Shown here: positions 1 to 33,286 of the stretch, piece by piece
How the letters are laid out: each line of letters opens with the position of its first letter
Position numbering within the stretch: the first letter of the stretch is position 1
Virus record (IMG/VR): IMGVR_UViG_3300031857_000762
Span: 1-33,286 of that record
Source of the DNA: a virus
DNA: 33,286 nucleotides
Direction: 5' to 3' (one strand)
Program-made: the position numbers and the translations under genes
The notes under the pieces: model-generated
Database searches by the model: none
Told to the model about the DNA's origin: nothing
The model's input: only the letters and a program-made list of their open reading frames with translations

Positions 1-2
1 TT

Positions 3-662
3 ATGCCAACTGTGAGTCCAGGGTACACTTTCACCGGCACAAACGACCCGATCACCTACACCAAGCTGAACCTGTTGGGTCAGCCGACGGTGGCGGCGGT
101 GGGGCCGAATGACGTTACGACCAGCACTATCGCCAATCTGGCGGTTACGACGGCCAAGATCGCCGACGACGCTGTGACCACGGCAAAGATTGCCGATGAT
201 GCGGTGACGACGGACCAGATCGCTTCAGGGAACACCTACGATGCGGTTACTATCACCAACGGTGCTACGGTATCTACCGGTGGGGTGACGGTGACGGCAG
301 GCGGAATCACGTTAGGCGCTGGCACGCCTATCAACATGGCTGCCACTACGGAAACGCCATACTCCGGTGCTATGTCGCTTACCTTTAGCGCGACCAAAGG
401 GAACACGCGCTTGATCACCGCTACAGGCAGCACGGCATCAACGATTACGCCAGCTACGATACCAGCGGCTGGTTATGTGCTCATCATCCGCTTCAACGCT
501 GGATCAACCGGTGGCAACGTCATCACGTTTGGCAGTGGCTTCAAAACGCTGACCGCCACTCCGACGCTTACGCTCGCCACAGCCAACAAGTACTACTCCA
601 TCATGTTCGTGTCAGACGGCACGGACTTGGTTGAGATCAGCCGCACTGCCTCCGTAGGATAA
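3..662 (+). CDS. tail fibre-like protein
   Basis: The 219-residue product has the layout of a short phage tail fibre or spike subunit. A brief N-terminal region typical of fibre proteins (residues 1-35) is followed by a repeated stretch built on TTAKIADDAV (about residues 45-75), which usually forms a trimeric shaft. The C-terminal half is rich in Thr, Ser, Gly and beta-prone residues. No enzyme motif is visible. The ATG lies two bases from the window edge, and the N-terminus looks like a genuine fibre start, so the gene is probably complete. Its TAA overlaps the next ATG (TAATG), so it is co-translated with the following structural genes. Being a tail component is an inference from repeat type and context. 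Confidence 0.7.
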   Translation: MPTVSPGYTFTGTNDPITYTKLNLLGQPTVAAVGPNDVTTSTIANLAVTTAKIADDAVTTAKIADDAVTTDQIASGNTYDAVTITNGATVSTGGVTVTAGGITLGAGTPINMAATTETPYSGAMSLTFSATKGNTRLITATGSTASTITPATIPAAGYVLIIRFNAGSTGGNVITFGSGFKTLTATPTLTLATANKYYSIMFVSDGTDLVEISRTASVG

Positions 663-2968
663 TGGCTACGATCTTTGAGAGTCTGACCGACGCCCAGATT
701 GAGGCGATGTTGGCCGAGCTGGAGGCCCAGCAGGCGGCTGAAGCCATTCTGGCTGGTCAGGCTCCAGAGGCAGCGTTCCCAGAGACGGCGGCGCCAGAGG
801 TTGCAGTTGGCGATAACATCTTCTTGCCACCCGCAGTAGCAACAGCACCAGAAGTCGCAGTAGTCCCGGAAACAATCATCGCTCCAGAGGTGCTCGCGGT
901 GGAAGCTGATACTGGCACCACAGGTGGACAAGTCGCCACCGACCTTGGTCAGATCCCGACAAATCGTGATGTAAACGTCATTGGTGCAGATGGCGGGTTG
1001 TTCACGGGTGGCCTAGCCAAGCCGGGGCCTGGTGATGTTCTCCGTGATCCTCTCGTTGTTACTACCGGAACGACTGGCACCCAGCCCGGCATCGAACAGC
1101 CCGGCGTCACTTACCCTGGCAGCGGCCAACCTATATTTGCTGGTGGAGGAGCTGGGACGCTCGGTGGACTGACGCCTAATATCCCTAGTGGCACCTTGGG
1201 TGGCGGCATCTTCGGCGGTGGTACGCAAGCGCCAGAACTTACCGGCGTTACTCCCGGCATTGCTCCCGGCGGTGCTCAAGTTACCGGTGGCGACACCACG
1301 ATTGAAGTGCCGACCCTCAAGGGTGAGATCCTTACGTCGGAGCAACTTCAAGACATCATCAAAGGGCGCTTGGACGCCAAGCAGGTGGAAATTGGTCGCG
1401 GGCTCACTCAAACCCAAGCCAACAACATCATTGATGACGTTTTTGAGGAGCTGTACGGCCGCACGCCATTTGGTGGTGTCAACAAGCCTCGCACGCAGGG
1501 CGGTATACCGTTGGTTATTCCCCTGCCGATTGATCCAACTACCGGCCTAATTCTTACAGCAGCGGGTTTGCTGGCTTCGGGTGGTAACATTGCCACAGTC
1601 AACCCCAACGATCCGCTTGGAAGCCTCGTAGATGCTGCCAAAGGAACGGCTGGGGCGATTGGTAACGTCATAGATGTGGTCACCGACCCCGCTGGCGTCC
1701 TAGATCGCATGGGAACGCAGCCCGGTGGCACCACTGGCAGCGGTCAGTCTACCACCAATGTTCCCGTTATCGTTGGCACAGGCGCTCTAGGAGGCTCAAC
1801 TAGCCAGCCCGCTGGCGGAACTACTGGAGCGCCGCAGACAGGTGGCATTTTCATCCCTCCCGTTGTTGGTACGGGCGATAACACCAGCACCGTAGGCCAA
1901 ACCCAACCCATTCGTCAGACCACTACTGCGGAATCTCAAGTTCCGATAAGCATTTCGACGACTAGTAAACCAGAACAGCCGGTTGGTCAGGGTCCAGCAA
2001 CTATTGCTACTTCCGTAGGCCAAGCGCAGCCAACGCCCGTAAGGCAAACCGCAACCGCCGATGAGTCTACGGTTTCCGTGCAAGGTCCGGGATTCATTGC
2101 TGGCACTCCAAGCACTTCAACCGTTAATCAAGGAGCAGTTCGTCAAACCGCTACGGCAAACGAATCTAATGTTCCAAGTCAGTCCCCAGGTTTCATAGCT
2201 GGAACGCCATCAACCAGCACGACTCCAACGAGCACTACCACGCCACCCGCGACTCCCATCTTTATGAACAACTTCACCTTTACCAAGACCACTCCCGGTC
2301 AGGTGGCGCTGCGCGACTTTGAGAAGGAATTCGGCCTTACGTCCAGCGCCTTGATGGGAGACAGGGGCAAAGACCTCGCTAACTTCTACCAGCAGCTCCA
2401 GTCCCAGTTCACCCCGTCCACTCTGACCCAGCTTGCTGGCACGTCCCAGCAGCAACTGATGTCGGACCTTGATCGTCTGGCGATGGCCCAGCGCGGGCAG
2501 TTGTCCCCCGAGGACGTCCGCTCGGCCCAGCAATCCGCCCGTGAGGCATACGCCGCCCGTGGTCAGGTCATGGCCCCCGGTGCTATCGGAGCCGAGATCC
2601 TCAACCGTGACGTTCTCCGCAGGCAGCGTGAGGCGGAGGCGCGGGCCAATGTCCAGCAGTCGATGGCTAACCTTGGAGCGGCGGCCCAGCTCCAGACGGG
2701 CAACATCTTTGCCCCGTTTGCCAAGCTGCTGGCCGAGACCTACGGCCCGACGAGCGGGTACGCCAATGCGGTGTACGACTACAATGTGAACGCCTACAAC
2801 GCCTACCAAGCGGCGCAGGAGAACCTTGCGGCGTACAAGGAGGCGGCAGCCAAAGGTCAGCAGGCGGAGTACATTTCCGCGTTTGCCCAGTTCCTTTCCA
2901 AGAATGGCATCGCAACCACGGTAAACGCCATTGAAGACGTCTTCAAGAAGTTGATGGGCAAGACGTGA
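662..2968 (+). CDS. large structural protein with low-complexity middle
   Basis: The 768-residue product is probably a virion or ejection protein. Residues 1-90 are Ala/Glu-rich, with repeats of the form PEVAV. Residues 100-540 are Gly/Thr/Pro/Gln-rich and low in complexity, with a degenerate repeat of about 31 residues around VRQTATA...PGFIAGTPSTST. Residues 550-768 are predicted helical and rich in Gln/Ala; here the text resembles C-termini of structural proteins of environmental podoviruses. No catalytic motif or signal peptide was found. It overlaps the upstream gene by one base and stands at the head of four consecutive large structural genes. A specific role such as needle, tail knob or internal protein cannot be assigned. 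Confidence 0.65.
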   Translation: MATIFESLTDAQIEAMLAELEAQQAAEAILAGQAPEAAFPETAAPEVAVGDNIFLPPAVATAPEVAVVPETIIAPEVLAVEADTGTTGGQVATDLGQIPTNRDVNVIGADGGLFTGGLAKPGPGDVLRDPLVVTTGTTGTQPGIEQPGVTYPGSGQPIFAGGGAGTLGGLTPNIPSGTLGGGIFGGGTQAPELTGVTPGIAPGGAQVTGGDTTIEVPTLKGEILTSEQLQDIIKGRLDAKQVEIGRGLTQTQANNIIDDVFEELYGRTPFGGVNKPRTQGGIPLVIPLPIDPTTGLILTAAGLLASGGNIATVNPNDPLGSLVDAAKGTAGAIGNVIDVVTDPAGVLDRMGTQPGGTTGSGQSTTNVPVIVGTGALGGSTSQPAGGTTGAPQTGGIFIPPVVGTGDNTSTVGQTQPIRQTTTAESQVPISISTTSKPEQPVGQGPATIATSVGQAQPTPVRQTATADESTVSVQGPGFIAGTPSTSTVNQGAVRQTATANESNVPSQSPGFIAGTPSTSTTPTSTTTPPATPIFMNNFTFTKTTPGQVALRDFEKEFGLTSSALMGDRGKDLANFYQQLQSQFTPSTLTQLAGTSQQQLMSDLDRLAMAQRGQLSPEDVRSAQQSAREAYAARGQVMAPGAIGAEILNRDVLRRQREAEARANVQQSMANLGAAAQLQTGNIFAPFAKLLAETYGPTSGYANAVYDYNVNAYNAYQAAQENLAAYKEAAAKGQQAEYISAFAQFLSKNGIATTVNAIEDVFKKLMGKT

Positions 2969-2997
2969 TCTGAATAGCAGCTTAACCACTTACTCCC

Positions 2998-4143
2998 ATG
3001 GGCTACGTTCCTGTTGAAAGAAACGCTGGGCAAATCATGTACCAAGGCGCCATGCAGCGGGCGCGTACCTTGGGTCAAACACTCCGAGACGTTGGTGAGA
3101 CGATGTACCAACGCGATCAGGAGAACAAAGCGTTCGGTGCCAAACTCAAGTCGCTGGAACAACTGATCAAAGCTAACGCCAGTAACTTCAAACTGGATGA
3201 AGCAGGCGTTAAGCAGTTTCTGTCGATTGATCCGTCCGAATCGCCACGCGACCGCTATTTGCGGATCGGCAGCTTCGTAGAGGACTCGATCAAAAACGCC
3301 CAGTTGGAACGTCAAGCCCTCCAAAACAAGAAGCTCCAGCAAGATCTTGATGCACAAGAGCGATTAAAGAAGATCTACGAACAGATGTTTGGCGGGAAGC
3401 AGCCCACCAGCCAAGCCGCCACAGCTCCCGGTGGAGCCCCTGCGGCTGGCCCAAGCAAGTATCGACGCGTAGATACAGCCGCCCAGCCCCCGTCAGGTTT
3501 AGAGCGCGGAACCGGCGAGATGTCGTTGTTAAACTCTCTACGTCAATTCGCAGGCCAAGGCGATCAACAGCCCCAAGCCATCCCCGGAGCGCAGCCGTTC
3601 GAATTCAAATTGCCTCCTCCGTCCCAAATGGCGCCGAGTGGAGCCCAATCCGCTCCGTCTGCTGCTGCTCCGTCAACGGCGGCGGCAGCCCCCTCTCCGG
3701 CTGTGGCAGAACAGCCAACGGAAGAGGAGGCTGTTGAGGAGACTTACGACGTTCCTCCGCCTCCCGTGCCGGAGTGGTTCAAACAAAGCCAAGGCGGCCT
3801 AGGATCTGACCTTCAGCTATCGCCAGAAGCAAAAGCCATTGCGGCTAAATTGCGCGAGGAATACGAGGCGTCGCAGCCGTCCGAAGGTGGACGCGAACCA
3901 GTTCGTACTATCAGTGCTACTCAAGATACGGCGCGGCCACGAAAGAAGTCCATCACCTTGGACGCCGAGGGAATTAAGGCGATTCTGTCAAATCCACGCA
4001 TTCTCGTAGAGTCGTTTTCTGATGTTGCTGGAGATGTTTATCAACAAGGACTGCGGCGGGAACGTCTTGACCGAATCATGCGCGACCAAGAGCAATTACG
4101 CGCTCTTGAACAAATGATGCGAACCAAGCGCCGGGGACGCTAA
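2998..4143 (+). CDS. structural/internal virion protein
   Basis: The product has 381 residues. Residues 1-135 look helical and charged (a possible coiled coil, Gln/Lys/Glu-rich), residues 135-260 are a Pro/Ala/Ser-rich linker, and residues 270-381 are again helical with a very basic C-terminus ending in KRRGR. The start follows a C-rich leader (ACTCCC-ATG) with no Shine-Dalgarno sequence, as for its neighbours. It lies in the block of large proteins between fibre and lysis genes, where podoviruses encode internal core proteins ejected with the DNA. No family is recognised, so the function is inferred from position and composition. Confidence 0.55.
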   Translation: MGYVPVERNAGQIMYQGAMQRARTLGQTLRDVGETMYQRDQENKAFGAKLKSLEQLIKANASNFKLDEAGVKQFLSIDPSESPRDRYLRIGSFVEDSIKNAQLERQALQNKKLQQDLDAQERLKKIYEQMFGGKQPTSQAATAPGGAPAAGPSKYRRVDTAAQPPSGLERGTGEMSLLNSLRQFAGQGDQQPQAIPGAQPFEFKLPPPSQMAPSGAQSAPSAAAPSTAAAAPSPAVAEQPTEEEAVEETYDVPPPPVPEWFKQSQGGLGSDLQLSPEAKAIAAKLREEYEASQPSEGGREPVRTISATQDTARPRKKSITLDAEGIKAILSNPRILVESFSDVAGDVYQQGLRRERLDRIMRDQEQLRALEQMMRTKRRGR

Positions 4144-4146
4144 ACC

Positions 4147-5409
4147 ATGCCAACTTTCACTTACGCCGACGACCAGGGCAGGACGGTCACGGTCAACCGT
4201 GATACGGAGCCTACTGATGCGGAGCTGGATCAGCTCTTTGCTGCTCAATCGGCAAAGCCGCAGGGCGCCACCGCGCCAGCATCGGTTTTGCAGTTTGCCG
4301 GTCAGCTTCCTCGCTCTGCTTCACCCGCAGCTCCTACGGCTGAAGTTGAAGTCATGGATGAAGAGGTGATGCCGATGCCGAAATCGGCTGTTGGCCCGCG
4401 TCCAAGCGTCCGTGATGCGATCAAGAAGGCCGTTGAGCTTTCGATGGGTGGCGCGTTTGGAACACCCACGACCGCCCAGATCAATCAACTGTATCTGGCG
4501 ATGCAGGACGATTATGACCGTGCGACGCGTCCGGTGGAAAAGAGCGAGCGCGACAAGGCTTACGAGATTTTCACCAACGAGTTCATTTTCGACAACAAAC
4601 GGATGCCTAATCCGAAGGAGGCCCGAGAGCTTTACCAACGAGCGGCTACATCTGGTACGCGGCAGTACAGCGAAGGCTTCATGGTTCGTGATTCCAACGG
4701 TAACTTCACCGGCTTCACGTTCATTGATCCAGCAAACGGAACCATCAAAGTCCGCAAACTAGATGGAAGCATGGTGGACATGACGCAGGATTACATTCCC
4801 GCTACGGCCACATCCTTCCAGAAGGACGTTTTGTCCATCAATGATTTCCGAAAGCTACGCGGTGAGGTCACTGACGACGAAATCAGCCTCAATCGTATGA
4901 GTGCCTACGTCAAAAAGGTAAAAGACATACCGACTGGCATTAGGCGTTTGGCGGATGAATTTGCGGCTAATTTCAAAACCCTCTTGGGAGACAAACTTAC
5001 CCGTGAGCAAATTACGCAAAAAGTTGCCCGTGGTGAGTTGCAAGGACTCGTTGGAGCGACACGGCTATCCACGGTAGGCGGCGGAGTAATGACTGAACAG
5101 GATGCCATCCGTGTCCTTCAGCGCCTCGGCGGTGATGTTAATGCCTTCCAGAACCCCGAGGTCGTTCAGCGTGCTATTGCTGACGTCTACGGAGAGCGTT
5201 ATCGTAGGTATCAAGATAACGTGAACGCCTACAATATGGCCGTGGACAACTACTACGGCAGGAAGGGTTCGCAAGGCGCTGCGTTCTACAAACCAATCAA
5301 GCCGATTGAAATGGATTCGATAATGGAGCAGGGCGCCACTGGCATTTACGGAGCCCCTGCTTCGTTGGAAGAAAAGAAAGCGCGTCTCAAAGAGCTTCAG
5401 AATCGATAA
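4147..5409 (+). CDS. structural/internal virion protein
   Basis: The product has 420 residues. Its first 30 residues, around RTVTVNRDTEPTDAELDQL, resemble the small N-terminal module found on many phage internal virion and ejection proteins. A short Pro/Ala linker (residues 35-75) follows, then a mainly helical, charged body to the C-terminus. There is no catalytic or membrane segment. It starts three bases after the preceding stop (TAAACC-ATG) and ends a few bases before the next gene, consistent with a single structural operon. The internal-core role is an inference. Confidence 0.55.
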   Translation: MPTFTYADDQGRTVTVNRDTEPTDAELDQLFAAQSAKPQGATAPASVLQFAGQLPRSASPAAPTAEVEVMDEEVMPMPKSAVGPRPSVRDAIKKAVELSMGGAFGTPTTAQINQLYLAMQDDYDRATRPVEKSERDKAYEIFTNEFIFDNKRMPNPKEARELYQRAATSGTRQYSEGFMVRDSNGNFTGFTFIDPANGTIKVRKLDGSMVDMTQDYIPATATSFQKDVLSINDFRKLRGEVTDDEISLNRMSAYVKKVKDIPTGIRRLADEFAANFKTLLGDKLTREQITQKVARGELQGLVGATRLSTVGGGVMTEQDAIRVLQRLGGDVNAFQNPEVVQRAIADVYGERYRRYQDNVNAYNMAVDNYYGRKGSQGAAFYKPIKPIEMDSIMEQGATGIYGAPASLEEKKARLKELQNR

Positions 5410-5413
5410 CGCC

Positions 5414-7135
5414 ATGGCTACCACCCGCAAATACACCGCCGAAGAGCAGGCCGAGATCATTCGCCTGCAAAACGAGATTGCTGCGGAAGAGGCGGCCATG
5501 CGCGGCAACGAACTTCCCAGCGAATCGGATGCCATGCGTAAGCGCATCCTTGATGCAGCTAAACGCGCTGGTGTTCAGATTACCTACGAGGCTGGCGGTG
5601 CCGCCCTTGGTCAAAAAGCCGGACTTCCGCTTGCCCCGTACACCCTTGGTTTATCTGTTCCGGTTATGGGCGCCATTGGTGGCGCGGCGGGTTATTACGG
5701 GGCGATGACCCAACTGGGTGAGGAGCCGACAATGCTCGGTGCATTGCAGGCCGCTGGTATGGGCGCCATTCCTTTTGCCCCAGAAGCTCGGATGGCTGCG
5801 ACGGCCGCTGCAAATGTTGCACCAGTGACCGGACGGGAACTTCTGTCTTCTGCTGCACGCATGGGTGGTGCTACTACTGCCGCCACCGTAGCGCCCAAGT
5901 TAGCGATGGGGGAAGAACTGACCGCGATGGATGTCATTCCAGCAGCAGGTGGTGCGGCCTCTGGTGCGGCTGCTCGTTTTGCTGGTGCAACCACCGCTGC
6001 CAGCGGGATCCCTGGCAGACCGACCACTGAAATGGCCCGCGCTGCCGGTCCCAGCAAAGAGGCTGCCGCCGCTGCCATCCGCCGTTCCCAGAACCTTGAT
6101 CGCGACGCCCAGATGCGGAACTGGATCGCTGCCGGTGGCGTTTTGGACCCCAAGCAGTCCAATCCCAATGTCATTACTCGCACCATGGAACGCTCCGTGG
6201 GCGAATCGCAGGTTGTTTTGGACGAACTACGCCGCATCAACAATGCGAAGGCCGGTGAGCTTGCCCGTCAGCAAATCGGAATGGATGTGGCGATGCAGCT
6301 CACGCCAGATAATTTCAAAAACGTCCGCGATCCTCTGATAGACGCTTACAAAGCCGTTTCTGGAATTAATACTGCGGCAAAAAACAAATACAAAAAACTT
6401 GAAGTTGCACGGGATGAAATGAGGCAGGCGTGGCGTGTTTGGCGTTCAGCGCGTGATACGAATATGGGAAGCACGCCAAAGCTGCTTGATGAGGCTAAAG
6501 CAGCTACTGCTAAAGTTAATAAGCTAGATGATGAATTGTTGGATATAGCTTATAAGGCAAAACGTGTGGATTTGTACAACAATCTTCAGGCTGCCCGTCC
6601 GAAAATGGCCGCATTGTACACGGTCGAGTCGGCAACCATCCCAGGAGCAAATGTTTTAGACCCAAGCGTTATCTACGGGATTCACGAAGCCAGTCCAAAA
6701 TACCTGACGGATCAGCTTCGTATGATCGCGGAGGTTTATGGCGCTCAAAGCTCGGTCTTCGGAAAAGTGACCGAAGCCGCCGCAACACGCCGTCTGCCGC
6801 TTGGTGCGTCTACTATTGGAGCTGGGCTTGGTGGAACCTACGGTTTTCAAGCCGCAGGAGCGCCGGGAGCTGCTGCCGGTGCTCTTCTTGGAACTTTGGC
6901 CGGAGGAACTGTTGGCAGTGCCATTTCCGAACCGCTGCAACGTCGGCTACTGGAGTTCATGAGTGGCTCAAGCGGGTATTTCTCTCGCGGTTTTCAACGT
7001 GCTAGTGGCGTGCCCCAATACGGAACCAATGTCCCCAGCAATCTATCGCTTTTCCTAGCCAAAACTGGCAGCCCTGCTGGGCTTCAGCTCCAACAGTTCA
7101 TTGAGCAAGAACAACAGCCCAACTTCGCCCGCTAA
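5414..7135 (+). CDS. probable ejection/internal virion protein with hydrophobic segments
   Basis: The product has 573 residues. Residues 1-50 are helical and charged. Residues 55-205 are strongly Gly/Ala-rich with several long hydrophobic runs, residues 210-430 are helical and charged, and residues 460-505 form a second Gly/Ala-rich hydrophobic stretch. This alternation of Gly/Ala membrane-like segments with helical regions is typical of phage proteins ejected into the host envelope. Codon use changes locally: roughly 6360-6560 is noticeably richer in A/T than the flanks. The assignment rests on composition and position only. Confidence 0.55.
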   Translation: MATTRKYTAEEQAEIIRLQNEIAAEEAAMRGNELPSESDAMRKRILDAAKRAGVQITYEAGGAALGQKAGLPLAPYTLGLSVPVMGAIGGAAGYYGAMTQLGEEPTMLGALQAAGMGAIPFAPEARMAATAAANVAPVTGRELLSSAARMGGATTAATVAPKLAMGEELTAMDVIPAAGGAASGAAARFAGATTAASGIPGRPTTEMARAAGPSKEAAAAAIRRSQNLDRDAQMRNWIAAGGVLDPKQSNPNVITRTMERSVGESQVVLDELRRINNAKAGELARQQIGMDVAMQLTPDNFKNVRDPLIDAYKAVSGINTAAKNKYKKLEVARDEMRQAWRVWRSARDTNMGSTPKLLDEAKAATAKVNKLDDELLDIAYKAKRVDLYNNLQAARPKMAALYTVESATIPGANVLDPSVIYGIHEASPKYLTDQLRMIAEVYGAQSSVFGKVTEAAATRRLPLGASTIGAGLGGTYGFQAAGAPGAAAGALLGTLAGGTVGSAISEPLQRRLLEFMSGSSGYFSRGFQRASGVPQYGTNVPSNLSLFLAKTGSPAGLQLQQFIEQEQQPNFAR

Positions 7136-7136
7136 C

Positions 7137-7277
7137 ATGCCTTTCAAATCCAAAGCCCAGTCCCGAGCCTGCTTCGCGTCCAAGGGCTTCGACGGCTCCG
7201 TCGATTGCATGAAGTGGGCGAAGTCCACCCAATACAAGAAGTTGCCTGCCCGCGTGAAGAAGCCAAAGAAGAAATAA
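7137..7277 (+). CDS. small basic phage protein with MPFKSKAQ start
   Basis: This 46-residue gene begins one base after the preceding TAA. The N-terminus MPFKSKAQSRACF followed by a conserved Trp (CMKWAK) and a Lys-rich tail matches a widespread class of tiny phage proteins with the pattern MPFKSKAQ...W...LP...K. Their function is unknown. The protein has two Cys and an isoelectric point well above neutral. The fixed N-terminal pattern and tight spacing make it a convincing gene despite its size. Confidence 0.75.
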   Translation: MPFKSKAQSRACFASKGFDGSVDCMKWAKSTQYKKLPARVKKPKKK

Positions 7278-7286
7278 TCTCCTACC

Positions 7287-7547
7287 ATGAAAAACGGTCT
7301 ACCTAGGTCCAACAACGGTCCCTGCCAGTGCTCACCCCAGAAGGGTGACAGCCTCCAGGGCATTCCCGATCACGTTCAGCGGCCCGCCCGCAAGGAAGTG
7401 AGCGTCAAAGCCATCGGCCCCAACATGAAACTGTCCAACGGCGGCTACAAGGTCGTCGAAGTCCGCTCCGGTGGTGAGCCGGTGGGGATGGGAGAGGGCC
7501 GGAAGATGCGGAAGCGGGAGATGGACTACGAAGACGACGAGGATTGA
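7287..7547 (+). CDS. hypothetical phage protein
   Basis: The 86-residue product has an N-terminal CQC motif (residues 13-15), a central beta-prone part and a charged tail alternating Lys/Arg and Asp/Glu. It starts nine bases after the preceding stop at ATCTCCTACC-ATG, and the next gene starts 13 bases after its end, so it fits the operon. No domain is recognised. It could be a minor virion or lysis-associated protein. Confidence 0.6.
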   Translation: MKNGLPRSNNGPCQCSPQKGDSLQGIPDHVQRPARKEVSVKAIGPNMKLSNGGYKVVEVRSGGEPVGMGEGRKMRKREMDYEDDED

Positions 7548-7560
7548 TCCCTAGCCTGCC

Positions 7561-7959
7561 ATGCTCGATCTACTGACCAATGCCTTGGGTGGTGGTGCGC
7601 TGGGCGTCCTGCTCCGCATCGGCAATGGCTTTTTCGAGACATGGCGGGCGGACAAGGAGAGTAAGCTGAAGATCGAGGAGGCGAAGGCCATGGCAGCCAT
7701 CGCAGCGGACAAGGCGGCTTGGGATGCTTTCACTGCTTCCCAAGCACAGGCGACTCCGCCCTCCAACACGCCCGGCTGGGCAGCCGCCATCCTGACGCTT
7801 TTCCGGCCCTTCATCACCCTGTTGCTGCTCATCATCACAGCAGTGATCTTCTTCAACGTAACGGGGCAGGAACAGGCGGATATGGTCGATGAGTTCCAGT
7901 TCGCCGCCATGAACTGCATCGGCTGGTGGTTCGGTGACCGGATGGTGAGGAAGAAATGA
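7561..7959 (+). CDS. holin-like protein (3-TM type)
   Basis: The 132-residue product has an N-terminal Gly-rich hydrophobic helix (residues 5-25), a charged helix with ETWRADKESKLKIEEAK, then a Pro-flanked region leading into a strongly hydrophobic segment (residues 75-100) preceded by LFRPFITL. It ends with WWFGDRMVRKK. The RP-hydrophobic-WxFG order is what is seen in three-transmembrane phage/GTA holins, which would make pores in the inner membrane at lysis. Its stop overlaps the start of the next gene by four bases (ATGA). The holin role is family-based and moderately sure; the membrane nature is clear. Confidence 0.7.
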   Translation: MLDLLTNALGGGALGVLLRIGNGFFETWRADKESKLKIEEAKAMAAIAADKAAWDAFTASQAQATPPSNTPGWAAAILTLFRPFITLLLLIITAVIFFNVTGQEQADMVDEFQFAAMNCIGWWFGDRMVRKK

Positions 7960-8312
7960 GCATCGACACCCACATCGAGACAGCCAAGGAGGTGGCCGGT
8001 AAGTCGATTGGCCGGTACGGGTTGGCTTACATCACCGGCATTGTCCTGATCGGCGTGGGGGCGTCCGCTTTCCTCCCCGAGTCAGCCATCACCGCCGTGA
8101 TGACCATGATCGGCGGGGCGCTGGTGGCCTTGATCAACATGATGCAGGGCATCACCGGGACCAAGGACAAGGAGGAGAAGCCCGAGTACAAGATCATCGG
8201 GGAACTGATTGAGCGGCTGGAATCCAGCAATGAGCCCATGTCAGTCACGGTGGATGGACACAAAGTGATCGTCCAGAAGGGCGGATCGACTTTCAAGACC
8301 CAGAAGCAATGA
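7956..8312 (+). CDS. small membrane protein, second holin-like
   Basis: The 118-residue product has two hydrophobic segments (about residues 22-43 and 46-66, rich in Gly/Ala/Ile), then a charged cytoplasmic-type tail ending in KTQKQ. It overlaps both neighbours by four bases (ATGA on each side), so it is translated with the preceding holin-like gene and the following 52-residue gene. An AGGA sequence lies just upstream of its ATG. A role as holin, antiholin or membrane partner is inferred from size, topology and position. Confidence 0.65.
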   Translation: MSIDTHIETAKEVAGKSIGRYGLAYITGIVLIGVGASAFLPESAITAVMTMIGGALVALINMMQGITGTKDKEEKPEYKIIGELIERLESSNEPMSVTVDGHKVIVQKGGSTFKTQKQ

Positions 8313-8467
8313 ACATGAAACCCGCTGATTTCATCGCGGCCACGGCTCCAGCCGTATCGGCCACCATTCTGGGGCAGATCAATGATCTGATTGGCATCAT
8401 TGCCGGTCTTCTCGGCATTGTGTATCTCTTGTGGAGATGGCGCCGGGAGGCTAGTCAGGACAAGTGA
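8309..8467 (+). CDS. 52-residue single-span membrane protein
   Basis: This short gene starts at an ATG that overlaps the preceding stop (ATGA) and ends in a GTGA overlap with the metallophosphoesterase. The product has an N-terminal amphipathic region, one transmembrane segment (about residues 26-43, core LIGIIAGLLGIVYLLW) and a basic C-terminus (RWRREASQDK). It is the third membrane protein in a row and could be an antiholin or spanin-like factor. Both junctions support it as a real gene. Confidence 0.7.
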   Translation: MNMKPADFIAATAPAVSATILGQINDLIGIIAGLLGIVYLLWRWRREASQDK

Positions 8468-9204
8468 AGGGTGACCGCAGGTTTGTCGTCGTCTCGGACA
8501 ACCATGGGGACATGGTGGACGAGGTGGCTGGAAGGGCGCTACAATCGTTTTTAAGCGACTTTAAGCCCGAGGTCAGGGTCCATGCAGGGGACAACTGGGA
8601 CTTCCGCAATTTGAGGCGGGGAGCCACGGATGACGAACGGGCGGATAGCTTGGTGGATGACTGGGAAGCGGGGACGGAGTTTCTGGGGAAGTTCTTCGCG
8701 GGCGGGAAAGAGAACTGGTTCCTGCGCGGCAACCACGACGAGCGGCTGTGGATGTTCGCCCATAGCGCCACCGGGCTCCTGCGGGACTACGCCACGGATG
8801 GGATCAAGCGTGTTGAAGGTTTAATCAGGAAGTCCCATGCAAAGATGTTGCCTTATGATTCAGCCCTAGGGGTGCTGGATCTGGGCAAGCTGCGGGTGCT
8901 GCATGGCTACCATACGGGGGTGGCCGCCTGCCGGTCCCATGCGAACGTCTACGGCAACTGCCTTTTCGGCCACGTCCACTCCATCGAGTCCGCTGCGGTG
9001 GCGTCTTTCCAGCCGGCGGAGGCTAGGAGCATCGGCTGCCTTTGTAAGCGTGACATGGACTATGTAGCTGCTAAAACGGGGAAGCTGCGGTGGGGCCACG
9101 GCTGGGCTGCTGGCATCCTCCACGGTGACGGAAGCTACACACTCACACAGATCAGGCGTATCAATGACACATTCACCGCACCGACTGCGTTCAAAAGCTA
9201 TTAG
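8464..9204 (+). CDS. calcineurin-like metallophosphoesterase
   Basis: The 246-residue product carries the metallophosphoesterase motifs in order: SDNHG (residues 11-15), GDNWD (42-46), GNHDER (89-94), a His-containing LHGYH (146-150) and GHVHS (169-173). These supply the Asp, Asn and His ligands of a two-metal centre that hydrolyses phosphate esters; the substrate is unknown. The GTG start is set by a GTGA overlap with the upstream membrane gene and has an AGGA six bases before it. Being coupled to three membrane/holin-like genes is unusual. A role in nucleotide, nucleic acid or envelope phosphoester cleavage is possible, but the context does not decide. Confidence 0.85.
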   Translation: MKGDRRFVVVSDNHGDMVDEVAGRALQSFLSDFKPEVRVHAGDNWDFRNLRRGATDDERADSLVDDWEAGTEFLGKFFAGGKENWFLRGNHDERLWMFAHSATGLLRDYATDGIKRVEGLIRKSHAKMLPYDSALGVLDLGKLRVLHGYHTGVAACRSHANVYGNCLFGHVHSIESAAVASFQPAEARSIGCLCKRDMDYVAAKTGKLRWGHGWAAGILHGDGSYTLTQIRRINDTFTAPTAFKSY

Positions 9205-9466
9205 TTGGGCCGCAAAGTTTGCGGAGATGCAGGAAGAACAAACGGGTAGGCCGGAGGAGGGCTTCTACACCACGGTGGAATGGGCGGAGAAGATCCACCG
9301 GAGCACCCCGCAAGCGTCTCGGCTCTTGCGGACTGCCATCGCGGATGGAGCGGCAGAGATGCGGATGTACAAGGTGCAAGTTGGCCGGTGGAAGCGCCCC
9401 ATACCGCATTACCGGCTCATTCAACCCGCTCGATCAAAACGTGGGTGTTCCGGTACGGCTTCTTGA
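9164..9466 (+). CDS. winged-helix DNA-binding-like protein
   Basis: The product, about 100 residues, contains a winged-helix-type segment: GFYTTVEWAEK, a recognition-helix-like STPQASRLLRTAI, then a beta wing with conserved aromatic/basic residues (YKVQVGRWKRPIPHYRL). Similar small phage proteins share the TxxEWA...QASRLLR...HYxL pattern and are thought to be transcription or replication regulators. The ATG at 9164 overlaps the preceding gene by 41 bases; an alternative ATG at 9227 would give 80 residues and avoids the overlap. Its 3' end overlaps the convergent resolvase gene by 50 bases. Confidence 0.6.
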   Translation: MTHSPHRLRSKAISWAAKFAEMQEEQTGRPEEGFYTTVEWAEKIHRSTPQASRLLRTAIADGAAEMRMYKVQVGRWKRPIPHYRLIQPARSKRGCSGTAS

Positions 9467-9823
9467 CCTGGTACTGGCGGAAATGGAAGTCGATGGTCGT
9501 CGGATCGTCGTCCGGTATCAGACCCTCGTAGCGGATGGCATCTAGGAGCGGTTTGCAGCCTCCGGCGCCGTTATCGACGTCGAGGGGGCGGGAACCGTAG
9601 CGCGTGAAGACAACGCGGAAACGAGCGCGTCCCTTGCCTCCTTCTTCAACTTGGTCAGGATCCAATGGTTTCTGCCCAGCATCGTGTTGAGCGACGGGGT
9701 TGTGTAAGCGGGCAGGGTCAAACTTATCGGATACTGGGTCTGGGGATTCCATGGCTTGTTAGCGACTTTGGGCTTCGTTCGCCGCTTTCCTGACTCGGTA
9801 GAAGTTGCAGATTTGCCACGCAT
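9417..9823 (-). pseudogene. rusA: RusA-like Holliday junction resolvase, split across two frames
   Basis: The RusA pattern is present but in two frames. From the ATG at 9823 one frame (ending at 9542) reads a typical N-terminus: LPAYTTPSLNTMLGRNHW followed by a Lys-rich helix. The conserved C-terminal half, with RYGSRPLDVDN, a CKPLLDAI helix and LIPDDDP (the acidic metal-binding residues), lies in the frame ending at 9417. Joining them needs a -1 shift, between roughly 9650 and 9600. I see no canonical X-XXY-YYZ slippery heptamer there, only an AGGAGG near 9640, so a broken gene, a sequence error or unusual recoding are all possible. RusA would cut recombination and replication junctions before packaging. 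Confidence 0.65.
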
Positions 9824-9992
9824 ACGGATGTGAGATGTCAAAAAGCCTTGCGATAGCTTTGCAGGAGACTCCCGACCAATAGAGCTCCCGCATCCGCTTG
9901 ACGTGCCATGGGGACGTCCTCGTCCGATACTTCCTCCCGGTCCAATACCGGACTGGGGCTGGGTCTGGCGGGATGTACGGCGGGCGGCTCAT
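9759..9992 (-). CDS. helix-turn-helix protein
   Basis: The 77-residue product has a Pro/Arg-rich N-terminus and a C-terminal homeodomain-like HTH (residues 29-66): HVKRMRELYWSGVSCKAIAR followed by LFDISHPYAWQICN. Such single-HTH phage proteins bind DNA as regulators. It overlaps the 3' part of the replication-type gene by 155 bases in another frame and the resolvase gene by 65 bases. The first ATG is at 9992. A later ATG at 9893 would remove most of the overlap but also part of the domain, so the start is uncertain. Confidence 0.55.
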   Translation of the reverse strand: MSRPPYIPPDPAPVRYWTGRKYRTRTSPWHVKRMRELYWSGVSCKAIARLFDISHPYAWQICNFYRVRKAANEAQSR

Positions 9993-10506
9993 TGAGCTTG
10001 GCTATGATGTACCTCTGGGCGGAGGCGTCCAGCGCAGACCACGGCTTGTCCGCATGGGAGGGATCGGCGCTATTCTCCCGTACCCAGTCCCGCCAGCCGG
10101 CTGGTTCCGCCGGACCTTGGGGCTGGGCGGGGGCAAAGGATGTCTTGCCCGCACCGGAGTACTGGATGGGGCGGTCAGCCATGGCCTTGTTGAGCCAGTT
10201 GATGAACCGACGCTGGGATACCCCGACGCCACGGACGGATGCCCATGCTTGGGCCTTCCCCAGCTCACGGCGGATGTCGATACCAGCGTAGGCGGGGTTG
10301 GCTTCCAACTCCTCCAGCCAGCCCTCCTCGACCACCTTGGGGGCCGCCTTCTTGGGTTTCGGACTGTCCGATACCAGCAAGCCACCGTGGGGGTAGGAGT
10401 CATAGGCCGCCTGCATGGTAGCCAGCCATTCATCCTTGTTTAGCCTCCTGCCCACCTGTTTGGCCTTATGGCAGCAGGCAGCAAAGGCATGTTCAGCGAA
10501 AGTCAT
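9838..10506 (-). CDS. replication-type phage protein
   Basis: The 222-residue product contains LEANPAYAGIDIRRELGKAQ, then a segment ending in RRFINWLNKAM (residues 66-110). This is a signature seen in the C-terminal parts of phage and plasmid replication initiator or helicase-loader proteins (the 'Y.GIDi..E..K...W......T.rRF.NWLnk' pattern). An acidic/Pro-rich tail follows. There is no ATPase or primase motif, so it would act as a DNA-binding or loading factor if the inference holds. The ATG overlaps the end of the endolysin gene by 14 bases. Confidence 0.55.
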   Translation of the reverse strand: MTFAEHAFAACCHKAKQVGRRLNKDEWLATMQAAYDSYPHGGLLVSDSPKPKKAAPKVVEEGWLEELEANPAYAGIDIRRELGKAQAWASVRGVGVSQRRFINWLNKAMADRPIQYSGAGKTSFAPAQPQGPAEPAGWRDWVRENSADPSHADKPWSALDASAQRYIIAKLNEPPAVHPARPSPSPVLDREEVSDEDVPMARQADAGALLVGSLLQSYRKAF

Positions 10507-10918
10507 GGTCGTAGTACAGGTTGTGGACGTGCTCGGCGTAGCTCCAGGGCTCCCTCATCCGCCGCCTCATGCCCTCATACCCACAGTTCCACCGGAGGGC
10601 TAGGAGCCAGACGCTGGGCCTGATCCCATCCCGTTCCATCCGCTGGATGGCTTGGAAGAGGGCTTTCCTTGCGATTTGGCGGGCTTTGTCGGGCTGGGAG
10701 GCTCGGAGGTAGGGGTCGCTGGAGAATTCGCTCCAAGTGGCCCGAGTGAACTGGAGGGCGCCGCCGGGGCTGGCCCAGCGGGCGCCTTCCCTAGCCTCGA
10801 TGCACCGGATCAGGCGGTCGAGGTCAATCGTCGCTCCATGGCTTGTTGTCACGGGCAAGCATGTAGCCGATGCAGATACCAATAACCAAAGTGCAAGCAA
10901 CAGTGGTGAGGTAGGCAT
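10493..10918 (-). CDS. secreted lytic transglycosylase-like endolysin
   Basis: The 141-residue product begins with a hydrophobic leader (residues 3-20, LLLALWLLVSASA) typical of a secretion signal. A lysozyme-like fold segment follows, with a candidate catalytic Glu in CIEAREGARW and the downstream GGALQFTRATWSEF block found in SLT/lysozyme-like muramidases. The C-terminus ends in NLYYDHDFR. It would cleave peptidoglycan in the periplasm and needs no holin pore if exported by Sec. It lies within the replication-type operon, separate from the holin-like genes at 7.6-8.5 kb. The catalytic assignment is by pattern only. Confidence 0.7.
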   Translation of the reverse strand: MPTSPLLLALWLLVSASATCLPVTTSHGATIDLDRLIRCIEAREGARWASPGGALQFTRATWSEFSSDPYLRASQPDKARQIARKALFQAIQRMERDGIRPSVWLLALRWNCGYEGMRRRMREPWSYAEHVHNLYYDHDFR

Positions 10919-10928
10919 AGATGCTCAT
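10824..10928 (-). CDS. nested 34-residue membrane peptide
   Basis: A complete frame starts at an ATG two bases after the preceding stop and encodes 34 residues: a hydrophobic span (residues 4-23) then the charged tail ARDNKPWSDD. It lies almost wholly inside the first third of the endolysin gene in another frame, so the same DNA encodes both this membrane helix and the endolysin leader. Spacing to the upstream gene favours this start over the endolysin ATG ten bases later. It could be a holin/antiholin- or spanin-like lysis peptide, or a by-product of hydrophobic codon composition. Confidence 0.4.
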   Translation of the reverse strand: MSIYAYLTTVACTLVIGICIGYMLARDNKPWSDD

Positions 10929-10930
10929 GG

Positions 10931-11236
10931 TCAAAAGGTGGTCATGCTCCAGCGGGTTATGATGCGTCCGTGGGCGGTAGGGGACTTGGCTGGCTCGTAA
11001 GAGCCGGTAAGCCCGTTCCGTTTTACGAAGGTCCGACAAACGGCCCCGATGGCATTGGTATGGTTGGGCGGCTGGCCGATCAGCGTGACGACCTCCTCCG
11101 CCGTGAATGAGCCGTTGGCCTTCAGTAGGGCGGCTGCCTGCTGTTCAAAGTCTGCCACCCAGCGTTCTGGAGTGTGTTCCAGAACGAGGGCGCAGCCTGC
11201 ATCTTTCAACTCCTGACCTGATTGTGTGTGTGTCAT
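10931..11236 (-). CDS. winged-helix-like phage protein of unknown function
   Basis: The 101-residue product has a helical N-terminus, a central FTAEEVVTLIG helix and a wing-like C-terminal part (AIGAVCRTFVKRNGLTGSYE then HGRIITRW). The arrangement resembles small winged-helix phage proteins with the pattern 'AwGav...a...glI...gY.p......HG....W' found in replication modules. The start follows a CACCAAC-ATG leader without SD, similar to that of the gene at 13894. The function is unknown; DNA binding is an inference. Confidence 0.6.
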   Translation of the reverse strand: MTHTQSGQELKDAGCALVLEHTPERWVADFEQQAAALLKANGSFTAEEVVTLIGQPPNHTNAIGAVCRTFVKRNGLTGSYEPAKSPTAHGRIITRWSMTTF

Positions 11237-11271
11237 GTTGGTGATCTCTAACGGTAGGCTTACAGATCCAG

Positions 11272-11505
11272 CTAACGGAACCTAGCGGTCTTCTTGGCGA
11301 TCTTGGCGGGCTGCTTCACGAACTGCTTGCCCGCCCGCATTCCCTTCTTCTTGGCCCGGTTGGTCGCCGCCTTCTCGGCTGGAGAAAGCGACTTCCAAGC
11401 GGCGGCGGGCAGATACCGTTCACCGGTCTCCAGCGACGGTTTCCCGCTGCTGGTGCGCCAGTTCTGGTTGGTCCAATCGCGGAGGGACTTCTGGGTAGCC
11501 TTCAC
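11272..11505 (-). CDS. small basic phage protein (DUF5872-like)
   Basis: The 77-residue product starts at a GTG that overlaps the preceding stop (GTGA) and is preceded nine bases upstream by AGGAGG, one of the few good Shine-Dalgarno sites in the window. It contains LRDWTNQNWRTSSGKPS, ERYLPAAAWKSLS and a Lys/Ala-rich tail (AEKAATNRAKKKG, KQPAKIAKKTARFR). This matches the small basic phage proteins grouped as DUF5872-like; their function is unknown. The strong basic charge suggests nucleic-acid contact. Confidence 0.75.
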   Translation of the reverse strand: MKATQKSLRDWTNQNWRTSSGKPSLETGERYLPAAAWKSLSPAEKAATNRAKKKGMRAGKQFVKQPAKIAKKTARFR

Positions 11506-11681
11506 GATTTGTACCCTCCTCCCTGCCGCTTGTACTCGGCGGCGAGGAATTGTGCTTTCCTCGCGGACCATTGCCCTGGCCGGCCACCCTTACCACCAGC
11601 TTTGATGCGTTCAAAGAGCTGCTTCCGCATCCCCGGCTTGGTATAAACGCCCGCTTCGTTGACTCTGGATTTGGTTGGCAT
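11502..11681 (-). CDS. 59-residue basic phage protein
   Basis: The product contains GMRKQLFERIKAGGKGG and ends in KAQFLAAEYKRQGGGYKS. The GKGG-xPGQWSARKAQ-LA--Y---GGGY pattern is common in tiny phage proteins paired with the DUF5872-like protein that follows it here. The ATG at 11681 lies five bases after the upstream stop, and the stop overlaps the next GTG. The function is unknown. The frame remains open much further upstream, but only this final part is supported. Confidence 0.75.
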   Translation of the reverse strand: MPTKSRVNEAGVYTKPGMRKQLFERIKAGGKGGRPGQWSARKAQFLAAEYKRQGGGYKS

Positions 11682-11686
11682 GGTGG

Positions 11687-12340
11687 TCAGAACGGGACTT
11701 CCTCGGCGGGTTGCAAGTCTTCCTCGGCGGGAGCGTCGGGCGGCTCGGCGTTGGGCGTACCCATGACGAACGCTTTGTACTCCTCGGACTCCGCGCAGAG
11801 CTTCTCGATCCACGGCGGAAGATCTTCGGGCCAGTTGATGTCCTTGTGGCCCATCTTCTTCGCGTTGGCGATTGCTTCGATGACGTTGAAGTACAATGCG
11901 GGGTTTTCGGGCGGCAGGGACTTCATCGACTTCGGCAGCGCGGAAATGCTGCTGATGTTGGCGTAGGTGGCCCCTGCGCGGTCCTGATGGAGCACGGACA
12001 GGAGGCAGTTGGCACCGATCAACTTGGACACATCGAAGCCGGCAAGCTCTGCTGGCGTGAACGGACGACCCCTCCACGATTGCAGGTCTTTACGAAGGCT
12101 CGCCTTCTCGTTGAGCGAGAGGGTGTATCGCTTGGAGATGCCTCGCGGCAGATCCTTGCCTTTGATTTCGATCCGCTCTCCGGGGATCTCAAACGCTACG
12201 ACCACCTTGGGACGCGGCGTGTACTGTTGGCTAGGCTGGGTGCCGACGGCTACAACTCCGTAGCACACTGCATGATGAGTTCCTGCGGGAACTGGATCAG
12301 ACTTCTGGCCTGATGAACTGGCTGATACGTTTATGGGCAT
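11687..12340 (-). CDS. probable single-stranded DNA-binding protein of the recombination module
   Basis: The 217-residue product has a beta-rich core: an N-terminal strand region (HHAVCYGVVAVGT), KVVVAFEIPGERI, the hallmark SKRYTLSLNEKASLRKDL followed by WRGRPFTP, and ANCLLSVLH...ATYANISSI. A short acidic tail ends in EEVPF. The family with the KRYTxSL-EKA-LR--L--WRGR-F signature is common in phages next to PD-(D/E)XK nucleases, as here. The OB-fold-like strand order and acidic C-terminal tip, as in SSB proteins, suggest ssDNA binding. This is an inference, not a proven family function. Confidence 0.6.
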   Translation of the reverse strand: MPINVSASSSGQKSDPVPAGTHHAVCYGVVAVGTQPSQQYTPRPKVVVAFEIPGERIEIKGKDLPRGISKRYTLSLNEKASLRKDLQSWRGRPFTPAELAGFDVSKLIGANCLLSVLHQDRAGATYANISSISALPKSMKSLPPENPALYFNVIEAIANAKKMGHKDINWPEDLPPWIEKLCAESEEYKAFVMGTPNAEPPDAPAEEDLQPAEEVPF

Positions 12341-12401
12341 GGTTGTTTTAGTTGGACTTACTGGTTGGTTGGACTAACAAAGGGACGCTGTGTGTGTCAC
12401 A

Positions 12402-12435
12402 CCCCTGCCGGCTGTGTGTCGTCGGCAGGGGTTTT
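12402..12435 (+). terminator. intercistronic hairpin, terminator-like on the + strand
   Basis: A perfect 9-bp stem (CCCCTGCCG / CGGCAGGGG) with a 12-base loop is followed by TTTT on the + strand. It lies in the 98-base gap between two leftward genes, where the minus-strand copy lacks a T run. It may block antisense transcription or act as an mRNA-stabilising hairpin between the nuclease and the ssDNA-binding gene. Confidence 0.5.
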
Positions 12436-12438
12436 CAC

Positions 12439-13212
12439 TTACTTGGGTCGGTAGTTCTTCAGATACTGCCAGAGATGGTTGGCGGCCTTAAACGCCTCCC
12501 AAGCCTTCTCCAGTTGCAGGTCGTCGTAGGTCACGATCTGAACGCGACCAGGTTCCGTCGTGGAGATGTAGACGTTGGCCCCGATGGCGCTGGGATGGAT
12601 GTCGCCCCACTTCGCTGCGTAGTAGGCGGCGATTTGCATGGGCTCGGTCTCCCACGGCTCAATCTTGACGCCGGGCTTGGTCTTGCGCGACTTGAAGTCC
12701 AAGATGCCCTGCTTGCCATCTTTGACCATGATGGCGTCCGTCGTGCCAGCGTAGCCAACAAAGTCGTTCACCAAACGAAGTTCATGCTGGACGAGCTTGA
12801 TGCCGGCAAACTCCAGATCCTGCTTCACCAGTTTGACGTAATCGTAGACATCCTCTGGCACCGAGCTGATTCCCTCCTTGAAGGCTAATTCAATGCCAGC
12901 GTGGATGCGGGTGCCGAGATCCGCAGCGTCGGAGACTTGCTCAAACGCTCCGTCAATGATGCGGCGGCTGTAGGCGCCTACTTCCTCGGCGTCCTGCGGC
13001 GGGTTGGAGTAAGCCCGCTCGGCCACCTGCTGGAGCTTCCAGTCGTCTAGGGACGGCTTGGCGAGCACGGAGAGCACCGTAGTGACGCTGGGGTACAGGT
13101 TCAGCTTGCGGGCGTCTGCGATGGTGGTTGCACGCATCCCGCCGCCTTTGGCCTTCGGCACCTCAAAGACCGCATTGCCGTCCTTATCGTACCAATGCTG
13201 GGACTTGCTCAC
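12439..13212 (-). CDS. PD-(D/E)XK exonuclease, RecB/Cas4-like
   Basis: The 257-residue product has the core of the RecB/Cas4-type nuclease superfamily: a conserved LGTRIHAGIE (His104), VQHELRLV (about residue 142), GTTDAIM with Asp159, GILDFKSRK with Asp172 and Lys174, and the downstream QIAAYY helix. These are the metal ligands and the Lys of the PD-(D/E)XK active site. There is no helicase or Fe-S cysteine cluster. It probably resects phage DNA for recombination together with the adjacent ssDNA-binding-type protein. The GTG start is fixed by a GTGA overlap with the preceding gene. Confidence 0.85.
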   Translation of the reverse strand: MSKSQHWYDKDGNAVFEVPKAKGGGMRATTIADARKLNLYPSVTTVLSVLAKPSLDDWKLQQVAERAYSNPPQDAEEVGAYSRRIIDGAFEQVSDAADLGTRIHAGIELAFKEGISSVPEDVYDYVKLVKQDLEFAGIKLVQHELRLVNDFVGYAGTTDAIMVKDGKQGILDFKSRKTKPGVKIEPWETEPMQIAAYYAAKWGDIHPSAIGANVYISTTEPGRVQIVTYDDLQLEKAWEAFKAANHLWQYLKNYRPK

Positions 13213-13454
13213 GGCTGCGCCTCCTTTCGTGCTGCGTCGAGTGCCTTGGCCGAGATGATAACCACCGCATCGTCAGGGTGAAGCCACGCGGAGCATCGCC
13301 CCCATTGGCGTTTGCCGTCTGATCCGCTGTATCGCTCTAGCTCGTCAGCGTCAGATAACATCTTTCGCAGCGCGGCGTTCTCCTGCTCTAGCTGCTTGAA
13401 CTTCTCCTCGCGGCAGTCGCAGGCGAAGTGATGGGTGGTGCACTCTTTGCTCAT
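13209..13454 (-). CDS. hypothetical protein with Cys/His N-terminus and coiled coil
   Basis: The 81-residue product opens with ECTTHHFACDCREEKF, containing three Cys and two His that could bind zinc. A coiled-coil segment follows (QLEQENAALRKMLSDADEL). The second half has a Trp-rich WGRCSAWLHPDD patch. It overlaps both neighbours by four bases (ATGA upstream, GTGA downstream). Small phage proteins with a leading Cys/His patch and a following QLEAENAALR coil are common in early operons; their function is unknown. Confidence 0.65.
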   Translation of the reverse strand: MSKECTTHHFACDCREEKFKQLEQENAALRKMLSDADELERYSGSDGKRQWGRCSAWLHPDDAVVIISAKALDAARKEAQP

Positions 13455-13687
13455 AGTTTGCCCTCCTCGCCCAGCGCGATGTCGATGCCATGCAGGTCTA
13501 GGCTGACCTCCGAGGCCATCAGTTCGATCTTGTTGGTCACGCGGTAGGCGTCCCAGTAGCGCCCATCCTTGATAAGCTCGGAGGCTTGGGTCACCTCATC
13601 GATGACTTCCAGCAGCTTGGCACATAGCTTGGCACGGGCCAGCAGCTCGTCACCGCCGACAGGGCGGAATTCTTTGTTGGCGACCAT
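13451..13687 (-). CDS. hypothetical early protein
   Basis: The 78-residue, mainly helical acidic product has no recognisable motif. It begins three bases after the preceding stop and ends in an ATGA overlap with the next gene. Position between the RHH regulator and the recombination genes makes it an early gene. The function is unknown. Confidence 0.6.
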   Translation of the reverse strand: MVANKEFRPVGGDELLARAKLCAKLLEVIDEVTQASELIKDGRYWDAYRVTNKIELMASEVSLDLHGIDIALGEEGKL

Positions 13688-13690
13688 AAC

Positions 13691-13894
13691 TCACCACCAT
13701 CCTTTCTCGCTCCAGACGTCGGCGCTCCAGGTGCCGGTCAGCTCGTGCATGGATTCGCACCAGTTGAGGGCGGCGGCTTCATCGAGGCCGGCATCAACCG
13801 GCTTGTTCACTTCGGCCAGATGGTCGAAGAACGCGGACTGCTCGGAGTGGTACTCGTAGTAGTCCTTGATGTGACTGTCGTGTGTGTCGGTCAT
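13691..13894 (-). CDS. hypothetical early protein
   Basis: The 67-residue acidic product is rich in aromatic residues (DYYEYHSEQSAFFDHL, WCESMHEL, ending in WSEKGWW). Its start follows an ACCAAC-ATG leader like that at 11236. No domain is recognised. Small acidic aromatic proteins in early phage operons are sometimes DNA mimics or inhibitors of host enzymes, but nothing here proves that. Confidence 0.55.
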   Translation of the reverse strand: MTDTHDSHIKDYYEYHSEQSAFFDHLAEVNKPVDAGLDEAAALNWCESMHELTGTWSADVWSEKGWW

Positions 13895-13912
13895 GTTGGT
13901 TACTGGTTTGGG

Positions 13913-14077
13913 TTACTTGATCGCTGACAGATGGGTGACGAGCACCGAGCGCACGAACACGGCTTTCGGGATAAGCTGGGCGTCCGTGACCTTGGACAAC
14001 TTCTCCCACAGATGCGCGGGGAGGTCAATCGTTACGGTGCGGCGGGCTGGCTTCTTGTGCTTCACGGCACTACCCAT
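13913..14077 (-). CDS. ribbon-helix-helix DNA-binding protein
   Basis: The 54-residue product has a basic N-terminus (VKHKKPARR), a single strand RRTVTIDLP and two helices (HLWEKLSKVTD, AVFVRSVLVTHLSAI), the layout of a CopG/Arc-type ribbon-helix-helix repressor that binds DNA as a dimer. It is the first gene of the long leftward operon. The ATG at 14077 is preferred; an upstream TTG at 14101 would add eight residues translated from the tandem repeat. It probably regulates its own operon. Confidence 0.65.
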   Translation of the reverse strand: MGSAVKHKKPARRTVTIDLPAHLWEKLSKVTDAQLIPKAVFVRSVLVTHLSAIK

Positions 14078-14080
14078 GTG

Positions 14081-14098
14081 CGTGCATTGCGTGCATTG
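14081..14098. repeat. tandem 9-bp repeat, candidate operator
   Basis: Two exact, adjacent copies of CGTGCATTG lie 4 to 21 bases upstream of the ribbon-helix-helix gene start. RHH proteins typically bind tandem short sites close to their own promoter, so this is a plausible autoregulatory operator. Confidence 0.45.
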
Positions 14099-14149
14099 CA
14101 AGCACTATTTTCACTTTCCCCAAAAAAAAGATTGAACCCAACCCGGAAT

Positions 14150-14168
14150 CGTCCCGTCATACGGGACG
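14150..14168. promoter_or_regulatory. perfect inverted repeat in divergent region
   Basis: An 8-bp perfect inverted repeat (CGTCCCGT / ACGGGACG) with a three-base CAT spacer lies 74 bases upstream of the leftward RHH gene. It could be an operator or an RNA hairpin. A short A-run (14122-14129) and AT-richer DNA before it would suit a promoter, but I cannot fix -35 and -10 boxes. Confidence 0.45.
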
Positions 14169-14225
14169 TTCGCTGGGTAGAAGCAGCCGACGAAGACTTT
14201 TCTGTTAGGGTTCGTATTCATTGTG

Positions 14226-14267
14226 AAAAGCCCGAGTTGTGCCTTCTACCACAGCTCGGGCTTTTTT
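14226..14267 (+). terminator. strong rho-independent terminator
   Basis: A 12-bp stem (GCCCGAGTTGTG paired with CACAGCTCGGGC, one G-U) with a loop of about eight bases is followed by six T on the + strand and preceded by AAAA, giving a weaker minus-strand terminator. It stands in a divergent intergenic region where no annotated gene ends, so it must stop a transcript that starts inside this region or is antisense to the early operon. Confidence 0.8.
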
Positions 14268-14268
14268 C

Positions 14269-14620
14269 ATGGCCTGGGCGAAGGCGGGCCGTGGGAGCCT
14301 AGCCACAGAAGTACGGTAACGGTGAGCGACCCCGCTAACAGCGAGTCCTGCCACCACCCAATCGGCAGCCAGAATCATCACCCGCTGGCGTAAGAGCGAA
14401 GGTCAAACCTAGTGAGCCGAGGGAGCAACCGTGTGCAATAGGCGCATCCGAGCGGTCCCCTCATGTGTCCCGTGACACCCCGTCCAAGGCGCGTACAGCC
14501 CCTTGAATCACAGCTTGCCCCCTAGCAGGGGTGAGCTGTGCCCGTAGCGGTTACCCGAACCAAAACGCGGTAAAGCCCCAGTAGGCTTGCCCCGAGCGGC
14601 CCCGCTGCTACCTAGCCCGT
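14269..14620 (+). ncRNA. possible structured RNA or structured leader
   Basis: These 350 bases hold no convincing gene in any frame but many nested pairings: GGGCCG (14286) can pair with CGGCCC (14597), enclosing the segment. CTGCC/GGCAG closes a hairpin at 14348-14367. Within 14420-14461, GAGGG/CCCTC, ACCG/CGGT and TGTGC/GCGCA stack. ACAGCT...AGCTGT with an inner CCCC/GGGG forms a strong stem at 14510-14539, and AGCGG/CCGCT one at 14595-14606. Strand is a guess: the + strand leads into the next gene. It matches no RNA family I can name. Confidence 0.3.
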
Positions 14621-15283
14621 ATGAAACAGTTTCTCCGTACAATGTCCCTTCAGCGGATCGCTGATGTGCTGAAGCTCAAGCTCAACGGCACGTTGTTCAA
14701 GAGCCAGAGCAACTTGGACATCGTCGGAGGGCGGAACATTACCTTGGCCCAGACGGAGGCGAACAACCTGTCCACCGTAACAATCACTGCGGGGAAAGCG
14801 GGTGTGTGGGGATACTTCGGGGAATTCTGGTCTACGGGGAGCCAGTTAGCGTCGGACACCACAACGAGCTATACATGCACGTTTACGGACTCGTATGCGT
14901 TCAACGATGGGGTCCGCTTGGCGAACGGGACGCAGATCACCTTTGACCACGTAGGGAAGTACAACATCCAAGTGTCCTGCCAGCTCATCAATACGGCAGC
15001 CCAGATCCATGATATCACGGTCTGGTTTAGGAAGAACAACCAAGGTGATGTGGGTAACATTGCGGACTCGGCCTCATTTGTCAGCGTGCCGAACAGCCAC
15101 GGTGGGATTGATGGACGGTTGATCTTGGCTTACAACATCATCGAGGATGTGCTGCCGGGGGACTACGTTGAAGTGGTCTATGCCGTGACCAACACAGCCG
15201 TGTCGATGCAGACGATTGCGGCTGGTACGACCCCGACCACACCCCGTTCCCCATCCATCATCCTGACGGCAACACAAGTGTGA
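14621..15283 (+). CDS. receptor-binding or tail fibre-type protein
   Basis: The 220-residue product starts with a short helical region (residues 1-25), then the segment LDIVGGRNITLAQTEANNLS common before fibre tips. A C-terminal beta-sandwich-like domain follows (residues 65-220) with GKYNIQVSCQLINTAAQIHD, DITVWFRKN, LAYNIIEDVLPGDYVEVVY and a terminal PRSPSIILTATQV. This is the jelly-roll (C1q/TNF-like) fold signature frequent in phage fibre tips, which bind host surface sugars or proteins. A second ATG at 14642 is possible. It is physically apart from the other tail genes and follows a long structured non-coding segment. Confidence 0.7.
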   Translation: MKQFLRTMSLQRIADVLKLKLNGTLFKSQSNLDIVGGRNITLAQTEANNLSTVTITAGKAGVWGYFGEFWSTGSQLASDTTTSYTCTFTDSYAFNDGVRLANGTQITFDHVGKYNIQVSCQLINTAAQIHDITVWFRKNNQGDVGNIADSASFVSVPNSHGGIDGRLILAYNIIEDVLPGDYVEVVYAVTNTAVSMQTIAAGTTPTTPRSPSIILTATQV

Positions 15284-15456
15284 GATGGGTGGATGCCAGC
15301 TTCCGCCTGCCTGTAACGCAGAACATGCCCGTGGAGGTCGAGCTGGCCGGTGGCGGCACGGAGAAACGGGACACGGTGACGGGTGACTGGCGGCAAGTCA
15401 TCCGCTGGAGAACAATCCTTGACGCCGATCTGAAGTCGAAAAAGAAGAAAGGATGA
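15280..15456 (+). CDS. 58-residue hypothetical protein
   Basis: The gene starts at a GTG overlapping the fibre-type gene's stop (GTGA) and ends in an ATGA overlap with the endonuclease gene. It encodes WVDASFRLPVTQNMPVEVEL, then a Gly-rich turn, GDWRQVIRWRTILDAD and a Lys-rich tail (KSKKKKG). The strand-turn-strand composition and perfect junctions on both sides indicate a real gene. The function is unknown. Confidence 0.65.
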   Translation: MRWVDASFRLPVTQNMPVEVELAGGGTEKRDTVTGDWRQVIRWRTILDADLKSKKKKG

Positions 15457-16031
15457 CACAACAACATAAGCCGGGTGACATCGCGCCTAACGGACAAGTT
15501 TTCCTAAAATATGTGAAGGGCGAGGAATGTTGGGGCAGTCACGACGATTTGTTGAAACAGCGAGAAGCATACAGGCAGTGGTATCGTGAGCACCGCGAAG
15601 AGGTAATCAAAAACAACGCACTTCATGGCGGGGCCGTGCATAGTTGGCGGGCGATGAAACAGCGGTGCTCAAATCCCAAGCAAAGGGGTTATCGTGGCGT
15701 TGGTGCAAAAGGCATCAAAGTCTGCAAGCGTTGGGAGGATTCGTTTGAAAACTTTCTGGCTGACATGGGGCCGCGTCCGACGCCAAAGCACTGCATCAAC
15801 CGCATAAACTGGAAAAAGCATTACACGCCGAGCAACTGCTATTGGGCGACTAAAAGAGATGTTATCCAGAGCCGTCCGTGTTGCGTCTTGTCGGACTCTG
15901 AAATGCCGAAAGTCTTCAAGTTGCTGGAAGCTGGCATGACTCAAACGGAACTAGCGAAGATGTATGGCATCACTCAAGGCGCGGTCAGCCAAGCGATCCG
16001 CAGCTTTCGTCGCAGTCTGGCACAAGATTGA
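15453..16031 (+). CDS. HNH/AP2-type homing endonuclease-like protein with HTH tail
   Basis: The 192-residue product has a central block typical of phage HNH/AP2-domain homing proteins: SWRAMKQRCSNP, GAKGIKVCKRWEDSFENFL then ADMGPRP, and HYTPSNCYWAT. It is followed by a C-terminal HTH (about residues 158-185, TQTELAKMYGITQGAVSQAI). In the family the middle usually reads LDRIDNDGNY; here it is INRINWKKHY, so acidic residues are lost and activity may be reduced. Such genes nick or cut DNA and spread by homing. The flanking cistrons keep ATGA-type junctions, suggesting insertion into an existing operon. Confidence 0.75.
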   Translation: MTQQHKPGDIAPNGQVFLKYVKGEECWGSHDDLLKQREAYRQWYREHREEVIKNNALHGGAVHSWRAMKQRCSNPKQRGYRGVGAKGIKVCKRWEDSFENFLADMGPRPTPKHCINRINWKKHYTPSNCYWATKRDVIQSRPCCVLSDSEMPKVFKLLEAGMTQTELAKMYGITQGAVSQAIRSFRRSLAQD

Positions 16032-16061
16032 CATCGAGCCGGCCAAGCGGAAGAAAAAGGT

Positions 16062-16319
16062 ATGAGCGTAGAATACCGAGGAGAGAAGTTTTCCGGCTAC
16101 AATTCGCCCAAACGTACACCCGGCGGGCGGAAGAAGTCCGCTGTTCTCGCCAAGAAGGGCAGCAAGGTGAAGCTGGTGCGGTTCGGAGATCCCAGCCTAT
16201 CTATCAAGAAGGACCAGCCAGCACGCAAGAAATCGTACTGCGCCCGCAGCGCCGGCCAGGGCAACACCGGCAACATTTTCTCGGCAAACTACTGGAGTCG
16301 GAAAGCCTGGAGCTGCTAA
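16062..16319 (+). CDS. basic phage protein of unknown function
   Basis: The 85-residue product reads YNSPKRTPGGRKKSAVLAKK, then KVKLVRFGDPSLSIKKD, KKSYCARSAG and ANYWSRKAWSC. The order 'nkPkrtp.....k..V......vk.vrFGd......k......f..R......d..sanYWsrk..W' matches a widespread small phage protein family found near structural genes; the function is unknown. The start has GGAAGAAAAAGG upstream. Its TAA lies one base from the 3' end of the tRNA gene on the opposite strand. Confidence 0.75.
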   Translation: MSVEYRGEKFSGYNSPKRTPGGRKKSAVLAKKGSKVKLVRFGDPSLSIKKDQPARKKSYCARSAGQGNTGNIFSANYWSRKAWSC

Positions 16320-16320
16320 C

Positions 16321-16394
16321 TGGCTGGCCCGTCAGGGGTCGAACCTGAACAAAGCGAGTCAAAGTCGCTTGTGCTGCCATTACACCACGGGCCA
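16321..16394 (-). tRNA. tRNA-Gln (anticodon TTG)
   Basis: A complete cloverleaf is readable on the minus strand: acceptor stem TGGCCCG/CGGGCCA, D arm GTGTAATGGCAGCAC, anticodon stem AGCGA/TCGCT with loop CTTTGAC (anticodon TTG, reading CAA/CAG), T arm TCAGG-TTCGACC-CCTGA, and an encoded 3' GCCA. Length is 74 bases. It lies at the 3' end of the leftward methyltransferase operon and probably supplements glutamine codon decoding. Confidence 0.93.
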
Positions 16395-16428
16395 AAAGGT
16401 GGCCCCGCTCGCCTCGGTTGGTTTTCCC

Positions 16429-16677
16429 CTATTGCGAGTCGGGGCTGTTGGCAACGCGGCTACCATGTAGCTCCTGCTCGTAAGCTGTCAAGCGGGCAAC
16501 CACCCCTTCCCGAGTGAGGATGTGGGGCTGCCGCCTAGGGTCACCATGCTCCCATGCTTTAACCGTATTCCGTGCGATTTGGAGCCTGTCGGCCAGCCGT
16601 TGCTGGCTTACCCCGTACTTGCGGCGAAAGGCCCGTAAAACGGCAGGAAACGCCTGTTCTGGTGTGTCTGGTGTCAT
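16429..16677 (-). CDS. XRE/Cro-type transcriptional regulator
   Basis: The 82-residue product has a helix-turn-helix of the Cro/C1 kind: FPAVLRAFRRKYGVSQQRLA, then IARNTVKAWEHGD. A short helical tail follows. The ATG at 16677 overlaps the preceding stop (ATGA), which fixes the start. It is the last protein gene of this leftward operon, just before the tRNA. It would bind operators as a dimer; its targets are unknown. Confidence 0.8.
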   Translation of the reverse strand: MTPDTPEQAFPAVLRAFRRKYGVSQQRLADRLQIARNTVKAWEHGDPRRQPHILTREGVVARLTAYEQELHGSRVANSPDSQ

Positions 16678-16919
16678 GCTTTGGCCCACCTTATCGCGTT
16701 GTAGTTGGGCGGGATGCGGCCGCGCTTGTTCCAGAAGTAGTGGTACCCCTCGTCAATGGCTTCGTAAAGCTCTGTGGGTGAAAGGTCTGGGAGACTCTTG
16801 GCGTTCCGTTTTGCCTGCCGGTCGTTCTTGTCCTTACGGGCGACAAGCACTTGCTGCCATTTGTTGCTTGGCCGGTGCTCCAGATTCCAGTTCCGAGGAT
16901 ACCGTTTCTGCTTTTTCAA
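16674..16919 (-). CDS. hypothetical basic protein
   Basis: The 81-residue product begins with an Arg/Lys/Trp-rich region (RYPRNWNLEHRPSNKWQQ) and then has a helical part, LSPTELYEAIDEGYHYFWNK. It overlaps neighbours by four bases on both sides. No family is recognised; the basic N-terminus suggests nucleic-acid contact. Confidence 0.6.
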   Translation of the reverse strand: MKKQKRYPRNWNLEHRPSNKWQQVLVARKDKNDRQAKRNAKSLPDLSPTELYEAIDEGYHYFWNKRGRIPPNYNAIRWAKA

Positions 16920-17125
16920 TCGCCCACCTTTGCTAATGTCTCGCGGATTTCGCCACGAAGATATTCGGCCAACTCTTGAGCATTGTTGAACCGCTCGTCG
17001 CCATGTTTGAGAAAATTCCGCAGCATCACGTCAAGATCCCATAAGGCGCAAAAAGCATCTGGGCCGTGAAACGACCGCAAAGCCAGTTTGTCCTCGTCGT
17101 CGTTGAACTCTAGGGTCGTCCTCAT
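16916..17125 (-). CDS. hypothetical phage protein, MRTTLEFN type
   Basis: The 69-residue product starts MRTTLEFNDDEDKLALRS and continues with ALWDLDVMLRNFLKHGD, a pattern seen in many small phage proteins of replication or late regions (often with the form 'lP.e.......a..G......l.dld..lR...Kyg'). The ATG at 17125 overlaps the upstream stop (ATGA). The function is unknown. Confidence 0.7.
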   Translation of the reverse strand: MRTTLEFNDDEDKLALRSFHGPDAFCALWDLDVMLRNFLKHGDERFNNAQELAEYLRGEIRETLAKVGD

Positions 17126-17337
17126 CCGCGTGCCTCCTTCGCCTGCTTGCGCCAGTACCACTCACCCGACGTGCGTGCGGCCAGCCGGCGTTTCAGCTCT
17201 GCGATTTGCTCCCGCAGGCTATCCCGCTCGACCTCCAGTTCCGCGTATTTAAGCTGAAGCAGCGTTTGCTCTGCCTCGGCGTTTGCCAGCACTACCTTGT
17301 AGCCCCAACGGGCCAGGATCTTGTTTATGGTTTTCAT
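17122..17337 (-). CDS. coiled-coil hypothetical protein
   Basis: The 71-residue product is mostly one long helix, with a heptad-rich stretch LQLKYAELEVERDSLREQIA and a C-terminal WYWRKQAKEARG. It overlaps both neighbours by four bases (ATGA), which sets the start at 17337 rather than the longer frame. It may be a structural or regulatory coiled-coil protein. Confidence 0.6.
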   Translation of the reverse strand: MKTINKILARWGYKVVLANAEAEQTLLQLKYAELEVERDSLREQIAELKRRLAARTSGEWYWRKQAKEARG

Positions 17338-17879
17338 TCGCACGAATAAATTTGATCGGCTCGCTTGAGGCCAACGGGCCACGCCATGCCAGTGGTAAAG
17401 CTCTTGTCTTCAAAGATCACTCGATCAGTCGGCTGCACGGTGAAACGACCGTTCATCGTTCGGATGAACATAAACTCTTTCGCCTGCTCCGGTACTTCCG
17501 AGAATCCGTCCCCAACGGGAGCCACGGTGAAAAGATATTCCCCCATCACCTCACGGTCGTAGCACTTGGCCCTGCACCGCAGCGACCGCAGGAACGTGTA
17601 CTCGGTGGCACTCCAGTCGTACCCGTAGCAGTCCCATTGCTGCGCGTGCTCTGGCTGCCATCCGTCCTCCGGGTACCGGTCATGCGCCAGCGCATGGAGC
17701 GGCAGCCCTCGGTACACCGCGCCGCTCTCCAGCATCACGTTGCAGCCCCACATCCGCCCTGGGTGTGACACCAACCCAAACCACACGGCGGGGACGAAAC
17801 CGATGGAGGCTTTGTGCGTGAATGATGAGTCAATCCAAACGTATTGATGCTTGGGCAAACTGCCGATCAGTGTATTCAT
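17334..17879 (-). CDS. hypothetical protein next to the methyltransferase
   Basis: The 181-residue product is rich in aromatic residues and Cys and looks like a compact alpha/beta domain: HQYVWIDSSFTHKASIGFVP, FGLVSHPGRMWGCNVML, YRGLPLHALAH, YDREVMGEYLFTVAPVGDGF and MNGRFTVQPTDRVIF. The family is not recognised. The ATG at 17879 overlaps a TGA at 17876-17878 (ATGA), which is the stop that an unbroken methyltransferase would have used. This ties the two genes together as an old pair, possibly a modification-linked function. Confidence 0.6.
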   Translation of the reverse strand: MNTLIGSLPKHQYVWIDSSFTHKASIGFVPAVWFGLVSHPGRMWGCNVMLESGAVYRGLPLHALAHDRYPEDGWQPEHAQQWDCYGYDWSATEYTFLRSLRCRAKCYDREVMGEYLFTVAPVGDGFSEVPEQAKEFMFIRTMNGRFTVQPTDRVIFEDKSFTTGMAWPVGLKRADQIYSCE

Positions 17880-17883
17880 GGCT

Positions 17884-18591
17884 TCAAAGTTTCCCATGCG
17901 AGCGCAGCCACTGCTGGAACTTGTCCGTTCCCAATGCGCTTAATGCGCTCCACCCCGTGGGCCACGCCATTAAGGCGTCGTAGAAATCAAGGTGCGGGTA
18001 AATCGTCCCAGAGATGGCTTCCCCATTTGCCCAGGTTGAGAATTGGGCGTTGCGTTGCTGGAACTTGCTGCCGCTTGACGTGCCTTTGTAGTCCACCATT
18101 TGCGGCGTAGGCCAAAATCCAGATTCGTTCTCGCTTGTGAGGTGCTCCGGCGTGGCAAGCTCCCATAACTCCCCACCGAGCATCGTACCCCAGCGCGGAA
18201 AGGTCTCCAAGCACTCGTCCGAGTCCTCGAACAGTGAGCATTGGCGAGTTTTCCACGAAAACGTAGCTGGGTCGTACTTCGCCAACGATTCGGGCCATAT
18301 GTTGCCACATTCCGCTGCGCTCTCCGTCGATTCCTGCCCCTTTTCCAGCAATGGAGATGTCTTGGCATGGGAACCCGCCAGAAACCACGTCAACAACGCC
18401 TCGCCATGGCTTGCCGTCAAAGCTCCGCACGTCATCCCAGACGGGAAACGGCTCCAGGATTCCGTCATTCTGTCGGGCCACAAGTACGCTTGCGGCGTAG
18501 CCGTCCCATTCGACGGCACAAACGGTGCGCCATCCGAGGAGTTTGCCTCCGAGTATGCCTCCACCAGCGCCTGCGAAAAGAGCCAGCTCAT
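17884..18591 (-). CDS. overlapping reading frame across the methyltransferase
   Basis: A 235-residue frame starts at an ATG four bases inside the methyltransferase gene and remains open through the whole of it and past the premature TGA. It begins MSWLFSQALVEAYSEANSSD and ends in DKFQQWLRSHGKL. I recall similar alternate-frame proteins with an MSWLFSQALV start being deposited alongside phage dcm genes, but cannot check this here. It has no known domain. It may be a real overprinted gene or a frame kept open by the codon pattern of the methyltransferase. Confidence 0.4.
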   Translation of the reverse strand: MSWLFSQALVEAYSEANSSDGAPFVPSNGTATPQAYLWPDRMTESWSRFPSGMTCGALTASHGEALLTWFLAGSHAKTSPLLEKGQESTESAAECGNIWPESLAKYDPATFSWKTRQCSLFEDSDECLETFPRWGTMLGGELWELATPEHLTSENESGFWPTPQMVDYKGTSSGSKFQQRNAQFSTWANGEAISGTIYPHLDFYDALMAWPTGWSALSALGTDKFQQWLRSHGKL

Positions 18592-18595
18592 TCAT
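17987..18595 (-). CDS. dcm: DNA cytosine-5 methyltransferase, C-terminus cut off by TGA
   Basis: The 202-residue product has C5-methyltransferase motif I (LFAGAGGG, residues 6-13), motif IV with the catalytic Cys (SGGFPCQDIS, Cys77), a motif VI variant (VFVENSP) and motif VIII (HKRERIW, 153-159). It would transfer a methyl group from S-adenosylmethionine to cytosine. The frame stops at TGA (17989-17987), but the next 36 codons in the same frame encode motifs IX-X (VERIKRIGNGQVPAVAALAW) and end at a TGA overlapping the next gene's ATG. So this is an otherwise intact enzyme lacking its C-terminal motifs unless the TGA is read through. Activity is doubtful. Confidence 0.85.
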   Translation of the reverse strand: MNELALFAGAGGGILGGKLLGWRTVCAVEWDGYAASVLVARQNDGILEPFPVWDDVRSFDGKPWRGVVDVVSGGFPCQDISIAGKGAGIDGERSGMWQHMARIVGEVRPSYVFVENSPMLTVRGLGRVLGDLSALGYDARWGVMGACHAGAPHKRERIWILAYAANGGLQRHVKRQQVPATQRPILNLGKWGSHLWDDLPAP

Positions 18596-18669
18596 TTGTG
18601 TCGTTGAAGTTCAAGGTTGGGCCACAACGTAGCCACGGTTACAAGGCCAAATTGTTTTGGCTGGTATTT

Positions 18670-18772
18670 TTTCCGGTTAAAACGGGTTTCCGAAATTGGT
18701 TTGGCCGTTTTCCCGGAGGCCAAATGGTTTTCGGGGCAGAATTTCCGGGTTAAAAACGAAATCCAAAATTGG
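18670..18772. repeat. imperfect direct repeat in AT-richer segment
   Basis: Two related blocks of about 30 bases, at 18670-18699 and 18742-18772, share the order TTTCCGG, GTTAAAA, CG, TCC and AAATTGG. They lie in the AT-richest part of an otherwise very GC-rich gene-free stretch between the methyltransferase start and a leftward terminator. They could be binding sites for a replication or regulatory protein. Confidence 0.45.
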
Positions 18773-18975
18773 AACCCGGAATTTGCCAGCCGTTACGGGA
18801 TGCCGGTTGGCGGATCGGCAACGGAATCGGCAACGGTTGCCGGTTGGCGCTGCCGGCACCGGCACCGGCTCGCCGGCCGGCCGGGTTGGCTCGACCGGCC
18901 ACCGGCCACCGGTTGCGGCCAGGGTTGCCAGCCACGGCACCGGCCGCACGGCCACGGGTTGCGGCCATGGCCACC

Positions 18976-19018
18976 GGACACGGCCGGACACGGCGGACAC
19001 GGACGGACACGGACACGG
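18976..19018. repeat. five GGACACGG iteron-like repeats
   Basis: GGACACGG occurs five times, at 18976, 18986, 18995, 19005 and 19011. Four of the copies start about 9-10 bases apart, close to one helical turn. The surrounding 18800-19060 is made of short CCGG/CGGCC words and has no credible gene. Helically phased short repeats next to an AT-richer block are typical of protein-binding arrays such as origins, but this is an inference. Confidence 0.5.
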
Positions 19019-19076
19019 CACGCCGGCCACCGTGAAGACGTGGCGAAGCGCCGGCCGGGTTGCGGCCGTTTGTGAA

Positions 19077-19109
19077 CAAAAAAGCCGGCAACCCGTGAGG
19101 GAAGCCGGC
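19077..19109 (-). terminator. rho-independent terminator for the leftward small-gene operon
   Basis: On the minus strand, GCCGGC-TT-CCC-TCAC-GGG-TT-GCCGGC forms a long GC-rich hairpin followed directly by TTTTTTG. It lies 49 bases after the last gene of the leftward cluster (19158-20980) and so ends that transcript. Confidence 0.8.
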
Positions 19110-19157
19110 AAGGGAAAGCGGCCGGCAGTTAAGCGCGGCCGTTGGGTTGGGTTGGAT

Positions 19158-19394
19158 TTACTTCACTCGCACATAGGCGTTTGGCTCGCAAGCCGGCAAC
19201 GGTGCCGGACAATTTGACGGAATGCGCGAGACGGTGGCACGGGTTCCGATAAGATAGCCGGCCGGAAATTGTTCCAACGCAAGCCACCTGGCGAATCTAC
19301 GGTTCACGGTTTCCACCCGGACGGTGGCCACGGTTGCACCGTCGCGCACAAAACGGACAAGCCACGGACGGACCTTCGGAATCATTTGTTGCAT
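19158..19394 (-). CDS. small beta-rich hypothetical protein
   Basis: The 78-residue product is dominated by short strands (PWLVRFVRDGATVATVRVET, then RATVSRIPSN and a YVRVK end). The ATG at 19394 follows the leader AACCCGCAACCC, which also precedes the gene at 20421. It is the last gene before the terminator at 19077. The family is not recognised. Base use is very CCGG-rich, as in all of this island. Confidence 0.55.
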   Translation of the reverse strand: MQQMIPKVRPWLVRFVRDGATVATVRVETVNRRFARWLALEQFPAGYLIGTRATVSRIPSNCPAPLPACEPNAYVRVK

Positions 19395-19404
19395 GGGTTG
19401 CGGG

Positions 19405-20187
19405 TTAATTGGACATGGCCACGGCCGACGCACGGCCGGCTTTCGAGCCGTGCGGGTTAATCCAAACGGACGGAAGCGTCCGGCTTGGTTGCTGGCCGAA
19501 TGCCGGTGCCGTGGCGCGAAACCGTCCGTCGCAAAGCCGGCATTTTTCGCACGTCATTCCGGCCGCGTCCGAAAGACACTCAACCGTTCCCTCCGGCTTT
19601 TCCGGCGAGACGTGGAAAACCCGGAAGCCGGCCGCAATCGCCGCACGGAAGGAATCACGGGTTTCCGTGCTAGCCATGAAAAAGCGCCCATAATCGGCCG
19701 CACGCGGGTTTTCCCTCCAATCATGGAAATAACCGGTCCAACCGGCCGACGTGCGCGCAATTGCTTCGACTAATTCCAACGGAAGCAAGGTAGGGTTGCC
19801 GTACGCGCCAAACCTTACTTTGCGGTTGCTGAAAACGTGGCGGAAATCAGCCGGTGCAAGGGTTGGATAGTTGCCACGGTGGAACGTATTCCAAACGGCG
19901 AGCGGTGCCTGGCCGACGTTCACGTAACAACCCTGGCCACCGGCAAACGGACAACCCCGGCAAATCGTGCGAGCGTCAATGCGCTGCGCCACGGCCGCAA
20001 CCGGGTTGATGCGTTCCAATAGGAACCAAACTTGGACCATGTCGCCGGTTTTCCGGTTGTCGGTTTCCAAGGTTGCCACGGCCACGAACGGTTCGCCGGC
20101 CGCAAACGGACCCTGGCCGACGGTGCCACGGTAAAGGATAAAGCCGGACGGGTTGCCGGCGCTTCTTAGGAACGGGTTGGAGTGCAT
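19405..20187 (-). CDS. conserved phage protein with two Cys clusters
   Basis: The 260-residue product has two Cys motifs: CRGCPFAGGQGCYVNVGQAP (starting near residue 78) and CEKCRLCDG (near residue 212). Between them are KVRFGAYGNPTLLP and GWTGYFHDWRENP. The CxxCP...CYV...AP, RFGAYGDP, GWTGYTHQW, CxxCxxCDG order is shared by a family of phage proteins of about 250 residues whose function I do not know. The cysteines could hold zinc or an Fe-S cluster. It is the largest gene of the leftward CCGG-rich cluster, and its start lies behind three CCAACCCGT repeats. Confidence 0.65.
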   Translation of the reverse strand: MHSNPFLRSAGNPSGFILYRGTVGQGPFAAGEPFVAVATLETDNRKTGDMVQVWFLLERINPVAAVAQRIDARTICRGCPFAGGQGCYVNVGQAPLAVWNTFHRGNYPTLAPADFRHVFSNRKVRFGAYGNPTLLPLELVEAIARTSAGWTGYFHDWRENPRAADYGRFFMASTETRDSFRAAIAAGFRVFHVSPEKPEGTVECLSDAAGMTCEKCRLCDGRFRATAPAFGQQPSRTLPSVWINPHGSKAGRASAVAMSN

Positions 20188-20232
20188 TTGAACGGGTTGG
20201 TTTACGGGTTGGAAACGGGTTGGGTGTGCGTT

Positions 20233-20421
20233 TTAATACGTTCGCAAGAACGTTTGGAGGGTTTTCCGTTGCCGGCGCTTCGGTTGCGGGTTTTCCGCCC
20301 GGAGAATCGCGAGGCATTCCTTCAGCCTTTCAACTTCGGTTTTAGCCGATGCCAACGCGTCACGGTAAACTTGAATAACCGTTTGCGCGTCTTCTAACTG
20401 TTTGTGTGTGTCGTTTGTCAT
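20233..20421 (-). CDS. 62-residue coiled-coil protein
   Basis: The product is an almost continuous amphipathic helix (QLEDAQTVIQVYRDALASAK, then EVERLKECLAIL) with a basic end (KRRQRKT). The start is preceded by AACCCGCAACCC. It sits between the 33-residue membrane peptide and the Cys-cluster protein in the same leftward operon. The function is unknown. Confidence 0.6.
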   Translation of the reverse strand: MTNDTHKQLEDAQTVIQVYRDALASAKTEVERLKECLAILRAENPQPKRRQRKTLQTFLRTY

Positions 20422-20438
20422 ATGGGTTGCGGGTTGAA

Positions 20439-20540
20439 TCAGTCAAAAAAGCCGAAGAAGCCGAGCGCCACGACGGCGAGTAGAGAACAAAGCGCCAACC
20501 AAACGGCCAGCGCGGCCAGGGTTTCAAGGGTGCGTTTCAT
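20439..20540 (-). CDS. 33-residue membrane peptide
   Basis: A very short frame encodes a basic start (MKRTLETL) followed by a hydrophobic span (LAALAVWLALCSLLAVVALG) and the end FFGFFD. It begins three bases after the stop of the preceding gene. Tiny single-span proteins of this kind are frequent in early phage operons. The spacing and clean transmembrane segment support it. Confidence 0.55.
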   Translation of the reverse strand: MKRTLETLAALAVWLALCSLLAVVALGFFGFFD

Positions 20541-20543
20541 GGT

Positions 20544-20768
20544 TCAAAACCCTAGGTCGATCCAAGCAATGCGGCATTCCTGCTCGGCGTACGGGTAGCC
20601 GGACATCATGCGCACGGTTTCCTTAATCAGGGTGATTTCCCAAACGCCGGCCACGTCTGCATTCCAACAAACTTTGCCAACCCAACCCTCGCCGGCTTGC
20701 TCGGCCAATTCATCGGCCACCGTTTGCGCCACGTTCCGTTTGTCCGTTTGTGAGTAGTAGTGTTTCAT
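20544..20768 (-). CDS. small hypothetical protein
   Basis: The 74-residue product reads MKHYYSQTDKRNVAQTVADE, then GWVGKVCWNADVAGVWEITL and ends IAWIDLGF, a mixed helix/strand domain. The ATG at 20768 overlaps the preceding stop (ATGA), which supports both genes and this start. No family is recognised. Confidence 0.6.
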   Translation of the reverse strand: MKHYYSQTDKRNVAQTVADELAEQAGEGWVGKVCWNADVAGVWEITLIKETVRMMSGYPYAEQECRIAWIDLGF

Positions 20769-20980
20769 GCACAGCCACCCAACCCGCTTCCCCATTCCCT
20801 TACAAGGTAATTGACATCACTGTGGCCACCTATAAGCATTCCTTCCGGTGCTATTAGCTTGCCGGCAACCCGCATTTGCAATTTTACCCCGGCAAATGGA
20901 TTCTTCCCAACCCGCTCCACTCGGCCAGCCAAGTCCCGGTAAACCCTCACAAACGGCCAACAAACGGCCACGTTGGGCAC
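20765..20980 (-). CDS. small hypothetical protein, start uncertain
   Basis: The frame ends in an ATGA overlap with the next gene, so its 3' end is credible. It includes QMRVAGKLIAPEGMLIGGHS and ends in SGLGGCA. The first ATG (20980) gives 71 residues but overlaps the divergent gene at 20893 by 88 bases. An ATG at 20872 would give 35 residues and leave only a 20-base divergent gap. The function is unknown. Confidence 0.4.
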   Translation of the reverse strand: MPNVAVCWPFVRVYRDLAGRVERVGKNPFAGVKLQMRVAGKLIAPEGMLIGGHSDVNYLVREWGSGLGGCA

Positions 20981-21918
20981 GGACGGATCGTAAAGCCGGC
21001 CGGCCTAGCCGGAAGCAAATTGCCGGTTGGCTAAATTGGTTTAACCGGTTAACCCGTGCCGGTGCCCTGGCCGATGCGGCCGAGTTTCACCGCAAGCACG
21101 GTTTGCACCGGTACGGTGCCACCGTGCCAACGGTGCCAACGGCCGACACGGCCACCGGCAACCCGTTGGCCCCTGCCACGCCTACGGCGACCACAGGGGG
21201 GGAGGGGGGTCAACAGCGCCACGGGCGGAGTAATTGGGATAAAACCACCCCCGCAGTTCAAAATTCGCAGTGCAGTCCGTTAGCTACGGCCCGTGCTGTG
21301 CCGCTGGCAGTGGAAGCTGACCTCACTCGTTTGGCAGCTAAAGCTGCTTACACTCCCACTGTCACTCCCCCTACGGGGGAGTCGGAGGGAGATAGCGAAA
21401 AAGTCAACACTATTTGTAATGGGGCTAGTAGATTTGCTTCAATGTGGCCGAAGGTTGGGGAGGGGATTGTGGGGAAGGGGTGTCGGAATCGGCAGTACAA
21501 TGAGTTGAGGGTGGTGGGGGAGGATGGGCGGGAGCTGTGGACGAAGGTGGGGAATTGGATGTTTCGGAGTGGGTTGATCCGGGGGGAACGGGTGCTGGTG
21601 CGGAAGATCTGGGGGAGCGGGGATGACACGGATGCGGAGTATGAAGTGGTGAAACGGCTGGATGTGAATGAACCAGCGGAGGAACGACCTGTGCAGCCGC
21701 CACCCGCACCAGAACCGCTGCCCAATGCCGTTCCCGCCGCTATTCCCGAACGGCGAACGCTAGAGGCATACTTCCCTAGGGATGCAGTAACTACGGCTAT
21801 CCTGCCGCAGTTCCAACGGGAGGAGCCGGACTACCCGCGTAAGCAGGAGTCAGCGGATGACTACATCGCCCGGATCAGGGCGGAGGCGGCCATGTGGGCT
21901 AATGGGCAGGGTCGGTAG
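20893..21918 (+). CDS. hypothetical protein upstream of the small terminase-like gene
   Basis: The product has about 341 residues. Residues 20-60 are basic and helical (RKAGRPSRKQIAGWLNWFNR), residues 65-150 are Pro/Thr-rich and low in complexity, and residues 185-260 look like a compact domain (GRELWTKVGNWMFRSGLIRG). The C-terminal part is Pro/Glu-rich. Base composition changes near 21190, at a G-run: the CCGG-rich style of the preceding island ends there, so the gene may be a join of two segments. It may be a DNA-binding packaging or regulatory factor, but no family is recognised. A start further upstream (20848) is less likely. Confidence 0.5.
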   Translation, partial: QMDSSQPAPLGQPSPGKPSQTANKRPRWARTDRKAGRPSRKQIAGWLNWFNRLTRAGALADAAEFHRKHGLHRYGATVPTVPTADTATGNPLAPATPTATTGGEGGQQRHGRSNWDKTTPAVQNSQCSPLATARAVPLAVEADLTRLAAKAAYTPTVTPPTGESEGDSEKVNTICNGASRFASMWPKVGEGIVGKGCRNRQYNELRVVGEDGRELWTKVGNWMFRSGLIRGERVLVRKIWGSGDDTDAEYEVVKRLDVNEPAEERPVQPPPAPEPLPNAVPAAIPERRTLEAYFPRDAVTTAILPQFQREEPDYPRKQESADDYIARIRAEAAMWANGQGR

Positions 21919-21923
21919 GCGCC

Positions 21924-22448
21924 ATGCCCGAAGGAATCAAAACGGATGGCAGCCATGGCCGGACGACGTACTCACCGCAAAAGCTCGTCAACGATCTGGC
22001 GGTGGCTACGTTGGAGGGACGGGGGCTAGGGCTGAAGAAGCACCCTCGACTCGGGTATGTGACCGAGGAGGACAAACGACTATTTCAACGAATCGTGGGA
22101 ATCACCGTGGAAGAATTCAACCAAAGACTCATTGGTAAGCTGGACAACCTGGCTGACCGCATCGTGGACCGGATGCTGGATACCGTGGAGGACACTCCAC
22201 TTAACAGCCTCGGGTTCAACTTGGCCGTGGCGATTGATAAGCGGCAACGGCTGGCCGGGCTGAACGCGACGCAGGGCGCCAACGTGAACATCCAAGTCAA
22301 CAACTACGGGAGCTTGAGCAAGGAGGAGATCGTGGCACGGTTAAGCGGGAAAGCCCCCGTGCCGACGATTCAGGCCGCCCCTGTGGAGCTGCCCAACCCC
22401 AACGACATCGACGTCAGTAAACCCGTGGCGGCGAAACTAGCTGGTTAA
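21924..22448 (+). CDS. terS: probable terminase small subunit
   Basis: The 174-residue product has a helical middle (RLIGKLDNLADRIVDRMLD) and the segment LNSLGFNLAVAIDKRQRLAG, which is a common C-terminal feature of phage small terminase-like proteins ('a...av.iDK...l.G'). It then has NIQVNNYGSLSKEEIVARL and a Pro-rich tail. The small subunit recognises phage DNA and loads the large terminase. It lies about 1.8 kb before the large subunit, separated by a leftward module. The N-terminal DNA-binding part is not obvious, so the call is moderate. Confidence 0.5.
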   Translation: MPEGIKTDGSHGRTTYSPQKLVNDLAVATLEGRGLGLKKHPRLGYVTEEDKRLFQRIVGITVEEFNQRLIGKLDNLADRIVDRMLDTVEDTPLNSLGFNLAVAIDKRQRLAGLNATQGANVNIQVNNYGSLSKEEIVARLSGKAPVPTIQAAPVELPNPNDIDVSKPVAAKLAG

Positions 22449-22644
22449 GATCGCGCTGACAGCTTTGCAGCTTATTCAGCAGCTCGATTTCACGCTTTCC
22501 CGCTTCGCGGAGTTTCTCTGCAACGCGAGTTAAACGGACAACCTCCCGTTCCAGCTCACGGGCAAAGTCCGCCTTCACCCGCTCATGCTGGCTGGTTTGC
22601 AGGATCTGCTTTACGGCTTCGTCCGTTCTTGGTGTGTCGGTCAT
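22414..22644 (-). CDS. phage coiled-coil protein with MTDTPRTDEA start
   Basis: The 76-residue product begins MTDTPRTDEAVKQI and contains ADFARELEREVVRLTRVAEK, a very common small phage protein layout: a TDTPRTD leader, a short spacer, then FAR-LERE coiled coil. Its function is unknown. The ATG at 22644 is inside the end of the preceding gene (62-base overlap), and its 3' end overlaps the convergent terminase-like gene by 35 bases. Confidence 0.75.
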   Translation of the reverse strand: MTDTPRTDEAVKQILQTSQHERVKADFARELEREVVRLTRVAEKLREAGKREIELLNKLQSCQRDLNQLVSPPRVY

Positions 22645-22774
22645 AGTCCGCTTTGAGTTTGTTATACCGCTCCAGTAGTTCGTTGTACTGGTCCAGTAGC
22701 CCGAAGAACGCATCAGCCTGACGGCCGGCGTGCCACTTCTGCTCTGGTGTTAGTACCTTCATTGAGGCATTCAT
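22583..22774 (-). CDS. small helical hypothetical protein
   Basis: The 63-residue product has a helical core (HAGRQADAFFGLLDQYNELL then ERYNKLKADY) and a basic tail. The ATG overlaps the preceding stop (ATGA). The last 20 codons overlap the next gene. No family is recognised. Confidence 0.55.
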   Translation of the reverse strand: MNASMKVLTPEQKWHAGRQADAFFGLLDQYNELLERYNKLKADYDRHTKNGRSRKADPANQPA

Positions 22775-22932
22775 CGTTTTTGTCTGTTCTTGAAGTACTG
22801 AACTTGGCTGCGGCTGATGCCTAGCTCGGCAGCCACCTCCCGCTCCAGCCGGCCGCGTTCAAAGTACAACTCGCGCACGCGCTTACCCAGCCTCCGCGCC
22901 TCTTCCGTATTGGTAAGTCTGCCCACTTTCAT
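22771..22932 (-). CDS. small helix-turn-helix protein
   Basis: The 53-residue product is little more than one HTH: EEARRLGKRVRELYFERGRL then EREVAAELGISRSQVQYFKN. The ATG at 22932 is fixed by an ATGA overlap with the upstream gene, and the stop overlaps the next ATG. It is probably a regulator of this leftward module or of the operator-rich region at 23.98 kb. Confidence 0.7.
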   Translation of the reverse strand: MKVGRLTNTEEARRLGKRVRELYFERGRLEREVAAELGISRSQVQYFKNRQKR

Positions 22933-23063
22933 GGACACATCCACACGCGATCCCTGTCCGTCCAAAACAGGCCAAACGGCATGTTTACGCACACTTGGTG
23001 GCCATCGTACTTGATGACTGTGACGGGCTCCAGATCACCGCATGGGAATTTGATGAAGGTCAT
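22929..23063 (-). CDS. 44-residue hypothetical protein
   Basis: The product reads MTFIKFPCGDLEPVTVIKYD, then GHQVCVNMPFGLFWTDRDRV and a WMCP end, a small beta-hairpin-like protein with three Cys. Both ends form ATGA overlaps with neighbours, which is strong support despite the size. The function is unknown. Confidence 0.65.
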   Translation of the reverse strand: MTFIKFPCGDLEPVTVIKYDGHQVCVNMPFGLFWTDRDRVWMCP

Positions 23064-23932
23064 TTCTTCTTCGCCGCCTGCGCCTCCAGCATCTGCTGCT
23101 TGATGATCGCCAGCTCTTCCTTGCGCCACGGCTCGGACAGCATCTCCAGCAGTTTGGCGCTCTCGATCGGAACCACGACGGACGCTTGGTGGCCCAACAC
23201 CATCAGCGTATCCATCCAGATGTCGTAGCCCGCCGCCCGTGCCAGGTCGCAGAATCCGTAGTCCTCGGAGATGTAGGCGTTGGGTTCGTCGTAGCGGATT
23301 GTCAGTTCGCGCTCAATCCGTGCGCGGAGCACAGAGTCGTTCTTCACCTCGGACAACGCCTGCCAGATCTGCTGCAAGCGATACCCCGGCAGATTCTTCC
23401 CGCGTAGCTCCATCGGGAACAGCTCTGGAATCGTCCGTGGCGGCTTGTTGGGGTCCGTCAAAACGGCGACGCGATCAGGATTTTGCGCCGCAATTTTCTT
23501 GAACACGGGAACCTTAATCTTGCAGAAACCGATGCTGGCCCGCTCGACCCGCTGCAATCCCGACTCATCGGCCTCCTCGCCCTTGATGGGCTGGACATGC
23601 CAATGCGTTTCCAAGGAGCGCGTGGAGTAAACTGCCGTCACGATGTCGCGGTCATGCCCGATCAGCCGCATAAGGGCGCTTCCAGTGACATCCTCGCCAT
23701 TCCGCATGGCTAGGACGTCCTTGTCCCAGAAGATCAGCTCGTCGAACTTCTGCTCCACGGCATACGCCGCGATCTCGTTGCGTGCGATCTGCACCGCAGG
23801 CCCGTCCAGCAGTATCCAATCCAGCTTTACCTCGGGTACATGCGCCGTCGCCATTTGCAGGCTGGTGCGAAAGTACGACTTGGGGATGTCTCCCTTGAGC
23901 GGTGTGCCGATTAGGATGCGTTTTTGGGCCAT
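23060..23932 (-). CDS. GT-A-like glycosyltransferase
   Basis: The 290-residue product (from the ATG at 23932) has features of a GT-A fold glycosyltransferase: an N-terminal RILIGTPLKGDIP strand, AVQIARNEIAAYA, DELIFWDKDVLAM (a DxD-like metal/nucleotide-sugar site), IGFCKIKVPVFKKI, and SEDYGFCDLARAAGYDIWMD (residues about 229-248). It would transfer a sugar from a nucleotide sugar to phage DNA, a virion protein or a host surface. It heads a leftward five-gene module placed between the small and large terminase genes. A longer start at 23974 is possible but lacks support. Confidence 0.75.
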   Translation of the reverse strand: MAQKRILIGTPLKGDIPKSYFRTSLQMATAHVPEVKLDWILLDGPAVQIARNEIAAYAVEQKFDELIFWDKDVLAMRNGEDVTGSALMRLIGHDRDIVTAVYSTRSLETHWHVQPIKGEEADESGLQRVERASIGFCKIKVPVFKKIAAQNPDRVAVLTDPNKPPRTIPELFPMELRGKNLPGYRLQQIWQALSEVKNDSVLRARIERELTIRYDEPNAYISEDYGFCDLARAAGYDIWMDTLMVLGHQASVVVPIESAKLLEMLSEPWRKEELAIIKQQMLEAQAAKKK

Positions 23933-23983
23933 GGGCGGGTAGGAAAACCACAGTTGCAGCGCATGGAACCTCAAACGTGTCCC

Positions 23984-24063
23984 ATGTATCGGTTATTAGA
24001 GGACCTAATACCTGATGTATCGGACGTTAAGCGCGTTGTCTGACCGTCAGATGACTGTCAGAT
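23984..24063. promoter_or_regulatory. operator-rich divergent control region
   Basis: Between the leftward glycosyltransferase and the rightward packaging genes lie two exact copies of ATGTATCGG (23984 and 24015) flanking a perfect inverted repeat TATTAG-AGGAC-CTAATA (23994-24010). Then come CTGACCGTCAG (24040-24050) and two GTCAGAT copies 11 bases apart (24046, 24057). The density of sites suggests binding of one or more repressors controlling the divergent promoters. Promoter boxes cannot be assigned. Confidence 0.6.
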
Positions 24064-24070
24064 AGGCGGC

Positions 24071-24268
24071 ATGATCACAAAACGAGCCGTGGACGAGTGG
24101 TTGATCGAGCCGGATGTGGAAGGCGTACGGGAATACGCACGTTTGAGCGTCTACGCCGAGCCGGAAGGGCTGAACATTGACGGCCAGGGGCTGATTCCGT
24201 GGTCGCAACTGGAGTCCAGCCGCCTGACCTACGCGATTAAGATGAAAAAGCGCCATGCAGCTCGCTGA
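24071..24268 (+). CDS. small protein before the large terminase
   Basis: The 65-residue product is a compact mixed fold (MITKRAVDEWLIEPDVEGVR, then LNIDGQGLIPWSQLESSRLT) with a basic tail. It starts eight bases after the operator cluster and overlaps the large terminase gene by 14 bases, so it is the first gene of the packaging operon. No family is recognised. Confidence 0.6.
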   Translation: MITKRAVDEWLIEPDVEGVREYARLSVYAEPEGLNIDGQGLIPWSQLESSRLTYAIKMKKRHAAR

Positions 24269-25895
24269 TCGTTACTACGCAGACGACTTTCGCCCCGATT
24301 TTGGCATTCCGTGGATTCCAAACCCACCGGACGCCGAGTTGATGAGCTGGCCGCACGAAAAGCTGGCAAACTACCTCGCGTTTCGGGAGCAGCGGAACAA
24401 GGAGGCGTTGGAAAACCCCGTCGGCGCAGGCTGGATTCTCCCCTCATGGCAGACGGTGATGAACAACTGGGGAAAATACACCAACCACATCATACTAGGC
24501 GGAAATCGCAGTTCCAAATCGATGATAGCCAGCAGGTTATGCGTGTGGGCCGCTGGTACCATACCCGGCGCCGAGGTCCGCGCCTACCATGTCAACGAGG
24601 ACCGGAGCATCGAGGACCAGCAGCGCATGGTCTGGGATGCTTTACCGCAAGGCATCCGTAACTTACCTACCAAGAAAGGGTTGAACCACAGTGTCCAGTA
24701 TTCCCAGAAGAACGGTTTTACTGACAACATTTGTATCCTGCCTCCTGTTAATGGTTTCCGTCGTGGTGGCAGTATTAAGTTTAGTAACTACCGCAGTTAC
24801 CAAGCTGATGCACAAGTAGCGGAGGGCTACCGCGCCCACTTGATCTGGTGCGACGAGGAGTGTCCCCAGAAGATGTTTGAAACGCTCCAGTACCGGACGA
24901 CCGACTTCCATGGACGCATCATCCTCACGTTTACTACTCTCACAGGCTGGACACCTCTGGTACAGGACATCCTCGGGAAGACTCGTACCATTGAAAAGCG
25001 ATTTGCCCCGCTGGTGGGTCGAGAGCTACCAGTCGTCCAAGAGTCCCTTTCCCGACCGGGAACTGTTATCTACTATTTCTGGACTGAAGACAACACGTTC
25101 ATCGACACCTCCGACTTCCGAAACAAGTTGCTCGGGCGCTCCAAGGATGAAGTGTTGGCCCGTGCATATGGCGTACCTACCAAAAGCATCACTAGCGTCT
25201 TTCCTGGCTTCAATAAGGACGTTAATGTCATACCTCACGAAAAGATGCCGTGGACAAACAACGTGGACTACAACGTCACACGTTTCATGGCGCTGGACCC
25301 TGCGGGCTCCAAAAACTGGTTCATGCTCTGGGTCGCCATCGACGCCGCCGGAACATGGTGGGTCTACCGGGAGTGGCCCGACTACGACGACTGGGCATTG
25401 CCCGGAACCGGCCCCGAAGGCAAAGCCGGCCCCGCGCAGAAGGGCAGCAAAAAAGGCATCATCGACTACGTTGAACTTATCAAGCACTGCGAGCAGGGCG
25501 AAACCATTTTCGAGAGGTTCATTGACCCGCGTCTCGGTGCAGCGGAAAAGCAGTCAGCCGAAGGCGCCACCACCATCATAAGCGAGCTGGACTCGGCCGG
25601 AATGGTCTTTCACCCGGCGCCCGGCGTGGAGATCGAGAACGGCCTCCAGTTGATCAATGGCCTCCTATCCTACGATGAGAAGCGGCCCCTGTCCGCTCTG
25701 AACGCCCCCAAGCTGTACATCAGCGACCGCTGCCAGAACTTGATCTACGCCTTGCAGGAGTACACGGCCAAGGGCGGCAAGGACGAGGCGACCAAGGACC
25801 CGATTGACTGCCTGCGCTACCTCTGCGTGTCCAACTGTAGCTTTGTGGACCCGCACGCCGCCGAACAGGTGGACGACCGCACATGGAGCTATTGA
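24255..25895 (+). CDS. terL: terminase large subunit
   Basis: The 546-residue product has the two terminase domains. The ATPase half carries Walker A GGNRSSKS (residues 82-89), Walker B LIWCDEE (196-202) and the coupling motif TFTTLTG (225-231). The nuclease half has the acidic residues in MALDPAG (Asp348), FIDPRLG (Asp424) and KDPIDCLRYL (Asp515/518). It cuts concatemeric DNA and pumps it into the capsid through the portal. Length is normal for the family. It overlaps the small upstream gene and precedes the portal by 50 bases. Confidence 0.95.
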   Translation: MQLADRYYADDFRPDFGIPWIPNPPDAELMSWPHEKLANYLAFREQRNKEALENPVGAGWILPSWQTVMNNWGKYTNHIILGGNRSSKSMIASRLCVWAAGTIPGAEVRAYHVNEDRSIEDQQRMVWDALPQGIRNLPTKKGLNHSVQYSQKNGFTDNICILPPVNGFRRGGSIKFSNYRSYQADAQVAEGYRAHLIWCDEECPQKMFETLQYRTTDFHGRIILTFTTLTGWTPLVQDILGKTRTIEKRFAPLVGRELPVVQESLSRPGTVIYYFWTEDNTFIDTSDFRNKLLGRSKDEVLARAYGVPTKSITSVFPGFNKDVNVIPHEKMPWTNNVDYNVTRFMALDPAGSKNWFMLWVAIDAAGTWWVYREWPDYDDWALPGTGPEGKAGPAQKGSKKGIIDYVELIKHCEQGETIFERFIDPRLGAAEKQSAEGATTIISELDSAGMVFHPAPGVEIENGLQLINGLLSYDEKRPLSALNAPKLYISDRCQNLIYALQEYTAKGGKDEATKDPIDCLRYLCVSNCSFVDPHAAEQVDDRTWSY

Positions 25896-25945
25896 TTGCT
25901 TGCCACCTTTGTTATTGCGCCCATTAGGTGCGCTTATCAAAGCCC

Positions 25946-28093
25946 ATGAGTTCCATTGACGGCAACGCCACCTCCGTTCCCCCTGATCCCGGTCTGCAAC
26001 TAGCTCCGCCCGAGAACAAGGGGCCGGACTTTAACCTTCTCAAGAAGGCGTTTGAGGACTGCGTGCGCGACAACCAGCCGTTCATCGACCAGTGCCGCCT
26101 CAACTACGAGACACGTTACGCGATCTGGAACGGGCAGTCCGCTGACGGCAAGAAGCACGCCCGCGAGGGCAGCAAGGTCAGCCCGACGCCGTGGGATGGT
26201 GCGAGTGACCTCCGCGTTTTCCTTGTCGATAATATCATCAACAAGAAGGTCGCCATGGAGTGCATGGCGTTCAAGCGGGCCAACCTGACCGCTGTGCCGG
26301 TGGGTGCCGAGGACGGGGCGCGTAGCCAGTTGGTAAGCAACTTCATGCGTTGGCTGATCCAGACGCAGATTCCCGAGGTTGAGCGCGAGGTCGAGATGTG
26401 CGCCAACTACATGAACGAGAAGGGCGTCGCGGTCATGGGTCAGTTTTGGGAGAAGCGTCGAGAGAAAGTTCTGGTCAACGTCCGCGTGCAGGACTTGCAG
26501 CAGCAGTTCCCGAACATCGACATCGTGGCGCTGATCGAGGACAAGAGCGCAGCTGATGATCTGAAGGCCATATTCCAAGAGCAGTACGGCGCGTCGAAGG
26601 ACAAGGCCGCCCGTATGCTGCGTGAACTGCGTGACACGGGCGAGACCACGGTGCCGATGGACGGCCCCGAGCGTTCGTACCCGGTCGTCCGTGCGTTCAA
26701 TCTGGACGAGCACGTTTTCATCCCGTCGTTCTCCACGGATCTGGAGCGGGCGCCCGGCATCTACCGCGTCGAGTACTTCACCGCCGAGCAACTGCGGGCG
26801 ATGGTCAACACGGACGGCTGGGACGAGGAATGGGTGGAAGCCGCGATCCAAAAGGTGCGCGGCAAGCTGATCAGCATGTCTCCCAGCGAGTACATGCAGC
26901 CGATCTCCCGCTCGTTCGTGTACACCCAGCAGCGGTTCACGGATCGCATCGGCGTGGTGTACGCTTACCAGCGTCTGTCCGACGAGGACGGCACGCCGGG
27001 CATCTACTGCACGGTGTTCAACCCGATGCTGCCGCCCGACCAGAACCACGATGGTTGCGCGAAGACCGGCCTACTCGGTTACGCTCACGGCGAGTATCCG
27101 TTCGTGCTGTATCGCCGCGAGTACTTGAGCCGCAAGCTCCATGACTCCCGTGGCCTGCCCGAGCCGGGCAAGCCGTGGCAGGACCAGATCAAGGCGCACA
27201 AGGACTCACGCATCGACGCCGCCTCCCTCGGCATCCTTCCGCCCATCTGCTACCCGCAAGGCCGCCCGCCGGGTCGTTGGGGTCCAGGTGCGATGATCTC
27301 GGAGCGTCGTCCGAACGAGTACCACTACGCCGACCGTCCGATACCGGACATGAATACGGACAAGTCGGAGTCGCTACTGGAGACTTCGTTCAAGGAGTAC
27401 AACGGCTTTGCCAGCCGCGACGGCGATCCCGCCATCGACCCGATCTACAACCAGTTTGAGGTCGATAAGTTCCTCGGCTGCCTCGCCAAGAGTTTCCGCC
27501 AAGTGTGGAAGCTCTACAAGCAATATGGCATGGACCAAGTGACGTTCCGCGTCATGGGCGTCAAAGACCCGAACTTCCAGCTTTTCAACAAGGGCGACGT
27601 CAACGAGGAGTTCGACTTCTACCTCGCGTGGGATGTGCAGTCGCCGGACTTCAAGCGCATGAGCGAGAAGTGGACGGCGATCATCCAAGCCGCGCAGTCC
27701 CTTGACCGCGAAGGCGTCATCGACTGGTCCGCGCTTTGCACCGCGTTTGTGTCCACCATCGACCCGAACATCGCCGAGCGCATCATCCGTCCCGCGCAGC
27801 AAGGCCAGCAGCAGATCGTGCAGGATGAGCAGCAGGATCTGGCGCAGATCTTCGCGGGCATCCCGAAGAACATCAAACCCGGCACCCCGCCGCAGATCGG
27901 CCTCCAAGTCATTCAACAGTACCTCCAGCAGCCCGATGTTCAGCAGAGGTTTCAGCAGGATCAGCCGTTCCGCGAACGTCTGGAGGCGAGAGCCAAGCAG
28001 TACCAGTTCCAGCTCCAGCAGCAGCAGAACGCCGTCATCGGCCGACTGGGAGCGCAGATGCCCGGGCCGATGCCCGCCACCACTAGCACATGA
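25946..28093 (+). CDS. portal protein
   Basis: The 715-residue product lies directly after the large terminase. Residues 55-80 carry TPWDGASDLRVFLVD, a typical early segment of long podovirus-type portals, followed by mixed helical/beta regions and a Gln-rich helical C-terminus (residues 620-710) like a portal barrel. The length resembles P22-type portals. The portal forms the dodecameric DNA entry channel at one capsid vertex. The ATG at 25946 (AAAGCCC-ATG) is chosen over a GTG at 25928 because neighbouring genes use the same CCC-ATG leader. The stop overlaps the next gene (ATGA). Confidence 0.9.
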   Translation: MSSIDGNATSVPPDPGLQLAPPENKGPDFNLLKKAFEDCVRDNQPFIDQCRLNYETRYAIWNGQSADGKKHAREGSKVSPTPWDGASDLRVFLVDNIINKKVAMECMAFKRANLTAVPVGAEDGARSQLVSNFMRWLIQTQIPEVEREVEMCANYMNEKGVAVMGQFWEKRREKVLVNVRVQDLQQQFPNIDIVALIEDKSAADDLKAIFQEQYGASKDKAARMLRELRDTGETTVPMDGPERSYPVVRAFNLDEHVFIPSFSTDLERAPGIYRVEYFTAEQLRAMVNTDGWDEEWVEAAIQKVRGKLISMSPSEYMQPISRSFVYTQQRFTDRIGVVYAYQRLSDEDGTPGIYCTVFNPMLPPDQNHDGCAKTGLLGYAHGEYPFVLYRREYLSRKLHDSRGLPEPGKPWQDQIKAHKDSRIDAASLGILPPICYPQGRPPGRWGPGAMISERRPNEYHYADRPIPDMNTDKSESLLETSFKEYNGFASRDGDPAIDPIYNQFEVDKFLGCLAKSFRQVWKLYKQYGMDQVTFRVMGVKDPNFQLFNKGDVNEEFDFYLAWDVQSPDFKRMSEKWTAIIQAAQSLDREGVIDWSALCTAFVSTIDPNIAERIIRPAQQGQQQIVQDEQQDLAQIFAGIPKNIKPGTPPQIGLQVIQQYLQQPDVQQRFQQDQPFRERLEARAKQYQFQLQQQQNAVIGRLGAQMPGPMPATTST

Positions 28094-28386
28094 AGAAACG
28101 CCGCGACCCGCACCTGACGTCAGCCGAGAAGTTTGGCCGGCTGCGTCAGGCCATGTTCCGTCTCGTTGGGAATGATGGCTTCCAAGATTTCATCGAGGAG
28201 CTGCGGGAGATGCAGCATTCGACGATGATCGACCTCTGCGCCGATGCCGTGGTGAAGGATGAGCGGTTGACGCTCGCCGCCACGGGTGAACTGCGGGCCT
28301 ACTCGCAGATCATCGGGCTGTACGATGACTTCGTGCAGCAGCAGATGCAGCAGGCGGAAATCGACGCCGAGCAGCGGGCGGGATAA
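28090..28386 (+). CDS. small helical protein between portal and scaffold
   Basis: The 98-residue product is almost entirely helical (DGFQDFIEELREMQHSTMID, then AATGELRAYSQIIGLYDDFV) with a basic start. It is translationally coupled to the portal gene. Small helical genes at this position occur in many podovirus-like genomes; the function is unknown. Confidence 0.65.
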   Translation: MKKRRDPHLTSAEKFGRLRQAMFRLVGNDGFQDFIEELREMQHSTMIDLCADAVVKDERLTLAATGELRAYSQIIGLYDDFVQQQMQQAEIDAEQRAG

Positions 28387-28394
28387 GAATTGTT

Positions 28395-28479
28395 ACTGCG
28401 GTTAGTAGCGCAGTTAATAATTCCTGTTGACATACGGGTGTGGCGTTCGCACCCGTAGCGTCACTTGGCACCCGCCAGG
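28395..28479 (+). promoter_or_regulatory. three consecutive hairpins in scaffold leader
   Basis: The 142-base gap after 28386 contains ACTGCG/CGCAGT (28395-28414), ACGGGTG/CACCCGT (28434-28456) and CTTGGC/GCCAGG (about 28464-28479). None has a T run, so they look like mRNA structure rather than terminators. A TTGACA at 28427 has no matching -10 box; TTGTTA/TTAATA at 28390/28414 is a weak promoter candidate. The region probably controls expression of the scaffold and capsid genes. Confidence 0.5.
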
Positions 28480-28480
28480 T

Positions 28481-28533
28481 AGTTCTTGGGACTCAAACCC
28501 ATGCCCAAAGTTCTTGGGACTTAAACCCATGCC
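28481..28533 (+). repeat. duplicated start region before the scaffold gene
   Basis: A 25-base sequence ending in AAACCCATGCC occurs at 28481-28505 and again at 28509-28533 with one mismatch. Each copy carries an ATG in the same context. The second is the start of the scaffold gene. This is a recent tandem duplication of a translation start. Confidence 0.85.
28501..28524 (+). CDS. 8-codon leader mini-cistron
   Basis: The first copy of the duplicated start opens a frame of seven residues (MPKVLGT) and TAA, ending four bases before the scaffold ATG. As it has the same upstream context as the scaffold start, ribosomes should initiate at it too, which could couple or tune scaffold translation. 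It may equally be a neutral by-product of the duplication. Confidence 0.35.
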   Translation: MPKVLGT

Positions 28534-29626
28534 TAACGAAACTGTTGAAACGGCTCCTTCACAGCCGGCTGATGTGGCTCCCGCCACGGAGGCGAAAAAT
28601 GATGCCCCTAGGAAGAGCAACTTGAGTGTCGCGCAAGCCGCGCAACGTCTCCTTAACATGGAGGCGGAAAACGCGAAGGCCCAACGACAGGCTGAACAAG
28701 CTGCTCCGGCGAGGGACCAAACGCCAAACGATTCAGCCAACCCAGATGAGGCTACCGCCGAGTCTGCCGAGCCGAGCCAGCAGGTGGAAACACCCGAGGG
28801 TGAGGCCGACGTTCCTTCTCAAGACGATTCAACCGAAGACAAAGCTGAAAAGAAGATCGAGAAGCGCATCGGCAAGGAGATTGCCAAGCGCAGAGCTTTG
28901 GAAGCCCAAGTAGCGGAATTGCAGGCGCAGTTGACCCAAAAGGCCAGCCAACCCGAGCAAGCCGCCCAACCTGCACCCGCCCAGCCGTTGCCCAGCAACG
29001 TGCCGTTGGCGCAGATTGAGGACTTCCAGTCGCTCCAGACCTTGAGAGATCAAGCGAAGGAGGCGAAACGCTTTGCCCAAGAGCAACTTGACCGGGATGA
29101 CTTCGAACCTGTCCGCGTGGGTGATACCGTGCTGGGCAAGGCCGAACTCAAGGCGATCCTCCGCAACGCGGAAAAGACCCTTGATGATGACATCCCAGCC
29201 AGAGCGCAGTTCCTGACGCAGAAGGGTGAGGCGCAGAAGTTGGCCCATCAGATGTTCCCATATCTGAAGGACAAGCAAGCGCCCGAGTACGTCCTCGCCC
29301 AGCAGGCATTGTCACAGATGCCGTGGATGCGGAACCTCCCTAATGCCGACTGGATCATTGGTGTCCAAATCGAGGGGCTAAAAGCCCTAGAGGCGAAGCA
29401 GAAGGCGAAACCAGAGTCCAAGCCCAAGCCCGCCATGAGCACCAAACCACCTGCCGGTCAGGCAGTCGTATCTTCAGCCGGTGGCGATGTCCGCACCCCG
29501 AGTGCGGCCAAGACCGCCAACCAGCTAGAAGCCCTTCGGATGCAGTTGTCCAAGAAAGGCGGCGTCACGGCAAACGAGGCAGCAGCGTTCCTTCTGGCCC
29601 GAGAAAAAGCTAAACTCAACCGATAA
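28529..29626 (+). CDS. capsid scaffolding protein
   Basis: The 365-residue product is hydrophilic, acidic and Ala/Gln/Glu-rich, with an unordered N-terminal third, a long coiled coil (residues 105-145, EKRIGKEIAKRRALEAQVAE then LQAQL), a more structured segment around PVRVGDTVLGKAELKAIL, and a C-terminal basic helix ending in REKAKLNR. That composition and its place just before the major capsid gene are typical of scaffolds that direct procapsid assembly. The start at the second duplicated ATG is chosen; an upstream in-frame ATG (28427) would add hairpin-derived sequence. Confidence 0.8.
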   Translation: MPNETVETAPSQPADVAPATEAKNDAPRKSNLSVAQAAQRLLNMEAENAKAQRQAEQAAPARDQTPNDSANPDEATAESAEPSQQVETPEGEADVPSQDDSTEDKAEKKIEKRIGKEIAKRRALEAQVAELQAQLTQKASQPEQAAQPAPAQPLPSNVPLAQIEDFQSLQTLRDQAKEAKRFAQEQLDRDDFEPVRVGDTVLGKAELKAILRNAEKTLDDDIPARAQFLTQKGEAQKLAHQMFPYLKDKQAPEYVLAQQALSQMPWMRNLPNADWIIGVQIEGLKALEAKQKAKPESKPKPAMSTKPPAGQAVVSSAGGDVRTPSAAKTANQLEALRMQLSKKGGVTANEAAAFLLAREKAKLNR

Positions 29627-29638
29627 CCTTCGTTAGTC

Positions 29639-30640
29639 ATGGCCCTATCAACCACTTACAATGTTGCGGGAGATCGTGAAGACCTCACGGACTTCCTTAC
29701 CATCCTCGCCCCCGAGGATACTCCGAAGATCTCGACCTTCGCCAAAACCAAGCGCATGACGAATGCGTATCAGGAGTGGCAGGTTGACACCTTGAGCCCC
29801 GTCTCGTTTGGCGGCGTGCTCGAAGGTCAGGACGTCCTGGCCTTCTCCAACCAAGCCGTTAATCGCGCTCGTCTGGGCAACTACGTCCAGCAGTTCCGCG
29901 AGCAATGGATGGTTTCCCGTCTTCAAGAGGCTTCTGACGTCGCTGGCGTGTCCAGCGAGGTTGCGAACGCCAAGATGAAGGCGATGCGCGAAATCAAGCG
30001 CGACATCGAAGCCTGCATCGGCTCCGACAATGATCGCCAGCAGGAAGCCCCGCCGGCTCCCTACAAGCTGCGTGCCCTCGGCAAGTGGATCAGCGCGACG
30101 CCCGGCTCGGACGTTCCCGCTGCTTTCCGCACCCCCGCTGGCAACATCAACACGGACCCCACCAGCACCCTGTCGGAGTCCGGTTTCAACGACGTCTTCC
30201 AGTCGATCTTCCAACAGGTCGGCGGCCGTCGTTCCTACACCCTGTTCGCTGGTCCGTCGCTCAAGCGGGCGATCTCCAAGTTCCAGCGTTCCGAGGGTTC
30301 GTCCGGCACCACGAAGACCTATCAGGTCACGCAGGATGCCTCCGAGCACCAGATCGACCTGGACGTCACGATGTACGTCGGTGACTTCCACACTGTGACC
30401 ATCGTGCCCGACCTGTTCAACGGCATCCTCGATTCCGCTGACCCGTCGTCCACGACCAACCAGCAGAAGGCCCGTGGCTACGTCATCGATCCCGAGCTGG
30501 TCGGTATCGGCTACATGCTCGGCATCGAGTCGAACGAGCTGCCTGACCTCGGCGGCGGTCGCCGTGGCTTCATCCTCGCGGCCCTCACCCTGATGGTGAA
30601 GAACCCGCTCGGTCTCGGCAAGTTTGCTGGATCGTCCTGA
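29639..30640 (+). CDS. major capsid protein, SU10/DUF5309-like
   Basis: The 333-residue product begins STTYNVAGDREDLTDFLTIL then APEDTPKISTFAK, the N-terminal signature of the SU10-type (DUF5309) HK97-fold capsid proteins. A long helix follows (SEVANAKMKAMREIKRDIEA), then FNDVFQSIFQQVGG, TLFAGPSLKRAISKF and the beta-rich C-terminal half with MYVGDFHTVTIVPD. It would form the icosahedral shell. It follows the scaffold by 12 bases and precedes the decoration-type gene. No Shine-Dalgarno sequence is seen despite expected high expression. Confidence 0.92.
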   Translation: MALSTTYNVAGDREDLTDFLTILAPEDTPKISTFAKTKRMTNAYQEWQVDTLSPVSFGGVLEGQDVLAFSNQAVNRARLGNYVQQFREQWMVSRLQEASDVAGVSSEVANAKMKAMREIKRDIEACIGSDNDRQQEAPPAPYKLRALGKWISATPGSDVPAAFRTPAGNINTDPTSTLSESGFNDVFQSIFQQVGGRRSYTLFAGPSLKRAISKFQRSEGSSGTTKTYQVTQDASEHQIDLDVTMYVGDFHTVTIVPDLFNGILDSADPSSTTNQQKARGYVIDPELVGIGYMLGIESNELPDLGGGRRGFILAALTLMVKNPLGLGKFAGSS

Positions 30641-30674
30641 TAACCAGCCAACAATAAACTAGGAGACTACTACC

Positions 30675-31148
30675 ATGGCTGATTTCCCTGTCACAATCGC
30701 CCGCAACCGTACCTCGGAGCTGTCGCTCCAAGAGCAGGCTCGCGGCTTCTCCAACAAGTTCACCGTCAAGGCGGCTGACATCGCGGTTGCCACCGCGACC
30801 GGCTCTACCGACACGGTGACCCTGACGCTCGGATCCCTTCCGGCGAAGTACGTCCTCAACAACGCTCTGGTGAACATCACCACGGCGTTCACGGGTACGA
30901 CTGCGCTGACGATCCAAGTTGGCACCACGACCACGACCAACAACCTCGTCACCGCGCAATCGGTGCTGACGGCTGGTGTGCTGGCCGGCGTTCCGACGAC
31001 CGCCACGATCCGCACCGCTACCGCGACTGCGAACCTCGTTGCCGTCTTCACGAACGCCACGGGTGGCAGCCCGTCCGCCCTCACGGCGGGTGAGCTGGAC
31101 ATCTACCTCAACATCGTCGATCTCTCCGATCCGACGAAGCTCGGATAA
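30675..31148 (+). CDS. probable head decoration or stabilisation protein
   Basis: The 157-residue product is Thr/Ala/Val-rich and beta-prone, with TVTLTLGSLPAKYVLNNALV, TALTIQVGTTTTT and a terminal GELDIYLNIVDL strand pair. Its place immediately after the major capsid gene, and this composition, are typical of capsid cementing proteins. It has a clear Shine-Dalgarno sequence (TAGGAGA, 12 bases before the ATG), unlike most neighbours, consistent with strong translation. A terminator-like hairpin follows. Confidence 0.7.
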   Translation: MADFPVTIARNRTSELSLQEQARGFSNKFTVKAADIAVATATGSTDTVTLTLGSLPAKYVLNNALVNITTAFTGTTALTIQVGTTTTTNNLVTAQSVLTAGVLAGVPTTATIRTATATANLVAVFTNATGGSPSALTAGELDIYLNIVDLSDPTKLG

Positions 31149-31162
31149 CCGAGAGTAACACC

Positions 31163-31200
31163 GGGGGCATCCCGTAAGGGCTCTGCCCCCTCCCTCTTTT
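31163..31200 (+). terminator. terminator/attenuator after the capsid genes
   Basis: GGGGGCA/TGCCCCC forms a 7-bp stem with an inner CCC/GGG pairing, followed by TCCCTCTTTT. It would stop part of the transcription after the capsid and decoration genes and so lower expression of the tail-adaptor genes. The T tract runs right up to the ATG of the next gene. Confidence 0.7.
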
Positions 31201-31563
31201 ATGGTGAGCGATAGCGGCATCGTAACGCAGGTTCCCAAGGAGTTTGTCCGCAAGTGGTGGGGTGAGATCGTGAACGGTCTCCCAGACGAGAAGGCCAAGG
31301 TCCATGAGGACCAGGCGCGTCTGGCCGCCAAGATGCGCGAACAAGGTTCCGTCCGCATGGACGGCTTGGGACAGATGGCCGCCCGCATCAACAGTCGCTT
31401 GTTCTTCCGGCTACAGGCGCAGCATGGCAACAATGTCCATGAGTGGATGCCGGAGTATTTGAAGGACAACCCGCATCTCTGCGCGGTTGGCTACCGCCCG
31501 AAGGTTAACCCCGCCCGCCACGGCCTGACCGGAGGCTGGATGGGTAAGCAAAAGGACGCTTGA
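31201..31563 (+). CDS. hypothetical phage protein after the head genes
   Basis: The 120-residue product is helical in the first half (VPKEFVRKWWGEIVNGLPDE then VHEDQARLAAKMREQ) and has HGNNVHEWMPEYLKDNP and a basic, Gly-rich tail. No family is recognised. The ATG abuts the T tract of the preceding terminator, leaving no room for a leader beyond it; a GTG three bases later is possible. It ends in a TTGA overlap with the next gene. Confidence 0.6.
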   Translation: MVSDSGIVTQVPKEFVRKWWGEIVNGLPDEKAKVHEDQARLAAKMREQGSVRMDGLGQMAARINSRLFFRLQAQHGNNVHEWMPEYLKDNPHLCAVGYRPKVNPARHGLTGGWMGKQKDA

Positions 31564-32876
31564 GGACTACTCCGTACAGTAAGGCGTTGGCCCAGCTTTG
31601 CGGCCTGATTGGCGTGCCGACCAGTCGCCTGACGACGGAGACTGCGGATAGCCTCAACACGCTGTTTAACGCGAATGTACGGCAGGTCTGGGGCGCTGGT
31701 AACTGGCCTGACCTGTCGATCTGGGGTGAGGCGCGGTTTGCGGGTAACCTGCTGACCTACGCGAACGACGTAGCCCAAACGACCTACTGGACGGCGACGA
31801 ATGTCACGGTTACGGCCAATTCGATCAACAATCCGGCCGATAACCGGGTCACGGCCAGCAAACTGCTGGAAACGGTCACAAACGGCCAGCACAAGGTAGC
31901 CCAGAGCGTTACCGGCTTCCCCAGCACGGACTACCAAGCGTCGGTGTACGCCCGCCCGAACGGCCGCGAGTACATCCAGTTGGTGGTCAATGACGGCACG
32001 ACGAGCTTCAGCGCGTTCTTCAACGTGCAGGCTGGAACGATTGGCACGCAGGCCAACGTGACGTCCGCCAACATCCAGCAATGCCCGAACGGGTTCTTCC
32101 TCTGCACGATCACGTTTACCAGCGGCGCCGCCTGCACCAGCCTTGCCTACTCCGTGGGCATTTCGACGGATGGCAGCACGGTTTCCTACGCGGGCGACAT
32201 CACCAAGGGTGTGTACCTTTGGGGCAACCTGATGGTGCAGCAGACGAATGTCAGTCCCAACCAGTTCATCGTCCCATACGATCAGACTGGCGAGAAGGTG
32301 ATTGATGTCCTTTTCCAAGCGTGGATCGACAATCCCGCGATGGTGACCTACCCGCGTCCCCAAGGCTTCGTGGTGACTACGGAGGGGTTCCAGATGATTT
32401 CCACGGCTGGTGGCTTCATGGGGACGAATGGCTACGTCTCGTACAACACCAATCCTGCCAACCCGGTCTACCTGTTCTACCGCCGTGCTCCTTACAACTA
32501 CAGCGGTGACACGTTCAGCGCGACGGCCACCTACGTTGCCGGTCAGTACATCTACTACACCCGGACCACGGGGCCGCTGGTAGGGACGTCCGACTACTGG
32601 AAGTGTTTGAGCGCCACCACGGCTGGGCAAGACCCCGAGGACACCCCGTCCAAGTGGGAGTTGCAGGAGTTGCCCGAGGCGCTGTCCGGTATCTTGGTCT
32701 GGCAGACCTTCGGGGACTGGCTGACGCAGGACGGACAGATGGACAAAGCCGCTTCCGCCTACCAGACTGCGGAACTGAAGAAGATGAACGAATGGGACCG
32801 CATCGAACGTCAGATGCCAGACAACTTCCAAGTGCAAGTGAGTACGCACGTTACGAGTCAGAATAGATCCTGGTAA
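31560..32876 (+). CDS. tail adaptor-like protein with inserted carbohydrate-binding-type modules
   Basis: The 438-residue product appears to be a head-tail adaptor split by insertions. An N-terminal helical part (LNTLFNANVRQVWGAGNWPD) and a C-terminal helix bundle (SGILVWQTFGDWLTQDGQMD then KAASAYQTAEL) resemble gp11-like adaptors. Between them lies a lectin-like beta-sandwich (about residues 65-235: NLLTYANDVAQTTYW, then YQASVYARPNGREYIQLVVN and YLWGNLMVQQ) and a CBM5/12-like stretch (residues 325-370, ATYVAGQYIYY then DYWKCLSA). The start is TTG, overlapping the preceding stop. Sugar-binding is inferred from pattern. Confidence 0.65.
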   Translation: MRTTPYSKALAQLCGLIGVPTSRLTTETADSLNTLFNANVRQVWGAGNWPDLSIWGEARFAGNLLTYANDVAQTTYWTATNVTVTANSINNPADNRVTASKLLETVTNGQHKVAQSVTGFPSTDYQASVYARPNGREYIQLVVNDGTTSFSAFFNVQAGTIGTQANVTSANIQQCPNGFFLCTITFTSGAACTSLAYSVGISTDGSTVSYAGDITKGVYLWGNLMVQQTNVSPNQFIVPYDQTGEKVIDVLFQAWIDNPAMVTYPRPQGFVVTTEGFQMISTAGGFMGTNGYVSYNTNPANPVYLFYRRAPYNYSGDTFSATATYVAGQYIYYTRTTGPLVGTSDYWKCLSATTAGQDPEDTPSKWELQELPEALSGILVWQTFGDWLTQDGQMDKAASAYQTAELKKMNEWDRIERQMPDNFQVQVSTHVTSQNRSW

Positions 32877-32889
32877 CCTTTTAACCGCC

Positions 32890-33213
32890 ATGGCCTTCAA
32901 CCTCAATAACCTGTTTCCGAAACCGGCCCGCTATCAGAGCGCGGCTGTAGCCGATCAACGCCTGACCGTGGACGCTACGGCTGGTGGCGTCCAGTTCTCC
33001 GCCTTCAACGACATCACCAACATGATCGTCCTTGATGTGCAGGACGCCGATGTGATGTGTACGTTCGACGGCTCGGCCCCGACCAGCACGAACGGTCACC
33101 GGCTTTACAGCGGTTCGCATTACACTTGGAGCACAGCCACGGCTGCGGCGGCCAAGTTTATCCGCCAAGGCAGCACCAGCGCCGCCATCCAAGCCAGCGA
33201 GTTCCAACTGTGA
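32890..33213 (+). CDS. small beta-rich structural protein
   Basis: The 107-residue product is beta-prone, with YQSAAVADQRLTVDATAGGV, ITNMIVLDVQDADVMCTFDG and a final SAAIQASEFQL strand. It resembles small head-tail joining or stabilisation proteins found between adaptor and tail genes. The start follows AACCGCC-ATG. Its stop overlaps a GTG that opens the last gene in the window. Confidence 0.6.
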   Translation: MAFNLNNLFPKPARYQSAAVADQRLTVDATAGGVQFSAFNDITNMIVLDVQDADVMCTFDGSAPTSTNGHRLYSGSHYTWSTATAAAAKFIRQGSTSAAIQASEFQL

Positions 33214-33286
33214 CCCCTGGCACGTTCGCCTCTTTCGTTGACATGCTCGGTCGCAGGTTTGCGACTGGGCTCAACGATACCGTCAT
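33210..33286 (+). CDS. partial gene running off the window
   Basis: A GTG overlapping the preceding stop (GTGA) opens a frame that remains open to the end of the window (25 complete codons: VTPGTFASFVDMLGRRF then ATGLNDTV). It is probably the next tail gene of this operon. Too little is visible to name it. Confidence 0.6.
   Translation, partial: MTPGTFASFVDMLGRRFATGLNDTV

Follow-up and report, generated by a model that had tools for sequence, protein, structure and literature searches.

A probable fully overlapping alpha/beta cytosine-C5 methyltransferase cassette in a phage genome, with a probably inactivating nonsense codon in alpha

The methyltransferase locus in the window, the 33,286 nt stretch of IMG/VR record IMGVR_UViG_3300031857_000762 that was analysed, is best read as a cassette of two fully overlapping genes, alpha and beta, which together would encode a cytosine-C5 methyltransferase; a nonsense codon in alpha removes motif X and leaves beta open, and the copy is probably defective. 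This reading is given a probability of about 0.7. Computation shows both frames, selection across relatives against stops in beta, where motifs IX and X lie, the TGA in two assemblies, and a close relative without the cassette. In the proposed mechanism alpha would supply the AdoMet-binding and catalytic core (motifs I-VIII, in relatives also X), and beta, translated from its own ATG and paired with alpha, would supply motif IX, or the segment on the target-recognition side, and perhaps target contacts. Where both genes are intact, their products most likely form an alpha/beta heterodimer that methylates DNA of the phage or of its host; the loss of motif X would abolish activity, so that the enzyme of the window is probably inactive with beta left open. 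The conserved second gene that is frequently hidden in phage 'Dcm' genes is of more interest than the TGA itself.

Alpha lies on the minus strand at 17987-18595 and has 202 codons before its TGA. The product before the stop is a Dcm-like catalytic part with motifs I-VIII and matches PF00145, C5-cytosine methylase (E 3.8e-32, profile positions 4-182 of 324), as expected from the initial annotation of the cut frame as a cytosine methyltransferase. Read with X at the stop, the frame matches phrog_363 (7.5e-61) up to profile position 312 of 327, and a profile of alpha relatives matches M.HhaI (E 2.8e-20). FPCQD, ENSP and KRERIW, which belong to the catalytic motifs, are present in alpha. The core of alpha scores typically for its family (56th of 140 from below) and is without sign of decay. 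No clear Shine-Dalgarno sequence was found ahead of the alpha or the beta start in the window.

Translation of 17876-18595 on the minus strand confirms that the frame is cut, after its first 202 codons, by a TGA at 17987-17989 that directly follows a proline codon (CCT). The rest of the alpha frame (17876-17986, minus strand) consists, as described earlier, of 36 open codons that carry motif X (RIKRIGNGQVPAVAALAW), contain ...VERIKRIGNGQVPAVAALAWETLKP and end at the TGA at 17878-17876, which overlaps the ATG of the next gene at 17879 as ATGA. Of motifs IX and X, both of which had been placed behind the stop, only X is found there, in the alpha frame; the IX-like end sits in beta. Because the motif carried by the frame behind the stop is conserved across the family, this frame is more than a chance open frame; the conservation of the DNA behind the stop is in part accounted for by the conserved second gene in the +1 frame. 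The motif X region of the window ranks 15th of 137 from below. The next gene (17334-17879, minus strand) matches phrog_3704, which bears the labels 'ferredoxin' and 'moron', and has no Pfam match. The sole tRNA is Gln-TTG, in agreement with the initial annotation.

Beta, in the +1 frame of alpha, extends from an ATG at 18591 to a TGA at 17884 (17884-18591, minus strand, 235 codons) and is uninterrupted over the DNA of alpha. Its ATG lies 4 nt downstream of that of alpha, and its end is IX-like (...YPHLDFYDALMAWPTGW...). The earlier description of the locus as a cut cytosine methyltransferase gene holds; the gene is also double-coded, the +1 frame having been overlooked. Beta has no Pfam or NCBIfam match and no HNH match. 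Among PHROGs it falls in phrog_1008, described as 'DNA methyltransferase' (E 2.9e-17), and also matches two small families. Relatives of beta were found by tblastn in 32 phage records, 18 of them covering at least 80% of its length, and a relative is encoded in at least 576 of the 600 pattern-matched IMG/VR stretches listed.

Two sets of loci were compared, the 80 IMG/VR loci closest by alpha (L001-L080) and the 80 closest by beta (L081-L160), 144 of which are unique; the loci picked on alpha form the fair set, and those picked on beta are biased for the ATG and for openness. Of the 80 loci picked on alpha, 79 (75 of 76 unique) have the beta ATG at +4 from the anchor of alpha, as do 143 of the 144 unique loci overall. 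Codon 1 of alpha is ATG, GTG or TTG in 123 of the 144; in 20 of the remaining 21 a start codon lies at most 21 nt upstream of the alpha anchor, the exception (L010) having a GTG 63 nt upstream.

If the locus were a single-gene phage Dcm broken by a nonsense codon, the open +1 frame would be a meaningless by-product of codon bias. This would suit an alpha that clearly belongs to PF00145 and a beta that lacks a known domain; the conservation of the beta ATG, the IX-like end that is present in beta and absent from alpha, and the count of stops all speak against it. Over alpha codons 3-165 no stop in beta occurs in the 76 unique loci picked on alpha, where 214.5 are expected from synonymous shuffling of each gene's own codons with phylogeny ignored, and none in the 68 loci picked on beta, where 183.7 are expected. 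Up to 25 codons before the alpha end, the counts are 1 against 329.2 for the loci picked on alpha and 6 against 288.3 for those picked on beta. At the 4-fold sites of alpha, 14173 pair-changes that put a stop into beta would be expected and 0 are observed, these counts being sums over related pairs and not independent events. In the control, the terminase large subunit (TerL) of the window phage and its relatives, whose base composition, and perhaps rate, is unlike that of the pair, the count is 11944 against 3166, not to be taken for a true excess since the observed value counts either member of a pair and the expectation one side. At 70-90% amino acid identity, identity at 4-fold sites is 0.54-0.68 for alpha and 0.35-0.45 for TerL. 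Selection clearly keeps beta open along its full length.

Constraint on the amino acids of beta is less uniform. The overlap-aware NN/NS ratio of beta, likewise summed over related pairs that are not independent, is 0.40 for codons 4-60, 0.41 for codons 121-162 and 0.81 overall, as compared to 1.14 in the third frame of these genes and 1.59 in the TerL +1 frame; codons 61-120 show no amino acid constraint by this ratio (1.30). Beta changes at 4-fold sites have a BLOSUM62 score of -1.24 overall against -1.48 expected, and in codons 121-163 they are hardly more conservative than expected (-1.57 against -1.65). At 70-75% alpha identity the amino acid identity of beta (0.467) is barely higher than that of the third frame (0.443), which is full of stops. 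Constraint on the beta amino acids is seen at the beginning of the frame and beyond about codon 120, and is absent in the middle third. The unconstrained middle third and an identity close to that of the third frame are what a single-gene Dcm would lead one to expect; the second frame is nevertheless open and constrained beyond what alpha explains, the openness very strongly so, and the single-gene reading is judged quite unlikely.

Motif IX belongs just before motif X in the single-chain order of these enzymes. In the consensus of 137 loci the two are divided between frames: the alpha end reads ...GvA.rvDRlkaiGNGQVp (motif X) and the beta end ...Gl.pTP...lnP.wvEwlMgWP.gWTdLkp, with LNPxWVEWLMGWPxGW as the conserved motif IX-like part. 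This part is called 'motif IX' on account of where it lies and of a weak similarity. A 174-row HMM of the beta end scores 32.6 bits in the +1 frame of mycobacteriophage SG4, 35.4 in that of Microbacterium phage vB_MoxS-R1 and 28.4 in that of Bacteroides phage BU730P1. Scores of 14-15 bits, above the inclusion threshold, were obtained in separate C-terminal ORFs of the actinophages EricB, Lilbooboo and ToneTone. No alpha frame of the small target set exceeded the inclusion threshold.

Motif X in the alpha frame together with IX in the +1 frame was found in 19 of 29 distant rows, many of which are near-identical phages (L370 was omitted as short, and L300 has no forward alpha match). In the single-chain relatives L371 and L373 the IX-like motif stands directly before X in one frame. 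L365 and L366 have IX in the alpha frame behind a stop, and L367-L369 have it in the +1 frame, in both cases with no motif X within reach; L358 is frameshifted, and L364 and L372 carry neither motif. In L107, L026, L076 and L293 indels redistribute IX and X among the frames, in one example joining the alpha core to the beta motif IX and leaving motif X alone in the third frame; these loci are natural experiments or assembly errors.

Motif IX of the window beta ranks 7th lowest of 133, and the first part of this beta ranks 20th of 140 from below. The window shares this unusual beta end with L083 and L084, which are among its nearest relatives. Going by its motif IX, the window beta may be decaying too.

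Searches against PDB sequences do not align motif IX: the beta profile yields one chance-level match, and in the natural alphaN-betaC fusion L107 the core alone aligns. An alignment mixing alpha N-parts with beta C-parts (A4) was dropped as visibly misaligned, and A6 was used. Modelled alone, beta reaches a pLDDT of 59.9 and a pTM of 0.29, with no PDB match at Z of at least 2 among the 30 chains compared; so poor a model would be expected of a part that folds on its partner, and equally of one with no fold. The AlphaFold model of the L107 fusion (pLDDT 59.7, pTM 0.51, about 60 in the motif IX stretch) superimposes on M.HhaI with Z 12.2 over 168 aligned residues (model 1-283 on 10-294) and on M.HaeIII with Z 12.0 over 167 residues (3-282 on 1-298). 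Of the 50 matches listed, 21 reach residues 281-284 and the others end near 200. The model would place the beta helix 276-283 at the end of the small domain of HhaI, a placement taken from range ends alone at a confidence of about 60.

The origin of the stop had been ascribed to a single substitution from CGA. A substitution is compatible with the data; arginine is aligned to the TGA in only 10 of 122 homologues. The alignment was ungapped from motif X and leaves out 21 of the 143 other unique loci, in which X was not found in the 1300 nt scanned or the locus was short. Neither arginine nor a stop is usual at the site: the aligned residues are N in 45 homologues, E in 20, D in 20, G in 12, R in 10 and others in 15, from many sense codons. 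Arginine as the usual residue was rejected on these counts. Among the 76 unique loci picked on alpha, four of which run off their contig, alpha ends before codon 226 only in the window and in L076, whose frames are reshuffled by an indel. Two loci found through beta, L260 (a Betaproteobacteria MAG) and L274 (Pseudomonas sp. QTF5), have a single stop in alpha, at codons 166 and 41, respectively, with beta open.

The genetic code makes NNC and NNT synonymous, and a third-position change of C to T is silent. Position 1 of the alpha codons is position 3 of the beta codons, and for this reason a change of C to T can stop alpha and yet stay silent in beta. A stop like the one in alpha can arise in this manner, and the window suggests that a frame may be lost through substitutions that are silent in the other. 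Loss, one of the options raised initially, agrees best with the findings: motif X is removed from alpha by a nonsense codon, and the copy is probably defective.

A sequencing or assembly error at 17987-17989, another of those options, would have to be repeated in a second assembly, IMGVR_UViG_3300032050_000513 (32211 b), which has other contig ends and holds the same TGA; on this ground an error is unlikely. The second assembly differs from the window by 2 mismatches over 16000 bases, both elsewhere than at the stop, and by none over 9007 and 1163 bases. A 26-base pattern with C or T as the first base of the stop, meant to catch intact near relatives of this phage, matches the second assembly alone among viral contigs. 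The stop is of the substitution type with no frame shift, and both frames are otherwise free of defects. The window is a metagenomic virus contig, and the two assemblies could share reads or sample, which leaves some room for an error; it is rated quite unlikely.

A regulated stop, also proposed at first, finds no parallel in any of the 122 alignable homologues. In this phage TGA serves as a normal terminator: it ends 14 of the 28 mechanically chosen ORFs of at least 120 aa in the window, TerL (24255-25895) among them. An altered code and regulated readthrough were set aside, TGA being an ordinary stop in the phage and the stop being unconserved among homologues. A wider form of recoding would use TGA readthrough or a +1 shift at CCU_UGA to give, in a set ratio, a longer alpha or an alpha-beta fusion. 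The proline codon before the TGA, a +1 shift that would join beta just a few codons upstream of motif IX, and the natural alphaN-betaC fusions L107 and L026, in which indels join the alpha core to the beta end, are consistent with it. So is +1 shifting at CCC_UGA, described for the tsh genes of Listeria phages and, at 15%, for pheL in E. coli in excerpts of PMC5009743; however, the site here is CCU and not CCC, and the same excerpts give 1.9% for pheL in Salmonella. The RNA structure is unremarkable (z -1.10), an alpha-beta fusion would be without motif X, and the broken alphas of L260, L274 and L076 stop after other codons. With these points and the absence of an aligned stop against it, recoding is considered very unlikely. 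The most specific version, in which the TGA acts as a new switch and some ribosomes shift +1 at CCU, a single mRNA giving beta by itself, the truncated alpha and, as in L107 and L026, the two fused, is least probable of all; if true, a split enzyme would be re-fused by frameshifting across two fully overlapping genes.

Among known split methyltransferases, M.EcoHK31I has an alpha of 309 aa and a beta of 176 aa, the latter reportedly encoded in an alternative frame inside alpha, and M.AquI has the target CYCGRG. According to excerpts of PMC3404938, M.EcoHK31I divides its motifs between two polypeptides, I-VIII, X and the predicted TRD being in the larger and IX only in the smaller, and methylation requires two proteins (title of Lee et al. 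1995, cited there). The phage pairs resemble it in motif layout, with I-VIII and X in the large frame and IX in the other. In the window beta starts 4 nt after alpha, covers it whole and, at 235 aa, is not smaller than the truncated alpha (202 aa); a separate polypeptide with IX would, judging by sequence and model, be common to both systems. The large-subunit motif X is absent from the alpha product of the window, as the TGA precedes it. The copy in the window appears to be defective and not a full member of the M.EcoHK31I type, because motif X lies outside its conceptual alpha product. M.EcoHK31I already represents the two-polypeptide kind, and the form in which the overlap is full-length is frequent among phages. 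No feature named EcoHK31I was seen among the plasmid and E. coli matches listed.

A truncated alpha might still be active together with beta in the manner of M.AquI, in which one C5 methyltransferase is likewise made from two genes and the large subunit ends short of the C-terminal motifs. In the actinophages Lilbooboo (L165), ToneTone (L166) and EricB (L250) alpha ends after VIII and is followed by a C-terminal ORF in the +1 frame. That ORF, however, carries both IX and X, as does the small subunit of M.AquI according to the excerpts of PMC3404938, whereas the window beta ends without motif X, which lies in the alpha frame, so that the pair has none before the TGA. Residual activity of this kind is held to be unlikely. 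Each of the three actinophage loci forms an AquI-like split, and its two genes are both annotated, under the name 'DNA methylase' or 'DNA methyltransferase'. In SG4, MoxS-R1 and BU730P1 the +1 frame contains stops close to its start, and the overlap begins later than in the window.

According to PMC11855218, phage ShiLan has a mobile insert with an HNH endonuclease that lies out of frame inside a methylase gene. A second frame inside a methylase is thus present in both phages, and in the window the overlap is the methylase itself, without HNH. Literature listings searched for a phage methylase with an overlapping +1 gene showed mentions of EcoHK31I and AquI and the ShiLan insert only; surveys of overlapping virus genes such as PMC8903798 and PMC8227390 may mention one. 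Alpha and beta correspond to phrog_363 and phrog_1008, respectively, which bear the same description, and the search output does not state their two-frame relation. Should beta prove real, a large number of phage 'Dcm' genes would each be two genes in one, alpha expressed alone would give an inactive enzyme, and methylation predictions made from alpha only would mislead. A full-length double-coded enzyme would also offer a clean system for two frames evolving under joint selection.

The pair is missing from a close relative of the window phage, L304 in G008 (36622 b; TerL 96%, next gene 93% identical). Window positions 18618-18784 and 17873-17322 match this relative, in which only 14 nt separate them, so that the cassette extends from 17874 to 18617 on the minus strand. 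As this relative does without it, the pair is an accessory cassette, of which a defective copy is plausible; from its sequence, the window copy is probably an inactivated accessory methyltransferase. None of the 39 TerL-related records searched, out of 80 that include many short contigs, has the pair, and 4 of the 39 have a distant methylase alone (38-42%). A PHROGs search of 10 neighbouring ORFs found no restriction gene. In bacterial genomes 42 loci with beta relatives were found, mainly in Pseudomonas, Acinetobacter and other Proteobacteria, each of which also matches alpha, in some cases with the match broken or incomplete. Beta relatives are also present on 4 plasmids, 3 of which cover at least 80% of its length, and 4 of 5426 E. 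coli genomes have a relative of the S9-5 pair. The opened records of the overlapping kind, from seven phages and one plasmid, annotate both frames in none of 8 cases: alpha alone is annotated in L162, L164, L251, L252, L253, L254 and L255, and beta alone, as hypothetical, in L163.

The 2.5 kb just upstream of the pair (18680-21165), which span coding and non-coding DNA, are rich in two motifs. YGGCCR occurs 46 times against 8.6 expected from local dinucleotide shuffles, and AACCCG/CGGGTT 26 times against 5.0; 46 of the 48 GGCC sites in this stretch are YGGCCR, compared with 59 of 187 elsewhere in the window. The stretch has no blastn match among phage records, and no comparable YGGCCR-rich stretch is found in the 12.6 kb of the relative G008 that were examined. 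YGGCCR is given as the target of M.EcoHK31I in the excerpts of PMC3404938; the agreement with the upstream stretch may be a coincidence. In the 2.5 kb upstream of 155 pair loci, YGGCCR density is highest in the window, at 17.6 per kb, followed by 6.0 per kb in the next locus.
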